This document shows positions 1 to 64,000 of a stretch of 64,000 nucleotides of DNA, in pieces (the stretch's first letter is position 1; each line of letters starts with the position of its first letter). The stretch spans positions 1,860,001 to 1,924,000 of the forward strand of contig NZ_CP051299.1 in NCBI RefSeq assembly GCF_012530535.1. The letters are read 5' to 3'. This stretch comes from Microcella flavibacter. Lineage in GTDB: Bacteria; Actinomycetota; Actinomycetes; Actinomycetales; Microbacteriaceae. Both the position numbers and the translations under genes were made by a program. The notes below the pieces were generated by a model. It saw only the letters and a program-made list of their open reading frames with translations. It made no database searches and was not told the DNA's origin.

Positions 1-1263
1 CACGTCACCGAGACCCATATCCACGCCGACTACCTCTCAGGCACCCGCGAGTTCGCGGCGCGCACCGGTGCCCGCATGCACGTCTCCGACGAGGGCGGAC
101 CCGACTGGACCTACGGCACCGGCTTCGACGACGCCGACCGGATGCACGACGGCGACGAGATCGTCGTCGGCAACGTGACGCTGCGAGCGGTGCACACCCC
201 CGGCCACACGCCCGAACACCTGTCGTTCCTCGTGACCGACGGCGCGCAGGCCCAGGAGTCGGGCTTCATGCTCACCGGCGACTTCGTGTTCGTCGGCGAC
301 GTCGGCCGACCGGACCTGCTCGACGAGGCGGCCGGCGGCGTCGACACCCGCTTCGAGGGCGCTCACCAACTCTTCGCGAGCCTGCGCGACCGCTTCCTGA
401 CACTGCCCGACTACGTCCAGGTGCTGCCAGCGCACGGTGCCGGCAGCGCGTGCGGCAAGTCGCTCGGCGCGATCGCGGCGACGACCGTCGGCTACGAGCG
501 CGCCTTCTCGTGGTGGGCTCCCTACCTCGCCGCCGACGACGAGCAAGGCTTCGTCGACGAGCTACTCTCCGGCCAGCCCGACGCCCACGCGTACTTCGCC
601 CGAATGAAGTCCCAGAACCGCACCGGCCCCGCGGTGCTCCACCCCCGCGCACCGCTCCCCGAGCGGTCCACTGCGGAGGTGCAGCACCTCCTGGAGCGCG
701 ACCTCGCGATCCTGGTGGACACTCGGGACCGCCGGCAGGTGCACGACGGCACCGTGGTCGGTTCCCTCAACATCCCGGGCGCAGCGAAGGCCGCGACCTA
801 CGGGGCGTGGGTCTACGATCCGGAGGCGGAGCACCGGCCGCTCGTTCTCCTCGCGGACGACCGCGAGGAGGCGGAGCGGATGCGCGACCACCTCGTGCGG
901 GTCGGCATCGACGCCGTCGACGGTTTCATCCGCTCCCTCGACGGGCTCGAGCTGGTGCAGCCCCGACTGCTGCAGCCGGAGGAGCTCGACGGCCTCGCCG
1001 ACGTGAACCTGGTCGACGTGCGCGGCAGCTCCGAGCACGCCGACGGGCACATCCCCGGCTCCGCGCACCTCAGCGGCGGCCGCGCGCTGTGGCACCTCGA
1101 CGAGTTGCCCGCGGACGGCACCGTCGTGACGTACTGCCAGAGCGGCGTGCGCAACAGCGTCGTCGCCAGCGCACTGCGCCGGGCCGGCGTCGACGTCGTC
1201 GAGCTCGACGGCTCCTACCTCGGGTGGCTCCAGACAACCGGGCGCGAGCCGGCGACCAGCTGA
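1..1263 (+). CDS. MBL-fold/rhodanese persulfide-metabolism protein (5' end outside window)
   Basis: The reading frame is open from the first base, so the true start lies upstream. The N-terminal part is a metallo-beta-lactamase domain with the metal-binding stretch THIHAD at nt 13-30, PGHTPEH near nt 208-228 and LTGDF near nt 271-285, the pattern of persulfide dioxygenases (ETHE1/CstB type). Two rhodanese domains follow. In the first, the catalytic Cys position reads LLADD, so it is probably inactive; the second has CQSGVRN with Cys at nt 1135-1137. CstB-like enzymes oxidise low-molecular-weight persulfides to sulfite and thiosulfate in the cytoplasm; that function is inferred from family. 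Only 22 nt separate it from a TauE/SafE exporter, which fits sulfite removal. Confidence 0.9.
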   Translation, partial: HVTETHIHADYLSGTREFAARTGARMHVSDEGGPDWTYGTGFDDADRMHDGDEIVVGNVTLRAVHTPGHTPEHLSFLVTDGAQAQESGFMLTGDFVFVGDVGRPDLLDEAAGGVDTRFEGAHQLFASLRDRFLTLPDYVQVLPAHGAGSACGKSLGAIAATTVGYERAFSWWAPYLAADDEQGFVDELLSGQPDAHAYFARMKSQNRTGPAVLHPRAPLPERSTAEVQHLLERDLAILVDTRDRRQVHDGTVVGSLNIPGAAKAATYGAWVYDPEAEHRPLVLLADDREEAERMRDHLVRVGIDAVDGFIRSLDGLELVQPRLLQPEELDGLADVNLVDVRGSSEHADGHIPGSAHLSGGRALWHLDELPADGTVVTYCQSGVRNSVVASALRRAGVDVVELDGSYLGWLQTTGREPATS

Positions 1264-1285
1264 CCGCCGAGGATCGAGGCGCCCG

Positions 1286-2059
1286 ATGACGCCGACCGCC
1301 ACCATCGCCGTTCTTGCGCTCGCCCTGCTGGTCGGCATCAGCCTCGGCCTGCTGGGCGGCGGCGGCTCGATCCTCGCCGTGCCCATCCTGACCGCCGTCG
1401 GCGGCGTGGAGCCGCGAGCCGCCATCGCGTCGTCACTGCTCATCGTCGGCACGACGAGCGCCCTCGGACTGCTGCAGCACGCTCGCGCGGGCCGCGTGCG
1501 CTGGCGTGTCGGCGTAGTCTTCGGGGCGGCCGGTGTTGTCGGCGCGCTCGTCGGCGGGCTGCTCGGCCGCACGCTGCCCCCAGGCGTGCTCATGGTGCTG
1601 CTCGCCGGCACGATGATCGCCGCCGCGGTGGCGATGCTTCGCCGGCGCCCGCGTCACGACCGGGCGGAGCCCGCTCGGCCGCGCATCGCCCTCGTCCTCG
1701 TGCTCGGAACGGTTGTCGGCTCACTCGCCGGGCTGGTCGGCGCGGGGGGCGGCTTCCTCATCGTCCCCGCGCTGATCCTGCTCGCCGGCCTGCCCGCGTC
1801 GGCCGCGATCGGCACATCCTTGCTCGTCATCGCGATGCAATCGCTCGCCGGGCTCGCGGCCCAACCAGCACTCCCCGACATCCCCTGGGCGCTGGTGCTG
1901 CCGTTCACCGCAATCGCCGTGGCGGGCTCCTTCCTCGGCTCGGCGCTCACCGGCCGCATCCCCGAACGGGCACTGCGCACCGGATTCGCGGTGCTCGTGC
2001 TCAGCGTGGCCGTCGCGCTGCTCGTGCAGCAGCTCGCGCTCCACCTCCCGCTCACCTGA
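1286..2059 (+). CDS. TauE/SafE (TSUP) family sulfite/organosulfur exporter
   Basis: The 257-residue protein is almost wholly hydrophobic, with about eight membrane segments in two repeats. Each repeat carries the glycine-rich TSUP signature: GLLGGGGSILAVPIL near residue 22 and LVGAGGGFLIVPALIL near residue 150. The family exports sulfite or sulfonates, or moves small anions. It lies between the MBL-rhodanese protein and a rhodanese lipoprotein, all on the plus strand with short gaps. This is the layout of cst-type persulfide-detoxification operons, so sulfite export is the likely role. The substrate itself cannot be read from the sequence. Confidence 0.9.
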   Translation: MTPTATIAVLALALLVGISLGLLGGGGSILAVPILTAVGGVEPRAAIASSLLIVGTTSALGLLQHARAGRVRWRVGVVFGAAGVVGALVGGLLGRTLPPGVLMVLLAGTMIAAAVAMLRRRPRHDRAEPARPRIALVLVLGTVVGSLAGLVGAGGGFLIVPALILLAGLPASAAIGTSLLVIAMQSLAGLAAQPALPDIPWALVLPFTAIAVAGSFLGSALTGRIPERALRTGFAVLVLSVAVALLVQQLALHLPLT

Positions 2060-2084
2060 ACGACACCGCTCACCGGAGAACACC

Positions 2085-2450
2085 ATGACCAGAACCCAGC
2101 TCGCCGGCCTCGCCGGCCTCGCGCTCGCCGCCGTCACGACAGGCTGCGCATCGACGCCCCCTGGCAGCGTCGCAGCTCCAGCGGACGCCGTCGTCATCGA
2201 CGTGCGCACCGCGCCCGAGTTGGCATCCGGTCACCTCGACGGCGCGGTCCTCCTCGACGTGTCGAACGGCGACCTCGCCGCGGCACTGCCCTCGCTCGAC
2301 CCTGATGCGCCCTACTTCGTCCACTGCAGGTCCGGCAGCCGGTCAGCACAGGCGGTCGCGCTCATGCGCGAGGCCGGCTTCGCGGACGTCACCGACCTCG
2401 GCGCGCTCAAGAGCGCGTCAGCGGCGACCGGCCTCGCAATCGGGCGCTGA
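2085..2450 (+). CDS. Rhodanese-like domain lipoprotein
   Basis: The 121-residue protein opens with a short signal peptide and the lipobox VTTGC (Cys21), so it should be lipid-anchored on the outer face of the membrane. The remainder is a single rhodanese domain: VVIDVRTAPELASGHLDGA near residues 36-54 and the active loop HCRSGSR with Cys81. It is predicted to transfer sulfane sulfur outside the cytoplasm. It sits in the persulfide operon 25 nt after the TSUP exporter and 45 nt before thioredoxin. An exported rhodanese complements the cytoplasmic one in the first gene. The start is well supported by the signal peptide. Confidence 0.88.
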   Translation: MTRTQLAGLAGLALAAVTTGCASTPPGSVAAPADAVVIDVRTAPELASGHLDGAVLLDVSNGDLAAALPSLDPDAPYFVHCRSGSRSAQAVALMREAGFADVTDLGALKSASAATGLAIGR

Positions 2451-2495
2451 CGCCGGCCCATCCGACCAACACGTATCCAAGGAGCAAGCCCGAAC

Positions 2496-2873
2496 ATGAC
2501 CACCCGTGACATCACCCTCGAAACGATCGACTCGACCATCGCCGGCGACGGCATGGTGCTCCTCGACTTCTGGGCGGCATGGTGCGGCCCCTGCCGCAGC
2601 TTCGCGCCCGTCTTCGACCGAGCTGCCGCGTCGAACACCGACATCGTGTTCGGTAAGGTCGACACCGAGGACCAGCAGCAGCTGGCCGCGGCGTTCCGCA
2701 TCACCTCCATCCCGACGCTCATGGCCTTCCGCGACGGGATCCTCGTCTTCTCGCAGCCCGGCGCGCTGGGCCAGGCCCAGCTCGACAGCCTCATCGCCGG
2801 CGTCCGCGCGCTCGACATGGACGACGTGCGCCGCCAGGTCGCCGAGCAGCGCGCAGCCGCCGAGGCGCCGTGA
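2496..2873 (+). CDS. Thioredoxin
   Basis: This 125-residue thioredoxin fold has the redox motif WCGPC at residues 29-33, FWAAW before it and the cis-Pro segment SIPTLMAF near residue 75. There is no signal peptide, so it acts in the cytoplasm. An AGGAG ribosome-binding site lies about 11 nt before the ATG. Its place in the persulfide operon suggests that it reduces persulfides or disulfides formed by the rhodaneses. The C-terminal tail after residue 105 is Arg/Gln/Ala-rich and longer than in the minimal 105-residue thioredoxin. I do not assign a trxA number. Confidence 0.93.
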   Translation: MTTRDITLETIDSTIAGDGMVLLDFWAAWCGPCRSFAPVFDRAAASNTDIVFGKVDTEDQQQLAAAFRITSIPTLMAFRDGILVFSQPGALGQAQLDSLIAGVRALDMDDVRRQVAEQRAAAEAP

Positions 2874-3151
2874 CTTCCCGCCGCCGCGCCCCGGTCTGCG
2901 CTCCGGGAAGCATCGAACGCGTCGTGCAGGCCGCTGTCGGCGCGCTGACCGGCGCTTTCGCGCTCAGCAACCTGCACGACGCGCCGCTCGCCATCGCCGC
3001 CACGCTCGGCGCTGCGCTCCTCCTCACCGGCGCAGTCCGCGGCTGGTGCCCGGCATCGCTGCTCGCGCGAGTCAGTGCCACCGCCGCAGAGCACAACACG
3101 CTGGGCATCCCGGAAGCCCGCCAGCCGCTCGACCAGCGAGGCCCCCGCTAG
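2870..3151 (+). CDS. DUF2892 (YgaP-type) small membrane protein
   Basis: The 93-residue protein starts at GTG overlapping the thioredoxin stop codon (GTGA), so it is translationally coupled. It has two hydrophobic segments, about residues 21-36 and 40-55, followed by RGWCPAS. That Cys after the second segment is typical of DUF2892 proteins, which resemble the membrane part of the rhodanese YgaP. In persulfide operons such proteins are thought to act beside rhodaneses; no biochemical role is visible here. It is the last intact gene of the sulfur operon and is followed by decayed DNA. Confidence 0.75.
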   Translation: MTSRRRAPVCAPGSIERVVQAAVGALTGAFALSNLHDAPLAIAATLGAALLLTGAVRGWCPASLLARVSATAAEHNTLGIPEARQPLDQRGPR

Positions 3152-3834
3152 AGCGCAGGCTTCAGCCGCCCCCTCGTGCTGCCTCGCCGATTGCTAGTCG
3201 TCGAGGACGTGTCGTGGGCCGTCGGTTCCGATGGTGAGGGCTCCGGCGCAGTGCGCCGAGACGCACTCGCGCCAACGCCGGGGCGAGCTCGCGTGCAGAT
3301 CGGCCCGCCAGCGCGGCCGAGCAGGATCAGTTCATCGGCCACGATCCGATGCCGTCACCGCATCCGCTCCGGCTGGCGGTGCGGATGCTGCGCGATGTCC
3401 GCGGCGCGCCAGCGCGATCGTCCAGGCGACGCTGGCGAGGAGCAGTAGCCCGCCGGCCGCATTCCACGCGACGTCATGCGGCAGCAGCTCCCCTGCCTCA
3501 GCTCGCGCGGCGCGCGGCATGCAATGGGGGACGGCATCGACATGCGCCCAGGGTTGCACGGGTACGGATCCTGGCTATCGGCGGAGGCTCTGATCCCCAT
3601 GGCGCCCGAGGCTTTCTGCGCTCGTCCGGACGTCCTTAACACTCCCGGCTCCGACACCACGTCCAAGACGCTCCACCGCGGATCGGAGAGCGATGGCGCG
3701 GCATGCGCCGGTGCGACACGGTCTCTTTGAAGCGACTCGATCGCCGGTCCGGGCCGCGGCGTCCTGCCGCTCCGGTGACGGCTCCCTCCGCCGGGGAGCT
3801 CAGCGCACTTGGCTTACCGCCGCGCCGCCGGCGG
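3152..3834. other. Gene-poor, probably decayed DNA with small remnants
   Basis: No frame shows a convincing complete gene. On the minus strand around 3385-3490 a short hydrophobic stretch reads ELLPHDVAWNAAGG followed by LLLLASVAWTIALARRG. This resembles the C-terminal end of small membrane proteins such as DUF2243, which often accompany CtaG, but the resemblance is weak. Around 3208-3300 on the same strand a frame ends RECVSAHCAGALTIG and then PRHVLDD-stop; I cannot assign it. The region follows directly from the broken ctaG gene in the same direction, so it is most simply the eroded remainder of that locus. Confidence 0.5.
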
Positions 3835-4140
3835 GACGCATGACGTCCGGCTTCTCGGTACCAGCGCGCGCAGAAGAGCGCCACGATCGCGGCCTCGATC
3901 AGCTGCCATGAGCTGCGCGCCGGCTGCACGTCACCGACGGATGAGGTGAGGCGCTCGATGCGGTGTCGAGTCGAGGCCGATGGCCGCGGTTGTCAGGAGG
4001 TAGCCCGCGACGAGCAGGTGGGCGTGGACCGCCACGTGCACCAGCGGACCGGACTGCATCCAGCCGACCAGGGGTGTCGAATAGATCTGCCACAGTCCGC
4101 CGGCATTGAGACACGCTGCGGTGACGGCTCGCGTGTCGCC
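3835..4140 (-). pseudogene. Remnant of CtaG-type cytochrome c oxidase assembly protein
   Basis: Reading the minus strand from 4140, one frame gives ACLNAGGLWQIYSTPLVGWM, then GPLVHVAVHAHLLVAGYLL and TTAAIGLDSTPHRAP, and stops at about 3931. This is the middle/late transmembrane part of actinobacterial CtaG (caa3_CtaG) proteins. A second frame, from about 3929, reads SSWQLIEAAIVALFCARWYR, which matches the C-terminal end of the same family. The roughly 60 residues expected between them are missing and the frame changes. The N-terminal half is absent upstream. I infer an internal deletion plus frameshift in a copper-handling oxidase assembly gene. Exact ends are approximate. Confidence 0.6.
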
Positions 4141-4195
4141 TCTCGCCTGGATGGACAGACGCGGGTCGGCGGGCGCCGCCCTCGCTCATCCACTC

Positions 4196-4224
4196 TTGTT
4201 CTCGAATACTCCTGGGGGTATAGT
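4196..4224 (+). promoter_or_regulatory. Promoter with CsoR-like copper operator
   Basis: A -35 element TTGTTC (4196-4201) and a strong -10 TATAGT (4219-4224) are 17 nt apart. Overlapping the spacer and -10 is the inverted repeat ATACTCCTGGGGGTAT (4206-4221), with 6 of 8 pairs matching. It resembles the operators of copper-sensing CsoR repressors (ATACCC...GGGTAT). It lies 85 nt before the DUF302 gene and drives the DUF302-SHOCT-multicopper oxidase set. Copper control is inferred; no csoR gene is in the window. Confidence 0.7.
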
Positions 4225-4308
4225 TGGATGCATCAGCGGGGACCGCGGATCGTGCCGGCACAAGCCTTCGGCCGACTCCCGCCCGCCCCGAGTCGCTTGG
4301 AGCAAGTC

Positions 4309-4710
4309 ATGAGCTACGGCATCACCACGACAGTCGCCCTCCCCTTCGACGAAACGGTCACCGCGATCCGCGCGGCGCTCGCCACGCAGGGATTCGGCGT
4401 GCTGACCGAGATCGACATGGCGGCGACGCTCAAGGCGAAGCTCGATGTCGACATGCCCCCGCAGGTGATCCTGGGCGCGTGCAATCCTCCGCTCGCGCTC
4501 CGCGCGCTCCAGGCGGAGGAGTCCATCGGACTGCTACTCCCCTGCAACGTCACGGTGCGCGACGCCGGCGACGGTACGTCGGTCGTCGAGGCGCTCGACC
4601 CGAAGGTCATGGTCGGCGTCACCGGGAACGAGGCGCTGCGAGCGGTCGCAGACGAAGCGGCGGACCGCCTGGGCGCAGCGCTGGCCGAAGTCGGCAGCGG
4701 CAACGAGTGA
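4309..4710 (+). CDS. DUF302 domain protein
   Basis: The 133-residue protein starts MSYGITTTVALPFDETV; the frame is open further upstream, but this ATG follows the promoter and has GGAGCAAG about 4 nt before it. It matches the DUF302 fold: LPFDETVTAIRAALATQGFG, then IDMAATLKAKLDV, and CNPPLALRALQAEESIGLLL followed by PCNVTVRD. There is no signal peptide. Members are small, function unknown, and frequent next to copper and oxidative stress genes. Here it is the first gene after a copper-type operator and precedes a SHOCT protein and a multicopper oxidase. The conserved CN..LA and PCNV segments are intact. Confidence 0.88.
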   Translation: MSYGITTTVALPFDETVTAIRAALATQGFGVLTEIDMAATLKAKLDVDMPPQVILGACNPPLALRALQAEESIGLLLPCNVTVRDAGDGTSVVEALDPKVMVGVTGNEALRAVADEAADRLGAALAEVGSGNE

Positions 4711-4753
4711 CGGCGCGACTGCGCCTTAAGCACGAGAACGGGGAGGTCGAAGC

Positions 4754-5026
4754 ATGTTGATGGGCAACTGGAGCGGCATGGGCAACTGGGGCGGCATGGG
4801 CCCCGGAATGGGGTGGGTGTTCCTGCTCTTGATGATCGCGGGCATCGCGGCGCTCGTCGTCCTGACGGTGCGGCTCGCGACCGGCGGTCTGAACCGCGGA
4901 GGCCACCGGCCACCGGAGCCGCGAGGCGGATCGGCGCGCGCCATTCTCGACGAGCGCTACGCGCGTGGCGAGATCGACCACGCTGAGTACGACGAGCGAG
5001 TCGCACGCCTGCGCGACGCTCCTTGA
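4754..5026 (+). CDS. SHOCT-domain small membrane protein
   Basis: The 90-residue protein begins with a Met/Gly/Trp-rich segment (GNWSGMGNWGGMGPGMGW, residues 4-21). One transmembrane helix follows (WVFLLLMIAGIAALVVLTV, about 21-39). The C-terminal SHOCT motif is ARAILDERYARGEIDHAEYD, then RVARL. GGGGAGG about 8 nt before the ATG serves as ribosome-binding site. Met-rich N-termini of this kind occur in proteins near copper genes and could bind Cu(I), which is inference. Its stop codon overlaps the ATG of the multicopper oxidase (TGATG), so the two are coupled. Confidence 0.85.
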   Translation: MLMGNWSGMGNWGGMGPGMGWVFLLLMIAGIAALVVLTVRLATGGLNRGGHRPPEPRGGSARAILDERYARGEIDHAEYDERVARLRDAP

Positions 5027-6486
5027 TGGAGCCGATCACCCGCCGCCAGGCTCTGCTGCTGGGCGCCTGCGGCGCCGCGGGCGTGGTAGTCGGTGGGCTC
5101 GGGCTCAGCAGCACGGGTCTGCCCTGGACCTCGCCCGATGCAACGCCCTCCGGGCCGCTGGCCGAGCCGAGCTCGCTGCGAAGCCGCGGGGGCGTGCTCC
5201 GCACCGAGCTGGTCGCCGCGGAGCACGAGAACGAGATAGCCGGCCGCAGGGCGCTCGTGCTCGGCTACAACGGCAGCGTCCCGGCCTCGACGTGGCGCGT
5301 GCGCCCGGGCGACCGCATCGAGGTCCGCCTCGAGAACCGTCTTCGCGAGCCGACCAATCTCCACACGCATGGGCTCCACGTCTCCCCGACAGGGAACGGA
5401 GACAATCCCCTCATCAGCCTCGCACCCGGCGAGGTGTTCGACTACCGCTTCGACCTTCCTCCCGACCACCCCAGCGGCGTGTTCTGGTATCACCCCCACC
5501 ACCACGGCAACGTCGCCGATCAGATCTTCGGCGGCCTCTTCGGTGCCATCGTGGTCGAAGGCGACGCGCTCCCGGTCGCCCGCGAGCGGGTGCTCGTGAT
5601 CTCGGACATCTCGTTCGCCGGCGGAGCCGTCGCTGCCGCTTCGGAGGCAGATCGCATGATGGGCCGGGAGGGCGACTTCCTGATGGTCAACGGTCAACTG
5701 CTGCCCGAGATCGTCGCGCGGCCGCGGGAGCGGGAGCGCTGGCGGATCGTCAATGCCTGCACGGCGCGCTACCTCCGACTCGCGCTGCCTGGTCAGCGGC
5801 TGGAGCTCCTGGGCATCGACTCCGGGCACGAACCGCGGCCCCGCGCCGTCGATGAGGTCCTGCTGGCTCCCGGCAACAGGGCGGATCTCCTGGTGACGAT
5901 GCAGGCCGGAAGTGCCCAGCTGCGCACACTCGGCTACGACCGGGGCGCCGCCATGATGGGCGGGATGATGGCCGGCGGGGGCAGCTCCTCCGGCCCGGCG
6001 CTGCTCGCCTTCGTCGAAGTTCGCGGGCCCGACGCCGCGGTGCTGCCCGCCGTGCCCCCGCGCGCGCCCGACGCCGACCTGCGCTCCCGCACTCCCGACG
6101 CGCTGCGCGAGATCTCCTTCACCATGACCATGGGGATGGGCATGCCGCAGCAGGGCGGGATGATGGCCCTGGGTTTCGACGGGCGCGCATTCGACGCGGG
6201 GCGCATCGATCAGCGCGTCGGCGCGGAGACCGTGGAGGAGTGGACGATCCGCAACCCCACGCCGATGGATCATCCGTTCCACCTGCACGTCTGGCCGATG
6301 CAGCTGATCCAGGTGAACGGATCGGCGATCGACGGCACCCAGTGGCGGGACGTCGTGAACGTCCCGGCTCAGGGCTCGGTCGTGGTGCGCATCGACTTCG
6401 CACGGTTCACGGGCCTCACGGTCTACCACTGCCACATCCTCGATCACGAGGACCTAGGGATGATGGGAACGGTCAAGGCTGCATGA
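5026..6486 (+). CDS. Multicopper oxidase, exported
   Basis: The 486-residue protein starts at the ATG overlapping the previous stop; a TTG one codon earlier is less likely. The N-terminus ITRRQALLLGACGAAGVVVG has a Tat-like twin arginine and hydrophobic core. All four copper motifs are present: HTHG (113-116), WYHPHHHG (154-161), HPFHLH (416-421) and HCHILDHEDLGMM (from 468), so the type 1, 2 and 3 centres look complete. Met-rich loops occur near residues 306-312 (MMGGMMAG) and 365-380, as in CueO cuprous oxidases. It should oxidise Cu(I) outside the membrane. It is the last gene of the copper-operator transcript. Confidence 0.93.
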   Translation: MEPITRRQALLLGACGAAGVVVGGLGLSSTGLPWTSPDATPSGPLAEPSSLRSRGGVLRTELVAAEHENEIAGRRALVLGYNGSVPASTWRVRPGDRIEVRLENRLREPTNLHTHGLHVSPTGNGDNPLISLAPGEVFDYRFDLPPDHPSGVFWYHPHHHGNVADQIFGGLFGAIVVEGDALPVARERVLVISDISFAGGAVAAASEADRMMGREGDFLMVNGQLLPEIVARPRERERWRIVNACTARYLRLALPGQRLELLGIDSGHEPRPRAVDEVLLAPGNRADLLVTMQAGSAQLRTLGYDRGAAMMGGMMAGGGSSSGPALLAFVEVRGPDAAVLPAVPPRAPDADLRSRTPDALREISFTMTMGMGMPQQGGMMALGFDGRAFDAGRIDQRVGAETVEEWTIRNPTPMDHPFHLHVWPMQLIQVNGSAIDGTQWRDVVNVPAQGSVVVRIDFARFTGLTVYHCHILDHEDLGMMGTVKAA

Positions 6487-6729
6487 GCGGCGGCCAGCTG
6501 CTGGACACCGAGGTTCGCTACCTCACCGAAGACGACGAGTCGATCGATAGCCGGAGCGTTCGACCAGTTCAAGTCCGGTGGGCGACGGACCTAATTTCGT
6601 CCCCACCCTCCAATCAGTCACTCGGGCGTGCAATCCGCGCCTTCTTCGTTACCCGACGACGGACGCGGGCACTTCAGCACACATCCCCTGCAAGCTGACG
6701 CCCGAGCAGGCCGAACGGGTGCGCGAGCG
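6487..6729. other. Spacer with doubtful small reading frames
   Basis: An ATG overlaps the multicopper oxidase stop (ATGA at 6483) and opens a 71-codon frame, MSGGQLLDTEVRYLTEDDES and onward to 6698, with no recognisable domain and low-complexity end. Another frame contains LTPEQAERVRERYVAR near 6692-6745, reminiscent of the helix-turn-helix part of recombinases, but it runs into the PAP2 gene. I see no convincing gene and consider this a junction scar. Confidence 0.35.
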
Positions 6730-7560
6730 CTACGTCGCAAGGGCTGTCTGCTGTCGATGCCGCGCGGTGAGATAGAGCCGGTGCGCGGTGATGACGACCG
6801 CGAGCCAGCCCACTCCCAACATCCATGCGACGAGCACGTCGGTGAACCAGTGGTGGCCGAGGTAGATGCGGCTGATGCCGATGCTGACGGCGAACACCAC
6901 GGCCACGGCGATGGTCGCGACCTGGACGACACGGCTCGACTGCCGCAGGAGCAGCATGTAGGCGATCGCGCCCGCAATCGCTGTGGCGTTGAGCGTGTGC
7001 CCACTTGGGAACGAGGGCGAATGCTCGAACGGTGGCACGGCGTCGTTGAACCCGGGCCGCACCCGCGCGACGAGTCCCTTGCCGACGACCGTCATCAGCA
7101 GCGATCCCACGCCCGCGGCCCCGATGATCAGAACCGGCGCCCAGTTGCGGCGACGCAGCGTCAGCACGACGATGGCGAGCACGGCGATGATCGGCATCAC
7201 GATCACGCCGCCGATGTTCGTGTACCACGTCACCGCCGTATCGAGCCACGGCGACCTAACCGTCACGAACGCCGCGAGCACCGGACGGTCCAAGCCTGCG
7301 ACGCCGTCGGATTCTGTCACCGCGTCGTAGACCCAGGCCGCCGCGAGCGTCGCGAGCGCTGCGACCACCGCGCCGACCGCCAGGATGAGGACGAGAGCCG
7401 CGTGAGGCCCGAGCAGCTCGCTCAGGCGGTGGACCATCAAAGCGCCGACCCGGCCGGCGCGCGACGGCCAACGGGTCAGATCCTTCGTGCCCAGGTGGCG
7501 CTCGACCTCGACTTCCGCGTCGGGACCCGTCTGCTTCGGGTCCTCGCGATCCCGCTGCAT
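6730..7560 (-). CDS. PAP2-family phosphatase, membrane
   Basis: The 276-residue product starts at the ATG at 7560, chosen because AGGAG stands 5 nt before it; a GTG at 7617 lacks this. After about 40 polar residues there are some six membrane segments. The three phosphatase motifs of the PAP2/VanZ-type superfamily are visible: KGLVARVRP, then PSFPSGH, then SRIYLGHHWFTDV. The family dephosphorylates undecaprenyl pyrophosphate or phosphatidate at the outer face of the membrane. It diverges from the PepSY gene over a 28-bp palindromic element, so both may answer to the nearby two-component system. The substrate is not determined. Confidence 0.9.
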   Translation of the reverse strand: MQRDREDPKQTGPDAEVEVERHLGTKDLTRWPSRAGRVGALMVHRLSELLGPHAALVLILAVGAVVAALATLAAAWVYDAVTESDGVAGLDRPVLAAFVTVRSPWLDTAVTWYTNIGGVIVMPIIAVLAIVVLTLRRRNWAPVLIIGAAGVGSLLMTVVGKGLVARVRPGFNDAVPPFEHSPSFPSGHTLNATAIAGAIAYMLLLRQSSRVVQVATIAVAVVFAVSIGISRIYLGHHWFTDVLVAWMLGVGWLAVVITAHRLYLTARHRQQTALAT

Positions 7561-7626
7561 CGATGCTCCTGTCCGCCGGCCTGGAGCGATCCTGGCACGG
7601 CGTTCCCGATCGAGCACGCCTGCGGC

Positions 7627-7654
7627 GCTCGCACCTGAGAGCGCTCTCAGGTGG
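7627..7654. promoter_or_regulatory. Palindromic element, copy 1 (probable response-regulator site)
   Basis: The core ACCTGAGAGCGCTCTCAGGT (7633-7652) is a perfect 20-bp palindrome, preceded by GCTCGC and followed by GG. The same 28 bp, with one mismatch, occurs at 11231-11258 before the histidine kinase gene. A second shared block, GGTCGGCCCGGACCGGCA (7711-7728), lies downstream here and at 11262-11279. The position between the divergent PAP2 and PepSY genes suggests an operator for both. Assignment to the response regulator at 9026 is inference. Confidence 0.6.
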
Positions 7655-7757
7655 TCTCAGAGTCGCCACAGTGCCGGACCGGGAGTCTCATCACATCGAC
7701 TCGATCACAGGGTCGGCCCGGACCGGCAAGGGTTCGGAAACCGAACAGGAGCACACC

Positions 7758-8276
7758 ATGAAGAACCTCAAGAAGAAGGCAGCCGTGACCGGCATCATCG
7801 CCACGACGCTCGCCTTCGGTGGAGCCGGCCTCGCCATGGCGGCGAACCCCGACAGCACGCAGCCGTCGTCCTCGGCGACCGACGAGCAGGAACCGTCGTA
7901 CACGGGCACCGTGCAGGCGCCGCAGGACGCGACCTCCCCCGACGGCACCGACACGGAGCTGTCCGAGGCCGACGAGGCCGCGAGCCTGCAGAGCCTCGCC
8001 ACGGTCACGCCCGAGGAGGCGACGGCAGCAGCGCTCGCAGCGGTGCCCGGCACCGCCGGCGACGCGACGCTCGAGGACGAGAACGGCTACGTCGTCTACG
8101 AGGTCCAGGTGACCGCGGCCGACGGCTCCGTGATCGAGGTCAAGGTCGACGCCGGCGACGCGAGCGTGCTCGCGCAGGAGGCTGACGAGCCCGAGTGCAC
8201 CGACGAGGCCACCGAGAACGGCACCGAGCAGCAGGACGAGACGGGCGAGAACGGCGCCGAAGACCCCAACACCTGA
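7758..8276 (+). CDS. PepSY-domain secreted protein
   Basis: The 172-residue protein starts at the ATG with CAGGAG 8 nt upstream. It has a signal peptide (MKNLKKKAAVTGIIATTLAF, cleavage near AMA-AN). A Ser/Thr/Asp-rich linker comes next. One PepSY domain lies at about residues 90-140 (VTPEEATAAALAAVPGTAGD, then GYVVYEVQVTAADGSVIEVK). An acidic tail rich in Glu, Asn and Gly ends the protein. PepSY proteins of this type sit next to two-component systems in actinobacteria and are thought to modulate peptidases or signal the envelope state. The perfect hairpin at 8288 ends its transcript. Confidence 0.85.
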   Translation: MKNLKKKAAVTGIIATTLAFGGAGLAMAANPDSTQPSSSATDEQEPSYTGTVQAPQDATSPDGTDTELSEADEAASLQSLATVTPEEATAAALAAVPGTAGDATLEDENGYVVYEVQVTAADGSVIEVKVDAGDASVLAQEADEPECTDEATENGTEQQDETGENGAEDPNT

Positions 8277-8287
8277 CCCCCGACCAC

Positions 8288-8316
8288 CGCCGGCGGAGCA
8301 ACGCGCTCCGCCGGCG
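8288..8316 (+). terminator. Terminator hairpin after PepSY gene
   Basis: CGCCGGCGGAGC and GCTCCGCCGGCG form a perfect 12-bp stem around the loop AACGC, 11 nt after the PepSY stop. No clear U-tract follows, as is common at this G+C content. Confidence 0.7.
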
Positions 8317-8361
8317 CTGTCGCACGCTCAGCGTCAGTCCGATGAATCAGGAGAATCACAC

Positions 8362-8994
8362 GTGCCCGACGTCTTCCTCGCAGGCCTGCTCGACCCGGTC
8401 TCGCTCCTCACCGGAGCAGGGCCGTGGGTGCTGCTCGCCCTCGCCGCCATCATCTTCGTCGAGACGGGACTGCTGTTCCCCTTCCTGCCGGGCGACAGCC
8501 TGCTGTTCGCCGCCGGACTGCTGAGCCCGCAGCTCGGCCTTCCCATCCCGCTCGTGCTGGTCGTCGCGGCGGCCGCAGCCATTGCCGGCGATCAGATCGG
8601 CTACCTGCTGGGTCGGCGCTACGGTCGGCGGCTGTTCTCGCCTGACGCGAGGATCCTCAAGTCCTCATATCTCGAGCAGGCGGACGCGTTCTTCCTCAAG
8701 CACGGCGCGAGAGCGCTCGTGCTGGCTCGCTTCGTGCCGATCGCGCGCACCTTCGTTCCACCGGTCGTGGGAATGTCCCGCCTGCCGTACCGCACCTTCG
8801 TCCTCTGGAACGTGCTCGGGGCGGTCGCGTGGGTCGCGATCGCCGTGCTCGCCGGGCGGTGGCTCGGCGGCGTGCCGCGGGTCGCGCACAACGTCGACGC
8901 CATCGCCCTTGCGGTCGTCGCGATCTCTGTCGTCCCGCTGGTGATCGAGGTGGTGCGCGCTCGCCGAGCGGCACGCCTGCGCGACGCGGACTGA
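8362..8994 (+). CDS. DedA-family membrane protein
   Basis: The 210-residue protein has the DedA (SNARE-associated/VTT) layout. A first hydrophobic stretch carries the acidic FVETGLLFPFLPGDSLLF (residues 30-47). Then come AGDQIGYLLGRRYGRRLF, ARFVPIARTFVPPVVGMSRL, and a C-terminal pair of helices. These motifs (E/F.PGE-like, G.....G...G.., R..P..R) are typical of DedA proteins, which are linked to undecaprenyl phosphate flipping and membrane homeostasis. It follows PepSY and precedes the response regulator on the same strand. With the PAP2 phosphatase nearby, an undecaprenyl-phosphate recycling theme is plausible but inferred. Confidence 0.93.
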   Translation: MPDVFLAGLLDPVSLLTGAGPWVLLALAAIIFVETGLLFPFLPGDSLLFAAGLLSPQLGLPIPLVLVVAAAAAIAGDQIGYLLGRRYGRRLFSPDARILKSSYLEQADAFFLKHGARALVLARFVPIARTFVPPVVGMSRLPYRTFVLWNVLGAVAWVAIAVLAGRWLGGVPRVAHNVDAIALAVVAISVVPLVIEVVRARRAARLRDAD

Positions 8995-9025
8995 ACGACC
9001 ACGGGAGTGGAGCGCGGCAGTCACA

Positions 9026-9709
9026 ATGGAACGCATGCGGGTGCTGCTTGTGGAGGACGAACGACGGCTGGCCGAGGCGGTCCGACACGGGCTGATCGCC
9101 GAGGCGTTCAGCGTCGACTGGGCCGACAACGGCATCGACGGACTGTGGAAGGCCAAGGAGCAGCAGTACGACGTCGTGGTGCTGGACATCATGCTGCCGG
9201 GCCTCAACGGCTACAAGGTGTGCGAGGGCATGCGCGCAGCCGGCATCTGGACGCCCGTGCTGATGCTGACGGCGAAGGACGGAGAATACGACCAGGCGGA
9301 TGCCTTCGACCTGGGTGCCGACGACTACCTGATCAAGCCGTGCTCGTTCATCGTGCTCGTCGCGAGGCTGCGAGCGCTCGTGCGCCGCGGCGCGCCGGAG
9401 CGGCCGGTCGCGCTCAGCGTGGGCGACCTTTCGCTGGATCCGGTGCGCCACCGCGTCGAGCGCGGCGGGACGGAGATCGCGCTCACACCGCGGGAGTTCG
9501 GGCTGCTCGAGTTCTTGATGCGGCACCCCGGCGAGGTCGCCACGAAGACGCAGATCGTGGAGGCGGTCTGGGACGCGGCCTACGAGGGCGACCACAACGT
9601 GGTGGAGGTCTACATCGGCTACCTGAGGAAGAAGATTGACCAGCCGTTCGGACGCACATCGATCAGGACGGTGCGCGGTGTCGGCTATCGACTCATAGCT
9701 CGGGACTGA
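9026..9709 (+). CDS. OmpR/PhoB-family response regulator
   Basis: The 227-residue protein has a receiver domain (acidic pair E10-D11, phospho-acceptor Asp54 in VVLDIMLPG, Lys in DYLIKPCSF). The winged-helix DNA-binding domain includes LTPREFGLLEFLMRHPGEVA and ends VRTVRGVGYRLI. An alternative start is the Met three codons later. It follows DedA by 31 nt and faces its probable partner kinase (9750-11180, minus) tail to tail with 40 nt between. It is the natural candidate to bind the 28-bp palindromes at 7627 and 11231. Confidence 0.95.
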   Translation: MERMRVLLVEDERRLAEAVRHGLIAEAFSVDWADNGIDGLWKAKEQQYDVVVLDIMLPGLNGYKVCEGMRAAGIWTPVLMLTAKDGEYDQADAFDLGADDYLIKPCSFIVLVARLRALVRRGAPERPVALSVGDLSLDPVRHRVERGGTEIALTPREFGLLEFLMRHPGEVATKTQIVEAVWDAAYEGDHNVVEVYIGYLRKKIDQPFGRTSIRTVRGVGYRLIARD

Positions 9710-9749
9710 CCTCTCGAGTCCGGGTCCGTCCGCGTCGTCACGCCCGGCG

Positions 9750-11180
9750 TCACGCCTCGCGCTGCCGCGGCAGCGTGACGCGCAGCGCAGCTCCGGTGCC
9801 GCTGTCGACGACCTCGACCTTGCCGCCGTGAGCGAGCACGATCTCCTTGACGATCGCGAGGCCGAGTCCGGTGCCGCCCTCGTCGCGGGCCCTGCTCTCG
9901 TCCAGCCGCACGAAGCGGTCGAACACGCGCTCCCGGTCGGCGGCGGGGATGCCCGGCCCGTCGTCGCGCACTTCGATGACGGCAATGCCGTCCTCGGCTC
10001 GCACACTCAGCGCCACCACCTCGCGCGCGTGCCGCACGGCATTGTCGACGAGGTTCCGGACGGCCTGGGCCAGCTGAGGCGACGACCCAGAGACGCGCAC
10101 CGCCTCGATCCTCGCCTCGACCGTCAAGGCGGTGGTGGAGCGGATGCGGTCGCGCTCGGCCGCGAGCAGATCGTCGAGGTCGACGTCATGCTGCTCTCGG
10201 GCGAGCCCCCGCTCGTCAGCTCGGGCGAGCAGCAGCAGCCCGTTCACGAGCCGCTCCATCCGTGTCGCCTCCTCGACGAAAGCCTCCGCGGCGGTCCCAG
10301 AGAGCGCCCCGTCGGGATGGGCGACGACCGTCTCCCCCATCGCCTTGATCGTGGCGATCGGGCTGCGCAGCTCGTGGCTGGCGTCGGCGACGAACCGCCG
10401 CTGCGAGAGCTGAGCCGCCTCCAGCCGCCCCAGCATCCCATTCATCGTCACGGCCAGCCGGCCGATCTCGTCCTGCGCCGCGGGGACGGGCACGCGCTCG
10501 GTCAACTGCCGTCCGCCGATCGCGGCCACCTTCGCACGGATGGCCTCCACCGGCTGCAGCGAGCGACCAACGAGCCAGTACGTCGAGACAGCGACGACGA
10601 GCACAAGGATGGGGTAGCCGATCGCCAGCAGCGGCAGCACTGCGGCCGTGCTCTCGTCCACCGACTCGAGCGACTGCGCGACGAGGACGGTGTACGTCCC
10701 GGTCGGCGTCCCGATGGCGGCGCGCGCGACTCGGTACGCCTCTTCCTCCTCCACCGGCAGCGTCGCATCGTCCCAGACGATCCCGTCGGCGGGGTCGAGG
10801 GGCTGGCCGAGCGCAGGCTCACCTTCCAGGTCGGCCGACTGGCTCGCCACGTCGCCGTCGGCGGTGAGGATCTGCACCACCGTGCCCTGGCGCGACGCGC
10901 TCTGCGCGGTCGACCCTAGCGACCGCGCCAGCGCGTCGGCGCTCGTTCCAGCCGGGATCGCCTCGAGCTCGACGAAGACCTCCTCGACGCGGTCCTGCAC
11001 CGACGCCTCGACACTCGCGCTCAACGAGCGCCGCAGCAGCAGTACGAGCGCCGCCGAACCCAGCGCGAGCGCGACGGCGACGATGATGGTGGCGGCCAGC
11101 GCTGCTCGGGCTCGAACCCCGATGACGCCGCGCAGCGGCTCCGGCGCGCGAGACGAGCTCGTGCTGGTGCCGTGATTCAT
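9750..11180 (-). CDS. Sensor histidine kinase (EnvZ/OmpR-partner type)
   Basis: The 476-residue protein has two membrane segments (about 27-50 and 182-205) bracketing a roughly 130-residue extracytoplasmic sensor with an acidic stretch (VEEEEAYR). A HAMP domain follows (about 206-258). The phospho-acceptor His269 lies in DASHELRSP, the N box is NLVDNAVRHA and the G boxes are DDGPGIP and GGTGLGLAI. All catalytic motifs are intact. It is convergent with the response regulator, not co-transcribed. Its own upstream region contains the same palindrome as the PAP2/PepSY promoter, suggesting autoregulation. GGAG lies just before the ATG. Confidence 0.95.
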   Translation of the reverse strand: MNHGTSTSSSRAPEPLRGVIGVRARAALAATIIVAVALALGSAALVLLLRRSLSASVEASVQDRVEEVFVELEAIPAGTSADALARSLGSTAQSASRQGTVVQILTADGDVASQSADLEGEPALGQPLDPADGIVWDDATLPVEEEEAYRVARAAIGTPTGTYTVLVAQSLESVDESTAAVLPLLAIGYPILVLVVAVSTYWLVGRSLQPVEAIRAKVAAIGGRQLTERVPVPAAQDEIGRLAVTMNGMLGRLEAAQLSQRRFVADASHELRSPIATIKAMGETVVAHPDGALSGTAAEAFVEEATRMERLVNGLLLLARADERGLAREQHDVDLDDLLAAERDRIRSTTALTVEARIEAVRVSGSSPQLAQAVRNLVDNAVRHAREVVALSVRAEDGIAVIEVRDDGPGIPAADRERVFDRFVRLDESRARDEGGTGLGLAIVKEIVLAHGGKVEVVDSGTGAALRVTLPRQREA

Positions 11181-11230
11181 CGCTCCGCCCTTGCCATGGC
11201 CGAACGATATCCCAGCCGATTCAGCGGTGT

Positions 11231-11258
11231 GCTCGCGCCTGAGAGCGCTCTCAGGTGG
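11231..11258. promoter_or_regulatory. Palindromic element, copy 2, before the histidine kinase
   Basis: CCTGAGAGCGCTCTCAGG (11238-11255) is a perfect palindrome. The surrounding 28 bp match 7627-7654 except one base. GGTCGGCCCGGATCGGCA at 11262-11279 matches a second block at 7711-7728. It lies 51 nt before the kinase ATG. Confidence 0.6.
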
Positions 11259-11334
11259 CCAGGTCGGCCCGGATCGGCAGCGGTCCGCCGTGCCGCTCAG
11301 CCAATGGACGCGGGCACCTCGTAGTCGGTTGCGG

Positions 11335-11637
11335 CTAGGTCCAGCTCATCCGGTCCCGGATCGGCGTCGACGATCGAGACGGCGCTCGGACGTCAGACTG
11401 CTGAACCTGGGCGATGCTCATAGCCACGTCCTTCGCCTCCGGTGCGCTGAAACGGGCGCGCCAGACCTGCGCATCCACGGCGAGGCGCACCACCGCTCCA
11501 TCGCGTTCGGCGAGCGGCTCAACAGCTCCGAGGCGAGCCAGGATGCGGCCCATCACCGGATCGTTGGGTTCGACGAGCATAGACCGCGCCATTCGCGCCG
11601 TTCGTTCGTCGGTCGCCAGTTCACTCAAGCTCGGCAT
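11335..11637 (-). CDS. Hypothetical protein
   Basis: A 100-codon frame, MPSLSELATDERTARMARSM and onward, is preceded by GAGAGGA about 8 nt before the ATG. It lies 74 nt downstream of the HTH gene on the same strand, so the two could form one transcript. The first 75 residues look protein-like (VMGRILARLGAVEPLAERDG); the end is Ser/Arg-rich and less convincing. I recognise no domain, signal peptide or membrane segment. It may be a remnant of a mobile-element accessory gene. Confidence 0.35.
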   Translation of the reverse strand: MPSLSELATDERTARMARSMLVEPNDPVMGRILARLGAVEPLAERDGAVVRLAVDAQVWRARFSAPEAKDVAMSIAQVQQSDVRAPSRSSTPIRDRMSWT

Positions 11638-11711
11638 CGTCGGTTCCTCTCGGCGTTCGTCACCGACGACGTGCGCCGACAGCCCTGGGGGATCAGCGGC
11701 GCGGAGGTGCG

Positions 11712-12113
11712 TTATGAACCGTCGCTGGCGTCGTCCACGATGAGCCCAGCCTCGACCAGCGCCGCTCGCACCGCCTTGCGGTCTACGCCCATCCGGCGAC
11801 CGATCGCCCGCATCGAGACACCCGCCCGCGTGAGCCGCACGGACTCCGCCTTCTCGTCGAGGCCCAGCCCCGGTCGACGACTCGGCACGTTCCGGCGCCG
11901 GAGGTGGGAGAACACCGTGGCACGATGGATTCCGTACCGCTCCGCGAGGTGCTTGACGCCCATCCCGGCCAGGTAGTCGCCGATGAGAGCGTCGACCTCA
12001 GCAGCGGTCAGAAAAGTTTGAGCCGTCTCGACAGTCCTTACGACTGGCCCCCGATCGTCCCTCGGAGCGCTACTCAGGGGACGCCGCGAGACCTCGTACA
12101 CACCACGATTCAT
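11712..12113 (-). CDS. Small helix-turn-helix protein (resolvase/Hin-like DNA-binding domains)
   Basis: The 133-residue protein starts MNRGVYEVSRRPLSS. It has two helix-turn-helix units: VKHLAERYGIHRATVFSHLR (residues 53-72) and VSMRAIGRRMGVDRKAVRAA (99-118). These are like the DNA-binding tails of serine recombinases, but no catalytic resolvase domain is present. Such stand-alone HTH proteins are common in Microbacteriaceae accessory DNA. It marks the end of the accessory block, just before the conserved ligD gene. It could regulate the downstream hypothetical or be a recombinase remnant. Confidence 0.7.
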   Translation of the reverse strand: MNRGVYEVSRRPLSSAPRDDRGPVVRTVETAQTFLTAAEVDALIGDYLAGMGVKHLAERYGIHRATVFSHLRRRNVPSRRPGLGLDEKAESVRLTRAGVSMRAIGRRMGVDRKAVRAALVEAGLIVDDASDGS

Positions 12114-12214
12114 GCGGTTGACTAGGGTCTTCGTCTTCGGGGAGGAGTTGCCGAACGTGCTACCCAGGCACCCGTATTGCTGGTTCGTCGCACGAGTCGA
12201 GACGCACCAGGTCG

Positions 12215-12238
12215 AAGGCCCCGCTCCGGCGGGGCCTT
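12215..12238 (-). terminator. Terminator hairpin downstream of ligD
   Basis: AAGGCCCCGC and GCGGGGCCTT form a perfect 10-bp stem with a TCCG loop, 49 nt past the ligD stop on the minus strand. Confidence 0.7.
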
Positions 12239-12239
12239 C

Positions 12240-12299
12240 GTCATTCCCGCACAGCGTCATTCCCGAACGGTCATTCCCGAACGGCGTCATTCCCGTACG
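12240..12299. repeat. Short tandem repeat, four copies of GTCATTCCCGNACG
   Basis: Copies start at 12240, 12256, 12270 and 12286 (spacing 16, 14, 16 nt). The last overlaps the ligD stop codon. Nothing similar was seen elsewhere in the window. Confidence 0.75.
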
Positions 12300-14731
12300 A
12301 CGTCGCCGGGGCGCTTGTCGGGTCGCCAGCCGCGCCAGACCGCGTGCCGCAGGCGGTCGCCGCCCGTCCACCCGGTGAGCGACACCTCGGCCACCCGCTC
12401 CGGCCGCACCCAGTGCGCACCGGCCGCGTCCTCGGCGGGAACGTCGAGGAACGGGCTCGGCGAGGCCGCGAGCGGCTCGAGCGCCGCGAGGATGCGTCGC
12501 CGCTCCGCCGCCGAGAACCCCGTGCCGACCCGGCCGACGTAGCGCAGACCCTCCGGGCCGGGCACCCCGAGCAGCAGCGCCCCGAGGTCGTCGCGCCGCT
12601 CGCCCTCGCCCGCGCGCCAGCCGCCCACGACCACCTCCTGCGCGCGCTCGTGGCGCAGCTTCACCCAGTCCGGCGAGCGCCGCCCCGGCCGGTACGGGCT
12701 CGCGCGCCACTTCGCCACGACGCCCTCGAGGCCGAGCTCGAGGCTCGTCGCCATCGCTTCGTCGAGCGAGGTGCCGACCGAGGGCGGCACACTCACCGCC
12801 CCGCCCGAGGCGACGAGCTGCTCGAGCAGCGCGCGCCGGTCGTCGTACGGCAGCGCGACCACGCGCTCGCCGCCCGCGGTGAGCACGTCGAAGAGCAGCA
12901 GCTGCACGGGCACCGCGCGCCGGGCGAGCGCCACGTCCTTCGGCTTCGTCGCCCCCATCCGCCGCTGCAGCAGCGAGAAGTCCGGGCGCCCCTCCGCGTC
13001 AAGGGCGACGATCTCACCGTCGAGCACGACGGGGCCGCCATCGCGCACGCTCCCCTCGACGCGGTCGACGAGCACGGCGAGCTCCGGGTACGAGGCCGTC
13101 AGGTCGATCCCGTTGCGGCTGCGCAGCTCGAGCGCGCCCCCGGCGACGGTCGCGATCGCGCGGATGCCGTCCCACTTCATCTCCATCGCCCATCCCCCGC
13201 CCTCGCCGGCGGGCCCGTCCTCGTCCCCCGCCGCCGGGTCGTGCCGAGTCGCGAGCATCGGGGCGTCGGCGTCGTCCGCGGCCCGACCGGTGCGCGCCGA
13301 GCCGCCGAGCACCCGGCGTCCCGAGCGGCGCGGCGGCAGTCCGCTCGGCGGCGCGGTCGCGGCGCCCTCGTCCATGAGGTGGATGATCCAGTTCTCGCCC
13401 GTGCGGATGAGCGCGTAGCGCCGCACGCCCCGGCCGCCGTGCAGCACGACGATGACCTCCTCGCCGTCGCGCCATTTCTCGAGCTCGTACGTGCCGGCGT
13501 CCCAGATCGTCACCTCGCCGGCGCCGTACTCGCCCTTCGGGATCGTGCCGGCGAAGCTCGCGTACTCGAGCGGGTGGTCCTCGGTGGGCACGGCCAGGCG
13601 GTTCGCCGCGGGGTCGGTCGGCACGCCGCGCGGCAGGGCCCAACTCACGAGCACGCCCTCGTGCTCGAGGCGGAAGTCGAGGTGCCACGACCGCGCGTGG
13701 TGCTCCTGGATCACGAACCGCCGGCCGTCCGTGCGCGGGGGCGGGATGCTCGGCACGGGCTCGGGCGTGCGCCGGGCATCCCGCATCGAGCGGTACGTCG
13801 CCAGCCGATCGCCCGTACCGGCGTCGCCCGACCCCGCGCCCCCGGGCCGGAGCCCCGCGAGCAGATCCCCGTCCCGCGCGACCCGCTCGAGCACCTCGGT
13901 GAACGTCAGCTGCGCGAGCCCCGGCTCGTCGAGCTCGGCCCAGCTTCGGGGCGCCGCGACGAAGGGCCGCAGCGTGCCGCGCAACGAGTACGGCGCGATC
14001 GTGGTCTTCGCCGCGCTGTTCTGGCTCCAGTCGACGAGCACGCGCCCCTCGCGCAGCGTCTTCGCCATGCGGCTGACGACGAGCTCGGGCAGGTCGGCCT
14101 CGAGCGCGCGGGCGAGCTCGTGCGCGACGGCCGAGACCTCCTCCGAGGTGCGCTCGCCGTCGAGCGCGCTGTACAGGTGGATGCCCTTGCTGCCGCTCGT
14201 CACGGGCACCGGGTCGAGACCCGCCCCTCGCAGGTACTCGCGGGCGCGGCGGGCGATCTCGGCGCACTCGGCGAGCCCCGTGCCGGGCCCGGGGTCGAGG
14301 TCGAGCACGAGCCGGTCGGGGTTTCCCGGCCGGCCGTCCGCGTCGAGGCGCCACTGCGGCACGTGCAGCTCGAGCGCCGCGGTCTGCGCGGCCCAGGCGA
14401 GCGCCGCGGGCTCCTGCAGCAGCGCGTACACCGCATCGCCCGTCCGCTGCGGCAGCACGGCCCGCTCGATCCACTCGGGCGTCGAGGCGTCGAGCTTCTT
14501 CTGGAAGAAGACCGCACCCGGATGCTCGGCCGTGCCGACGCCGTCGACCCAGCGCTTGCGCGTCACGGGCCGGCCGCGCAGGTGCGGCAGCATGACGGGC
14601 GCGATCGTGGCGATGTACTCGAGCACCTCCGCCTTCGTCGTGCCGGTCTCGGGGTACAGCACCTTGTCGAGGTTCGTGAGCGCGAGACGGCGGCCGTCGA
14701 TCGTGACGGGGCGAGCGCGCGAGCCGGGCAT
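12287..14731 (-). CDS. ligD: Multifunctional NHEJ DNA ligase LigD
   Basis: The 814-residue protein joins DNA double-strand breaks with Ku. Domain order is polymerase, phosphoesterase, ligase, as in mycobacteria. The polymerase (about 1-300) has the metal-binding DLDPG at 144-148. The 3'-phosphoesterase (about 335-470) has EHHARSWHLDFRLEHEG. The ATP-dependent ligase (about 505-814) has the nucleotidyl-accepting Lys in MEMKWDGIRA near 523 and GLEGVVAKW. A Gly/Ser/Asp-rich linker lies near 297-307. I chose the ATG at 14731 (MPGSRARPVTIDGR); the frame runs far upstream without similarity. It diverges from ku with 87 nt between. Confidence 0.95.
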   Translation of the reverse strand: MPGSRARPVTIDGRRLALTNLDKVLYPETGTTKAEVLEYIATIAPVMLPHLRGRPVTRKRWVDGVGTAEHPGAVFFQKKLDASTPEWIERAVLPQRTGDAVYALLQEPAALAWAAQTAALELHVPQWRLDADGRPGNPDRLVLDLDPGPGTGLAECAEIARRAREYLRGAGLDPVPVTSGSKGIHLYSALDGERTSEEVSAVAHELARALEADLPELVVSRMAKTLREGRVLVDWSQNSAAKTTIAPYSLRGTLRPFVAAPRSWAELDEPGLAQLTFTEVLERVARDGDLLAGLRPGGAGSGDAGTGDRLATYRSMRDARRTPEPVPSIPPPRTDGRRFVIQEHHARSWHLDFRLEHEGVLVSWALPRGVPTDPAANRLAVPTEDHPLEYASFAGTIPKGEYGAGEVTIWDAGTYELEKWRDGEEVIVVLHGGRGVRRYALIRTGENWIIHLMDEGAATAPPSGLPPRRSGRRVLGGSARTGRAADDADAPMLATRHDPAAGDEDGPAGEGGGWAMEMKWDGIRAIATVAGGALELRSRNGIDLTASYPELAVLVDRVEGSVRDGGPVVLDGEIVALDAEGRPDFSLLQRRMGATKPKDVALARRAVPVQLLLFDVLTAGGERVVALPYDDRRALLEQLVASGGAVSVPPSVGTSLDEAMATSLELGLEGVVAKWRASPYRPGRRSPDWVKLRHERAQEVVVGGWRAGEGERRDDLGALLLGVPGPEGLRYVGRVGTGFSAAERRRILAALEPLAASPSPFLDVPAEDAAGAHWVRPERVAEVSLTGWTGGDRLRHAVWRGWRPDKRPGDVVRE

Positions 14732-14818
14732 CCCCCCATCGTGGTCGGGAACCGTTCGGACGACCACCCGCTTGCGCAAGGGGGTACCGGTGTGCCCGCC
14801 GCGGCGGGACGATGAGGC

Positions 14819-15721
14819 ATGCGATCCATCTGGAAAGGCGCGATCACCTTCGGCCTCGTCAACGTGCCCGTGAAGGTCTACAGCGCGACCGAGGACCACG
14901 ACCTGCCGCTGCATCAGGTGCACGACAAGGACGGCGGGCGCATCCGGTACCAGCGGCGGTGCGAGATCTGCGGCGCCATCGTCCAGTACGCCGACATCGA
15001 CAAGGCCTTCGACGACGGCGACCGCACGGTCGTGCTCACCGATGACGACCTCGCGACGCTGCCCTCGGAGCGCAGCAAGGAGATCGACGTCGTCGAGTTC
15101 GTGCCGACCGCGCAGATCGACCCGATCATGCTCGACCGCAGCTACTTCCTCGAGCCCGACTCGTCCTCCCCCAAGGCCTACGTGCTGCTGCGCCGCACCC
15201 TCGAGGAGACCGACCGCACGGCGATCGTGCTGTTCTCGCTGCGGCAGAAGACCCGCCTCGCCGCCCTGCGGGTGCGCGGCGACGTGCTCATGCTGCAGAC
15301 GCTGCTCTGGGACGATGAGGTGCGCGAGGCGCGGTTCCCCTCCCTCGACGCCCCGGTGCGCATCGGCGCGAAGGAGCTGGAGATGAGCCGCTCGCTCATC
15401 GACAGCTTCGCCGCCGACTTCAGCCCCGAGAACTTCACCGACGAGTACCAGGAGCAGCTGCGCACCCTCATCGAGGCGAAGCTCGAGCAGGGCGACGCGC
15501 TCAGCACCGCCGAGACCTTCGGCGAGGACGAGGAGGACGGCGAGAAGGAGGGCGAGGGTGGCGAGGTGCTGAGCCTCATGGATGCTCTCAAGCGCAGCAT
15601 CGCCGAGAACCGGTCGAGCGCGAAGAAGCCGGCGGCCAATGAGTCGACCCCGACGAAGGCAGCCCCGACGAAGAAGCCCGCCGCGAAGAAGAAGGCGGCC
15701 TCGAAGAAGAAGGCGAGCTGA
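14819..15721 (+). CDS. ku: Ku DNA-end-binding protein
   Basis: The 300-residue bacterial Ku begins MRSIWKGAITFGLVNVPVKV, the family hallmark, and continues through the core beta-barrel. Residues about 268-300 form a Lys/Ala/Pro-rich tail (KKPAANES, TKKPAAKKKA). Such tails bind DNA and let Ku thread inward along it. An acidic segment (EDEEDGEKEGEGGE) precedes the tail. Ku recruits LigD to broken ends; the ligD gene is adjacent and divergent, so the two-component end-joining pathway is complete here. Alternative starts are unlikely because the first residues are conserved. Confidence 0.97.
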   Translation: MRSIWKGAITFGLVNVPVKVYSATEDHDLPLHQVHDKDGGRIRYQRRCEICGAIVQYADIDKAFDDGDRTVVLTDDDLATLPSERSKEIDVVEFVPTAQIDPIMLDRSYFLEPDSSSPKAYVLLRRTLEETDRTAIVLFSLRQKTRLAALRVRGDVLMLQTLLWDDEVREARFPSLDAPVRIGAKELEMSRSLIDSFAADFSPENFTDEYQEQLRTLIEAKLEQGDALSTAETFGEDEEDGEKEGEGGEVLSLMDALKRSIAENRSSAKKPAANESTPTKAAPTKKPAAKKKAASKKKAS

Positions 15722-15740
15722 GCGGTGGGAGAATGATCGG

Positions 15741-16043
15741 ATGGTCGCCCTCCCCGCCGTCCCCCTCCTCGACGAGGAGACGGAGGTGCGCCCGCTGCAC
15801 GCCTCGGAGGTGCCGTGGCAGACGATCGTCTGGAACGACCCCGTCAACCTCATGAGCTACGTGGCGTGGGTGTTCCGCCGGCACTTCGGCATGGGCGAGA
15901 CCGAGGCGGAGCGGGCGATGATGGCCGTGCACACCGAGGGCCGCGCCGTCGTCGCGCAGGGCAACCGCGAGGCCATGGAGCGCCACGTCGAGGCCATGCA
16001 CGAGTACGGGCTCTGGGCGACGCTCGAGAAGGCGCCGCGATGA
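15741..16043 (+). CDS. clpS: ATP-dependent Clp protease adaptor ClpS
   Basis: The 100-residue protein starts at ATG 15741 (MVALPAVPLLDEETEVRPLH). It has the ClpS core WQTIVWNDPVNLMSYVAWVF and FRRHFGM, in which the Asn-Asp pair binds N-degron residues, and MMAVHTEGRAVV. ClpS delivers N-end-rule substrates to the Clp protease in the cytoplasm. It lies 19 nt after ku. Its stop overlaps the next ATG (ATGA), coupling it to the DUF2017 gene, a standard actinobacterial arrangement. Confidence 0.95.
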   Translation: MVALPAVPLLDEETEVRPLHASEVPWQTIVWNDPVNLMSYVAWVFRRHFGMGETEAERAMMAVHTEGRAVVAQGNREAMERHVEAMHEYGLWATLEKAPR

Positions 16044-16549
16044 GGCGCTTCGAGCCGGCCGCCGCGCCCGGCACCGTCGAGGCGCTCGTCGATCAGGACG
16101 AGGCGCGCGTGCTGCGCTCGCTGGCCGAGCAGCTGGCCGGCCTGCTGACCGAGGCGGGCGAGAGCGAGACGAGCCGCGACGCCGCCGTCGACCGCGTGCT
16201 GCCCGACGCCTACCGCGACGACGACGAGGCCGCCGAGGAGTGGCGCCGGCTCAGCCGCCGCGCCCTCGCCGATCGCAAGGCGACCTTCGCGCAGCGCATG
16301 GTCGACGACCTCGAGCGGGCCGCGACGAACCCGGGCATCCACACGATCGCCCTCGACACCGCCGGCGCCCTCGACTGGGTGCGCGCCGTCGCCGATCTGC
16401 GCCTCGTGCTCGCCGAGCGGATGGGGATCCGCGAGGAGGGCGACGAGCCCAGCGGCGCGCTCGAGGGCGGCGCCGAGCTCTACGACTGGCTCGCCTGGAT
16501 GCAGGACGACCTCGTGCGGGTGCTGACCCTGCTCGAGGAGGCACAGTGA
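16040..16549 (+). CDS. DUF2017 protein (ClpS-associated)
   Basis: The 169-residue protein starts at the ATG overlapping the clpS stop. It is mostly helical and acidic: FEPAAAPGTVEALVDQDEAR, then VLRSLAEQLAGLL, a central RRLSRRALADRKATFAQRM, and a C-terminal YDWLAWMQDDLVRVL. This matches DUF2017, nearly always found right after clpS in actinobacteria. No enzymatic motif is visible; a role in Clp-dependent proteolysis is inferred from context only. It overlaps the next gene by four bases (GTGA). Confidence 0.88.
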   Translation: MRRFEPAAAPGTVEALVDQDEARVLRSLAEQLAGLLTEAGESETSRDAAVDRVLPDAYRDDDEAAEEWRRLSRRALADRKATFAQRMVDDLERAATNPGIHTIALDTAGALDWVRAVADLRLVLAERMGIREEGDEPSGALEGGAELYDWLAWMQDDLVRVLTLLEEAQ

Positions 16550-16917
16550 GCGAGGGGCACCCGCCGGAGCGCCTCGACGCCGAGGCCTTCGAGGCGCTCG
16601 TCGTCGCCGAGCTCGACGACCTGCCCGATGAGATGGTCGAGGGGCTCGACAACGTCGTCTTCGTCGTCGAGGACCGCCCCGAGGACGGCTCGCTCGACCT
16701 GCTCGGGCTCTACGAGGGCACGGCCGTCACCGACCGCGGCCAGTACGGCTTCGGCGAGCTGCCCGACCGCATCATCCTGTACCGCGAGCCGCTGCTCGCC
16801 ACCGCCGAGGGCGATCGGCAGGAGCTGCTCGACCAGATCCACGTGACGCTCGTGCACGAGATCGCCCACTACTACGGGATCGACGACGCCGAGCTGCACC
16901 GCCTCGGCTGGGGCTGA
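16546..16917 (+). CDS. Minimal zincin metallopeptidase-family protein
   Basis: The 123-residue protein starts at GTG overlapping the DUF2017 stop. Near the C-terminus it has VTLVHEIAHYYGID (HEIAH at about 104-108), the zinc-binding HExxH of the small DUF1025/metallopeptidase family. The preceding ELPDRIILYREPL is also typical. Size fits the family, about 110-140 residues. No signal peptide is seen. Its coupling to clpS and DUF2017 suggests a cytoplasmic proteolysis module; the substrate is unknown. Confidence 0.9.
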   Translation: MSEGHPPERLDAEAFEALVVAELDDLPDEMVEGLDNVVFVVEDRPEDGSLDLLGLYEGTAVTDRGQYGFGELPDRIILYREPLLATAEGDRQELLDQIHVTLVHEIAHYYGIDDAELHRLGWG

Positions 16918-16952
16918 CGGCGCGGCAGCCCCGCCCGCCCGGGCTCGCCGCT

Positions 16953-16958
16953 TAGCAT
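16953..16958 (+). promoter_or_regulatory. -10 element TAGCAT, leaderless start
   Basis: TAGCAT ends 7 nt before the ATG at 16966, so transcription would begin at or next to the start codon. No ribosome-binding site is present. Confidence 0.5.
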
Positions 16959-16965
16959 CGCTCGC

Positions 16966-18192
16966 ATGCGACGGGGGCAGCGGGTGAGGAAGACCATCAG
17001 CGGGATGCTCGCCCTCGCGGTCGTGCTCGTCACCGTCTGGGCGGCCGGCGCGCTGCTGAGCCCCGTGCCGGTGCTCGAGGCGCGCGAGCAGCCGCCCTCG
17101 CTCGACGCCGTGGGCGTGGATCCCGCCGCCCTCGCCCTGCCCGCCGCCGGGTCGAGCGCCGTGATCGCGGGATCGGGCGATCCCGTCTCCGCCGGCGACC
17201 CCGCGGCGCGCCCCATCGCCGGCCTCGCGAAGGTGGTGCTCGCGCACGTCGTGCTCGACGCCGCGCCCCTCGAGCCCGGCTCGCTCGGGCCGACGACGGC
17301 CATCGACGCCGACGACGTCACCCGCTTGCGGGCCCTGCAGGCCTCCTCCGTGCGCACCGTTCCGGTCGTCGCCGGTCAGGCGTGGACCCAGTACGACCTG
17401 CTCGCGGCCTCCGTCATCGGGTCGGGCAACAACACGGCCGAGGTGCTCGCCGCCGCGGTGTTCGGCACGGTCGACGGCTACCTGCTCGCCGCCGCCGAGT
17501 GGCTCGCCGAGAACGGCCTCGACGACACCGTCGTCGTCGACGCGACCGGCATCGGCAGCGGCAACGTCGGCACGGCCGCCGACATGGCCCGCCTCGCGCA
17601 GCTGACGGTCGCCGACCCCGTGCTGCTCGACCTGCTGGTGACGCGGCCGACCGCCTCGTCCTCGGTCGGCACCTGGAGCGACAACGCGGCCTTCCCCGGC
17701 GGCACGGGCGCGCTCGGCGCGGCGACGACGTACACCGATGCGGCGGGCGTCTGCACGCTGCTCGTCGTGCCCGTCGGCGAGACCTACGCCGGCCTCGCCC
17801 TCCTCGGCCAGCCCGACTACCCGACCGCCGAGGCCGGCGTCGCCGGCGTGCTGCCCGGGCTCGCGACGGCGCTGCAGCCGCTGACGATCATCGAGGCGGG
17901 CGACGCGGTCGGCGAGCTCGTCGCCGACTGGGGCCAGCGCACCGACCTCGTCGCGACCGAGCCGGTGACGATCATCGCCCTCGACGCCTCGGGCGTGCAG
18001 CTCGACTACGTGCTCGACGAGCGCCGCACGGCGCTGCGCGGCACGACGATGGGCCGGCTCACCGTGACGACGCCGACGAGCGAGCAGACGATCCGGCTCG
18101 AGACGGCGACGACGATCACCGAGCCGGGCGTCGCCTGGCGCTTCGCCGACCCGTTCACCGTGCTCGACCGCTGGCTCGGCGAGTCGGGCTGA
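16966..18192 (+). CDS. D-Ala-D-Ala carboxypeptidase-like protein (S11), probably inactive
   Basis: The 408-residue protein has an N-terminal membrane anchor (about 14-32). The extracytoplasmic part resembles S11 penicillin-binding proteins: RPIAGLAKVVL aligns with the usual SxxK block, and GSGNNTAEVLA with the SxN block. The SxxK serine is Gly here (GLAK) and the KTG motif is replaced by GGTGAL. The catalytic serine therefore appears lost, although the overall fold and the C-terminal beta domain remain. It may be a non-catalytic cell-wall binding protein. The start is supported by a leaderless promoter. It ends 38 nt from the convergent kinase gene. Confidence 0.8.
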   Translation: MRRGQRVRKTISGMLALAVVLVTVWAAGALLSPVPVLEAREQPPSLDAVGVDPAALALPAAGSSAVIAGSGDPVSAGDPAARPIAGLAKVVLAHVVLDAAPLEPGSLGPTTAIDADDVTRLRALQASSVRTVPVVAGQAWTQYDLLAASVIGSGNNTAEVLAAAVFGTVDGYLLAAAEWLAENGLDDTVVVDATGIGSGNVGTAADMARLAQLTVADPVLLDLLVTRPTASSSVGTWSDNAAFPGGTGALGAATTYTDAAGVCTLLVVPVGETYAGLALLGQPDYPTAEAGVAGVLPGLATALQPLTIIEAGDAVGELVADWGQRTDLVATEPVTIIALDASGVQLDYVLDERRTALRGTTMGRLTVTTPTSEQTIRLETATTITEPGVAWRFADPFTVLDRWLGESG

Positions 18193-18230
18193 GCCGGCGC
18201 GGTCGGGCGGGCGCGGTCGGACCGCCGCGG

Positions 18231-18779
18231 TCAGGCGAGCGCGGCCCCGTCGACGATCTCGTCGGCCCAGCGGCGCGGGTCGTGCAGAGCCGCGTGGCGC
18301 TCCTCCTGCGCGGCCCAGCGCTGCCAGTGCGGGCGGAAGGCCTCGCCGTCGCGGGCGAGGGCGCGCTCCCGGCGCCGGGCGTCGTCGAGCTCGACCCAGA
18401 CGCCGCGATCGGCGAGGGCCCGGGCGGCGGCGCTGAGCGCGCCGCATCCCTCGACGACGAGCGGGCGCCGGGCATCCACCGCCACCCAGTCGGCCGGGCG
18501 CCCGGCGGCCCAGTCCCAGCGGCGGTAGCGCGCGGGCTCACCCGCGGCGAAGCGGCGCAGCACGTGCTCGAGCACGTGCGCCTCGGCGGCCTCGAGCCCG
18601 TCCCAGCCGGGGTAGACGTCGTCGAGGCTCAGCAGCGTCGCGCCCTCGGCGGCGGCGAGCGCGGTGGCCCAGGTGGTCTTGCCCGAGCCCGAGCGGCCGT
18701 CGACGAGGGTGACGCGCGGGCGCTCCGGGGTCGGCGACGCGGGCGTGGGATGCTCGGCCGCGGTCTCAGCGCAGCACAC
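18231..18779 (-). CDS. P-loop nucleoside/uridine kinase-like ATPase
   Basis: The 182-residue protein has a Walker A GRSGSGKTT near residue 28 and LLSLDDVYPGWDGL after it, as in uridine/panthothenate kinase-like proteins of actinobacteria. The middle, RYRRWDWAAGRPADW, is typical of that group, followed by VVEGCGALS. It lacks a diagnostic substrate motif. Its start overlaps the end of the ECF transporter gene by 14 bp on the same strand, so it is probably translated from the thiamine-riboswitch transcript. A kinase for a thiamine precursor is possible but unproven. Confidence 0.8.
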   Translation of the reverse strand: MCCAETAAEHPTPASPTPERPRVTLVDGRSGSGKTTWATALAAAEGATLLSLDDVYPGWDGLEAAEAHVLEHVLRRFAAGEPARYRRWDWAAGRPADWVAVDARRPLVVEGCGALSAAARALADRGVWVELDDARRRERALARDGEAFRPHWQRWAAQEERHAALHDPRRWADEIVDGAALA

Positions 18780-21129
18780 TCGTGAACTCCCCCGTGACGA
18801 CGGCCGCGGTGACCGCGAGGGCCGAGACGAGCATCCCGACGACGACGACCGCGGAGTCGGTGCGCGTCCACGGCGAGGGCCGCGTCCACGTGCGGGGAGC
18901 GTCGGCGCCGAAGCCGCGCGCCTCCATGCCGATCGCGAGGGCCGAGCCGCGGCGGATCGACAGCACGAGCAGCGAGAACACGAGCCCGGCGGCGCGGCGC
19001 ACCCGGCGGCGGTCGCCGATGCCGCGCGCGCGGCGGGCCCGCTCGAGCGTGCGGGCGTCGGAGCGCAGCAGCCCCACGAGGCGCAGGGCCGCGACGGCGC
19101 CGAGCACGAAGCGCGCGGGCAGCCGCAGGTTCTGGCCGAGCGCGTCGCCCAGCCGCGTCGCGTCGGGCCGGGAGAACAGCGCGATCGCGGGCAGGCCGAT
19201 GGCGAGCACGCGCAGGAACGTCGCGAGGGCGAGCTCGATCGAGCCGTCGCTGATGCGCACGAAGAGGAACTCGGCGTGCACGGTGCCCGAGACCTGGCCG
19301 TAGAGCAGGATCGTCAGCGCCGTGAAGGGCGCCGCGACGAGCACGGGGATGAAGCGCCGCAGCAGCGTGCGCGCCGGCACGCCGAGCAGCGGCATGAGCA
19401 GCAGCTGCAGCGCGAGGGCGGTGCCGGCCGAGACGACGTCGATCGTGCTGATGAGCACGAGGGCGGGCAGCAGGGCCGCGGCGAGACCCGCGGCGGGGTT
19501 GAGGCGCGCGGCGAGGGCGGGGCGGCGGGGCGCGGGTGCGGCGGGGGCGGGGTCGACGGACTCGGCCGCTGCCGGCGCGGGATGCCCGCCCACGGGCTCG
19601 GCGACCGGCTCGCGCGCGGGCATCCGCACCTCGCGGGCGCCGAGCGCGGTGACGAGCGCGCGGTCGTGCGTGGCCATGACGACCGCTCCCCCGCCGTCGC
19701 GGTGCGCGGCGAGGAGGGCGGCGAGCTCGGCCCAGGTGCGGGAGTCCTGCCCGAAGCTCGGCTCGTCGAGCAGCAGCACGGGCGGCGCGGTGGCGAGGGC
19801 CGTCGCGACGGAGAGCCGGCGCTGCTCGCCGCCGCTCAGCGAGTACGGGCTGGACGCGGCGAGGTGCCGCAGCCGCAGGGGGTCGAGCAGCGCGTCGACG
19901 TCGTCGGCGACGCGCTGCGGCTCGCGGCCGAGGGCGGTGGGCCCCACGGCGAGCTCCTCGCGCACGGTCGGCGCGACGAACTGGTGCTCGGGGTTCTGGA
20001 ACACGACGCCGAGCCGGGCGACGAGCTCGGCCGAGCGCCAGGTCGCGGGGTCGCTCGCGGCGGAGCCCTCGCCGTCCTCCGCCGCCGCGACCGCGCCCTC
20101 CGCGGCCGGCAGCAGCCCGGCGAGGGTCAGCAGCAGCGTGCTCTTGCCCGAGCCGTTCGGCCCGGTGAGCGCGACGACCTCGCCCGCCCGCAGGTCGAGG
20201 TCGATGCCGCGGGCGACGACCTCGCCGCCGGCGGGGCGCACGGCGAGGTCGCGAGCGGCGAGCAGGGCATCCCCCGCCGGCCTCGATGCGGGGGCGGGAT
20301 GCGCGGGCTCGCGCCCGGGAACCCACACGCCGCGCGCCGCCAGCGCCGCGCCCCGCGCCTCGAGCACCTCGGCGGTCGGGCCGTCGGCGACGACCCGCCC
20401 GCCCTCGAGCACCACGACCCGGTCGACGAGGGGCGCCCACACGTCGACGCGGTGCTCGACGACGAGGAGCGTCATCGAGCGGTCGGCGACGAGCGCGGCG
20501 ACGGCCCGCGCGACCTCGCCGACGCCCTCGGGGTCGAGCTGCGCCGTGGGCTCGTCGAGCAGCAGGGCGCCGGGGTGCATGGCGAGCACGCCCGCGAGCG
20601 CGAGCCGCTGCTTCTGCCCCCCGGAGAGGCGGGAGGTGTCGTGGTCGAGGGCGAGGTCGGCGAGGCCCACCGCGGCGAGCGCCGCGGGAACCCGACGCGC
20701 GATCTCCTCCGCCGGCACCCCGAGGTTCTCGGGCCCGAAGGCGACGTCGTCGCCCGCGCGGGCGAGCACGAGCTGCGCGTCGGGATCCTGCAGCAGCAGC
20801 CCGACCCGGCCGCGCGCGGCACCGGGCTCGACGCCGTCGACGGTCAGGGCTCCGGCCTGGAGGCCCTCGTCGTCACCGCCCAGCACCCCGGCCCACGCCT
20901 GCAGCAGGGTCGACTTGCCGCTGCCCGAGGCGCCGAGCAGCAGCACGCGCTCGCCGGGATGCACCCGCAGGTCGACCCCGTCGAGCACGGGGGCGTCGCG
21001 GCCCGCGGGGGTCCAGCTCCACGCCTCGGCGGCGAGGGACGCCGCACCGCGCCCGGGGGCGGGTGCGGCATCCCTCGCGCCGGTCACGAGCGGGAGCCCG
21101 CCCGCCGGGGCGGTGTCAGGATGCGGCAC
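18766..21129 (-). CDS. ECF transporter, fused ATPase-ATPase-T subunit
   Basis: The 787-residue protein combines three ECF parts. ATPase 1 (about 30-265) has Walker A GASGSGKST and signature RLSGGQKQRLALA. ATPase 2 (about 285-490) has Walker A GPNGSGKST and signature SLSGGEQRRLSVA. A T subunit (about 530-787) has four or more membrane helices and the coupling motif ARRARGIG. The GTG start overlaps the YkoE gene end by 14 bp. With YkoE and the TPP riboswitch upstream it forms a complete thiamine/hydroxymethylpyrimidine importer. In most bacteria the two ATPases and T are separate or the ATPases alone are fused, so the triple fusion is notable. Confidence 0.93.
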   Translation of the reverse strand: MPHPDTAPAGGLPLVTGARDAAPAPGRGAASLAAEAWSWTPAGRDAPVLDGVDLRVHPGERVLLLGASGSGKSTLLQAWAGVLGGDDEGLQAGALTVDGVEPGAARGRVGLLLQDPDAQLVLARAGDDVAFGPENLGVPAEEIARRVPAALAAVGLADLALDHDTSRLSGGQKQRLALAGVLAMHPGALLLDEPTAQLDPEGVGEVARAVAALVADRSMTLLVVEHRVDVWAPLVDRVVVLEGGRVVADGPTAEVLEARGAALAARGVWVPGREPAHPAPASRPAGDALLAARDLAVRPAGGEVVARGIDLDLRAGEVVALTGPNGSGKSTLLLTLAGLLPAAEGAVAAAEDGEGSAASDPATWRSAELVARLGVVFQNPEHQFVAPTVREELAVGPTALGREPQRVADDVDALLDPLRLRHLAASSPYSLSGGEQRRLSVATALATAPPVLLLDEPSFGQDSRTWAELAALLAAHRDGGGAVVMATHDRALVTALGAREVRMPAREPVAEPVGGHPAPAAAESVDPAPAAPAPRRPALAARLNPAAGLAAALLPALVLISTIDVVSAGTALALQLLLMPLLGVPARTLLRRFIPVLVAAPFTALTILLYGQVSGTVHAEFLFVRISDGSIELALATFLRVLAIGLPAIALFSRPDATRLGDALGQNLRLPARFVLGAVAALRLVGLLRSDARTLERARRARGIGDRRRVRRAAGLVFSLLVLSIRRGSALAIGMEARGFGADAPRTWTRPSPWTRTDSAVVVVGMLVSALAVTAAVVTGEFTSVLR

Positions 21130-21751
21130 GCGACCCCAGCTCGCGGCCCGCCGCGAAGCGGTTGAGCGCGCCCGTGCGGGCGAGCCCGCGCATGAGCAGC
21201 CACGAGCCGAGCCCGGCGAACAGCAGCCCCGAGATGACGCCGCAGACCGCGTAGACGGCCATGAACTCGGGCGCCGCCCCCGCGTACCAGACGGTCAGGT
21301 CGAGGGCGACCATCGCGACGCCCGCGCCCGCCCCGGCGAGCAAGGCCGGGATGAGGCCCCACGCGCGGTACAGGAAGAACGCGAGCACGAGCTCGGCGCC
21401 GAGGCCCTGGATGAGGCCGGAGAGCAGCGTCAGCGGGCCCCACTCGGTGCCGATGAGCGCCGAGACGGAGGCCGCGACGATCTCGCCGTAGAGCGCCGCG
21501 CCGGGCTTGCGCACGACGAGCGCGACGAGCACGCCGGGGAACAGCCAGACGCCGTGGAACAGCGCCTGCAGGCCGGGCAGCGCCGCCTCGAAGGGGGTCG
21601 TGATGACGCTGTAGCCGACGGAGTTCCACAGGACGAAGACGAGGCCGCCGGCGACGGCGAGCACGCTCGCCACGACGATGTCGACCACGCGCCAGCGCAG
21701 GCTCGGCCGGCGGGGTGCGGTGGAGGCGGATGGGGATGCGGTGGTGACCAT
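21116..21751 (-). CDS. ykoE: ECF transporter S component, YkoE type (HMP/thiamine)
   Basis: The 211-residue membrane protein has about six hydrophobic helices and motifs of the YkoE family (NSVGYSVITTPFEAALPGLQ, then GVWLFPGVLVALVVRKPGAA and LIGTEWGPLTLLSGLIQGLG). The ATG at 21751 is preferred because AAAGG lies 10 nt upstream; an ATG nine codons earlier overlaps that site. YkoE binds hydroxymethylpyrimidine or thiamine in the membrane and docks on the EcfAA'T unit encoded next. A TPP riboswitch lies in its leader, so expression falls when thiamine pyrophosphate is plentiful. Confidence 0.94.
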   Translation of the reverse strand: MVTTASPSASTAPRRPSLRWRVVDIVVASVLAVAGGLVFVLWNSVGYSVITTPFEAALPGLQALFHGVWLFPGVLVALVVRKPGAALYGEIVAASVSALIGTEWGPLTLLSGLIQGLGAELVLAFFLYRAWGLIPALLAGAGAGVAMVALDLTVWYAGAAPEFMAVYAVCGVISGLLFAGLGSWLLMRGLARTGALNRFAAGRELGSRAAS

Positions 21752-21818
21752 GATGCGCGTGCCTTTCGGTCGATGCACGCCGCGGATCGGCGTGCGACTG
21801 GGTCGGCACGGGTGCGAG

Positions 21819-21907
21819 AAGTCCTCCCTGCGCCGGCATGATCCGGATCAGGTTCGACGGTCGGAGCTTGGAGCAGCTCCCTCTCAGCCCGGCTCACCGG
21901 ACTCCCG
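21819..21907 (-). promoter_or_regulatory. TPP (thiamine pyrophosphate) riboswitch
   Basis: On the minus strand the leader contains the conserved thi-box elements in order: GCTGAGAGGGAGC, then CGAACCTGATCCGGATCATG, then CCGGCGCAGGGA. The closing P1 helix pairs AGTCC (21899-21903) with GGACT (21820-21824). It ends about 70 nt before the ykoE ATG, room for an expression platform. Confidence 0.95.
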
Positions 21908-21939
21908 TGTACGTCAGCGAGTGTACGCCCCTCCGCCCG

Positions 21940-21945
21940 TAGGGT
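21940..21945 (+). promoter_or_regulatory. -10 element TAGGGT, leaderless start
   Basis: TAGGGT ends 7 nt before the ATG at 21953. It lies just outside the 5' side of the divergent TPP riboswitch. Confidence 0.5.
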
Positions 21946-21952
21946 GGGGCGC

Positions 21953-22780
21953 ATGCTCGACGTCTCCGACACCCGCCGCGCCTTCTCCGCCTACCTCGAC
22001 CGCCTCATCGACGGGCTGACCGCACGGCCCGACGTCACGGGCCTCGTGCTCGCCGGCAGCACCGCCGATCGGGCCCGAGTCGACGAGTGGAGCGACCACG
22101 ACTTCCTCGTCACCACGGTCAGCGAGCAGGCCGCCGAGACGATGCGCACCAACCTCGCCTGGCTGCCCGACGCCGAGACCCTGGTCATCGCCGTGCGCGA
22201 GGGCGCCCACGGCCTCAAGTGCGTCTACGAGAACGGGGCCGTGCTCGAGTTCGCCGTCTTCGCCCCCGGCGAGCTGCTGCTCGCCCACGCCAACGACTTC
22301 GAGGTCGCGCTCGACCGCGGGGGCATCGGCGCCGCCATGCGCGAGGTCGCCGCGAAGCCGAAGCCGCTCGGCAGCACCTCCCCCGAGGCCCATGCGCAGC
22401 TCTTCCTCGCCCACCTGCTCATCGGCGTGGGCCGGGCGCGGCGGGGCGAGCTGCTCAGCGCGGGCCAGTCGGTGCGATCCCACGCGCTCGGCAGCCTGCT
22501 CGCGCTGCACCGCCAGGTCGTGGTGGGCGGGGCGGATGCCCGGCTCGACGACCTCGACGCCTACCGGCGGCTCGAAACCGTGCATCCCGACTTCGCCGCT
22601 CTGCTCGAACGGGCGCTCGAGCGCGACCCCGAGCGCGCGGCCCGGAGCCTGCTCTACCTCGCGGTCACGAGCGGCGTCACCGGCTGGCGCGGCTGGCCCG
22701 TGGCCGCGGAGCGCGCGGTGCGCGAGCGGCTCGGCTGGCCCATGGATGCTCCGCAGGAGGAGCGTCGCCCCGCCCACTAG
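21953..22780 (+). CDS. Nucleotidyltransferase-fold protein
   Basis: The 275-residue protein has the pol-beta-type nucleotidyltransferase pattern: GLVLAGSTADRARVDEWSDH followed by DFLV, with the G-S and D-x-D residues needed for metal and nucleotide binding near residues 35-52. The C-terminal half is helical. It resembles aminoglycoside or streptomycin adenylyltransferase-like proteins and general NTP-transferase domain proteins of actinobacteria. No substrate can be named. The ATG at 21953 is used because a -10 element stands 7 nt upstream; three further codons are open before it. The gene is divergent from ykoE. Confidence 0.8.
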   Translation: MLDVSDTRRAFSAYLDRLIDGLTARPDVTGLVLAGSTADRARVDEWSDHDFLVTTVSEQAAETMRTNLAWLPDAETLVIAVREGAHGLKCVYENGAVLEFAVFAPGELLLAHANDFEVALDRGGIGAAMREVAAKPKPLGSTSPEAHAQLFLAHLLIGVGRARRGELLSAGQSVRSHALGSLLALHRQVVVGGADARLDDLDAYRRLETVHPDFAALLERALERDPERAARSLLYLAVTSGVTGWRGWPVAAERAVRERLGWPMDAPQEERRPAH

Positions 22781-22809
22781 TCCGCAGCTCGCGCACCCCC
22801 GCGGCTCAC

Positions 22810-22815
22810 TAGGAT
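22810..22815 (+). promoter_or_regulatory. -10 element TAGGAT, leaderless start
   Basis: TAGGAT ends 6 nt before the ATG at 22822, with no ribosome-binding site between. Confidence 0.5.
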
Positions 22816-22821
22816 CAGCGC

Positions 22822-23646
22822 ATGGACATCGTCTTCACCCCCGAGCTGCTCATCGCCTTCGGCACCCTGCTCGTGCTCGAGATCGTGCTCGGCATCGACA
22901 ACGTCGTGTTCATCTCGATCCTCGCGGGCAAGCTGCCGCCCGAGCAGCAGAACAAGGCGCGCATCCTCGGCCTCAGCCTCGCGATGTTCCTGCGCATCGG
23001 CCTGCTCTTCGCGGCGAGCTGGGTGATCACGCTCACCGCCGACGTCTTCGAGCTGTTCGGCATGGGCTTCTCCGGCAAGGACATGATCCTCATCGCGGGC
23101 GGACTCTTCCTGCTCTACAAGGCCGTCACCGAGATCCACGAGCGGCTCGAGGGCGAGGAGCACCACACCGCCGGCGCCGGCAAGAAGGCCGCGACCTTCG
23201 GCGGCGTGATCGTGCAGATCCTGCTCATCGACCTCGTCTTCTCGATCGACTCGGTCATCACCGCCGTCGGCATGGTCGACGAGCTCTGGGTCATGGTCGC
23301 CGCGGTCGTCATCGCCGTGCTGATAATGCTCTTCACGGCCAAGGCCGTCAGCGACTTCGTCAACCGCCACCCCACGGTGAAGATGCTCGCCCTCGCCTTC
23401 CTCGTGCTCATCGGCGTCATGCTCATCGCCGAGGGCTTCGACTACAAGATCGACAAGGCGCTCATCTACGGCCCCATCGCCTTCGCGATCGGCGTCGAGG
23501 TGCTGAACCTGCTCGCCCGCCGCCGCGCCGCCGCGAAGCGCCCGGCGCCGGTCGAGCCCGTGCACCTGCGCCAGGGCACCATGAAGGTCGACGACGAGCG
23601 CGCGGTCGGTACCGCCCCCGCGGGCGCCGGCGACCACTCGATCTGA
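22822..23646 (+). CDS. TerC-family integral membrane protein
   Basis: The 274-residue protein has about seven membrane helices. Its two symmetric motifs are LEIVLGIDNVVFISILAGKL (near residue 20) and ILLIDLVFSIDSVITAVGM (near 135), with the conserved acidic residues of the TerC/Alx family. These proteins are linked to tellurite resistance and manganese efflux; in the absence of other ter genes, manganese export or metallation of exported proteins is the better guess. The C-terminal 35 residues are basic and cytoplasmic. Confidence 0.92.
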   Translation: MDIVFTPELLIAFGTLLVLEIVLGIDNVVFISILAGKLPPEQQNKARILGLSLAMFLRIGLLFAASWVITLTADVFELFGMGFSGKDMILIAGGLFLLYKAVTEIHERLEGEEHHTAGAGKKAATFGGVIVQILLIDLVFSIDSVITAVGMVDELWVMVAAVVIAVLIMLFTAKAVSDFVNRHPTVKMLALAFLVLIGVMLIAEGFDYKIDKALIYGPIAFAIGVEVLNLLARRRAAAKRPAPVEPVHLRQGTMKVDDERAVGTAPAGAGDHSI

Positions 23647-23651
23647 CCGGC

Positions 23652-25190
23652 ATGCCCGATACCGCGGCGCTCATCGGTCGGATCCTCGACCGGGCGGGCT
23701 CGCCCGAGGCGGGTCGCGCGCGGCTCGCGCTGCTGCTCTCCGCCTCGCAGACCGTCACACGGGATCTCGATCTCACGAGCGCGCTGCAGCACATCGTCGA
23801 CGTCGCCCGCGAGCTCGTCGGCGCCCGCTACGGCGCCCTCGGCGTGATCTCGCCCGACGGCCGCCTCGAGCGCTTCGTGCACGCGGGGCTGCCCGAGGAC
23901 GAGGCCGCGCGCATCGGGCACCTGCCCGCCGGGCACGGCCTGCTCGGCGCCGTCATCACCGAGGGCGCGCCCATCCGGCTCGACCGCCTCGACGACGATC
24001 CGCGCTCGGTCGGGTTCCCCGACCACCACCCGCCCATGCACGCCTTCCTCGGGGTGCCGGTGCTCGTGGGCGAGGTCGCGTACGGCAACCTCTACCTGAC
24101 CGAGCGGGAGGGCGGCGGGCCCTTCGATGACCTCGACCAGGCGATCATCGGCAGCCTCGCCTCCATGGCGGGCACCGCGATCGCCAATTCGCGGCTGTAC
24201 GAGCAGGCGCGCGCCGAGCGCCGCTGGCTCGAGGCCTCGGAGCGCCTCGGCCGCCGGCTGCTCTCGGGCGCGCTGTCGCCCGACGCCCTCGACGAGGTCG
24301 CCGAGACCGCGCTCGCGGTCTCCGAGGCGGCGGGCGTGGAGGTCACCCTCGGCGCGGGGCCCGGCGCGATCAGCGTGCAGGCCGGGCGCTGCGACGAGCA
24401 GCCGCAGCGCCGCCTCACGGTGCCGCTGCTCGGCGCCGACGACACCGAGGCGGGCACGTTGACGATCGTGCGGGGGGCGGCGGGGCATCCCTTCACCGAG
24501 GCCGACCGCGAGACGGCCGCGCGCTTCGCCCGCTCGACGACGATCGCGCGGGAGCTGTCGGCGGCCCGCCTCGACGAGCAGCGCCTGGCGCTGGCGGACG
24601 AGCGCGACCGCATCGCGCGCGACCTGCACGACCACGTCATCCAGAGCCTGTTCGCGATCGGGCTGAGCCTGCAGAGCGTCGTCGGCGACCCCTCGACGCC
24701 GATGGGGGCGCGCCTCGCGGCGCAGGTCGATGCGATCGACGCGACGATCCGGCAGATCCGGCAGGCGATCTACCGGCTGTCGGCGCCGCCCTCGGCCGAG
24801 ACCTACTCGCTGCGCGCGCGCATCAACACGCTCGTGCGGCAGACCCTCGAGGGCGAGGGCCTCGACTCGCGCCTCGAGTTCAGCGGACCGGTCGACACCC
24901 TCGTCGACACCTCCCTCGGCGACGAGGTCGCGGCGGTCATCCGCGAGGCGCTCGCGAACGCGGTGCGCCACGCCCGCGCCCGCGTCGTCGCGGTGAGCGT
25001 GGCCGTGCGCGGCGCCCAGGTGGTGCTGACGGTCACCGACGACGGCATCGGGATGCCCGCCTCGGTGCACCGCAGCGGCCTCGAGAACCTGCGGGCCCGC
25101 GCCGTCGAGCTCGGCGGCACCTTCGCCGTCGGCGCCGCCTCGCCGCGCGGCACCCACCTGCGCTGGGTCGTGCCGTGGAAGGCCGAGTGA
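23652..25190 (+). CDS. GAF-domain sensor histidine kinase (DevS/NarX type)
   Basis: The 512-residue protein starts 6 nt after terC. It has a GAF domain at about 40-185 (VARELVGARYGALGVISPDG, FLGVPVLVGEVAYGNLYLTE). A shorter second GAF-like region (about 200-300) comes next, then HisKA_3 with His326 in ARDLHDHVIQSLFAIGLSLQ and an HATPase with DDGIGMP. There is no membrane segment, so it senses in the cytoplasm. No heme ligand can be claimed from sequence. The partner NarL-type regulator is 106 nt or more downstream on the same strand, as in DevR-DevS pairs. Confidence 0.93.
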   Translation: MPDTAALIGRILDRAGSPEAGRARLALLLSASQTVTRDLDLTSALQHIVDVARELVGARYGALGVISPDGRLERFVHAGLPEDEAARIGHLPAGHGLLGAVITEGAPIRLDRLDDDPRSVGFPDHHPPMHAFLGVPVLVGEVAYGNLYLTEREGGGPFDDLDQAIIGSLASMAGTAIANSRLYEQARAERRWLEASERLGRRLLSGALSPDALDEVAETALAVSEAAGVEVTLGAGPGAISVQAGRCDEQPQRRLTVPLLGADDTEAGTLTIVRGAAGHPFTEADRETAARFARSTTIARELSAARLDEQRLALADERDRIARDLHDHVIQSLFAIGLSLQSVVGDPSTPMGARLAAQVDAIDATIRQIRQAIYRLSAPPSAETYSLRARINTLVRQTLEGEGLDSRLEFSGPVDTLVDTSLGDEVAAVIREALANAVRHARARVVAVSVAVRGAQVVLTVTDDGIGMPASVHRSGLENLRARAVELGGTFAVGAASPRGTHLRWVVPWKAE

Positions 25191-25326
25191 GACGCCCTTC
25201 GCCGTCGCCCGCCGCTCCGTCGTCCCCCTCGCCGCCGTCGGCCTCGCGCGCTCTGCGGGCCGATGGTCGTTTCGCGAACGTCGGCTCGGCGGCGTCATGG
25301 CCGTGACTCCTACGATGGCGCTCGAC

Positions 25327-25986
25327 ATGTCCGAGAGCATCCGCGTCTTCCTCCTCGATGATCACGAGATCGTCCGGCGCGGCCTGGCGGATCTGCTGGC
25401 CGAGGAGCCGGGCATCGTCGTCGTGGGCGAGGCCGGCGAGGTGGCGGGCTCAGCCGCGGCGATCGTCGCGACGGGGACGACGGTGGCGGTGCTCGACGGG
25501 CGGCTGCCCGACGGCAGCGGCATCGACGTCTGCCGCGATGTGAAGTCGGCGGCGCCGTCGATCGGCTGCGTGATCCTGACCTCGTACGACGACGACGAGG
25601 CGGTGCTCGCCGCCGTGCTGGCGGGGGCCGACGGCTACCTGCTGAAGGAGGTGCGCGCGACGCGGCTCGTGGAGGGCATCCGTCGCGTCGCCGCGGGCGA
25701 GTCGCTGCTGGAGCCGGCGGTGGTCGAGCGCGTCATGAGCCGGATGCGCGGCGAGCCCTCCCCGGACTCCCCCCTGTTCGGGCTCACCCCGCGCGAGCGC
25801 GAGATCCTGTCGCTCATCGCCGAGGGCCTGTCGAACCGCGAGATCGGCGCGCGCCTGTTCCTGGCGGAGAAGACGGTGAAGAACTACGTCAGCGGCATCC
25901 TCGCGAAGCTCGGCATGCAGCGGCGCACGCAGGCCGCGGTGCTCGCGGCGGAGTGGTTGCCGAAGGACAGGCGCCCGGGCCGCTAG
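25327..25986 (+). CDS. NarL/FixJ-family response regulator
   Basis: The 219-residue regulator starts MSESIRVFLLDDHEIVRRGL; ATGs at 25297 and 25315 are in frame, but this one fits family length and follows a -10-like TACGAT (25311-25316). The receiver has DD11-12 and phospho-acceptor Asp57 in VLDGRLPDGSG. The LuxR-type HTH is GLTPREREILSLIAEGLSNR and AEKTVKNYVSGIL near the C-terminus. It pairs with the preceding GAF kinase. Its last 98 bp overlap, on the other strand, the frame of the truncated AbiEi-like gene. Confidence 0.93.
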   Translation: MSESIRVFLLDDHEIVRRGLADLLAEEPGIVVVGEAGEVAGSAAAIVATGTTVAVLDGRLPDGSGIDVCRDVKSAAPSIGCVILTSYDDDEAVLAAVLAGADGYLLKEVRATRLVEGIRRVAAGESLLEPAVVERVMSRMRGEPSPDSPLFGLTPREREILSLIAEGLSNREIGARLFLAEKTVKNYVSGILAKLGMQRRTQAAVLAAEWLPKDRRPGR

Positions 25987-26509
25987 TCACCGCGCGCTGC
26001 TCGCGCCGCTCTTGGGGCTCGGCGCCGGCGAGCGCGCTCCTGCACTCTGCGCTCGCATCCGCTGTTGCGCGGCGCGCGCATCGGCGCGCCTGACGCACCG
26101 CGGTCGCCGCGTCGACGCCCCGGCGCGTGCCGGACTCGTGGTCGGCCGTACTCCAGTGCGCGACGACGCGCACCGCGCGGCCGCGCAGCGGCACCGTCCG
26201 CGGGATGCGCGAGGCGGTGCGCGGCACGCAGATGTGCAGCTCGTCGAGCGCTCGCGACGCTGCTCCGGGGTCGGCGAGGGCGAGGGCGCTGACGCAGGCG
26301 AGCACCCCGCCGGCGTCCCAGGCGGCCACCACCTCCTCGGGCAGGTCGCGCGGGGCGTACCAGCCGCGCCGCAGCCGCCGGCTGCGCCGCCCGTCGCCCC
26401 ACAGTCGAAGGGCGTCGCGGGTGTAGCCGAGGTCGAGCAGCTCGGCGGCGGAGGCGATTCCGCCGAACGAGCGGATGTCGGTGTCGAGGTGGATGGGGCT
26501 GCGCGTCAT
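25889..26509 (-). pseudogene. Truncated AbiEi/DUF559-type protein
   Basis: Residues 1-135 match the N-terminal half of the large Microbacteriaceae family with an AbiEi-like winged helix: FGGIASAAELLDLGYTRDAL, LRRGWYAPRDLPEEVVAAW, then GVLACVSALALADP and ELHICVPRTASRIPR. The usual C-terminal DUF559 (Vsr-like nuclease) half is absent. After RRGVD the frame becomes Ala/Arg-rich, runs into the end of the response regulator gene and stops there. I interpret it as a gene cut off by a deletion. The start at 26509 (MTRSPIHLDTDIRSF) is good. Confidence 0.6.
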
Positions 26510-26850
26510 CGGGTCAGGATGCGGGAGCCCGCTCCCCCGCTCCGTTCCCGCGCCCGCCCTCGTGGCCCGCGATGGCCTACCCGGCGCTGGGGAGGACGCG
26601 TGCCGCGTCGTCGGATGCGCCCGTGCCCGCCGAGATTTCGGGCGCGCCCATCAGAGCCGAACCGCGCCGCGTCCGCGCGCGGAACGCGGGGTGCGGGATT
26701 CGCCTCCGTGCTCCTTCCACTCTGCAGGACTTTCGTGACGAATGATCGCGGAGTTCCTGCAGAGTGGAAGGGCCTCAGCAGAGAAATCCGAACCCTGTGG
26801 AGTGGGCTCCGAGCCCGCACCGAGCCGACGGAGGCGCGGCGAGCGAGGGC
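26510..26850. other. Intergenic stretch with a 59-bp palindromic element
   Basis: No gene is supported. The stretch contains the palindromic repeat at 26713-26771. The rest is spacer between the truncated AbiEi-like gene and the GNAT gene; frames here are Arg/Pro-rich and read as non-coding. Confidence 0.6.
26713..26771. repeat. Palindromic repeat element, copy 1
   Basis: Left arm CCTTCCACTCTGCAGGA (26713-26729) and right arm TCCTGCAGAGTGGAAGG (26755-26771) are perfect 17-bp inverted repeats around a 25-nt centre. A second copy with the same arms and exactly the same 59-bp length is at 61313-61371. Central sequences differ except for CTT and TGACG blocks. Confidence 0.85.
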
Positions 26851-27384
26851 TCAGACGGGTGCGGCGAGGAGCTGCACCGTCACCGTGCCGCCCTTGGTGG
26901 GCTGGCTGCCGACCGGTACGAAGCCGAGGCGGGCGTGGAAGGCGAGGCTTCCGGGGTTGGGCGGGTCGAGGTTGACCTCGCAGGTCACCTCGCGGCGGCC
27001 CTGCTCGCGCGCGAGCGAGAAGACCCGGTCGTACAGCACGGGACCGAGACCGCGGCCGCGCTGCGACTCGGCGATCACGATGCGGTCCACGTACAGGCAG
27101 TCGACGCCGCGCTCCTCGAAGAAGCGGAAGTTCTCGCTGTCGTACGCGGCGCCGGGCGCCAGGGCGAGCACGAACCCGACGAGCTCGCCCTCGGACGACT
27201 CGATGCCGAGCGGCAGGGCGGCCAGGTCGACGAGCGCGGCGAGATCCTCGGGCGACGTCACCGGCACCGCCGGGTAGGCCGCGTCGTTCAGCGGGGCGAT
27301 GCGCGGAGCATCCACCGCCGTCAGCGGGACGAGGCGCAGATCGGCGGGCAGGGGCGCGGGGGCGGGGGCGGGAGAGGCAGGCAT
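26851..27384 (-). CDS. GNAT-family N-acetyltransferase
   Basis: The 177-residue protein has the GNAT core: VDCLYVDRIVIAESQRGRGL followed by GPVLYDRVFSLAREQ gives the acetyl-CoA loop (RGRGLGP), then EVTCEVNLDPPNPGSLAFHA and RLGFVPVGSQ. The first 12 residues are Ala/Pro repeats. Acceptor substrate is unknown. The palindromic element at 26713-26771 follows its stop. Upstream lies a purine-rich tract (27395-27548), leaving its promoter unclear. Confidence 0.9.
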   Translation of the reverse strand: MPASPAPAPAPLPADLRLVPLTAVDAPRIAPLNDAAYPAVPVTSPEDLAALVDLAALPLGIESSEGELVGFVLALAPGAAYDSENFRFFEERGVDCLYVDRIVIAESQRGRGLGPVLYDRVFSLAREQGRREVTCEVNLDPPNPGSLAFHARLGFVPVGSQPTKGGTVTVQLLAAPV

Positions 27385-27394
27385 CGGACTCCGG

Positions 27395-27548
27395 GGTCAG
27401 GGCGAGCGGCGCGGGCAGGGGCGCGGCGCGAAGGACGAGGGACGAGAGGGCGGGTACGAGGGACGACAGGCGAGAAGGGCGGGTGCCCGGAGCGAGGGGC
27501 CAGGCGAGAGGCGACAAGTAGGGGCGAGGGGCAGGGGCGAGGGGTGCA
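27395..27548 (+). repeat. G/A-rich low-complexity tract
   Basis: The plus strand is almost free of T and dominated by GGGCGAGGG-, GGGACGAGAGGGCGGG- and GGGGCGAGGGG-like units, with many runs of three or more G. It lies between the GNAT start and the divergent flavoprotein gene. Such tracts can form G-quadruplexes or act as replication-slippage repeats. Confidence 0.6.
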
Positions 27549-27584
27549 GCCCCGATCCGCAGGCTAGCAAGTCCCGCGCGCCGA

Positions 27585-27590
27585 TACGCT
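27585..27590 (+). promoter_or_regulatory. -10 element TACGCT, leaderless start
   Basis: TACGCT ends 6 nt before the ATG at 27597. Confidence 0.45.
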
Positions 27591-27596
27591 CGGCCC

Positions 27597-29045
27597 ATGA
27601 CGAGACTCGCCGACCTGCCCGACACCGTCGACGTGCTCATCATCGGCGCCGGCACCGCCGGGCTCGTCGCCGCGAAGACCGCCGCCGGCTTCGGCGCGAC
27701 GACGCTGCTCGTCGAGGCGCACCGCATGGGCGGCGACTGCCTGTGGACGGGGTGCGTGCCCTCGAAGTCGCTCATCCACGCCGCCGAGCTCGCGCAGAGC
27801 GCCCGCGACGGCGGTCACCTCGGCGTGCACGTCGACGGCGTGCGCGTCGACTTCGCCGCCGTCATGGGGCACGTGCACGATGCCATGAGCACCATCGCGC
27901 CCGTCGACTCCGTCGAGAGCATCGAGCAGTCCGGAGCGCTCGTCGTCATGGGCCGCGCGCGCTTCACCGGGCCTCGCAGCGCCGAGATCGACGGGCGCCC
28001 GATCGCGTTCCGGCAGGCGATCATCACCACCGGCTCCGCCCCGAGCGTTCCCGACGCACCCGGCATCGACGGCGTCGCCGTGCTCACGAGCGACGACGTG
28101 TGGGACCTCACGACCCTGCCCGAGCGCCTCGTCGTCATCGGCGGCGGCGCCATCGGCTGCGAGCTCGGGCAGGCGTTCGCGCGGCTCGGCTCGCACGTCG
28201 CGCTCGTGCAGCGCGGCCCCCGGCTGCTGCCGAAGGAGGACGAGAGCGCCTCGCGGCTCGTCACCGCCGCGCTCGAGGACGACGGCGTCGACGTGCGGCT
28301 CGGCACGCAGGTCGTGCGGGTCGAGGCGGGCGAGGACGGCGAGAGCGGCATCCTGCACCTCGATGACGGCACCGCCCTGCCCTTCGACCGCCTGCTCGCC
28401 GCGCTCGGCCGCGCGCCCCGCACCGACGACGCGCTCGGCCTCGCCGCCGCCGGCGTCGACACCGACGAGCGCGGGCACGTCGTCGTCGACGGCACCCTGC
28501 GCACCAGCAACCCGCGCATCCGGGCCGCCGGCGACGTCAGCGGACTGCCCCAGTTCACCCACACCGCCGGCGTCAACGGCAGCGTCGCCGCCACCAACGC
28601 CGTGCTCGGCCTGCGCCGCACCGTCAGCGAGGTCGTGCCCCGCGTCACCTTCACCCACCCCGAGGTCGCCGCCGTCGGGCTGCAGCCCTCCGAGGCCGAG
28701 GCGAACGGATGCTCGGTGCAGACCGTCGACCACCATCACGTCGACCGCGCCATCGCCGACGACCGCACCACCGGCTTCACCTCGCTCGTGATCGACGCGA
28801 AGGGCCGGGTGCGCGGAGCCCTCATCGTCGGCCCGCGTGCCGGCGAATCCCTCGGCGAGGCCTCCCTCGCCGTCACGCGGGGGCTGAAGACGAGCGCGAT
28901 CGCGAGCGCAACCCACGCCTACCCGACCTACAGCGACGCGTTCTGGAACGCCGCCGTCGCCGACGTGCGCGGCCGCCTGCGCACCGGCGCCGTCGGCGCG
29001 GCCGTGCGGGTGCTCGCGCGGCTGCGCTCGCTCGTCGTGCGCTGA
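27597..29045 (+). CDS. FAD-dependent pyridine nucleotide-disulfide oxidoreductase (class I)
   Basis: The 482-residue flavoenzyme has an FAD-binding Rossmann motif (LIIGAGTAGLVAAKTA, from residue 14). The redox disulfide is CLWTGC (Cys48, Cys53), typical of mercuric reductase/dihydrolipoamide dehydrogenase relatives. The NAD(P)-binding motif is VVIGGGAIGCELGQAFARLG near 178, then AAGDVSGLPQFTHTAG and a C-terminal dimer domain. The C-terminal His-Glu pair expected of lipoamide dehydrogenases is not obvious; YPTYSDAFWNAA is seen near the end. It is better called a mercuric reductase-like or unspecified disulfide reductase. No mer or lipoate gene is adjacent. Confidence 0.9.
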   Translation: MTRLADLPDTVDVLIIGAGTAGLVAAKTAAGFGATTLLVEAHRMGGDCLWTGCVPSKSLIHAAELAQSARDGGHLGVHVDGVRVDFAAVMGHVHDAMSTIAPVDSVESIEQSGALVVMGRARFTGPRSAEIDGRPIAFRQAIITTGSAPSVPDAPGIDGVAVLTSDDVWDLTTLPERLVVIGGGAIGCELGQAFARLGSHVALVQRGPRLLPKEDESASRLVTAALEDDGVDVRLGTQVVRVEAGEDGESGILHLDDGTALPFDRLLAALGRAPRTDDALGLAAAGVDTDERGHVVVDGTLRTSNPRIRAAGDVSGLPQFTHTAGVNGSVAATNAVLGLRRTVSEVVPRVTFTHPEVAAVGLQPSEAEANGCSVQTVDHHHVDRAIADDRTTGFTSLVIDAKGRVRGALIVGPRAGESLGEASLAVTRGLKTSAIASATHAYPTYSDAFWNAAVADVRGRLRTGAVGAAVRVLARLRSLVVR

Positions 29046-29051
29046 CCGGGC

Positions 29052-30299
29052 TCAGACCCCGATGGCGAGCAGCACGAGCAGCGTCACGTTGAGCGCGACG
29101 AGCAGCCCTGCCGCGACGACCGCGAGCCCCGTCGTGAGGCGGCGGTTGACCGCCGTGCCCATGAGCCCGCGGTCGGCGGTGAGGCGCACGAGCGGGATGA
29201 GCGCGAAGGGGATGCCGAAGCTCAGCACCACCTGGCTGAGCACGAGCGCGAGGGTCGGGTCGACGCCGAGCGCGAGCAGCAGCAGCGCCGGCGCGATCGT
29301 CACCGCGCGGCGCAGCAGCAGCGGGATGCGCACGCGCAGCAGCCCCTTCATGATCTCGGCGCCGGCGTAGGCGCCGACGCTCGTCGAGGCGAGGCCGCTC
29401 GCGAGCAGCCCGATCGCGAACAGCAGCGCGATGGGCTCGCCGAGCGCCGCCCCGAGCGCGGCGTGCGCGCCCTCGAGCGTGTCGGTGCCCTCGACGCCCT
29501 GCAGGTTCGCGGCGGCGAGCAGCAGGATGACGACGTTGACGCTGCCGGCGATCGCGAGCGCGACGGTGACGTCGATGCGCGTCGCCCGCAGCACCCGGGT
29601 GCGCTCGACGCCGGCGGCGACGAGGCCGAAGCGGTCGCGGGTGAGCGCCGAGTGCGCGTAGATGGCGTGCGGCATGACCGTGGCGCCCAGGATGCTCGCC
29701 GCGAGCAGCACGGACTCGGTGCCCTCGAACATCGGCACGAGGCCGCCCGCGGCCTGCGCGGCGTCGGGCGGCCCGACGACGAGCCCGGCGCAGAAGCCGA
29801 CCACGATCACGAGCATGAGCCCGGTGACGACCCGCTCGAACGGCTTCGCCCCGTGCCGGGACTGCACGACGAGCAGCAGCATCGACACCGCGCCCGTGAT
29901 GATGCCCCCGAGCAGCAGCGGCAGGTCGAACAGCAGGTACAGGGCGACGGCCCCGCCGATGACCTCGGCGACGTCGGTGGCCATGGCGACGAGCTCGGCC
30001 TGCCCCCAGTAGCCGAGGCGCGCCCCGCGGCGGCGGAACCGCTGCCCCAGCGCCTCGGGCAGGCTCAGCCCGGTGACGAGCCCGAGCTTCGCCGAGAGGT
30101 ACTGGATGAGCCACGCCATGACGTTGCCCGTCACGACCACCCAGACGAGGAGGTAGCCGAAGAGCGCCCCCGCGGTCATGTTCGCAGCGACGTTGCCCGG
30201 GTCGAGGTACGCCACGCCCGCCACGAGCGCCGGGCCGAGCAGGGGGACGACGAGCAGTCCGCGGCGGGCGGCGGGGGCATCCGTCAGATTTTTCGGCAC
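29052..30299 (-). CDS. mntH: Nramp-type manganese transporter MntH
   Basis: The 415-residue protein has about eleven membrane helices. Its metal-site motifs are DPGN at 33-36 in the first helix and ATVMPHAIYAHSAL (MPH) in the sixth. It imports Mn(II), and perhaps Fe(II), with protons. The GTG start at 30299 lies 6 nt after a -10 element (TAATAT), so the mRNA is probably leaderless. A perfect palindrome for the DtxR-family regulator overlaps that -10 and the start codon. The gene sits 9 nt downstream of mntR on the same strand and converges with the flavoprotein gene. Confidence 0.95.
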   Translation of the reverse strand: MPKNLTDAPAARRGLLVVPLLGPALVAGVAYLDPGNVAANMTAGALFGYLLVWVVVTGNVMAWLIQYLSAKLGLVTGLSLPEALGQRFRRRGARLGYWGQAELVAMATDVAEVIGGAVALYLLFDLPLLLGGIITGAVSMLLLVVQSRHGAKPFERVVTGLMLVIVVGFCAGLVVGPPDAAQAAGGLVPMFEGTESVLLAASILGATVMPHAIYAHSALTRDRFGLVAAGVERTRVLRATRIDVTVALAIAGSVNVVILLLAAANLQGVEGTDTLEGAHAALGAALGEPIALLFAIGLLASGLASTSVGAYAGAEIMKGLLRVRIPLLLRRAVTIAPALLLLALGVDPTLALVLSQVVLSFGIPFALIPLVRLTADRGLMGTAVNRRLTTGLAVVAAGLLVALNVTLLVLLAIGV

Positions 30300-30311
30300 G
30301 CCGAAATATTA
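30291..30311 (-). promoter_or_regulatory. MntR operator and -10 element of mntH
   Basis: TTTCGGC-AC-GCCGAAA (30291-30306) is a perfect 7+2+7 palindrome. On the minus strand TAATAT (30311-30306) is a near-consensus -10, 6 nt before the GTG at 30299. A bound repressor would cover both -10 and transcription start. The palindrome lies in the gap between mntR stop and mntH start. Confidence 0.75.
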
Positions 30312-31037
30312 CGTCGGGATGCCCTCCGTGAGCCACACGGCCGCGGCGACGTCGAGCGGCAGCACGTCGAGCGCTCCCGTCGCCCGTCGCACGGCGACCC
30401 GCGCGCCCTCCCCCGACCCCGGAGCCGACCCCGAGCCCGGCGCCGGCGCCACCTCGAGCTGCTCGTCGAGGGCGATGCCGAGCCGCTCGAGCTCGCGCAG
30501 GCCCGCCGGATCGCGGTCGCTGAGCCGCACGACCGCGCCCCGCGCGCCGACGGCGGCGAGGTCGAGCCGCACGGCCGCCGGCCGCTCGATCGCGCCGTCG
30601 GGGCCGGGGATGAGGTCGCCGTGCGGGTCGCGGCGGGGATGCCCGAGCTGCGCGTCGATCGCCGCGAGCAGCCGGTCGCTGAGGGCGTGCTCGAGCACCT
30701 CGGCCTCGTCGTGCACCTCGTCCCAGCCGTAGCCGTGGGTCGCGACGAGCCAGGTCTCGATGAGCCGGTGCCGGCGCAGCATGGCGAGCGCGCGCTGCTC
30801 CCCCGCGGGCGTGAGGCGGATCGCCGCGTACGGCCGGTGGTCGACGAGCCCCGCCGCCGCCAGCTTCTTCACCATCTCGGTGACGCTCGAGGGAGCGAGC
30901 CCGAGCCGCACGGCGAGCTCGCCCGGCGTGATCGGCTTCGGCTGCCACTCGGTGTGCGAGTAGATCGTCTTCAGGTAGTCGTCGGCCGCGGTCGAGGCCG
31001 CACCGCTCGACTCGGCCCGCACCCCCGACTCGACCAC
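30309..31037 (-). CDS. mntR: DtxR/MntR-family metal-dependent transcriptional regulator
   Basis: The 242-residue regulator has an N-terminal winged helix (DDYLKTIYSHTEWQPKPITP, then GELAVRLGLAPSSVTEMVKK). A dimerisation/metal domain follows with ETWLVATHGYGWDEVHDEAE and VLEHALSDRLLAAIDAQLGH. The His and Glu positions expected for metal binding are present there. The C-terminal third resembles an SH3-like FeoA domain. It should repress mntH when Mn(II) is high. The adjacent mntH gene and its palindromic operator make MntR more likely than an iron regulator. Confidence 0.9.
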   Translation of the reverse strand: MVESGVRAESSGAASTAADDYLKTIYSHTEWQPKPITPGELAVRLGLAPSSVTEMVKKLAAAGLVDHRPYAAIRLTPAGEQRALAMLRRHRLIETWLVATHGYGWDEVHDEAEVLEHALSDRLLAAIDAQLGHPRRDPHGDLIPGPDGAIERPAAVRLDLAAVGARGAVVRLSDRDPAGLRELERLGIALDEQLEVAPAPGSGSAPGSGEGARVAVRRATGALDVLPLDVAAAVWLTEGIPT

Positions 31038-31041
31038 GGGA

Positions 31042-31644
31042 TCAGCCCTCGGCTCGGGCCCGCAGCACGACGGCGAGCGCCGCGAAGGCCCGCGCCCGGT
31101 GGCTGATCGCGTTCTTCTCGTCCGCGGTGATCTCGGCGCTCGTGACGGTCAGCCCCTCGGGGATGAACACGGGGTCGTAGCCGAACCCGCCGCCGCCGGC
31201 GACGGCGTGCGCGACCGCGCCGGGCCAGACGCCGAGCTCGACCGTCTCGAACGGCTCCCCCTCGACGGTCGGGTCGACGAGCGCGGCGGCGCAGCTGAAG
31301 CGGGCCGTGCGGTCGGCGCCGTCGCCGAGCGCGGCGAGCTCGGCGAGCAGGTGCTGCACGTTGGCGGCGTCGTCGCGCGCGCCCGAGTAGTAGGCCGAGT
31401 GGATGCCCGGCGCCCCGTCGAGCGCATCGACCGAGATGCCCGAATCATCCGCGATCGCCGGCAGACCCGTGTGCTCCGCGGCCGCGCGGGCCTTGATGAG
31501 GGCGTTGGCGGCGAAGGAGTCGCCGTCCTCCTCCGGCGCGGGGCCGTCGTACGCGACGAGCTCTAGCCCGGGGACTTCGGCGCCGAGGATGCGCTGCAGC
31601 TCCTCGACCTTGTGCGCGTTGTGCGTCGCGACGACGACCCTCAT
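31042..31644 (-). CDS. rdgB: XTP/dITP diphosphatase (RdgB/HAM1)
   Basis: The 200-residue protein starts [20 protein letters not shown]. It has the HAM1 signature [20 protein letters not shown] followed by [10 protein letters not shown], then [11 protein letters not shown] and ISHRARA. It hydrolyses non-canonical purine triphosphates (ITP, XTP, dITP) to keep them out of nucleic acid. The ATG overlaps the RNase PH stop (ATGA), so the two are coupled; murI lies upstream in the same chain. The order murI-rph-rdgB is conserved in actinobacteria. Confidence 0.96.
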
Positions 31645-32390
31645 CGGGCGAGCGCCTCGCGCTGCAGGTGGCTGAGCGAGAGGCAGCCCCCGAGGGCCAG
31701 GTCGAGCAGGGCATCCAGCTCGGCGCGGTCGAAGGGAGCGGCCTCGGCCGTGCCCTGCACCTCGACGAACTTTCCCGACCCGGTGACGACGACGTTCATG
31801 TCGGTCTCGGCGCGGCTGTCCTCCTCGTAGGGCAGGTCGAGCATGGGCACGCCGTCGACGATGCCGACGCTCACGGCGGCGAGCGAGTCGGTGAGGGCGG
31901 TCGCCTTCTTGCCGATGAAGCCCTTGTCGCGGCCCCACTCGACCGCGTCGGCGAGCGCGACGTAGGCGCCCGTGATCGAGGCCGTGCGGGTGCCGCCGTC
32001 GGCCTGCAGCACGTCGCAGTCGATCTTGATCGTGTTCTCGCCGAGCGCCTTCGTGTCGATCACGGCGCGGAGGGCGCGGCCGATGAGGCGCGAGATCTCG
32101 TGCGTGCGGCCGCCGACGCGGCCCTTGACGCTCTCGCGGTCCATGCGCTCGTTCGTCGAGCGCGGCAGCATGCCGTACTCGGCGGTGACCCAGCCGCGGC
32201 CCTTGCCGACGAGCCAGCGCGGCACGCCGTTCGTGAAGCTCGCCGTGCACAGCACGCGGGTGCCGCCGACGGTGATGAGGGCGCTGCCCTCGGCCTGGGC
32301 GCTCCAGCCGCGCTCGATCGTGACGGGGCGCAGCTGGTCGGCGGTGCGGCCGTCGGCGCGCAGGCCGGCGGATTCGGCGATCGTGGTCAT
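31641..32390 (-). CDS. rph: Ribonuclease PH
   Basis: The 249-residue protein contains [20 protein letters not shown], then [20 protein letters not shown] and [17 protein letters not shown], and a catalytic region with [19 protein letters not shown]. It trims tRNA 3' ends with phosphate as acceptor. Start and stop both overlap neighbours by four bases: murI stop/rph ATG (32387-32390) and rph stop/rdgB ATG (31641-31644). This indicates a tightly coupled operon. Confidence 0.97.
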
Positions 32391-33226
32391 GGGGTGCCTT
32401 TCGGGAGGGGGATGGCGCCGGTCGGGAACGACTCGACGCGGGTGACCTCGGGCCCGAGGAACCGCGCGGCGAGCTGCCGGAAGCGGTCGGTGTCGGAGCC
32501 CGTGGCCTCGAAGACGTGGCGGGGGGCATCCTGCCGATCGCTCAGCAGGGAGTGGGCGACGAGACGGCCGTACACGTCGTAGGCCGTCTGCTCGGCGCTC
32601 GAGACGAGCGAGACCTCCGGGCCGACGACGTACTGGATGGCGCCGGCGAGGAGGGGGTAGTGGGTGCAGCCGAGCACGAGGGTGTCGATGTCGGCGGCGA
32701 TGAGCGGCGCGAGGTACTGCTCGGCCGCCGCGAAGAGCTCGGGGCCGGAGGTGACGCCCGCCTCGACGAACTCGACGAAGCGCGGCGCGGCCGCCTGGGT
32801 CAGCACGATGCCCGGGTCCGCGACGAAGGCGTCGGCGTAAGCGCGCGAGTTGATCGTGCCCTCGGTGCCGATGACGCCGATGCGCTTGGTGCGCGTGCGC
32901 CGCACGGCCTGGCGCACGGCGGGCTGGATGACCTCGACCACGGGGATGCCGTGGCCCTGCTCGAACCGCTCGCGAGCATCCCGGAACATGGCGGCGCTCG
33001 CGGTGTTGCAGGCGATGACGAGCATCTTGACGCCCTGGTCGACGAGCTCGTCCATGACGGCGAGGGCGTGCTCGCGCACCTGCGCGATCGGGCGGGGGCC
33101 GTAGGGGCCGTTCGCCGTGTCGCCGAGGTAGAGCACCTGCTCGCGCGGCAGCTGGTCGATGATCGCGCGCGCCACGGTGAGGCCGCCGACGCCGGAGTCG
33201 AAGACTCCGATCGGCGCGCTGCTCAC
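32387..33226 (-). CDS. murI: Glutamate racemase
   Basis: The 279-residue protein starts at GTG 33226 ([20 protein letters not shown]). The two catalytic cysteines are in [15 protein letters not shown] and [13 protein letters not shown]. It makes D-glutamate for peptidoglycan in the cytoplasm. The start follows TAGACT (33239-33234, minus strand) by 7 nt, suggesting leaderless transcription of the murI-rph-rdgB operon. The length fits the family. Confidence 0.96.
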
Positions 33227-33233
33227 GCCCGAC

Positions 33234-33239
33234 AGTCTA
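33234..33239 (-). promoter_or_regulatory. -10 element TAGACT of murI operon, leaderless start
   Basis: On the minus strand TAGACT ends 7 nt before the GTG at 33226; no ribosome-binding site is present. Confidence 0.5.
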
Positions 33240-33261
33240 GGTGCGGGGGTGCGCGGCGGCG

Positions 33262-34743
33262 TCAGTAGGCGGTGCGGGCGCGCTCCTGCGCGACGACCTC
33301 CTCGCGGTCGGCGAGGCGGCGCAGGCCCGCGAGCGGCTGCGCCATGCGGTGATTGCCCCGGATGACCGGCTCGACCCGGTCGAGGAACGCCCAGTAGCCC
33401 GCCGTGAACGGGCAGGCGCTCTCGCCGAGCCGCTTCTTCGGATCGAAGCGGCAGCCGCCGCAGAAGTCGCTCATCCGGTCGATGTAGGCCCCGCCCGAGG
33501 CGTACGGCTTCGTCGCCACGATGCCGCCGTCGGCGAACTGGCTCATGCCGACGACGTTCGCGGGCATGACCCAGGGGGTGCCGTCGACGAAGGCGCCCTG
33601 GAACCACGCGGTCAGCTCGGCGGGGTCGTAGCCGCGCTGCAGGGCGAAGTTGCCGAGGATCATGAGGCGCTGGATGTGGTGCGCGTAGCCGGTGCGGCCG
33701 ACGCCCTCGAGCACGTGGCTGAGGCACCGCGCCTGCACGGCCCCGCCGTCGAGCTGCCACCACTCCTCCGGCAGGGGCGTCGTCGCCTGCAGGTGGTTGC
33801 TGCGCTCGACGTAGTCCTCGCCCAGGTGCCAGTACAGGTGCCAGACCCAGTCGCGCCAGCCGATGAGCTGCCGCACGATGCCCTCGACGCTCGGCAGCGG
33901 GGCGCGGCCCGCGTCGTGCTCCGCGACGACGCGGGAGACGATCTCGAGCGGGTGCAGCAGTCCGAGGTTGAGGGCCACACTGAGGCGGCTGTGCGCCATC
34001 GTGTCGTCGCCGGCCAGCGAGGCATCCTCGTAGGGCCCGAAGTCGCCGAGCCTCGACTCGAGGAACTCGTCGAGGGAGGCGAGGGCCTCGTCGCGCGTCA
34101 CGGGGAAGGCGCGCGGGGCATCCCGCCCCAGGAACCGCACGCCGTCGGCCTCGAGCGCGTCGAGGGTCTCGCGCACGCTCGCGTCGATGTCGTCCTCGAC
34201 GGGCGCCCACGGCTCGGGCAGGCCCAGGCTCAGGGCGCCCTTCGGCGGCCGCTCGCGGTTGTCGTGGTCGTACGAGAACTGGCCGCCGGCGGGCTCGGAG
34301 CCCTCCATGAGGATGCCCGTGCGGGTGCGCACCTGCCGGTAGAAGCGGTCCATGAGCAGCTGCTGCGGTGTCTTGCCCTCGGCCCAGCGGGCGAACTCCT
34401 CGCGCTCGGTGACGAAGCCCCGATCGGGCAGGATGCTCGCCCCGAGCCCCTCGACGAGCCGGCGCTGCGCCCACGAGGTCGCCCCGACCACCTCGAGCGC
34501 GCCGCCCACGAGGCCGCGCTCCTCGAGCGCCGCCCGGTAGGAGCCGCTCACGACGAGCTCGCCGCGGTCGCCCAGCTCGCGCGCCCGATGCCGCAGGGCG
34601 CTGAGGTACAGGTGCGCCTTGAGCCGGTGGGTCGGGCGGCGCCGGAAGACCTCGTGGTTCTCGATGAGCACGATGCGCCCGCCGTCGTCGAAGTGCGGGC
34701 CGAGCTGCTCGGCGGTGAGCCAGCGGGTGGGGGCGTCGGTCAT
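33262..34743 (-). CDS. Cryptochrome/photolyase of the Fe-S (CryB/PhrB) class
   Basis: The 493-residue protein starts [20 protein letters not shown]. The N-terminal alpha/beta antenna domain (to about 135) contains [20 protein letters not shown]. The FAD-binding helical domain follows. Four C-terminal cysteines (QARCLSH, CGGC in [11 protein letters not shown], and [10 protein letters not shown]) match the [4Fe-4S] ligands of the FeS-BCP photolyases, which repair (6-4) photoproducts or act as cryptochromes using a lumazine antenna. Family assignment is firm; repair versus signalling is not decided by sequence. It diverges from pncB with 30 nt between. Confidence 0.92.
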
Positions 34744-34761
34744 GCCGCGAGCGTAGGCACC

Positions 34762-34767
34762 TAGGCT
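34762..34767 (+). promoter_or_regulatory. -10 element TAGGCT, leaderless start
   Basis: TAGGCT ends 6 nt before the GTG at 34774 in a 30-nt gap between divergent genes, leaving no room for a leader. Confidence 0.55.
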
Positions 34768-34773
34768 GGGCGC

Positions 34774-36117
34774 GTGACGACCGCCCTCCTCACCGACAGC
34801 ACCGCTCTTCTGACGGACCGCTACGAGCTCACGATGATCGAGGCGGCCCTGCGCTCGGGCCGCGCGCACCGCGAGTGCGTCTTCGAGGTGTTCGGGCGCC
34901 GCCTGCCCGGCGACCGGCGCTACGGCGTGCTCGCCGGCACGGGGCGGGTGCTCGAGGCGATCAGCCGGTTCCGCTTCGGGCGGGCCGAGCTCGACTGGCT
35001 CGCCGACGAGCGCGTCGTCGACGATGCGACCCTCGCCTGGCTGGCCGACTACCGCTTCACCGGCTCGATCGAGGGGTACCGCGAGGGCGAGCTGTACTTC
35101 CCCGGCTCGCCGCTCATGACCGTGCGCGGCTCGTTCGCCGAGGCGGTCGTGCTCGAGACGGTCGTGCTGAGCATCCTCAACGCCGACACGGCCGTCGCGA
35201 CCGCGGCCGCCCGCATGGTCTCGGCCGCCGACGGTCGCAGCGTCGCCGAGATGGGCTCGCGCCGCACGGGCGAGGCGAGCGCGGTCTCGGCCGCCCGCGC
35301 CGCCTACATCGCCGGCTTCGGCGCCACCTCGAACCTCGAGGCGGGGCGGCGCTGGGGCATCCCGACGATGGGCACGGCCGCGCACGCCTTCACCCTGCTG
35401 CACGACTCGGAGGAGGAGGCGTTCCGCGCCCAGGTCGACTCGCTCGGCCCGGGCACGACCCTGCTCGTCGACACCTACGACGTGCGCCGCGGCGTCGAGA
35501 CGGCCGTGCGCGTCGCCGGCACCGGGCTCGGAGCGGTGCGCCTCGACTCGGGCGATCTGCCGACCCTCGTGCGGCAGGTGCGCGCGCGGCTGGACGAGCT
35601 CGGCGCGACGAGCACCCGCATCACCGTCACGAACGACCTCGACGAGCACGCGATCGCGGCGCTCAGCGGCGCCCCCGTCGACTCGTTCGGGGTCGGCACC
35701 GCCGTCGTCACCGGAGCGGGCTCGCCCGCGGCCGGCTTCGTCTACAAGCTCGTCGCGCGCCGCGAGGCGGGATCGGACGGCGAGTGGACGCCCGTCGCCA
35801 AGGCCTCGAGCGGCAAGGTCGGCCGCGGCGGCGCGAAGCGCGGAGAGCGCCTCATCGGCCCCGACGGCATCGCGCGAGCCGAGCACGTCGTCGTCGACGA
35901 CGACCGCGACGGGATGCCCGAGGCGGGCCGCACCGGCATCGAGCCGCGCGGCCTCACCGTGCCGCTCATGGTCGACGGAGAGGCCGAGCCCTCCGCGCTC
36001 GGCGCCGCGGGCGTGCGCGCGGCGCGGGAGCACCGCGCGGCGGCGATCGCCGAGCTGCCGCCCGAGGCCTTCCGGCTCGCGCGCGGCGAGCCCTGTCTGC
36101 CGACGGTCTACCGGTAG
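34774..36117 (+). CDS. pncB: Nicotinate phosphoribosyltransferase
   Basis: The 447-residue protein has [20 protein letters not shown], typical of PncB N-termini, followed by [19 protein letters not shown]. The catalytic region includes [38 protein letters not shown] (with the autophosphorylated His) and [20 protein letters not shown]. It converts nicotinate, PRPP and ATP to nicotinate mononucleotide in NAD salvage. The GTG start is supported by the leaderless promoter. Length fits the family. It ends 24 nt from a convergent lipoprotein gene. Confidence 0.96.
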
Positions 36118-36141
36118 CCGCGCGGGCCCGCGGGCGACGCC

Positions 36142-36372
36142 CTACTGGTCGTCGGTGTCGGTGTCGTTCTCGTCCTCGGCATCGTCCTCGTTGTCCTGGT
36201 CGGTGTCGCCTTCCTCGTCGAGGTTCTCGTCCGTCTCGTCGCTGTCCGAGGGCCGCTCGTCGGGGTTCGACGAGGGATTCTCCGTGTAGGGGCCGGTCTG
36301 CGCGCCCGTGTTGCCGCAGCCGCTGAGGGCGAGCATCCCGATCATGGCGAGGGTGATGAGCGTCTTCTTCAT
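36142..36372 (-). CDS. Small acidic lipoprotein
   Basis: The 76-residue protein has a signal peptide and lipobox LSGC (MKKTLITLAMIGMLALSGCG, Cys19). The mature part is intrinsically disordered and strongly acidic: roughly half of residues 39-76 are Asp or Glu (for example NLDEEGDTDQDNEDDAEDEN). It should be membrane-anchored and exposed, and may bind cations. I recognise no family. It lies between pncB (convergent) and a divergent luciferase-like gene. Confidence 0.75.
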   Translation of the reverse strand: MKKTLITLAMIGMLALSGCGNTGAQTGPYTENPSSNPDERPSDSDETDENLDEEGDTDQDNEDDAEDENDTDTDDQ

Positions 36373-36553
36373 GGCAGTGGCCTCCCGACCGTCGATGAGT
36401 CTCCGACGCTACGGAGGAAGACCGCGCAGCGGCAGGGGCTCGCGCCGGGTCGCCGAGGGTGATAGGGCCAGCCGGCAACCTGAACGCCCGGCGTGAGCCC
36501 GGCGACGGCGACGCCCGCGACTGCCTAGGGTCGGGGCGTCGCAAGGAGGACGC

Positions 36554-37534
36554 ATGCCCACCATCGGGTTCCACGCATCGCACGAGCAGGTCGAGCCGCG
36601 AGCGCTGCTCGAAGCCGTCGCGCTCGCCCAGGAGATCGGCTTCACCGAGGCGATGGGCAGCGACCACTTCGCGCCGTGGAGCGAGGAGCAGGGCGAGTCG
36701 GCCTTCTCGTTCGCCTGGATGGGCGCGGCCCTCGAACGGGCGCGCGGGATGCGCATCGGCCAGGTGCACGCCCCCGGCCAGCGCATCCACCCCGCCATCA
36801 GCGCCCAGGCGATCGCGACGCTCGAGGCGATGAATCCCGGCCGGTACTGGGTGGCGCTCGGCAGCGGCGAGAACCTCAACGAGCGCATCACCGGCGAGCC
36901 GTGGCCGGCGAAGCCCGTGCGCAACGCGCGGCTGCGCGAGTGCGTCCACGTCATCCGCGCGCTGCTCGCCGGCGAGGAGGTCGACCACCACGGCCTCGTG
37001 CGCGTCGACCGCGCCCGCCTCTGGACCCGCCCCGCGACGCCGCCGCCGCTCTACGCGACCGCGGTGAGCCCCGAGACCGCGGCCTGGGCGGCCGAGTGGG
37101 CCGACGGCCTCGTCACCGTCAACCAGCCCGGCGACGCGCTGCGCCGGGTCTCCGACGCCTACCGCGACGCCGGCGGGCGCGGGCCCGTCCACGTGCAGGT
37201 GCACGTCGCCTGGGCCGAGACGGAGGAGCGCGCCCTGCAGGAGGCCTTCGAGCAGTGGCGCACCAACGTGTTCCCCCCTCCCCTGTGCTGGGATCTCGAC
37301 TCGCCGCGCGCCTTCGCGCTCGCCGCGGCGCACGTGCGGCCCGACGACGTGCGCGACTCGGTCGTCGTGAGCGACAGCCCCGCCGCGATCGTCGACGCCA
37401 TCGGCGGGATGCTCGACCAGGGCTTCGACGGCGCCTACGTGCACCACGTGCCGGTCGAGCAGCGCGCGTTCCTGGAGCGGGTCGCGCCGAGCATCCTCGC
37501 CGCCTTCTCGGATTCGGCGCGGGTGCCCGCATGA
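36554..37534 (+). CDS. Luciferase-like (LLM class) flavin/F420-type oxidoreductase
   Basis: The 326-residue TIM-barrel protein reads MPTIGFHASHEQVEPRALLE and MGSDHFAPWSEEQGESAFSF, then ALGSGENLNERITGEPWPAK and ATAVSPETAAWAAEWADGL. This resembles the F420-dependent glucose-6-phosphate dehydrogenase-like branch, especially the LLM group that lacks clear F420 evidence. AAGGAGG lies 4 nt before the ATG, with TAGGGT (36526-36531) upstream. Its stop overlaps the ATG of the amylase-like gene (ATGA), hence coupling. Cofactor (FMN or F420) and substrate are open. Confidence 0.88.
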   Translation: MPTIGFHASHEQVEPRALLEAVALAQEIGFTEAMGSDHFAPWSEEQGESAFSFAWMGAALERARGMRIGQVHAPGQRIHPAISAQAIATLEAMNPGRYWVALGSGENLNERITGEPWPAKPVRNARLRECVHVIRALLAGEEVDHHGLVRVDRARLWTRPATPPPLYATAVSPETAAWAAEWADGLVTVNQPGDALRRVSDAYRDAGGRGPVHVQVHVAWAETEERALQEAFEQWRTNVFPPPLCWDLDSPRAFALAAAHVRPDDVRDSVVVSDSPAAIVDAIGGMLDQGFDGAYVHHVPVEQRAFLERVAPSILAAFSDSARVPA

Positions 37535-39185
37535 GGCCGACCGACACCGGCGACCTGTGGTGGAAGACGGCCGTCGTCTACTGCCTCGACGTCGAGACCT
37601 TCATGGACGCCAACGACGACGGCATCGGCGACATGGCCGGCCTCGCCCAGCGCATCGACTACCTCGCCGAGCTCGGCGTCACCTGCCTCTGGCTCATGCC
37701 CTTCTACCCGACCCCCGGCCGCGACGACGGCTACGACATCGTGGACTTCTACGGCGTCGACTCACGGCTCGGCCACCACGGCGACCTCGTCGAGGTCATC
37801 CGCACGGCGAAGGACCGCGGCATCCGCGTCATCGCCGACCTCGTGGTCAACCACACCTCCGACCAGCACCCCTGGTTCAAGGCCGCGCGCTCGAGCCGCA
37901 CCTCGCCGTACCGCGACTTCTACATCTGGCGCGACGAGATCCCGAAGAACGCCCCCGTCTCGGTGTTCCCCGGCGAGGAGGACGGCGTCTGGCAGCTCGA
38001 CGAGAAGACCGGGCAGTACTACCTGCACAACTTCTACCACCACCAGCCCGACCTCAACCTCGCGAACCCGCGGGTGCGCGACGAGATCGCGAAGGTCATC
38101 GGCTTCTGGATGCAGCTCGGCCTCAGCGGCTTCCGCGTCGACGCCGTGCCGTTCCTCGAGCAGGACGAGCCGGCGGTCGACGCGCACGAGCTGCTGCGCT
38201 CGCTGCGCAAGTACCTCTCGCGCCGCTCGGGCGACTCGGTGCTGCTCGGCGAGGTCAACCTGCCGTACGAGCAGCAGCTGGCCTTCTTCGGCGGCGAGGC
38301 GGCCGACGAGCTGACGATGCAGTTCGACTTCATCGGCATGCAGAACCTCTACCTCTCGCTCGCCCGGCAGGACGCCGGGCCGCTGACCCGCGCCCTCGAG
38401 CAGCGGCCGGTGCTCGCCGAGGAGTCGCAGTGGCGAACTTCGTGCGCAACCACGACGAGCTCACCCTCGACAAGCTCAGCGAGGCCGAGCGGCAGGAGGT
38501 CTTCGAGGCCTTCGCCCCCGAGGAGGGCATGCGCGTCTACGACCGCGGCATCACCCGCCGTCTGCCCCCGATGCTCGGCGGCGACCCGCGCCACGTGCGC
38601 ATGGTCTACAGCCTGCTGTTCTCGCTGCCCGGCACCCCGGTGCTCTACTACGGCGAGGAGATCGGGATGGGCGAGAACCTCGCGCAGTCCGGCCGTCTCG
38701 CCGTGCGCACCCCCATGCAGTGGAACGCCACGGCCAACGGCGGCTTCTCGCGCGCCCGCCCGCGCCGCCTCGCCGCCCCCGTGACGGGCGACGGCTACAG
38801 CCCCGAGCACGTCAACGCCGCGGCCCAGCGCGAGGATCCGGAGTCGCTGCTGCGCTTCATGGAGCTGCTCATCCGGCGCTACCGCGCCTCGGCCGAGATC
38901 GGCTGGGGCGCCCTGACGATCATCGAGCAGCCGAACGCCGCGGTGCTCGTGCACGCCGTGCAGGGCTCCTCGGGCTGCATGATCGCGGTGCACAGCTTCT
39001 CGGCCGCTCCGCAGACCGTCGAGTTCGCCCTGCCCGATGGCGTGGCGGGGGATGCCCGGCTCACCGACCTGCTGCGCTCGGGTGACGTCGCCCCCGACGA
39101 CCGAGGTCGCGTCGCGCTCACGCTCGAGGCCTACGACCACCGCTGGCTGCGGGTGCACGACGACGAGGACCACCGACTGTCGTAG
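37531..39185 (+). pseudogene. GH13 alpha-amylase/trehalose-synthase-like gene with one-base frameshift
   Basis: The first frame (37531 to about 38433) begins MRPTDTGDLWWKTAVVYCLD and contains nucleophile Asp204 (FRVDAVPF) and acid/base Glu241 (LLGEVNLP). The second frame (about 38434-39185) continues with NFVRNHDELTLDKLS (third catalytic Asp), GTPVLYYGEEIGMGEN and a beta-sandwich domain. The junction reads TCGCAGTGGCGAACTTC, where the family sequence SQWANFVRNHDE needs TGGGCGAAC; one G is missing at 38433/38434. Corrected, the product would be about 551 residues with all catalytic residues. This is a very recent mutation or a sequencing error in a G run. The ATG overlaps the LLM stop. Confidence 0.85.
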
Positions 39186-39197
39186 CGGCACGTCGAC

Positions 39198-42100
39198 TCA
39201 GCCCGCGACGGCCTCCGGCTCGGGCGCCCGCACCCGCTGGCCGACGACGGCGCTCACGCCGTCCTTCCGCATGCTCACGCCGTAGAGCGCGTCGGCGATC
39301 TCCATCGTGCGCTTCTGGTGCGTGATGATGATGAGCTGGCTCGTCTCGCGCAGGTCGCGGAAGATCGTCAGCAGCCGGCCGAGGTTCGCGTCGTCGAGCG
39401 CCGCCTCCACCTCGTCCATGATGTAGAACGGGCTCGGCCGGGCCTTGAAGATGGCGATGAGCAGCGCCACGGCCGCGAGCGAGCGCTCGCCGCCCGAGAG
39501 CAGGCTCAGCCGCTCGATCTTCTTGCCGGCGGGCTTCACCGTCACCTCGATGCCCGTGGTGAGCATGTTCTCGGGGTCGGTGAGCAGCAGCTGACCCGTC
39601 CCGCCGGGGAACAGCACCGGGAACACGCGGTCGAAGGCGTCCTTCGTGTCGGCGAAGGCCGCGGCGAAGATGTGCTGCATCGTCTCGTCGAGCTCATCGA
39701 TGATCGTCAGCAGGTCGCGGCGGGTGTCGGCGAGGTCGGTCAGCTGCTCGCTGAGGAATTTGTGGCGCTGCTCGAGCGCGGCGAACTCCTCGAGCGCGAG
39801 CGGGTTCACGCGGCCGAGCTGGCTGAGCTTGCGCTCGGCCTTCGCCAGCCGGGCCTGCTGCTCGGCGCGCACGAAGGGCTTGCCGGCCACGACGGGCTCG
39901 GCCGCGGGCATCCCCTCGCCCTCTGAGCCGCCCTCGGCATCTCGCGCCGCCTGCGGGGCCGACTGCGCGACGAGCTCGGCGACCCGCGCCGACTCCTCAT
40001 CGCTCGTGACGTCGGGCAGCGGTGCGTCGGGGTCGGGGTCGACGCGGGATGCTGCTTCCGCGGCCACGGCGTCGGCCACGGCCCGCGCGGCGGCGGTCAG
40101 CGCGTCGTCGTCGGGAACGGGCGACTCGGGGCCGTACTCGGCGACCAGGACGTCCTCGTCGAGGCCGAGCTCGCCGGCCGCGCGCTCGAGCAGCTGCGAG
40201 AGGTGCAGCTTCTTCTCGTAGATCTGCAGCTCGAGGCCGTGCACGTTCTCGGTGATGGCGTGCAGGCGCTCGCGCAGCTGCGCCTCGCTGCGGCGCAGCT
40301 CGACGAGCTCCTCGTTCTGGGTGGCGCGCTCGGACTCGGCGCGGTGCAGCTCGACCCGGGCCTCGGCGACGGAGCGGTCGACGGCGTTCAGCACGGCGGG
40401 CAGCGACTCGGCGACGGTGCGGGCGCGCTCGACCTGGCGCTGGCGCAGCACGGCGCGGCGGGCGGCCTCCTCGGCGGCGGAGCGCTCGGCCTCGCGGCGG
40501 CGCTCGAGCTGCAGGGCGCCCTCGCGGGCGGCGCGCACCCGCTCGCGCGCGGTCTCGAGGGCGATGCGGTGCTCGGTCTCGGCGGCGCGCACGGCGTCGA
40601 GCTCGACGACGAGGCCGTCGCGGGCGCTCGCGTCGAGCATGGGACGCGGGCGGGCGGCGAAGTCGTCGTGGGCGGCCACGGCGCGCTCGACGCCGCCCTC
40701 CGCCTCGCGCACGACGTCGGCGGCGCGCTCCCCCGCTCCGGCGAGGCGCTCGGCCTCGGCCTCGGCGGCCTCGGCCTGCGCGCGGGCGCGGCTCAGCTGC
40801 TCGCTGCGGGCGGCCCGCTGGGCGTCGTGGTCGCGCACGGCGGCGAGCGCCGCGGTCGCGAGCGCCTTCGCCTCGGCGAGCTCGGCGCGCGAGGCGTCGA
40901 GCGCGAAGCGGGCCCGCTCGATGCCCGTGGCGACGTCGGCGAGGCGCTCGGCGGCGGCGTCGCGCTCGGCGGTCAGCTCGAGCCGGCTGCGGCCGGCGCC
41001 CGAGCCGCCGCGCAGCACGGTGCGGGTGAGCACCTCGCCCTCGCGGGTGACGACCGTCACGGTGCCGGCCTCGTCCCCGAGGCCCTCGATCGCCGGCCAG
41101 GCGGCGCGGGCGGCGGCGAGGTCGTCCGCGATGAGCGTGCGGGTGAGCAGGGCGAGCACGCCCGCGGGGGCGGTGACGACGCTCGCCGCCGCGGTGAGGC
41201 CGGGCACGGCGGGCGCGGCGGCAGCGGTCGTCGCGCCGCCCAGCTCGGCGAGCACCACCTCGACGCGACCGGCCTCGGCCGCGCGGGCCCGGTCGAGCGC
41301 GGCGAACCCGGCGTCGGCGTCGTCCACGAGCACGGCCTCGGCGAGGCTCCCGAGGGCGGCGGCGACGGCCGCCTCGAAGCCCGGGGTGACCTGCACGTGG
41401 TCGGAGACGAGTCCGCGCACGCCGCTCGAGCCGAGCAGGCCGAGGGCGCCGTCGCCCGAGTCGACGGCCTGCGAGAGCGCGCTGACGCGGGCGGCGAGGG
41501 CGTCGCGCTCGCGCTCGAGGCCGTGCAGGGCATCCCGCTCGCCGTCGAGGCGGCCCTGGATGGCGGCGACCCGCTCGTCGGCCGCGCGCAGGGCCTCGTC
41601 GAGCTCGGCGTCGGCGCCCTCGGCCTGCTCGAGCGCGGGCAGGGCGGCGAGCTCGGCGCGCGTCGACTCCTGGCGGGCGAGCGCGGCCTCGAGCGCGTTC
41701 TGCTGGCGCAGCTGCTCGCCGCGGGCGGCGGCGAGCGTCGAGCGGGCGACCTCCACACGACTGGCGAGGCCGGCGAGCTCGAGGTCGTGCTGCGAGACGA
41801 GGGCCGACTGCGCCGCGATCTCCTCGTCGAGCGAGTCGAGGGAGGCCCGCGCGGTCGCGGTGCGGGCCGCGGCCTCGCCGACGGCGCGCTCGGCCTCGGC
41901 GACCCCGGCGGTGAGCCGCTCGGCCCCGGCGCGCGCCTCGTCGACCATCGCCTGCGTCACCGTCGACTGCATGCCGGGCAGCTCCGACTGCTGGCTCAGC
42001 AGGGTGAGCTTCTGCTGCGTGAGGGTGCTCAGCGAGCGCAGGCGGTCCTGCACCTTCTCGAGCGCGAAGGCCGTGCCGCGCGCGCGGTCGACGGCGTCGC

Positions 42101-42932
42101 CGACCATCTGCGCCTCGATGCGCTGCACCCGCAGCCGCGCCTGGTCGAGCTGGCTCTGCACGACGAGGCGCTCGCTCGTGCGCTCGCTCTCGGTGCGGTG
42201 GTGGTCGGCGAGGGCGGTGCGCAGGGCGACGACCTCGTCGGCCAGCAGGCGGGAACGGGCATCCCGCACGATCGCGGCGATCGTCTGCGCCTCGCGCGCG
42301 ATCTCGGCCTGGCGCCCCAGCGGGGTCAGCTGCCGCCGGATCTCGCCGGCGAGGTCGCTCAGCCGCGTCAGGTTCGACTGCATGGCCTCGAGCTTGCGCA
42401 CCGTCTTCTCCTTGCGACGACGGTGCTTCAGGATGCCCGCCGCCTCCTCGATGAAGCCGCGGCGCTCCTCAGGGCTCGCGTGCAGCACCGAGTCGAGCCG
42501 GCCCTGCCCGACGATGACGTGCATCTCGCGCCCGAGGCCGGAGTCGCTCAGCAGCTCCTGCACGTCGAGCAGCCGGCACGAGGAGCCGTTGATCGCGTAC
42601 TCGCTGCCGCCGTTGCGGAACAGCGTGCGCGAGATCGTCACCTCGCTGTACTCGATCGGCAGGGCGCCGTCGCTGTTGTCGATCGTCAGCTGCACCTCGG
42701 CGCGGCCGAGCGGGCCGCGCGTCGCCGTGCCCGCGAAGATGACGTCGCTCATCGTGCCGCCGCGCAGGGTCTTGACGCCCTGCTCGCCCATCACCCAGGC
42801 GAGCGCGTCGACGACGTTCGACTTGCCCGAGCCGTTGGGCCCGACGACGCAGGTGACCCCGGTCTCGAACTGGAACGTGGTCGGCTGCGCGAACGACTTG
42901 AAGCCCTTGAGCGTCAGGCTCTTCAGGTGCAC
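39198..42932 (-). CDS. smc: Chromosome segregation protein SMC
   Basis: The 1244-residue protein starts at GTG 42932 (MHLKSLTLKGFKSFAQPTTF), with AGGAG upstream. It has Walker A GPNGSGKSN (32-40) and a long coiled coil. The hinge lies at about 500-670 (SGVRGLVSDHVQVTPGFEAA). A second coiled coil, signature LLSGGERSLAAVALLIAIF and Walker B PFYIMDEVEAALDD follow. An acidic insertion occurs near 1010-1035. SMC condenses and organises the chromosome with ScpA/ScpB, which are not nearby. Length fits actinobacterial SMC (about 1170-1250). The reverse-strand frame of this gene is also open over long stretches, a G+C effect. Confidence 0.97.
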   Translation of the reverse strand: MHLKSLTLKGFKSFAQPTTFQFETGVTCVVGPNGSGKSNVVDALAWVMGEQGVKTLRGGTMSDVIFAGTATRGPLGRAEVQLTIDNSDGALPIEYSEVTISRTLFRNGGSEYAINGSSCRLLDVQELLSDSGLGREMHVIVGQGRLDSVLHASPEERRGFIEEAAGILKHRRRKEKTVRKLEAMQSNLTRLSDLAGEIRRQLTPLGRQAEIAREAQTIAAIVRDARSRLLADEVVALRTALADHHRTESERTSERLVVQSQLDQARLRVQRIEAQMVGDAVDRARGTAFALEKVQDRLRSLSTLTQQKLTLLSQQSELPGMQSTVTQAMVDEARAGAERLTAGVAEAERAVGEAAARTATARASLDSLDEEIAAQSALVSQHDLELAGLASRVEVARSTLAAARGEQLRQQNALEAALARQESTRAELAALPALEQAEGADAELDEALRAADERVAAIQGRLDGERDALHGLERERDALAARVSALSQAVDSGDGALGLLGSSGVRGLVSDHVQVTPGFEAAVAAALGSLAEAVLVDDADAGFAALDRARAAEAGRVEVVLAELGGATTAAAAPAVPGLTAAASVVTAPAGVLALLTRTLIADDLAAARAAWPAIEGLGDEAGTVTVVTREGEVLTRTVLRGGSGAGRSRLELTAERDAAAERLADVATGIERARFALDASRAELAEAKALATAALAAVRDHDAQRAARSEQLSRARAQAEAAEAEAERLAGAGERAADVVREAEGGVERAVAAHDDFAARPRPMLDASARDGLVVELDAVRAAETEHRIALETARERVRAAREGALQLERRREAERSAAEEAARRAVLRQRQVERARTVAESLPAVLNAVDRSVAEARVELHRAESERATQNEELVELRRSEAQLRERLHAITENVHGLELQIYEKKLHLSQLLERAAGELGLDEDVLVAEYGPESPVPDDDALTAAARAVADAVAAEAASRVDPDPDAPLPDVTSDEESARVAELVAQSAPQAARDAEGGSEGEGMPAAEPVVAGKPFVRAEQQARLAKAERKLSQLGRVNPLALEEFAALEQRHKFLSEQLTDLADTRRDLLTIIDELDETMQHIFAAAFADTKDAFDRVFPVLFPGGTGQLLLTDPENMLTTGIEVTVKPAGKKIERLSLLSGGERSLAAVALLIAIFKARPSPFYIMDEVEAALDDANLGRLLTIFRDLRETSQLIIITHQKRTMEIADALYGVSMRKDGVSAVVGQRVRAPEPEAVAG

Positions 42933-43072
42933 GCGGCGGCTCCTCGCGAGAACGTCGGACGGATGGGCGATCGGAGGGATCGAGGCCTACCGTACCGGCT
43001 CGCGCGCCAGTATCCTGGCGGGCTGGCCGCGGGTGCGGCGGGCGTGCACGCAGACGATCAGGAGGGCTCGGC

Positions 43073-44146
43073 ATGGGCGGGATCACGATCACCGAGGTCG
43101 TCATCCCGGCGCGCCTCGACGCCGACGACGCGGCCGAGTTCCTCGCCTGCGTCGAGGTGCGCAACGCGGCGAACCGGCACGACTCGGGCGGCACCGACCT
43201 CGACTACAGCGCCGAGGAGCTGCTGCCCGGCTGGCAGAAGACCACCTTCGAGCCGAAGCGGATGCTCGCCGCGCGTCTCGACGGGCGCCTCGTGGGCCGC
43301 GGCGTCTACGAGACGCGCACCGACGAGGCCGCCGACACCGTCTGGCTCTTCATGGAGGTGCTGCCGGAGGCGCGCGGGCTCGGCGTCGGCGCGGCCCTCG
43401 GCCGCCGCATGGAGGAGATGGCGCGCGCCGAGGGCAAGACCCGCGCGATCGCCTACGCCCCCTCGTGGAAGCAGGGCGGCATCCGCATCCCCTCCCCCAC
43501 CGGCTTCGGCTCGGTGCCCGCCGGCACCCCCGAGGTACGCCTGCTGCAGAGCTTCGGCTACACGCTCGAGCAGGTCGAGCGCGGCAGCCGCCTGCCGCTG
43601 CCGCTCGAGCCCGGCCGCCTCGAGGCCGTGCGCGCCGCCCGGCTGCGCGCGCCCGAGGACGAGTACCGCGTGCGCACCTGGATCGACGCGACCCCCGAGG
43701 AGTGGCGCGAGGACATCGCGCACCTGCTGACCCGCATGAGCACCGACGCCCCCACCGCGGGCCTCGAGGAGCCCGAGGACGTCTGGACGGTCGAGCGCCT
43801 CGTCGAGGACGAGCGCTTCGAGCAGGACAGCCCCCGCACCTCGCTCACGGCCGCGGTGGAGCACGTCGCCTCCGGCCGGCTCGTCGGCTTCACCGAGATG
43901 ACGGCCCCCGCCGAGCGCGACCGCCCGGCCTCGCAGGAGGACACCCTCGTGCTGCGCGAGCACCGCGGGCACCGCTTGGGGCTGCTGCTGAAGGCCGAGA
44001 ACCTGCTGTTCCTCGAGCGGGTGCGGCCGGGGCATCCCTCGGTCATCACCTACAACGCGGAGGAGAACCGGCACATGCTCGACGTCAACGAGGCCCTCGG
44101 CTTCGTGCCCTTCGTCTACGAGGGGGCGTGGCGCAAGACCCTCTAG
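43073..44146 (+). CDS. Tandem GNAT-family N-acetyltransferase
   Basis: The 357-residue protein begins MGGITITEVVIPARLDADDA. Residues about 60-165 form a first GNAT domain with WLFMEVLPEARGLGVGAALG. The second lies at about 225-357 with DTLVLREHRGHRLGLLLKAE and NAEENRHMLDVNEALGFVPF. The two acetyl-CoA loops (RGLGVGA and RGHRLGL) are visible. The two-domain layout is common in actinobacteria; substrate unknown. GGAGGG lies before the ATG. The stop codon borders one copy of an 18-bp direct repeat (44146-44163). Confidence 0.9.
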   Translation: MGGITITEVVIPARLDADDAAEFLACVEVRNAANRHDSGGTDLDYSAEELLPGWQKTTFEPKRMLAARLDGRLVGRGVYETRTDEAADTVWLFMEVLPEARGLGVGAALGRRMEEMARAEGKTRAIAYAPSWKQGGIRIPSPTGFGSVPAGTPEVRLLQSFGYTLEQVERGSRLPLPLEPGRLEAVRAARLRAPEDEYRVRTWIDATPEEWREDIAHLLTRMSTDAPTAGLEEPEDVWTVERLVEDERFEQDSPRTSLTAAVEHVASGRLVGFTEMTAPAERDRPASQEDTLVLREHRGHRLGLLLKAENLLFLERVRPGHPSVITYNAEENRHMLDVNEALGFVPFVYEGAWRKTL

Positions 44147-44163
44147 CGGGGTGGATGCGCGGC
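44146..44163 (+). repeat. 18-bp direct repeat, left copy
   Basis: GCGGGGTGGATGCGCGGC begins at the last base of the GNAT stop codon. An identical copy is at 44497-44514, immediately before the mutM stop. Confidence 0.8.
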
Positions 44164-44496
44164 GCGGGCCTGCTGCCGGTCGCCGCTGGGGCGCTCACCT
44201 GCTCGCGCCTCGGGCTGCTCGCGCCTCGGTTCGCGCGTTCGGGCGTTCGTTCGTTCGGGCGTTCGTTCGTTCGGATGCGGGAGTGTGGAACGCGGCGCGT
44301 CGCGAGTGGCTCGCCTGGTTCCCGAGCGGCGCGTCCGAACGAGCGTGCGCGGGATCGGCGCGAGCGTGTCCGTGCTGCGCGGTCGTCCAACGCGATGTCG
44401 GCGTGTCGAGGCCGACGCGCGCGCGCCGCCGGCAGATGCCGCGCAGGGTGGACATCCTCCCGAGCGGGAAGGGTGCAGAGGGCGGCTGCGGCGCCC
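44164..44496. other. 333-bp non-coding segment between identical 18-bp repeats
   Basis: No gene is supported. It holds a simple-sequence tract of GTTCGGGCGTTCGTTC units (about 44236-44273) and otherwise Arg/Pro-biased open frames on both strands. It fills the gap between the convergent ends of the GNAT gene and mutM and looks like an insertion or local duplication. Confidence 0.6.
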
Positions 44497-44514
44497 GCGG
44501 GGTGGATGCGCGGC
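44497..44514 (+). repeat. 18-bp direct repeat, right copy
   Basis: GCGGGGTGGATGCGCGGC is identical to 44146-44163 and abuts the mutM stop codon at 44515. Confidence 0.8.
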
Positions 44515-45435
44515 TCAGGCCGCGCGCAGGCGCTGGCAGCCCGGGCAGAAGTGCGAGCCGCGGTTCATGAACTGCTCGCGCACGATGAGCCGGCCGCAGC
44601 GCTCGCAGGGCATGCCGTGCTGGCCGTAGGCGCGCAGCGAGTGGCTGAAGTAGCCGGAGGCGCCGTTGACGTTGACGTACTGGGCGTCGAAGCTCGTGCC
44701 GCCCTCGTCGAGCGCGCGGCGCAGCACCGTGCGCACCTCGCCGAGCAGCTCGCGCGCCTTGCGCGTCGAGAGCGAGCTCGTCGGCTGGTCGTAGTGCAGG
44801 CGCGCGGCCCACAGCGACTCGTCGGCGTAGATGTTGCCGATGCCGCTCACGAGGGTCTGGTCGAGCAGCGCGCGCTTGATGCCGGTGCGCCGCGCGCGCA
44901 GGGCGCTGAGGAAGCGCGCCTCGTCGAAGGCCGGATCGAGCGGGTCGCGGGCGATGTGCGCCACCTGGCCGGGCACGAGGGGCAGGGGGCTTCCGTGGCC
45001 GCCGGCAGCGGCATCCGGCGTCGTCTGCAACGGGTCGATGGCCATGGAGCCGAAGATGCGCTGGTCGACGAAGTCGACGCGCAGGGCGCCGTGCTCGGGG
45101 TGGTGCACGTCGAAGAGCAGGCGGGTGAGCGGGGCGACCTCGGCGTCGCGGGCGCGCAGCAGCACCTGACCGCTCATGCCGAGGTGCACGACGAGGGCCT
45201 CGACGGGGTCGCCGAAGCCTCCCTCGCCGAGCGCGAGCGGCATCCAGAGGAACTTGCCCCGCCGCACCGCCGCAGCGACGTGCGCGCCGGCGAGCCGCTC
45301 GACGAAGTCCTCGGCCGGCCCGTCGTGCCGCTTCAGCGAGCGCGCGTCGAGCACGGTCACGCGCTCGATGCGCGCGCCGGTGACGGCGGGCGCGAGTCCG
45401 TGGCGGACGACCTCGACCTCGGGCAGCTCGGGCAT
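44515..45435 (-). CDS. mutM: Formamidopyrimidine-DNA glycosylase
   Basis: The 306-residue protein starts MPELPEVEVVRHGLAPAVTG, with catalytic Pro2 and Glu3. It has RRGKFLWMPL (catalytic Lys), VHLGMSGQVLLR and a C-terminal zinc finger with the cysteines in CERCGRLIV and HFCPGCQRL. It excises 8-oxoguanine and other oxidised purines and then cleaves the strand. The gene is last in the YceD-rpmF-rnc-mutM run, 18 nt after rnc. Length is slightly above the usual 270-290 because of an insert near 180 (DAAAGGHGS). Confidence 0.96.
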   Translation of the reverse strand: MPELPEVEVVRHGLAPAVTGARIERVTVLDARSLKRHDGPAEDFVERLAGAHVAAAVRRGKFLWMPLALGEGGFGDPVEALVVHLGMSGQVLLRARDAEVAPLTRLLFDVHHPEHGALRVDFVDQRIFGSMAIDPLQTTPDAAAGGHGSPLPLVPGQVAHIARDPLDPAFDEARFLSALRARRTGIKRALLDQTLVSGIGNIYADESLWAARLHYDQPTSSLSTRKARELLGEVRTVLRRALDEGGTSFDAQYVNVNGASGYFSHSLRAYGQHGMPCERCGRLIVREQFMNRGSHFCPGCQRLRAA

Positions 45436-45453
45436 GGCGGCGGGATGCCCTGC

Positions 45454-46176
45454 TCAGGCGGGGCGCGTGCTCGAGCGCCGGGCGCTCAGCACCGTCCAGG
45501 CCTCGAGCGCGGCCGCCATCTCGGCCTGCTTCTTGCTCGTGCCCTCGCCCGAGGCGATCGACTCCCCGCCGAGCACGACGGTGGCGGTGAAGCGCTTCGA
45601 GTGGTCCGGGCCGGTGTCGCTCAGCTCGTAGACCGGGATGCCGTGGCCGCGGCGCGCGGCGAGCTCCTGCAACGAGGTCTTCGGATCCATCGCCGCGCCG
45701 AATCGGTCGGGGTCGGCGAGCAGCGGGGCCACGAGGTGCAGCACGAGCGTCGTGGCGGTCTCGCCCCCGAGATCGAGGTAGGCGGCGCCGATGATCGCCT
45801 CGACCGTGTCGGCGAGGATCGACGACTTGTCGCGCCCGCCCGTCAGCTCCTCGCCCTTGCCGAGCTTGAGGTGGTCGCCGAGGCCGATGCCGCGGGCGAC
45901 CTCCGCGAGCGCGACCGAGGAGACGAGGGAGGCGCGTCGCTTCGCGAGGTCGCCCTCATCGAGGTTCGGGTACGAGGTGTAGAGCATGACCGTGACGGCC
46001 TGGCCGAGGATCGAGTCGCCGAGGAACTCGAGCCGCTCGTTGTTGGCGACGCCGCCGTGCTCGTACGCCCACGACCGGTGGGTGAGCGCGAGCTCGAGCA
46101 GCGCGGGGTCGATGGAGACGCCGAGGGCGCCCGTGAGCGCGGTGCGATCGGGCTCGGGGCCGGATGCCGCTCTCAC
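45454..46176 (-). CDS. rnc: Ribonuclease III
   Basis: The 240-residue protein has the signature NNERLEFLGDSILGQAVTVM (about 42-61) with the catalytic Glu/Asp residues. DKSSILADTVEAIIGAAYLD carries the second acidic cluster. A C-terminal dsRNA-binding domain (about 160-228) reads KTSLQELAARRGHGIPVYEL and GEGTSKKQAEMAAALEAW. It processes rRNA precursors and double-stranded RNA. It lies 36 nt after rpmF and 18 nt before mutM on the same strand, a conserved actinobacterial order. Confidence 0.97.
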   Translation of the reverse strand: MRAASGPEPDRTALTGALGVSIDPALLELALTHRSWAYEHGGVANNERLEFLGDSILGQAVTVMLYTSYPNLDEGDLAKRRASLVSSVALAEVARGIGLGDHLKLGKGEELTGGRDKSSILADTVEAIIGAAYLDLGGETATTLVLHLVAPLLADPDRFGAAMDPKTSLQELAARRGHGIPVYELSDTGPDHSKRFTATVVLGGESIASGEGTSKKQAEMAAALEAWTVLSARRSSTRPA

Positions 46177-46212
46177 GGGCGTCGTGCGCTGCGTCGACAG
46201 GGTGCGGTCGAC

Positions 46213-46416
46213 TTAGACGTCGGCGACCTTGCGGCCCTTGTACTCGAGGAACAGCGGGGTGCCCGCCGAGTCCTCGACGACCTTGGCGCGGTGCGGGAGG
46301 CTGTAGACGACCTTGCCGTTCTCGATGGTCTTGACGAGCGTGGGGACCTCGGCCTTCCACTGCGAACGACGCGCGTGGGTGTTGGCTCGGGACTTCTTCC
46401 GCTTCGGAACAGCCAT
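46213..46416 (-). CDS. rpmF: 50S ribosomal protein L32
   Basis: The 67-residue protein starts [20 protein letters not shown], unmistakable for L32. It has no cysteine, so it is the zinc-independent form. The C-terminal part ([20 protein letters not shown]) matches Microbacteriaceae L32. It follows the YceD gene by 48 nt, the usual order. Confidence 0.97.
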
Positions 46417-46464
46417 GATCTTCTTCTCTCTCTCACACGGGCGCGCGTGCGCGCCGACGTTGTC

Positions 46465-47040
46465 TCAGTCTGCGGTCTCGGGGGTGGTGCTGGTCTGGTC
46501 GGTGCTGCCGTCATCGGTGCCGCTCTCGCTCGCGGCGAAGCCCTGCAGGGCCGCCCACCGCGGGTCGATCACCTCGCGCGGCTCGCGCGCCGGCTGGTCG
46601 GCCAGGCGCTCACCGGTCTCGGGGTCGAGCCCCGGGCAGTCGGGGCGGCACACCGGCTGGAACGGCAGGGCCAGCACGACGGCGTCTCTGACCACGGGTT
46701 CACAATCCACGTGGTCGTCGTGAACCGTGTAGTCGAAGGCGTCGTCAGGAGAATACGCGAAAAGCTCCTGGAATTCGACCTCGAGGGGCAGGGCGAGGGG
46801 GTCGAGGCAGCGCACGCACTCGCCGCGCGCCGTCGCGCCGATGGTGCCGCTCACGAGGATGCCCTCGTGCAGGCCCTCGAGCCGCAGGTCGAGCGTCAGG
46901 GGCGCGCCGGCGGGCACGACGACCGCGGCGGCGCCGAGCTGCTCGGGCAGATCGAACGCCAGGGCGACCTCGCGCATCTCTCCCGGACGGTGCACGAGAT
47001 CGCGCACGCGGACGAGGTAGGGGCTTCTGGCGGCAGGCAT
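46465..47040 (-). CDS. YceD/DUF177 family protein
   Basis: The 191-residue protein has the DUF177 core: GTIGATARGECVRCLDPLAL with the C-x2-C pair, then EVEFQELFAYSPDD and an additional cysteine in VCRPDCPGLDPETGERLADQ. The family sits upstream of rpmF in most bacteria and is linked to 23S rRNA accumulation. The cysteines suggest metal binding. The order here (YceD then rpmF) agrees. The tail is Ser/Thr/Asp-rich. Confidence 0.92.
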   Translation of the reverse strand: MPAARSPYLVRVRDLVHRPGEMREVALAFDLPEQLGAAAVVVPAGAPLTLDLRLEGLHEGILVSGTIGATARGECVRCLDPLALPLEVEFQELFAYSPDDAFDYTVHDDHVDCEPVVRDAVVLALPFQPVCRPDCPGLDPETGERLADQPAREPREVIDPRWAALQGFAASESGTDDGSTDQTSTTPETAD

Positions 47041-47065
47041 AACGCTCCATCCTACGCCCTGGCGA

Positions 47066-47097
47066 GCCGGGCATCCATCACGCGGTGGATGCCCGGC
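47066..47097 (-). terminator. Terminator hairpin after the aminotransferase gene
   Basis: GCCGGGCATCCA and TGGATGCCCGGC form a perfect 12-bp stem around TCACGCGG, 16 nt past the aminotransferase stop on the minus strand. It probably ends the whole catabolic operon. Confidence 0.75.
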
Positions 47098-47113
47098 GCG
47101 CGCCGGCGTCGGC

Positions 47114-48493
47114 TCAGCCCGCGGCGACCGCCGTGAAGGCCTCGTCGTAGGCGACGAGCGCCCGCTCGACCTCGGCCGGCGTGACGATGCACGGCGGCAC
47201 GACGTGGATGCGGTTGTCGGCGGCGAAGGGCAGCACGTGCCGGGCCATGAGCTCGGCCTTGAGCCGGCCGATGACGTCGGCGCCGACGGGGGTGCGGCTC
47301 TCGCGGTCGGTGACGAGGTCGAGCGCCCAGAAGACGCCCATGCCGCGCACCTCGCCGATCATGGGGTGCTTCTCGGCGAGGGCGCGCAGGCCCGGTCCGA
47401 GATGCTGCTCGCCGATCATCCTCGCGTTCTCGACGATGCCCTCCTCGGTCATCGCGTCGAGCGCGGCGACGATCGAGGCCATCGCGAGCGGGTGGCCCGA
47501 GTAGGTGAGCCCGCCGGGGAAGACGCGCTCATCGAAGGCCGCGGCGATGGACGGGCTGATGACGACGCCGCCCGCGGGCACGTAGCCGGAGTTGACGCCC
47601 TTGGCGAAGGCGATGAGGTCGGGGGTGGCGCGGGAGGGGTTGATGTCGGCGCCCTGCCAGGCGAACCACTCCCCCGTGCGGCCGAAGCCGGCCATGACCT
47701 CGTCGGCGATCCAGACGATGCCGTACCGGTCGCACAGCTCGCGCACGCCCTCGAGGTAGCCGACGGGCGGCGTCAGCACGCCCGCGGTGCCGGGCACCGA
47801 CTCGAGCAGGATGGCGGCGATCGTGTCGGCGCCCTCGGCCTGGATGGTGCGCTCGAGGCTCTTCAGGGCGCGCGCGCACTCCTGCTCGGGCGTCTCGCTG
47901 TGGAACTCGCTGCGGTAGAGGAACGGGCCGAAGACGTGCACGTGCCCGAAGGCGTACTCGTTGGGGATGCGGCGCCAGTCGCCGGTGGAGGCGATCGCCG
48001 CACCCGTGTTGCCGTGGTAGCTGCGGTAGGTCGAGATGACCTTGTGGCGGTGGGTGGTCAGACGCGCCATGCGGATGGCGTTCTCGATCGCGTCGGCGCC
48101 GCCGTTCGTGAAGAAGACCTTCGCGAAGCCGGGGCCGGCCTTCTCGACGATGCGCTTCGCGGCCTCGCCGCGGGCGAGGCTGGCGTGCGAGGGCGCGACC
48201 GTCGCGAGCTCGGCGGCCTGGTGCTGGATGGCCGCGACGACCTTCGGGTGCGAGTGGCCGATGTTCGTGTTGACGAGCTGGCTCGAGAAGTCGAGGAAGC
48301 GCTCGCCGTCGTAGTTCCAGACCTCGCAGCCCGACGCGCCGGCGACGACGAAGGGCTTCAGGGCGCCCTGGGCGCTCCAGGAGTGGAAGACGAACTCGCG
48401 ATCGAGATCGTAGGCGCGGGCGCCGTCGGCGGGGTCGAGCGCCGGGGCGGGGGCGGTGTCGACGGGGTGCGACCGGTTCAGCGTGTCGGTCAT
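47114..48493 (-). CDS. Class III aminotransferase (omega-amino acid/beta-alanine type)
   Basis: The 459-residue PLP enzyme starts at ATG 48493 with GAGGAA upstream. It has VNTNIGHSHPKVVAAIQHQA near residue 75, FFTNGGADAIENAIRMARL, WIADEVMAGFGRTGEWFAW (the Asp binding the PLP nitrogen) and FAKGVNSGYVPAGG (catalytic Lys). Class III enzymes of this shape transfer the amino group of omega-amino acids such as beta-alanine or beta-aminoisobutyrate to pyruvate or 2-oxoglutarate. Those are exactly the products of the upstream dihydropyrimidinase and carbamoyl amidohydrolase, so it likely makes malonate semialdehyde; this link is inference from context. Confidence 0.92.
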   Translation of the reverse strand: MTDTLNRSHPVDTAPAPALDPADGARAYDLDREFVFHSWSAQGALKPFVVAGASGCEVWNYDGERFLDFSSQLVNTNIGHSHPKVVAAIQHQAAELATVAPSHASLARGEAAKRIVEKAGPGFAKVFFTNGGADAIENAIRMARLTTHRHKVISTYRSYHGNTGAAIASTGDWRRIPNEYAFGHVHVFGPFLYRSEFHSETPEQECARALKSLERTIQAEGADTIAAILLESVPGTAGVLTPPVGYLEGVRELCDRYGIVWIADEVMAGFGRTGEWFAWQGADINPSRATPDLIAFAKGVNSGYVPAGGVVISPSIAAAFDERVFPGGLTYSGHPLAMASIVAALDAMTEEGIVENARMIGEQHLGPGLRALAEKHPMIGEVRGMGVFWALDLVTDRESRTPVGADVIGRLKAELMARHVLPFAADNRIHVVPPCIVTPAEVERALVAYDEAFTAVAAG

Positions 48494-48600
48494 CGGTATC
48501 GGTTCCTCGTGTCGGGGCGCGGGCGCCGCTGGCGTGAGGAGCGCCGCGCGATGAGGGTGCGACGCTCCGGGGCGCGGCGGGCCGGCCCCTGTTCCGCTCA

Positions 48601-49818
48601 TTATGACCCGTGCGCGAGCAAACCCTGAGCGCGCAGAAGTTGCGGGATGCGCTCGCGGAACGGGAAGAAGCCGCGCGTGGCGTGCGGCCAGGCTCGGGCA
48701 TCCCACTCGCGGTGCAGGGAGACGAGGGGCAGGCCCTCCGACGCGAGCTCGGCGGCCGCCCGGTCGAGCGCCGTGCGCGCGGCGCCGACGGGCGCGAGCG
48801 GCATGACGATCGCGTCGAGCTCGTGCCGCGCGGCCCAGGCGGCGATGGCGGGCGCGGTGAGGTCGCCGAGGCTCTCGGCGGGGGCGTCATGGATGCTCGC
48901 CGCGCGGTCGAGGCCGTCGGCGAGGGCATCCCGCTGGAAGTCGGCGACCATCGCGGCGGTGCCCTGCGCGGTGCGATCCCGCCCGCGCGCCGGGGCCGCG
49001 ACGGCCGCGATGCGCTCGACGCCCGGCAGCGTCTCGGGCGCGAGGTCGTCGTCGTGCAGCAGCAGCCCGATCCGCCCGGGCGGCACGGCGGCGGCCGGAG
49101 CGAGGGGCGCCGGGGTCGGCACCGGCTCGTCCTCCTCGAGCGCGGGCGCGACGCTCGCGAGGCCGCGAGGCCGGAAGCGGCCCTCGGTGTAGCGGGCGAT
49201 GTTGTCGGCGGTGGCGAGGTAGGTCTTGCCGCGCGTCTGCAGTCCGGCGACCCAGCGCCAGCTGAGCGTGTTGGAGGCGGGATCGCCGTCGAGCAGGTGG
49301 CGCAGGAAGAACTCGGCGCCGAGCTGCCAGGGCAGGCGCAGCGTGAAGATCCAGATGCTCGCGAACCACATGCGGGCGTGGTTGTGCAGGTACCCGGTGT
49401 CGACGAGCTCGCGGGCCCAGTCGTCGAAGCCCTCGATGCCGGCGCGGCCCTCGACGGCGGCGGCGAGCAGGGCCTCGCCCTCCTCCCCCAGCGACTCGCG
49501 GGCGGCGAGGGCGCCGTGCTCGTAGCGGGTGAAGACGCTCGGGCGCTGCTCGAGCCAGCCCTTCCAGTAGGTGCGCCAGTAGACCTCCTGCACGAACGTG
49601 GAGGCCGCCTGCAGCGAGTGCGTCGCGAGCACGTGCCGCACGACCTCCTCCTCGGTGACGAGGCGGTGGCGGAGGTACGGCGAGAGCTGCGAGACGGCGG
49701 GCTGCTCGTGCGGGCCGCGGTCGTGGTTGCGGTCGGCGGCGTAGCGGCGCCCGGCGAGCGGCGCGAAGTCGTCGAGGCGGGCCAGACCGGCCGCGCGGGA
49801 GGCGGGGGCGAACGTCAT
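48601..49818 (-). CDS. Photolyase/cryptochrome-like FAD-binding protein with rearranged domains
   Basis: The 405-residue protein starts with the photolyase FAD-binding helical domain: LSPYLRHRLVTEEEVVRHVL, STFVQEVYWRTYWKGWLEQR, then LVDTGYLHNHARMWFASIWI and LSWRWVAGLQTRGKTYLATA. A Pro/Ala linker (about 235-255) leads to an alpha/beta domain (GRIGLLLHDDDLAPET to LVSLHREWDARAWPH). Ordinary photolyases have the alpha/beta antenna domain first. Here FAD binding comes first, so the protein is permuted or of a separate family. It lies between the transporter and aminotransferase genes, 43 nt after the binding-protein stop. Repair, light sensing or redox catalysis are all possible. Confidence 0.82.
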   Translation of the reverse strand: MTFAPASRAAGLARLDDFAPLAGRRYAADRNHDRGPHEQPAVSQLSPYLRHRLVTEEEVVRHVLATHSLQAASTFVQEVYWRTYWKGWLEQRPSVFTRYEHGALAARESLGEEGEALLAAAVEGRAGIEGFDDWARELVDTGYLHNHARMWFASIWIFTLRLPWQLGAEFFLRHLLDGDPASNTLSWRWVAGLQTRGKTYLATADNIARYTEGRFRPRGLASVAPALEEDEPVPTPAPLAPAAAVPPGRIGLLLHDDDLAPETLPGVERIAAVAAPARGRDRTAQGTAAMVADFQRDALADGLDRAASIHDAPAESLGDLTAPAIAAWAARHELDAIVMPLAPVGAARTALDRAAAELASEGLPLVSLHREWDARAWPHATRGFFPFRERIPQLLRAQGLLAHGS

Positions 49819-49861
49819 GCCCCCAGCCTGCGCGGCCGGTCTGGGAGAACCCGCGGGGCGG

Positions 49862-51013
49862 CTAGTTGCCGCCCTCGAGCAGCTCGACGTCGATCGGCGA
49901 GAAGCTCTCGCCGTAGATGTCGACGCCCTCCTCCTCGAGCTCGGCGAGCGCCTGCTCGATGTACTCGTTCGTCCAGACGCCCTCGGCGGGCTCCTCGGTG
50001 ATGAGGCTCGCGCCCGACTCGTTGACGGCGCTCAGCGCGGCGTCGACGGTGGCCTGGTACGCGCCCTCGTCGATGAAGCCGATGCCGTTCGGGGCCGGCC
50101 AGATGAGCTTGTTGGTCTCGTTGACCATCCACAGCTCGTGGCTCGGGCCCCAGCCGCTGCCGGCGTCGATCGTGATCTGCGAGGCCTCCTCCGGGTTCTC
50201 GGCCGCGTAGACCCAGCCCTTGATGACGGCCTTGAGGAAGGCGACCGTCGTCTCCTGGTACTCCTCGTCGCTCTCGAGGCGCTCGGTGTCGGCCCAGATC
50301 GCGTCCTGCAGCATCGCGCCGACGGTGTCCTCGTAGCTGATGACGTTGAGGTCGTCCGCGGTGTAGAGCTCGCCCGTCTCGGGGTTCACCGTCTCGAGCA
50401 CCTGCGCGTACTCGTTGTACGTCATCGCCTGCGCGGCGTCGATGTCGCCGCTGAGGAAGGCGTTCATGTTGAAGTCCTGCGTGATGATCTCGACGGTGGA
50501 CGAGTCGAGGCCCTCCTCAGCCATGGCCGCGAAGATCTCCCACTCGTTGCCGAAGCCCCACGAGCCGATCTTCTTGCCCTCGAAGTCGGCGACCGACTCG
50601 ATGCCGCTGTCGGCCCACGCCACCTGCAGCGTGCCCGAGCGCTGGAAGATCTGCGCGATGTTGGTGACGTTCGCGCCGGCCTCGATCGAGCCGAGCACCT
50701 TCGGCACCCAGGCGATCGCGTAGTCGACGTCGCCGTTCGAGAGAGCGTCCTGCGGCACGATGTCGCCGCCCGAGGGGATGATCTCCACATCCAGGCCCGC
50801 CTCCTCGAAGTAGCCCTGCTCGGCGGCGGCGAAGTAGCCGGCGAACTGGCCCTGCGGCAGCCACTGCAGCTGCAGCGAGACGGGCGTGAGCTCGTCGCCG
50901 CCCCCGCCGTCGGAGGTGCCGGGGTCACCGCCGGCGCAGGCGGTGAGGGCGAGCGCGGCGGTGAGGCCGAGCGCGCTGAACGTCGCGAGGCGACGGGGGG
51001 TGCTGTGCGTCAT
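49862..51013 (-). CDS. ABC transporter substrate-binding lipoprotein, NMT1/THI5 type
   Basis: The 383-residue protein has a signal peptide and a lipobox-type ALTACAGGD (Cys near 26), so it is membrane-anchored outside. TPVSLQLQWLPQGQFAGYFA and AAEQGYFEEAGLDVEIIPSG are the opening of NMT1/THI5-like binding proteins, which carry pyrimidines, riboflavin or related ring compounds. It goes with the two permeases and ATPase encoded upstream in the operon, 65 nt away. Given the dihydropyrimidinase context, a pyrimidine, hydantoin or related base is the likely ligand. Confidence 0.93.
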   Translation of the reverse strand: MTHSTPRRLATFSALGLTAALALTACAGGDPGTSDGGGGDELTPVSLQLQWLPQGQFAGYFAAAEQGYFEEAGLDVEIIPSGGDIVPQDALSNGDVDYAIAWVPKVLGSIEAGANVTNIAQIFQRSGTLQVAWADSGIESVADFEGKKIGSWGFGNEWEIFAAMAEEGLDSSTVEIITQDFNMNAFLSGDIDAAQAMTYNEYAQVLETVNPETGELYTADDLNVISYEDTVGAMLQDAIWADTERLESDEEYQETTVAFLKAVIKGWVYAAENPEEASQITIDAGSGWGPSHELWMVNETNKLIWPAPNGIGFIDEGAYQATVDAALSAVNESGASLITEEPAEGVWTNEYIEQALAELEEEGVDIYGESFSPIDVELLEGGN

Positions 51014-51078
51014 GGCTGTCCTTTCGTGGTGCAGGGATGGGATGCGGTGCGGTGGGTGCGGGAGGAGGGGTTCGGGGG

Positions 51079-51906
51079 TCAGCGCCGTCGCGAGACGGCG
51101 CTCTCGAGGGCGAGGGTGACGAGGTAGAAGGCGAGGCCGAGCAGGATGGCGGCGACCACGTAGGCCCAGGCGCGCGGGTACGCGCTCGAGGCCGCCGAGG
51201 TCGAGATGAGCCCGCCGAGCCCGCCGCGCGGGCCGCCGAAGTACTCGGCGACGAGCGCCGAGATGACGGCGAGCGACGAGGCGAGGCGGATGCCCGTGAA
51301 CGTGTACGGCGCCGCCGTGCGCAGGGTGATCGTGCGCATGATCTGCCAGCGGCTCGCCGCGTAGGTGCGCATGAGGTCGCGGTGCACGGGCTGGGTCTGC
51401 CGCAGGCCCCGCGCCGTGGTGATGAACACCGGCACGAAGGCCGCGAGCCCGGCGATGAGCTGGCGGCCGACCTGCGAGTCGGCGCCGAACATCGTGTTGA
51501 GCACCGGGGCGAGGGCGACGATCGGGATGACCGCGAGCGCCGCGACGACGGGCGCGAGCATGCCGTCCACCGGCCGGGCGCTCGAGGCGGCGAGGGCGGC
51601 GAGCACCCCGAGCAGGGATCCGAGCACGAGCCCGAGCAGCGCGTTGAGCCCCGTGATGCCCGCCGCGCTCAGCATGGTCGGGGCGAACTCGATGATCTGC
51701 TCGCCGATGGCGGCCGGGCTCGGCAGCAGGTAGGCCTCGACGAGGCCCGAGGCGGTGAGCAGCTGCCAGGCGCCGATCACCACGACGCCGAGCACGATCG
51801 GCGCGAGGATGCGCTGCGCGGCGCTCGGCGGGGCATCCCGCATCGGGGCGGACGCGGCGCCCGCCGCAGCCGCAGTCGACCGGCGGGGCGCGGCCGTCGC
51901 CGTCAT
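51079..51906 (-). CDS. ABC transporter permease (SsuC/ThiX type), first
   Basis: The 275-residue membrane protein has six hydrophobic segments and the permease loop RTYAASRWQIMRTITLRTAA with a typical EAA-like arrangement, followed by PYTFTGIRLASSLAVISALV and AEYFGG. The ATG overlaps the ATPase stop (51903-51906). It pairs with a second permease (52739-53662), giving a heterodimeric channel. Confidence 0.93.
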   Translation of the reverse strand: MTATAAPRRSTAAAAGAASAPMRDAPPSAAQRILAPIVLGVVVIGAWQLLTASGLVEAYLLPSPAAIGEQIIEFAPTMLSAAGITGLNALLGLVLGSLLGVLAALAASSARPVDGMLAPVVAALAVIPIVALAPVLNTMFGADSQVGRQLIAGLAAFVPVFITTARGLRQTQPVHRDLMRTYAASRWQIMRTITLRTAAPYTFTGIRLASSLAVISALVAEYFGGPRGGLGGLISTSAASSAYPRAWAYVVAAILLGLAFYLVTLALESAVSRRR

Positions 51907-52742
51907 CGGGTCTCCACCCCGCGGGCGCCCGCGACCGGGCTGCCGTGCAGGGCCTCGCGCACGGAGGTGATCATCTCGAAGAAGGCGCCGTCCTCGCGCA
52001 GGTCGTCGGCGCGGTCGGCGGTGCGGCCGAGGTTCATCGTGACGACGTCGGCGATGCGGCCCGGGCGGGGCGACATGACGACGACGCGGTCGCTGAGGTA
52101 CACGGCCTCGGGGATCGAGTGGGTCACGAAGACGACGGCGGCGCCCGTGTCGGCGGCGATGCGCAGCAGCTCGGTCTGCATGTACTCGCGCGTCATCTCG
52201 TCGAGGGCACCGAAGGGCTCGTCCATGAGCAGCAGGGCGGGCTTCTTGGCGAGCGCGCGGGCGATCGCGACGCGCTGCTGCATGCCGCCCGAGAGCTGAT
52301 CGGGGAACCGATCGGCGAAGTCGCCGAGGCCGACGAGCGCGACGAGCTGCTCGACGCGGGCGGTGCGCTCGGCCGGGGCGACGCCGGCGAGCTCGAGCGG
52401 CAGCGCGATGTTGCCGGCCACCGTGCGCCAGGGCAGCAGCCCCGCCTGCTGGAAGGCGATGCCGTACTTCTGGTCGAGCCGCGCCTGGTGCGCGGAGGTG
52501 CCGAAGACCTCGACGGTGCCCGAGCTCGGGGTGTCGAGGTCGGCGATGAGGCGCAGCAGCGTCGACTTGCCGCAGCCGGAGGGGCCGATGAGCGAGACGA
52601 ACTCGCCGGGCGCGACCGCGAGGTCGATGCCCGTGAGCGCCGTCACCTCGCCCGCCTTCGTGGAGAAGATCTTGTCGACGCCGGTGACGGCGACGGCGGG
52701 GGCGGCGACGGCGGTGCTCGTCGCGGGGGTCGTGGAGGTCAT
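51903..52742 (-). CDS. ABC transporter ATP-binding protein
   Basis: The 279-residue ATPase starts MTSTTPATSTAVAAPAVAVT. It has Walker A GPSGCGKST near residue 52, Q-loop GIAFQQAGLLPWRTVAGNIA, signature LSGGMQQRVAIARALAKKPA and Walker B LLMDEPFGALDEM. It is of the nitrate/sulfonate/taurine (SsuB/TauB) family. It overlaps both permease genes by four bases, so stoichiometric translation is likely. Confidence 0.95.
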   Translation of the reverse strand: MTSTTPATSTAVAAPAVAVTGVDKIFSTKAGEVTALTGIDLAVAPGEFVSLIGPSGCGKSTLLRLIADLDTPSSGTVEVFGTSAHQARLDQKYGIAFQQAGLLPWRTVAGNIALPLELAGVAPAERTARVEQLVALVGLGDFADRFPDQLSGGMQQRVAIARALAKKPALLLMDEPFGALDEMTREYMQTELLRIAADTGAAVVFVTHSIPEAVYLSDRVVVMSPRPGRIADVVTMNLGRTADRADDLREDGAFFEMITSVREALHGSPVAGARGVETR

Positions 52743-53662
52743 GCCTGCTCCTCGGAGCGTCGGTAGGTGCGGAGGATGATGCCGAGCAGCGCGACCGAGC
52801 CGGCCGCGATGAGCCCGAGGGCGACGGCGCCCGCGATGGGCGCCCAGGCCTTCGCCGGGTCGCCGGAGGCCTGCCCGGCGTACTGGATGACGAGGCGGCC
52901 GATGCCGCCCTGCAGGCCCGTCGAGACCTCGGCGACGACGGCGCCGACGACGGCGTTCGCGGCCGCGAGACGGAGGGCCGGCAGGAGGTAGGGCACGGCG
53001 GCGGGGAAGCGGAGGCGCGTGAGCGTCTGCCACCAGCCCACCGAGTAGGTGTGCATGAGCTCGAGATGGATGCGGTCGGGTGCCTGCAGCCCGCGCAGCG
53101 CGCCGACCGCGACGGGGAAGAAGGCCAGGTAGCTCGCGATCACCGCGACCGACATCCAGTCCTGCCACTCGAAGGCGCCGATCTCGATGCGCGAGCCCCA
53201 GCTGCGCACGAGCGGGGCGAAGGCGATGAGCGGCACCGTCTGACTCAGCACGATCCACGGCAGCATCGCCGACTCGGCGAGCCGCCAGCGCTGCATGACG
53301 AGGGCGAGGCCGATGCCGACGGCGACTCCGACCACCCAGCCCGCGGCCGCGATGCCGAGGGTCAGCGAGGCCGCGAGCACGATCTCGAGCCAGAGCGGGT
53401 CGGCGCCCTCGGCGCGCGTCACCGGCTCGAGCATCCTGCCCGCCATCTCCCACAGGTGCGGCATGGCGAGATCGCTCGTGCGCGGCAGCACGCGGATGCC
53501 CGCCACGACCACGCCGTCGGCGGGGCCGAGCGCCTTGTACGCCTCCCACACGATGCCCAGCGCGACGAGCCCCACGAGGCCCCAGCCCCACACCCGCAGC
53601 CGCGCGCCGCGATCGCGCGCCCGACGACGGGGCGGGGTGAGCGCGATCGCGGCGTCGGTCAC
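52739..53662 (-). CDS. ABC transporter permease, second
   Basis: The 307-residue permease starts at GTG 53662 overlapping the LLM stop. After a basic N-terminus ([13 protein letters not shown]) come six membrane helices. The EAA-like loop is HTYSVGWWQTLTRLRFPAAV, then PYLLPALRLAAANAVVGAVV and AEVSTG. It has a longer extracytoplasmic loop (residues about 45-85) than its partner. Both permeases belong to the SsuC-like BPD_transp_1 family. Confidence 0.93.
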   Translation of the reverse strand: MTDAAIALTPPRRRARDRGARLRVWGWGLVGLVALGIVWEAYKALGPADGVVVAGIRVLPRTSDLAMPHLWEMAGRMLEPVTRAEGADPLWLEIVLAASLTLGIAAAGWVVGVAVGIGLALVMQRWRLAESAMLPWIVLSQTVPLIAFAPLVRSWGSRIEIGAFEWQDWMSVAVIASYLAFFPVAVGALRGLQAPDRIHLELMHTYSVGWWQTLTRLRFPAAVPYLLPALRLAAANAVVGAVVAEVSTGLQGGIGRLVIQYAGQASGDPAKAWAPIAGAVALGLIAAGSVALLGIILRTYRRSEEQA

Positions 53663-54675
53663 GCCTTCGCCCGCTTCGGCGCGTTGATCGCGGGAATGAT
53701 GCGCTCGCCGTAGACGCGGAGGGTCTCCTCCTTGTTGTCGTGCTGCAGGTAGCCGGCGAACTGGTCGACGCCGAGCTCGCGCAGGGCCTCGAGCTTCTCG
53801 ATGTGCTGCTCCGCGGTGCCGAGCACGCAGAAGCGGTCGACGATCTCGTCGGGCACGAAGTCGACGTGGTCGTTGCCGGCCTTGCCGTGGCTGTTGTAGT
53901 CGTAGCCCTCGCGCCCGGCGATGTAGTCGGTGAGCGCCGTCGGCACCTCGCTGCCGGCGCCGTGCTTGGCGACGATGTCGGCGACGTGGTTGCCGACCAT
54001 CCCGCCGAACCAGCGGCACTGGTCGCGCATGTGCTCCCAGTCGTCGCCGACGTACATCGGCGCGGCCACGCAGAACTTCACGTCCATCGGGTCGCGCCCG
54101 GCGTTGTCGGCGGCCGTGCGCACGGTCTCGATCATCCACTTCGCGATGTCGAGGTCGGCCAGCTGCAGGATGAAGCCGTCGCCGACCTCGCCCGTGAGCT
54201 TGAGCGCGAGCGGGCCGTAGGCGGCCACCCACATCTCGAGCTCGCTGCCCGTGCTCCACGGCAGCTGCAGCGTGGCGCCGTGGTACTCGACCGCGCGGGA
54301 GTTCGCGAGCTCGCGGATCACGTGGATCGACTCGCGCAGCTCGGCGAGCGTCGTCGGCTTGCCGTTCGTGACGCGCACGGCCGAGTCGCCGCGGCCGATG
54401 CCGCAGACCGTGCGGTTGCCGTACATCTCGTTGAGGGTGGCGAAGGTGCTCGCCGTCACCGTCCAGTCGCGCGTGGCGGGGTTCGTGACGAAGGGCCCCA
54501 CCTTCACGCGGTGCGTCTCGGCGAGGATCGCCGAGTAGATGACGTAGGGCTCCTGCCAGAGGATGTGCGAGTCGAAGGTCCACACGTGGCTGAAGCCGTG
54601 CTGCTCGGCGAGCTTGGCGAGGTGCACCGTGCGCGAGGCGGGCGGGTTGGTCTGGATGACTGCTCCGAAGTCCAT
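53659..54675 (-). CDS. Luciferase-like (F420-type) oxidoreductase in pyrimidine operon
   Basis: The 338-residue LLM protein begins MDFGAVIQTNPPASRTVHLA. It has FSHVWTFDSHILWQEPYVIY, GPFVTNPATRDWTVTASTFA, NRTVCGIGRGDSAVRVTNGK and AYGPLALKLTGEVGDGFILQ. This corresponds to a recognised LLM subfamily (TIGR03842 type) annotated as F420-dependent. It stands between dihydropyrimidinase and the transporter, where a pyrimidine-reducing or related enzyme would be expected; no dihydropyrimidine dehydrogenase is in the cluster. F420 biosynthesis genes lie within 9 kb. F420 use and pyrimidine as substrate are inferences. Confidence 0.92.
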   Translation of the reverse strand: MDFGAVIQTNPPASRTVHLAKLAEQHGFSHVWTFDSHILWQEPYVIYSAILAETHRVKVGPFVTNPATRDWTVTASTFATLNEMYGNRTVCGIGRGDSAVRVTNGKPTTLAELRESIHVIRELANSRAVEYHGATLQLPWSTGSELEMWVAAYGPLALKLTGEVGDGFILQLADLDIAKWMIETVRTAADNAGRDPMDVKFCVAAPMYVGDDWEHMRDQCRWFGGMVGNHVADIVAKHGAGSEVPTALTDYIAGREGYDYNSHGKAGNDHVDFVPDEIVDRFCVLGTAEQHIEKLEALRELGVDQFAGYLQHDNKEETLRVYGERIIPAINAPKRAKA

Positions 54676-54689
54676 GGCTGCTCCCTCCC

Positions 54690-56150
54690 CTACACCAGGT
54701 ACTGCGACAGGCCGCGGCGCAGGTACTGGCCGTGGCCGGCCCGCCCGTGGAACGCGTCGTCGCGGATGACGATCGAGCCGCGGCTGATGACCGTGTCGAC
54801 CTTGCCATCGATCTCGAAGCCCTCCCAGGCCGCGTGATCCATGTTCATGTGGTGCTTCCTGCCGGTCGGCCGGCCCTCGGCGTCGACGGGCATGCCGATG
54901 CTCGTATGGCCGTCCGGGTCGTAGATCACGACGTCGGCGTCGGCCCCCGGGGCGATGACGCCCTTGCGGCCGTAGAGCCCGAACATGCGCGCCGGGGTCG
55001 TGCTCGTGAGCTCGACCCAGCGCTCGAGGGTGATCTCGCCCGTGACGACGCCCTGGTACATGAGATCCATGCGGTGCTCGACCGAGCCGATGCCGTTCGG
55101 GATCTTCGAGAAGTCGCCGAGCCCGAGCTCCTTCTGGCCCTTCATGCAGAAGGGGCAGTGGTCGGTCGAGACCATCTGGATGTCGTTCGTGCGCAGGCTG
55201 CGCCACATGTGGTGCTGGTGGCCCTCCTCCTTCGACCGCAGCGGTGTCGAGCAGACCCACTTGGCGCCCTCGAAGGCGCCGAACTCGTCACTGGAAGCTC
55301 CGAGCTGGTCCTCGAGCGAGAGGTACAGGTACTGCGGGCACGTCTCGCCGAACACGTTCTGCCCGACGTCGCGCGCGGCCGCGAGCTGCTCGACCGCCTG
55401 CTTGGCGCTCACGTGCACGACGTAGAGCGGGGCGCCGGTGAGGTTCGCGAGCATGATCGCGCGGTGCGTCGCCTCCTCCTCCATCTGCCAGGCGCGCGCG
55501 ACCCCGTGGTAGTACGGGTCGGTCTTGCCCTGGGCGAGCAGCTGCTCGACGAGCACGTCGATGGCGGGGCCGTTCTCGGCGTGCATCATCGTCATGAGCC
55601 CGGTGTCGGCGGCGACCTGCATGGCGCGCAGGATCTGCGCGTCGTCGCTGTAGAAGACGCCCGGGTAGGCCATGAAGAGCTTGTAGCTCGTGATGCCCTC
55701 GTCGATGAGCTTCGGCAGCGCCGCGAGCGAGTCGGCGTCGACCCCGCCGACGATCTGGTGGAACCCGTAGTCGACGGCCGCGTTGCCCGCGGCCTTCTCG
55801 TGCCACGCGGCGAGCCCGTCGAACACCTTCTGGCCCGCGGTCTGCACCGCGAAGTCGATGATGCTCGTCGTGCCGCCCCAGGCGGCCGCGATCGTGCCGG
55901 TCTCGAAGGTGTCGATCGCGGCGGTGCCGCCGAAGGGCAGCTCCATGTGGGTGTGGGCGTCGATGCCGCCGGGGATCACGTACTTGCCCGTCGCGTCGAT
56001 GACGGTGTCGACGCTCGCGGTCAGATCGTGCCCGAGCAGGGTCGAGCCCGGCTCGAGCACGGCGACGATGCGCTCGCCGTCGATGAGGACGTCGGCGGCC
56101 GTGCGCCCGGTGGCGCTCACGACCGTTCCGCCCGTGATGAGGATGGTCAT
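54690..56150 (-). CDS. hydA: Dihydropyrimidinase/hydantoinase
   Basis: The 486-residue amidohydrolase has VIPGGIDAHTHMELPFGGTA (zinc ligands His-x-His), the carboxylated Lys in GITSYKLFMAYPGVFYS, MMHAENG (His), VVHVSAKQAVEQLAAARD (His) and MVSTDHCPFCMKGQKELGLG (Asp). Length and motifs fit D-hydantoinase/dihydropyrimidinase, which opens dihydrouracil, dihydrothymine or hydantoins to N-carbamoyl amino acids. It lies 28 nt after the carbamoyl amidohydrolase and 14 nt before the LLM gene. Confidence 0.95.
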   Translation of the reverse strand: MTILITGGTVVSATGRTAADVLIDGERIVAVLEPGSTLLGHDLTASVDTVIDATGKYVIPGGIDAHTHMELPFGGTAAIDTFETGTIAAAWGGTTSIIDFAVQTAGQKVFDGLAAWHEKAAGNAAVDYGFHQIVGGVDADSLAALPKLIDEGITSYKLFMAYPGVFYSDDAQILRAMQVAADTGLMTMMHAENGPAIDVLVEQLLAQGKTDPYYHGVARAWQMEEEATHRAIMLANLTGAPLYVVHVSAKQAVEQLAAARDVGQNVFGETCPQYLYLSLEDQLGASSDEFGAFEGAKWVCSTPLRSKEEGHQHHMWRSLRTNDIQMVSTDHCPFCMKGQKELGLGDFSKIPNGIGSVEHRMDLMYQGVVTGEITLERWVELTSTTPARMFGLYGRKGVIAPGADADVVIYDPDGHTSIGMPVDAEGRPTGRKHHMNMDHAAWEGFEIDGKVDTVISRGSIVIRDDAFHGRAGHGQYLRRGLSQYLV

Positions 56151-56178
56151 CGGGATTCTCCTGAGATCGTCGGTCGGG

Positions 56179-57027
56179 CTACGGGCGCGTGGTCGCGGTG
56201 TAGGAGTCGGGTCGACGATCCCGGTAGAACTGCCAGTTGTTGCGCACCTCGCGGATGAGGTCGAGGTCGAGGTCGCGCGTCACCGTCTCGGACTGGTCCT
56301 GGCTCGCGACCTCGCCGACGTAGTTGCCGCGCGGGTCGACGAAGTAGCTCGAGCCGTAGAAGGTGACGGCGAGGTCGCCGAACTCGTCGCTCTCGGTGCC
56401 GATGCGGTTGTTCGCCCCGATGTAGTACTGGTTCGCGGCGGCCGCGGCGGGCTGCTCGAGCTCCCACAGGCGGTTCGAGAGGCCGGGCTTCGTGGCGCTC
56501 GGGTTGAAGACGATCTCGGCGCCGTTCAGGCCCAGCTCGCGCCAGCCCTCGGGGAAGTGCCGGTCGTAGCAGATGTAGACGCCCACCTTGCCGACGGCCG
56601 TGTCGAACACGGGGTAGCCGAGGTTGCCGGGGCGGAAGTAGAACTTCTCCCAGAACCGGTCGAGGTTCGGGATGTGGTGCTTGCGGTACTTGCCGAGGAT
56701 CGTGCCGTCGGCATCCACCACCACGGCGGTGTTGTAGTAGACGCCGGGCATGTCCTCCTCGTAGATGGGCAGGACGATGACCATCTTGAGTTCCTTCGCG
56801 AGCGCCGCGAAGCGCTGCACGATGGGCCCGTCGGCGGGTTCGGCGTAGTCGTAGTACTTGGCGTCCTCGATGATGCCGAAGTAGGGGCCGTAGAAGAGCT
56901 CCTGGAAGCAGATGATCTGCGCCCCGTCGGCCGCGGCATCGCGGGCGAGCTGCTCGTGCTTGTCGAGCATCGACTCCTTGTCGCCCGTCCAGGTGGTCTG
57001 AGTGATCGCGGCGCGAACCGTGGTCAT
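56179..57027 (-). CDS. Nitrilase-superfamily N-carbamoyl-beta-alanine amidohydrolase
   Basis: The 282-residue protein starts at ATG 57027, which has AGGGGA 8 nt upstream; an ATG two codons earlier is too close to that site. The Glu-Lys-Cys triad is in ICFQELFYGPYFGI, KYRKHHIPNLDRFW and VGVYICYDRHFPEGWRELGL. These are close to beta-ureidopropionases, which release ammonia, CO2 and beta-amino acid from N-carbamoyl-beta-alanine. It is the first gene of the operon continuing to the aminotransferase and diverges from fbiA. Confidence 0.93.
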   Translation of the reverse strand: MTTVRAAITQTTWTGDKESMLDKHEQLARDAAADGAQIICFQELFYGPYFGIIEDAKYYDYAEPADGPIVQRFAALAKELKMVIVLPIYEEDMPGVYYNTAVVVDADGTILGKYRKHHIPNLDRFWEKFYFRPGNLGYPVFDTAVGKVGVYICYDRHFPEGWRELGLNGAEIVFNPSATKPGLSNRLWELEQPAAAAANQYYIGANNRIGTESDEFGDLAVTFYGSSYFVDPRGNYVGEVASQDQSETVTRDLDLDLIREVRNNWQFYRDRRPDSYTATTRP

Positions 57028-57179
57028 GTGCATGTTCCCCTTTTCATCGTTGAACTGGGGTCAGTGTGCGAGAGCGCCGTTTCCGGCTCGTTTCGCCCAA
57101 TGACAGGTGGGTAAAACATAGGCCTCATCTGCGCATTCCTGCACCATCCCGCACGCATGAGCGCGATGCCCGGCGCGGC

Positions 57180-57185
57180 TACCGT
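57180..57185 (+). promoter_or_regulatory. -10 element TACCGT, leaderless start
   Basis: TACCGT ends 6 nt before the fbiA ATG at 57192. The GGAGG between them is too close to the ATG to serve as a normal ribosome-binding site. Confidence 0.45.
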
Positions 57186-57191
57186 GGAGGC

Positions 57192-58205
57192 ATGAGGATC
57201 GTGGTGCTCGCAGGCGGGGTCGGAGGCGCGCGGTTCGTGCGCGGCGTGCGCGAGGCGGTGCGCCGGGCGGCCCCGGGAGCGCCCCTCGAGGGCGCCGCGA
57301 TCGACGTCATCGTGAACACCGGGGACGACTGGTGGCTCGCCGGATTGCGCATCACCCCCGACCTCGACTCGATGCTCTACACGCTCAGCGGGCAGAACGA
57401 CGAGGTGCGGGGCTGGGGGCGGGTCGGCGAGAGCGAGCGCGTCTCGGCCGAGCTGCAGGAGTACGGCGTGACCCCGCCCTGGTTCACGCTCGGCGACCTC
57501 GACCTCGGCACCCACATCGCCCGCAGCGCCTGGCTGCGCGAGGGCGCAACGCCCTCCGAGGTCGTGCGGCGTCTGCAGCAGCGCTGGGAGCTCGGCGTCA
57601 CCCTGCATCCCGCGACCGACGACGAGGTCGACACCCACGTCGTCATCGCGGGCGATGCCGGCGCGGGCTCGGGCGAGCGCGAGCTGCACTTCCAGGAGTG
57701 GTGGACCCGCTACCGGGCCTCCCTGCCGGCGGCTCGTTTCGTGCAGCACGGCATCGAGAGCGCCGCGCCCTCCCCCGGCGCCCTGGATGCCCTGCTCGAG
57801 GCCGACCTCGTGCTCGTCGCCCCCTCCAACCCCGTCGTGTCGATCGGCACCGTGCTCGCCGTGCCCGGCATGCGCGACGCCATCACCGCCGAGCGCGCGC
57901 CCGTCGTCGGCGTCTCGCCGATCATCGCGGGCGAGGCCGTGCGCGGCATGGCCGACGCCTGCCTCAGCGCCATCGGCGTCGCGACCGACGCGGGCGCCGT
58001 CGCCCGCCACTACGGGCTGCGCCGCGACGGCGGACTGCTCGACGGCTGGCTCGTGGCCGAGGAGGACGCGGCGCTCGTCGCCCCGCTCGACGACGAGGGC
58101 TTCGCCGTGCGGGCCGTGCCGCTGTGGATGCGCGACCTCGACACCGCCGCCGCGCTCGCCGAGGAGGCCGTCGCGCTCGGGCTCGCGCTGCGCGACGAGG
58201 GCTGA
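57192..58205 (+). CDS. fbiA: 2-phospho-L-lactate (phosphoenolpyruvate) transferase, F420 biosynthesis
   Basis: The 337-residue protein starts MRIVVLAGGVGGARFVRGVR, the CofD/FbiA nucleotide-binding motif. VNTGDDWWLAGLRITPDLDS, DLDLGTHIARSAWLREGATP and APSNPVVSIGTVLAVPGMRD follow. FbiA joins FO to the phosphoenolpyruvyl or lactyl moiety delivered by FbiD, giving (dehydro-)F420-0. It lies upstream of fbiC on the same strand. FbiB, the glutamate ligase, is not in the window. Confidence 0.95.
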   Translation: MRIVVLAGGVGGARFVRGVREAVRRAAPGAPLEGAAIDVIVNTGDDWWLAGLRITPDLDSMLYTLSGQNDEVRGWGRVGESERVSAELQEYGVTPPWFTLGDLDLGTHIARSAWLREGATPSEVVRRLQQRWELGVTLHPATDDEVDTHVVIAGDAGAGSGERELHFQEWWTRYRASLPAARFVQHGIESAAPSPGALDALLEADLVLVAPSNPVVSIGTVLAVPGMRDAITAERAPVVGVSPIIAGEAVRGMADACLSAIGVATDAGAVARHYGLRRDGGLLDGWLVAEEDAALVAPLDDEGFAVRAVPLWMRDLDTAAALAEEAVALGLALRDEG

Positions 58206-58422
58206 GCGCGGCGCCGTGGCGGCGGGCCGGGCGGCTCGGATGAGCGCTCCGGCCCGAGACGCGCACGACTCATGACGCGAGTAGGGTGACGGCATCGACG
58301 CGGCGCACCCGGCATTGGGGGCGCCTGGGCCCGGCTCCTGCCCGGGCCGTCCCCCGCGGGTCGCGCGCGCCCGCATCCCCCTCGGTCGCCCCGTCGCGGC
58401 CGCAGCCGACCACGGAGCACTC

Positions 58423-61104
58423 GTGACCGACTCGCCCGTCCCTCTGCCCACGCCGACCGTCGCCCCCGCCGCGCCGACGCCGGAGGCGGGCTTCGTGCCC
58501 ACCGCCTCGGCGATCTCGCGCGCCCTCAAGCGCGCCGAGTCGGGCGTGACCCTCGACGCGACCGAGGCCGAGACGCTGCTGCACGCGCGCCACGACGACC
58601 TCGACCGTCTGCTGACGGTCGCGAGCCGCGTGCGGGATGCCGGGCTCGAGCGCGCCGGACGCCCCGGGGTCATCACGTACTCGCGCAAGGTGTTCATCCC
58701 GCTCACCCACCTCTGCCGCGACCGCTGCCACTACTGCGTGTTCGTCAAGACCCCGAACCAGCTCGAGAAGGAGGGCAAGGCGCCGTTCCTCAGCCCCGAC
58801 GAGGTGCTCGAGGTCGCGCGCCAGGGCGCGGCGATGGGCTGCAAGGAGGCGCTGTTCACCCTCGGCGACCGCCCCGAGGACCGCTGGCCGGCCGCCCGCG
58901 AGTGGCTCGACGCGCACGGCTACGACTCGACGATCGACTACCTGCGGGCGATGTCGATCCGCATCCTCGAGGAGACCGGTCTGCTGCCCCACCTCAACCC
59001 CGGCGTCATGACGTGGGAGGAGATCCAGCGCCTCAAGCCCGTCGCCCCGAGCATGGGCATGATGCTCGAGACCACCTCGACGCGCCTGTTCGAGACCCGC
59101 GGGCTCGCCCACTTCGGCAGCCCCGACAAGGATCCGGCGCTGCGACTGCGCGTGCTCGAGGACGCGGGGCGCAGCAACGTGCCCTTCACCTCCGGCCTGC
59201 TGCTGGGCATCGGCGAGACCTACGCCGAGCGCGTCGACGGGATGTTCGCCCTGCGCGCCGTGGCCCGCCGCCACGGTTCGCTGCAGGAGGTCATCATCCA
59301 GAACTTCCGCGCGAAGCCGCGCACGGCGATGCGCGGCGCCGACGACCTGGAGCTGCAGGAGTACATCGCCTCGGTCGCCGTCGCCAAGCTCGTGATGGGC
59401 CCCGGCGCGCGCATCCAGGCCCCGCCGAACCTCACCGACGCCGAGGAGCTCGGCCTGCTGATCCGGGCCGGCATCGACGACTGGGGCGGCGTGAGCCCGC
59501 TGACCCCCGATCATGTGAACCCCGAGCGGCCGTGGCCGCAGATCGACGAGCTCGCCCGGTTGACCGCGCTCTCGGGCTACGCGCTGCGCGAGCGCCTCAC
59601 CGCGCACCCGCACTTCGTGCGCGCCGAGGAGCCGTGGATCGACCCGCGCGTGCTGCCGCACGTGCGCGCGCTCGCCGGGCCCGACGGCCTGGCCGACGAG
59701 TCGGCGATGCCGGTCGGCCTGCCCTGGCAGGAGCCCGATCCCGACTGGGCGGCGACGGGCGGCACGGGCCGCACCGATCTGCATGTCGAGATCGACACCG
59801 TCGGGCGCACGACGCAGACGCGCGGCGACTTCGAGGACGTCTACGGCGACTGGGCCGAGCTGCGCGAGACCGTCGGCGACACACGCCGGTCCGCGGCAGG
59901 GTTCGCGGTGAGCGCGGGCGTGCGCGCGGTGCTGCAGCGGGCAGAGGATGCTCCCGCCGGGCTCTCCGACGCCGACTACCTGACCCTGCTCGACGCCGAG
60001 GGCGACGACCTCGACGCCCTCGCCGCGCTCGCCGACTCGGTGCGGCGCGACACGGTCGGAGACCGCGTCGGGTTCGTCGTGAACCGCAACATCAACTTCA
60101 CCAACGTCTGCTACACCGGCTGCCGCTTCTGCGCCTTCGCGCAGCGACGCACCGACGCCGACGCCTTCACTCTCTCCATGAAGCAGGTGGGCGACCGCGT
60201 CGACGAGGCGTGGAACCTGGGCGCCACGGAGATCTGCATGCAGGGCGGCATCCACCCGGATCTGCCGGGCACCGCGTACTTCGACCTCGCGCGCGAGGTC
60301 AAGAAGCGTCGGCCGGGCATCCACCTGCACGCGTTCAGCCCGATGGAGATCGTCAACGGCGCGACCCGCACGGGGCTGTCGTTCGAGGAGTTCCTGCGCG
60401 AGGCGCAGCTCGCCGGGCTCGACACGATTCCGGGCACGGCGGCGGAGATCCTCGACGACGAGGTGCGCTGGGTGCTCACGAAGGGCAAGCTGCCGGCGGC
60501 GACGTGGCTCGACATCGTGGGCACGGCGCACCGGCTGGGCATCCGCTCGTCGTCGACGATGATGTACGGCCACGTCGACAACCCGGCGCACTGGGTCGGC
60601 CACCTGCGCACGCTGTCGGCGCTGCAGGACGACACCGGCGGGTTCACCGAGTTCGTGCTGCTGCCGTTCGTGCACGCGAACTCGCCCGTGTACCTCGCGG
60701 GCGTGGCCCGTCCGGGCCCGACCGCGCAGGAGAACCGGGCGATCCACGCGGTCGCGCGGCTCATGCTGCACGAACGCATCGACCACATCCAGACCTCGTG
60801 GGTGAAGCTCGGCACCGAGGGCACGCAGATGATGCTGCGCGGCGGGGCCGACGACGTCGGCGGCACCCTCATGGAGGAGACGATCAGCCGCATGGCGGGC
60901 GCGGACAACGGCTCGGAGAAGACCGTGGCCGAGCTCGAGGAGCTCGTCGGCGGGATCGGCCGCACCTCCTGGCAGCGCACGACGACGTACGGCGAGCCGG
61001 ACGCCGAGCGGCTCGCGGCGGCGCAGGCGCACCGCACCGAGGGGTACGCGGCGACGGGTCGGCGGCTCGCGCTGTCGATCGCCGAGGTTCGCGCGGGGGC
61101 CTGA
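58423..61104 (+). CDS. fbiC: Bifunctional FO synthase FbiC
   Basis: The 893-residue protein fuses two radical SAM enzymes. The CofG half has the cluster motif CRDRCHYC (Cys98, Cys102, Cys105). The CofH half has CYTGCRFC (Cys563, Cys567, Cys570). Together they build FO (8-hydroxy-5-deazaflavin) from tyrosine and a flavin precursor. The GTG at 58423 is chosen because CGGAG lies 6 nt before it; the frame is open 36 codons upstream without similarity. TAGGGT at 58282-58287 may be its -10. FO is also an antenna pigment of some photolyases, two relatives of which are in this window. Confidence 0.97.
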
Positions 61105-61312
61105 GCGGGGCGCTCCCGGCGCTCGGGGCGCCGCGGGCGGTACGGCCGGCCAGGCCGCTCGGGTCGCTGGCCGTTTCGCCGGCGGTGCCCGGCGGACGCG
61201 CGCAGCGCGGTCGATGTCGCGGGACGTGCGTGACGCTTCGTCCGCTGACCGCATCTCCGGCGATGGTCGCCGCCTTTCGCGGCACGTCCGGCACGGCATT
61301 CTCTCCCCACCG

Positions 61313-61371
61313 CCTTCCACTCTGCAGGACTTACATGACGTTCGCTCATGTAGTTCCTGCGGAGTGGAAGG
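61313..61371. repeat. Palindromic repeat element, copy 2
   Basis: Left arm CCTTCCACTCTGCAGGA (61313-61329) and right arm TCCTGCGGAGTGGAAGG (61355-61371) enclose a centre that is itself palindromic (ACATGA...TCATGT, 61333-61351). Left arm and length are identical to copy 1 at 26713-26771; the right arm has one change, A to G. Confidence 0.85.
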
Positions 61372-61439
61372 AGCATGAGGGGCGGCGCCGCCCCCTCGCC
61401 CGGCGAGACGCGGAGCGCCGCGCGAGGACGCTGCAGCGG

Positions 61440-61590
61440 GCGGAGCGATCCGGGCGGGCGGGCGGAACCAGCCGGGCGGACGGAGCTAGCCAGACGGACG
61501 GGCGGAGCGAGCCAGGCGGAACGAGCCAGCCAGACGGGCGGGCGGAGCAAGACGGGCGGGCGGGCGGAGCGAGCCGGGCGGACGAGAACC
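61440..61590 (+). repeat. Degenerate GGGCGGA/GAGCCAG-type repeat tract
   Basis: Units such as GGGCGGGCGGA, GAGCCAGGCGGA and GAGCCGGGCGGACG recur irregularly for about 150 bp. On translation all frames give low-complexity Gly/Arg/Ser/Ala, so it reads as non-coding slippage-prone sequence. Confidence 0.65.
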
Positions 61591-61718
61591 GCGAACCGGG
61601 TGCGTGCGAGCCGCGAGCGCCCGGCGGGAGCCGCAGGCCCCCGGCGATCGGCGACGTCGCGCCGCCGCGACCCCCGCACGGAGTGCGCGTGGGCGCGCGA
61701 CAGGCGTACGGCGCACCC

Positions 61719-62132
61719 ATGCTGATGATCTTCGTCAATCTGCCGGTGGCCGACGTGGGCCGCTCCCGGGCCTTCTACGAGGCGCTCGGCTTCACCATCA
61801 ACGAGTCGTTCTCGGGCGAGCGCTCCGCCTGCGTCGTGCTCAGCGACACCATCTACGCGATGATCATGGAGCCCGCCGCCTTCGCCGAGTTCACCGACCT
61901 GCCCGTCGCCGACGCGCACGCCGCGACGGCGGCCATCTACGTGCTCACCGCCGACAGCCGCGACGAGGTGGATGCCCTGCTCGAGCGCGCCGTCACCGCG
62001 GGCGGCACCGCCGCGCGTCCGCCGCGCGACCTCGGGTTCAGGTACAGCCGCGACTTCCGCGACCCCGACGGCCACCACTGGGAGGTCTTCTGGATGGACC
62101 CGGTGGCCGCCGCGGAGGGACCGCCCGCCTGA
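61719..62132 (+). CDS. VOC-family (glyoxalase/bleomycin-resistance fold) protein
   Basis: The 137-residue protein starts MLMIFVNLPVADVGRSRAFY with EALGFTIN after it. It ends with FRYSRDFRDPDGHHWEVFWM, the classic VOC pattern for an extradiol dioxygenase/glyoxalase-like fold with the C-terminal Glu metal ligand. The His ligand expected in the first motif (residue 7-8) is Asn here. Function cannot be predicted. The gene follows the repeat-rich spacer after fbiC and converges with fbiD, leaving only 6 nt. Confidence 0.88.
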   Translation: MLMIFVNLPVADVGRSRAFYEALGFTINESFSGERSACVVLSDTIYAMIMEPAAFAEFTDLPVADAHAATAAIYVLTADSRDEVDALLERAVTAGGTAARPPRDLGFRYSRDFRDPDGHHWEVFWMDPVAAAEGPPA

Positions 62133-62138
62133 CCCCGG

Positions 62139-62753
62139 CTAGGGCCCGGCGAGCACCGCGCTCGTGCGGGCTCCGAGCCCGAGGGCGCGCGCGGCCTCGA
62201 GATCGTCGAGCGTGTCGACGTCGCGCTGCAGGGTGGCGAGGGCGAGGGGCGGGCCGGCGAGTCCGGCCGTGAGGTCGACGTAGCCGGCGTCGGCGTGGGC
62301 CTCCGCCGATCCCGGCCCGAACCGCAGCGCGTGCGGCAGGCCCGCCGCCGCGACGACGAGCGCCGTTCCGGAGCCCCCGGCGTCGGGCACGAAGGCCCAG
62401 CTGTGCTCGCTCGCGGCGAGCAGCGCCGACTCGAGGTCGGCGGGGTGCAGCGCCGGCAGGTCGCCCAGCAGGACGGCGGTGGGGGCATCCTCATCGCAGA
62501 TCGCCAACCCCGCGCCGATCGCGACGATCAGACCGAAGCCCGGGTCGGGCACGACCCGCACCCCCTCGACCGGTTCGGGCAGCGCACCGACGACGACGAG
62601 CTCGCCGACGGCCCGGCAGGCCCGCGCAGAGGCGAGCGTGTCGAGCGCGATCGCGTCGGCGAGCCGCGCGCGGCGATCGGCGTCGACCGCGAGCCGCGAC
62701 TTGCCCCGGCCGCCGCCGCGCACGGGGACGACGAGGGAGACGGGGCGGGCCAT
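62139..62753 (-). CDS. fbiD: Phosphoenolpyruvate/2-phospho-L-lactate guanylyltransferase, F420 biosynthesis
   Basis: The 204-residue protein has the nucleotidyltransferase opening LVVPVRGGGRGKSRLAVDAD, then FGLIVAIGAGLAICDEDAPT and AVLLGDLPALHPADLESALL, matching CofC/FbiD. It activates 2-phospholactate or phosphoenolpyruvate with GTP for FbiA. It is transcribed opposite to fbiA and fbiC, 9 nt after the transglutaminase gene. Three F420 genes therefore lie within 6 kb. Confidence 0.93.
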   Translation of the reverse strand: MARPVSLVVPVRGGGRGKSRLAVDADRRARLADAIALDTLASARACRAVGELVVVGALPEPVEGVRVVPDPGFGLIVAIGAGLAICDEDAPTAVLLGDLPALHPADLESALLAASEHSWAFVPDAGGSGTALVVAAAGLPHALRFGPGSAEAHADAGYVDLTAGLAGPPLALATLQRDVDTLDDLEAARALGLGARTSAVLAGP

Positions 62754-62762
62754 CGTCCGAGC

Positions 62763-64000
62763 CTAGGCGGAGGGCCCGGGAGCGGAGGGACCGGGCGCGG
62801 ACGGCCCGGCATCGGAGGGCGCGGGGGCGGAGCCGGCGGGGTCGGAGCGCGCGGCGGCTCCCGTCGCCGGCTGCTCCCCCGCCTCGAGCAGCGCGTCGTC
62901 GGCGCGCGTCAGCAGCGAGACCGGGGCGACGCGGGCGAGGAGGCGGCGCCAGCCGGGCGACTGCGCCCGCAGCGCCGCGAGCACGCCGTCGATCACCGGC
63001 GGATCGACCCTCGAGCGGTCCGCCCCGAAGGCGCGGGCCTCCGCGGCGAGGAGGACGCGCTCGAGGTCGGCGCGGGCGGACGAGTCGCTCGCCGCCCAAG
63101 CATCGGCGAGCCCGCGCGGCGTCACCGTGAGCGCCGCCGGCAGCCCGAGATCGCGCGCGGTGTCGCGCACCTCGCGCCAGCGGTCGAGCGCGTCCTCCGA
63201 CCGGCGACGGCGCCGACGGCGCAGGGCCCGCGCGGCTGCAGGAGTGGCAAACAGGGCGAGCAGCAGCACCATCGCGACCGCCGCGACCACCGCGGGGTCG
63301 GGCCGGAAGCCGGCGGCCGAGCCCGCCTCGGTGCCGTCTCGCCCGCCGGCGCCGAAGCCGGGGGCGTCGCTCGGCACGAGCGGATCCGAGCCGTCGGGGC
63401 CCGGCGTCGGAGCCTCTGGGTCGGGCGCGTCGGTGGGCGTCTCGGGGTCGGGCGTGGAGGTCGGGATCGCGCCGGGCTCGGCGGCAGCGTCCGTCGCCGT
63501 CACGTCGTCGGCCGCGTAAGCCGGGGGGGCACCGCGGGACGGGGTCGGCTCGAATCGCACCCAGCCGATGCCGTCGAAGTGCAGCTCTGGCCACGAATGC
63601 AGATCATCGCTGCTCACAACATACTCGTTCGGCGCGTCAGGGTCGCGCACCCCGGGCAGGAACCCGACGGCGATTCGAGTGGGAATATCGAGCGTGCGGG
63701 CCATGAGCGTCATCGCCGAGGCGAACTGCACGCAGTAGCCGCTGCGCGCCTCGAGGAAACGCCCGACGATCTCGGCGCCTGTTCCGTCGTAGCTGCCGTC
63801 GACGGGCGCCTGCTCGCTGTACTCGAACGCGCCGCCGGTGAAGAAGCGCTGCAGGGCCAGCGCTTGATCGAACGCATTCTCGGCGTCTCCGACGACGGCG
63901 CGGGCCGTCTGCTCGACGATCGCCTCCGTCTCCTCCGGCACCGCGCGATAGCGCTCCAGACCGGGCGCGTCGACGCCGGCCGCCCGCAGCTGCTCGGGCG
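62763..64000 (-). CDS. Transglutaminase-like membrane protein (TgpA type), N-terminus outside window
   Basis: The frame is open to the right edge, so only the C-terminal 411 codons are present. The transglutaminase core has Cys in RSGYCVQFASAMTLMARTLD and His in SSDDLHSWPELHFDG, with GWVRFEPTP after it. A Pro/Thr/Asp-rich linker leads to one membrane helix (VVAAVAMVLLLALFATPAAA) and a cytoplasmic DUF4129-like domain. A Ser/Pro/Gly/Ala repeat tail ends it. The missing N-terminus should be a DUF3488 multi-helix membrane domain. The gene lies 9 nt upstream of fbiD and is probably co-transcribed with it. Confidence 0.92.
   Translation of the reverse strand, partial: PEQLRAAGVDAPGLERYRAVPEETEAIVEQTARAVVGDAENAFDQALALQRFFTGGAFEYSEQAPVDGSYDGTGAEIVGRFLEARSGYCVQFASAMTLMARTLDIPTRIAVGFLPGVRDPDAPNEYVVSSDDLHSWPELHFDGIGWVRFEPTPSRGAPPAYAADDVTATDAAAEPGAIPTSTPDPETPTDAPDPEAPTPGPDGSDPLVPSDAPGFGAGGRDGTEAGSAAGFRPDPAVVAAVAMVLLLALFATPAAARALRRRRRRRSEDALDRWREVRDTARDLGLPAALTVTPRGLADAWAASDSSARADLERVLLAAEARAFGADRSRVDPPVIDGVLAALRAQSPGWRRLLARVAPVSLLTRADDALLEAGEQPATGAAARSDPAGSAPAPSDAGPSAPGPSAPGPSA

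Follow-up and report, generated by a model that had tools for sequence, protein, structure and literature searches.

The locus described here raises the question of which enzyme opens reductive pyrimidine breakdown in Microcella flavibacter, where predicted genes for the later steps stand beside a luciferase-like (LLM) protein. All coordinates refer to the window, the whole 64,000-nt stretch of DNA analysed (GCF_012530535.1, NZ_CP051299.1, positions 1,860,001 to 1,924,000). The operon comprises nine open, co-directional genes on the minus strand, in the order carbamoylase, dihydropyrimidinase, LLM, permease, ATPase, permease, binding protein, photolyase-like gene, and aminotransferase, and with the chosen starts three neighboring pairs share 4 nt (LLM/permease, permease/ATPase, and ATPase/permease), in agreement with the direction-consistent, repeatedly overlapping cluster of the original prediction. 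The carbon-nitrogen hydrolase at 56179 to 57033 (PF00795, 224 bits) is predicted to be an N-carbamoyl-beta-alanine amidohydrolase performing the beta-ureidopropionase step; its top named family, AguB (N-carbamoylputrescine amidase), scored 255 bits against a cut-off of 410, and no named subfamily exceeded its cut-off in the profile search. Next are a dihydropyrimidinase at 54690 to 56150 (TIGR02033, 521 bits; cut-off, 393) and the LLM protein at 53659 to 54675 (TIGR03842, 590 bits; cut-off, 295), which we predict to be an F420H2-dependent uracil/thymine reductase. The ABC importer consists of permease 1 (52739 to 53662; PF00528, 66 bits), which begins at a GTG and shares 4 nt with the end of the LLM gene, an ATPase (51903 to 52742; PF00005, 121 bits), permease 2 (51079 to 51906; PF00528, 81 bits), and a THI5/NMT1-type substrate-binding protein (49862 to 51013; PF09084, 137 bits). 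A class III omega-aminotransferase, predicted to be a beta-alanine/beta-aminoisobutyrate transaminase, is at 47114 to 48493 (PRK06062, 712 bits; cut-off, 472). Two F420 synthesis genes of the host also lie inside the window on the plus strand: cofD/fbiA, divergent from the operon, at 57192 to 58205 (TIGR01819, 309 bits; cut-off, 257; ATG at 57192, start assumed) and fbiC (cofGH) at 58423 to 61104 (NF006687, 1445 bits; cut-off, 1018; GTG at 58423, start assumed).

Between the binding protein and the aminotransferase lies a gene at 48601 to 49818 on the minus strand that was missing from the earlier gene list. It encodes a photolyase-like FAD_binding_7 protein (PF03441, 75.5 bits, a partial match to profile positions 1 to 127 of 203) and was rejected as a pathway member because it occurs in just 3 of 80 related loci; on this comparison it is a lineage-specific insertion, carried as an operon passenger.

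The M. flavibacter genome, a single contig of 2.62 Mb, yielded no PreA match at E 1e-80, and its only DHO_dh-family gene is read as a class 2 PyrD; both observations uphold the claimed absence of the classical dihydropyrimidine dehydrogenase (DPD). A search of this genome for RutA (TIGR03612) returned nine matches, none of which reached the cut-off and none of which was the operon LLM protein. The genome search for PydA/DPD and Rut genes, with no DPD match and no RutA above its cut-off, therefore favors the original prediction. A methylmalonate-semialdehyde dehydrogenase (MMSDH) is encoded elsewhere in the genome (692 bits; cut-off, 448.5).

The operon LLM protein is a member of TIGR03842 (NCBIfam F420_CPS_4043), a hypothetical equivalog to which the NCBIfam of June 2026 attaches no specific function. 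Its closest solved structures, both by sequence profile and by fold, are those of the F420-dependent methylenetetrahydromethanopterin reductase Mer, but it falls below both Mer cut-offs (142 versus 276 and 138.5 versus 348.7). The Asp96 position of Mer and the residue after the nonprolyl cis bond are conserved in the LLM family, whereas the position of the catalytic Glu6 is occupied by V, T, or C; the catalytic role of Glu6 in Mer comes from a source available to us in part (PMC11094777). D97, Q171, H230, and R101 are invariant in 44 family sequences. At the position of jMer Gln178 our alignment sets N178 of the solved chain opposite the invariant Q171, and the counterpart of Gln178 is not fixed. 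The pocket was judged from the alignment alone; the structure model has a mean pLDDT of 83, with loops 37 to 40 and 97 to 102 below 50.

The surroundings of TIGR03842 genes were examined in the 80 nearest loci, with contigs that end early scored as misses, and in a phylum-wide set of 40 loci from 40 of the 62 TIGR03842-bearing genomes, two of them from the taxonomic family of the window. Dihydropyrimidinase directly precedes LLM in all 80 of the nearest loci, carbamoylase is present in 77, and the aminotransferase is present in 58, a conservation which argues that the gene order is not due to chance. Across the phylum, dihydropyrimidinase was found within the fetched stretch in 32 of 40 loci (absent from that stretch in 8) and carbamoylase in 38. 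The carbamoylase is nitrilase-type in 25 loci and Zn-type in 13, the two never occurring together while the LLM remains constant, and the transporter is NCS1 in 14 loci and ABC in 15. TIGR03842 thus keeps company with dihydropyrimidinase and carbamoylase even though the carbamoylase comes in two unrelated kinds and the transporter in two types. MMSDH was matched in 41 of 125 loci, and neither PreA nor PreT was matched in any of the 125 TIGR03842 and F420-cassette loci searched.

Among 296 actinobacterial genomes sampled, 62 encode TIGR03842, and 59 of these also encode dihydropyrimidinase, compared with 31 of the 234 without TIGR03842 (Fisher, 3.5e-35, although kinship among the genomes means that independence is overstated); the three exceptions have estimated completeness of 67%, 87%, and 100%. 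PreA was found in only two genomes, neither of them among the 62, so that the genome counts of TIGR03842 and PreA stand at 62 to 2. Dihydropyrimidinase alone implies neither reductase, since 30 of the 31 TIGR03842-free genomes that carry it also lack PreA. One of the two PreA genomes (G208) encodes a PreT-like protein, PreA, an M20 hydrolase, and dihydropyrimidinase in a single run, the canonical operon; some 2 kb downstream of its dihydropyrimidinase this genome also has an LLM gene of a different type (best match TIGR03560, 161 bits, below the cut-off of 231).

As a marker of F420 synthesis we used CofD (TIGR01819), which among 14 controls matches three archaea only; PF01933 was dropped because it also matches Escherichia coli and other controls (YvcK-type homologues), all of which we take to make no F420. 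CofD is present in 57 of the 62 TIGR03842-bearing genomes. In the five without it, fbiC is full-length in two, present only as a short fragment in G119 (96% genome completeness), and missing from the remaining two (81% and 90% completeness). An F420 synthesis gene lies within the fetched stretch in 37 of the 80 near loci (cofD in 33) and in none of the 40 others, and cofD is 11 to 13 kb from the operon in two genomes of the same family (G225 and G268); the adjacency is a trait of near relatives only and was discounted as evidence. For F420 reduction, the M. flavibacter genome encodes Fgd (434 bits, above the cut-off of 420), while its NpdG match is below the cut-off (60 versus 150 bits), and the argument on reaction direction therefore rests on Fgd and on the Rhodobacterales.

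In Leisingera caerulea and L. aquaemixtae, pathway and F420 genes occur together on one plasmid, where an NCS1-hydA-Zn hydrolase-aminotransferase-pntBA run is divergent from cofGHDCE-npdG-LLM; in L. caerulea the cluster is followed by a RutR-like regulator that scores below the RutR cut-off (194 versus 368). LLM is the final gene of the F420 synthesis run in Leisingera and Paracoccus plasmids alike. The Paracoccus alcaliphilus plasmid has a cof-npdG-LLM-ABC arrangement, with no dihydropyrimidinase within the 31 kb inspected. CofE was matched in all 11 LLM-bearing alphaproteobacterial plasmid records (10 Leisingera of 2 species and 1 Paracoccus), co-occurrence outside Actinomycetota being assessed on plasmids only and not on whole proteobacterial genomes. 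In a tree, the two alphaproteobacterial LLM proteins are joined with full support (100/100), but they attach only weakly (93/55) to one actinobacterial group. The original prediction had left open that the LLM protein oxidizes the dihydro form, a direction that is disfavored because npdG and transhydrogenase genes adjoin the Leisingera cluster.

Plasmids of Qingshengfaniella and Roseinatronobacter carry preA and a preceding gene at the place of LLM, with hydA 72 to 74%, Zn hydrolase 69 to 74%, and regulator 47 to 52% identical to those of Leisingera. Dihydropyrimidinase, a carbamoylase (its beta-ureidopropionase role here being predicted), importer, aminotransferase, and MMSDH are common to this PreT/PreA-dependent Pyd pathway and the one proposed here, which differs in that a luciferase-like protein replaces PreT/PreA and, in Rhodobacterales, F420 synthesis genes are added. 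Only 5 of 79 matched records of Leisingera dihydropyrimidinase relatives had their surroundings opened, of which two had preA and three had neither preA nor LLM.

From gene content, conservation, co-occurrence, the lack of a DPD match, and the presence of F420 synthesis and reduction genes, all observed directly, we consider it likely that the TIGR03842 protein is an F420H2-dependent uracil/thymine reductase that replaces the first step of the reductive pyrimidine pathway, its substrate, direction, F420 binding, and hydride transfer being inferred. Uracil or thymine would be imported by the THI5-type ABC importer, whose specificity is likewise inferred, or by an NCS1 symporter in other lineages, and the LLM protein would pass a hydride from F420H2 to the 5,6 double bond, giving dihydrouracil or dihydrothymine. 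The predicted dihydropyrimidinase would then open the ring, the carbamoylase would yield beta-alanine or beta-aminoisobutyrate plus CO2 and NH3, transamination by the aminotransferase would give malonate or methylmalonate semialdehyde, and MMSDH would convert these to acyl-CoA. F420H2 may be supplied by Fgd in M. flavibacter and, in Rhodobacterales, by NpdG with NADPH as the electron source. The comparative evidence thus supports an F420-linked pyrimidine operon with LLM in the place of DPD, as originally claimed, in a form narrowed to uracil and thymine and with the activity predicted only.

The same genes could serve a different ring. The LLM protein might be an F420-dependent reductase of another pyrimidine or related compound (a substituted uracil, a cytosine derivative, or a thiamine-type pyrimidine) that feeds a substituted dihydropyrimidine to the hydrolase. 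The THI5-type binding protein (PF09084) could point to a thiamine-type pyrimidine, dihydropyrimidinases are broad in substrate, and there are no substrate data for the LLM protein; we nevertheless find this unlikely, though not negligible, given that some loci use NCS1 nucleobase symporters rather than the ABC importer, that MMSDH and omega-aminotransferase suit unsubstituted or 5-methyl products, and that hydA and Zn hydrolase of the preA operons are closely similar. Hydantoin, also named in the original prediction, or another cyclic ureide would make this a utilization operon in which the LLM protein carries out a side oxidation. TIGR02033 bears the name D-hydantoinase, and in Sulfitobacter and Aminobacter plasmids dihydropyrimidinase genes adjoin N-carbamoyl-D-amino-acid hydrolases; hydantoin utilization clusters are known for a hydantoin racemase and a stereospecific carbamoylase. 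However, hydantoin degradation yields alpha-amino acids, which would need no omega-aminotransferase or MMSDH, enzymes that suit beta-alanine and beta-aminoisobutyrate instead, and preA stands in for LLM in related operons, so that we give hydantoin very little credence.

Two further readings would remove the LLM protein from the reductive step. Because its substrate is inferred from context only, this could instead be an aldehyde formed later in the pathway or a different metabolite, with a uracil reductase encoded elsewhere, but the M. flavibacter genome has no DPD match and the aldehyde step is already covered by MMSDH, and we grant this reading only slightly more credence than hydantoin. 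That the LLM protein is a RutA-type FMN-dependent oxygenase of uracil is scarcely credible: RutA is likewise luciferase-like, but the operon LLM protein lies outside the RutA-profile matches of its genome, all subthreshold, it is linked to F420 synthesis genes, and oxidation of the ring by Rut chemistry would bypass dihydropyrimidinase altogether. A nonhomologous replacement of DPD by TIGR03842 remains the best reading, one drawn from sequence comparison without activity, growth, or binding data.

We found no report of an F420-linked uracil/thymine reductase in the open-access literature, which does not exclude one in a subscription journal, and a term search of the main text of a 2021 F420 review, a source covered in part, did not return "uracil" (PMC8498797). 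A 2025 paper, available to us in part, predicts, for uric acid in Chloroflexota, that an LLM protein replaces a PydA homologue in reducing a uracil-type ring; as far as that part goes, the proposal concerns another substrate, phylum, and pathway and is likewise a prediction only.

Taken together, TIGR03842 is probably a second, nonhomologous dihydropyrimidine dehydrogenase that constitutes the main reductive entry to pyrimidine breakdown in Actinomycetota and has moved to Rhodobacterales plasmids with a whole F420 synthesis operon, so that a cell may produce F420 mainly in order to feed on pyrimidines. If so, a simple TIM-barrel deazaflavin enzyme would replace an iron-sulfur flavoprotein system, and DPD-free actinobacteria would have an identified enzyme for the so far unfilled opening step of pyrimidine breakdown. 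If the LLM protein also accepts 5-fluorouracil, it could, speculatively, be relevant to microbial inactivation of that drug. A large uncharacterized family of F420 enzymes would gain a function, and nucleobase catabolism would join the known roles of F420.

The luciferase-like protein of family TIGR03842 (window 53659-54675, minus strand), whose nearest named relatives among the matches listed are from Microcella alkalica and other Microbacteriaceae, is encoded within a run of nine minus-strand genes spanning 57033 to 47114. These encode, in order, a carbon-nitrogen hydrolase, a dihydropyrimidinase, the TIGR03842 protein, a permease, an ATPase, a further permease, a THI5/NMT1 binding protein, a photolyase-like protein, and a class III aminotransferase, with 4-nt overlaps at three junctions, confirming the gene cluster described in the original prediction. 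The plus strand next to the operon carries, in divergent orientation, cofD/fbiA (309 bits; cut-off, 257) and fbiC (1445 bits; cut-off, 1018), and key genes of F420 synthesis are therefore present in this organism; NpdG, for NADPH-linked F420 reduction, reached only 60 bits, below its cut-off of 150. The photolyase-like protein (window 48601-49818, minus strand) has only a partial FAD-binding domain and shares 62 to 69% identity with counterparts in three related loci (L040, L042, and L043); its gene precedes the aminotransferase gene in L040 and L043, and the L042 locus has no aminotransferase. A second luciferase-like gene in the window (36581-37411, plus strand), one of 12 such matches in this small genome, best matched TIGR03885 (flavin_revert, named as FMN dependent), with 372 bits against a cut-off of 399, scored on a trimmed stretch.

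The standard dihydropyrimidine dehydrogenase (PreT/PreA) had been noted as missing from the cluster, and searches of the genome, a single contig of 2.62 Mb of which the window covers bases 1860001-1924000, gave no match for it. The DHO_dh family profile, which covers both PyrD and PreA and was shown to match a PreA, recovered a single gene that we read as a class 2 PyrD, and the PreA model gave no match at an E value of 1e-80. The rival luciferase-like uracil oxygenase RutA was sought as well, as the original prediction had proposed for Rut genes; its profile gave nine weak matches, none above the cut-off, and the TIGR03842 gene was not among them.

The gene content around TIGR03842 is conserved. 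In the best 80 of at least 580 confirmed relatives from a genome-collection scan, with contigs that end early scored as misses, a dihydropyrimidinase directly preceded the luciferase-like gene in all 80 loci, accompanied by a carbamoylase in 77, a THI5/NMT1 binding protein in 58, an aminotransferase in 58, and the photolyase-like gene in 3. Across the phylum, the family is present in 62 of 296 sampled genomes, and we took one locus from each of 40 of these as a more distant set, where the fetched stretch included a dihydropyrimidinase in 32 loci and an aminotransferase in 28. Carbamoylases were found in 38 of the 40 (25 nitrilase type and 13 Zn type, never both together), although the Zn-type match in one locus (L126) lies 9 kb from the luciferase-like gene and may be unrelated to it. 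Transporters, whose cargo we infer, were found in 29 (14 NCS1 symporters and 15 THI5-type binding proteins). Unrelated carbamoylases and transporters thus swap around a constant luciferase-like gene, which is the expected behavior of a pathway enzyme.

Co-occurrence among the 296 actinobacterial genomes points the same way. Dihydropyrimidinase (E ≤ 1e-90) was found in 59 of the 62 genomes with TIGR03842 versus 31 of the 234 without it, and CofD of F420 synthesis (TIGR01819; E ≤ 1e-55) in 57 of 62 versus 104 of 234 (Fisher values of 3.5e-35 and 1.7e-12, respectively, which are descriptive only because the genomes are not independent). The five TIGR03842 genomes without CofD included two with a full fbiC, one with a short fragment, and two with no fbiC. 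PreA was recovered in only 2 of the 296 genomes and in none of the 62; among the 31 genomes with dihydropyrimidinase but not TIGR03842, one had PreA and 30 had neither reductase, so the dihydropyrimidinases of these 30 serve other ends or pair with a reductase that was not searched for. In the one with PreA, G208, a PreT-like gene (Fer4_20, 116 bits), PreA (692 bits; cut-off, 335), an M20 hydrolase, and a dihydropyrimidinase form a single run, which is the canonical arrangement. Approximately 2 kb beyond that dihydropyrimidinase lies a luciferase-like gene of another kind (locus L173, 4776-5855, minus strand; best match TIGR03560, 161 bits, below the cut-off of 231). One of the two PreA matches (G191:C37:2341-3522) contains an in-frame TAG.

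The original prediction left pyrimidines and hydantoins as alternative substrates. Uracil and thymine breakdown ends with beta-alanine and beta-aminoisobutyrate, which are transaminated to malonate and methylmalonate semialdehydes; hydantoins yield alpha-amino acids, for which neither an aminotransferase nor a methylmalonate-semialdehyde dehydrogenase (MMSDH) is needed. In several loci a CoA-acylating MMSDH sits between the dihydropyrimidinase and the luciferase-like gene (MMSDH scores 710 bits at locus L128 and 695 bits at locus L149; cut-off, 448.5). Matches to MMSDH occur in 41 of 125 loci (the 80 near loci, the 40 distant loci, and five plasmid loci, one of which lacks TIGR03842), often directly after the aminotransferase, and 36 of them score at least 569 bits. 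PreA or PreT matches at an E value of 1e-20 were absent from all 125.

Plasmids of Rhodobacterales show a swap of preA and TIGR03842 in similar surroundings. In Leisingera caerulea and L. aquaemixtae, one arm encodes an NCS1 symporter, dihydropyrimidinase, Zn hydrolase, aminotransferase, and pntBA, and the divergent arm encodes cofG, cofH, cofD, cofC, cofE, npdG, and TIGR03842, followed by a TetR regulator (in L. caerulea with a YcdC-type C-terminal domain and RutR as its best family, at 194 bits, below the cut-off of 368). Paracoccus alcaliphilus carries cofGHDCE-npdG and the luciferase-like gene, with a THI5-type importer next in line. In Qingshengfaniella and Roseinatronobacter, the plasmids instead encode preA, a preceding oxidoreductase taken for preT, a regulator, Zn hydrolase, dihydropyrimidinase, and importer, with no luciferase-like gene within the displayed stretch. 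Their dihydropyrimidinase (72 to 74%), Zn hydrolase (69 to 74%), and regulator (47 to 52%) are identical to the Leisingera counterparts to the extents given, and closely similar downstream enzymes therefore pair either with preA or with an F420 operon and TIGR03842. NpdG together with the transhydrogenase suggests that electrons pass from NADPH to F420 to the ring, the reductive direction, which for M. flavibacter itself is an inference. Related dihydropyrimidinases of Thalassospira, Sulfitobacter, and Aminobacter have neither preA nor TIGR03842 nearby, and in our reading the latter two neighborhoods resemble clusters for hydantoins or D-amino acids; the Thalassospira marina plasmid (L175) encodes an aminotransferase, MMSDH, nitrilase, importer, and dihydropyrimidinase with neither kind of reductase nearby. 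A DUF1330 gene lies near the cassette in Leisingera and Paracoccus (L121, 183-476; L120, 9083-9373). Another F420 cassette, on Agrobacterium rubi plasmid pW2_73_1 (L164, 621-14859), comprises cofD, cofC, a long gene labelled cofH that matches FbiC, cofE, and npdG, intermixed with a luciferase-like oxidoreductase, two aminotransferases, and 5-oxoprolinase-like genes, and is possibly a second catabolic pathway carrying its own F420 supply.

Profile and structural comparisons place the protein close to the F420-dependent methylenetetrahydromethanopterin reductase Mer. Of 12 solved sequences matched by the profile at an E value of 1e-10, 10 are labelled F420 dependent or Mer, and the others are 9hav, titled an F420-dependent enzyme, and 8cbb, a luciferase; the eight best structural matches to an AlphaFold2 model (mean pLDDT, 83) are all Mer chains. 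A study of jMer (PMC11094777, 2024) reports Glu6 as the catalytic acid, a cis-peptide at Gly61-Val62 under F420, and, in a modelled complex, contact of Asp96 with the pterin's pyrimidine ring. Across 44 family sequences the Asp96 position is always aspartate and the residue following the cis bond is valine in 43, but the Glu6 position holds valine (21), threonine (18), cysteine (4), or a gap (1). TIGR03842 therefore fails the test for Mer on the catalytic residue, in addition to scoring below both Mer cut-offs. Q171, H230, R101, and D97 are invariant in all 44.

Searches of the open-access literature on TIGR03842 and on F420 with pyrimidine degradation recovered no F420-dependent uracil reductase among the matches listed, the closest of these being PMC12507026 (2025), which makes an analogous prediction for uric acid in Chloroflexota, and the NCBIfam entry remained a hypothetical equivalog in June 2026. 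The observed gene content, conservation, lack of a dihydropyrimidine dehydrogenase match, and F420 genes support the original interpretation, narrowed to uracil and thymine: the TIGR03842 protein is probably an F420H2-dependent uracil/thymine reductase, a reaction that we infer.
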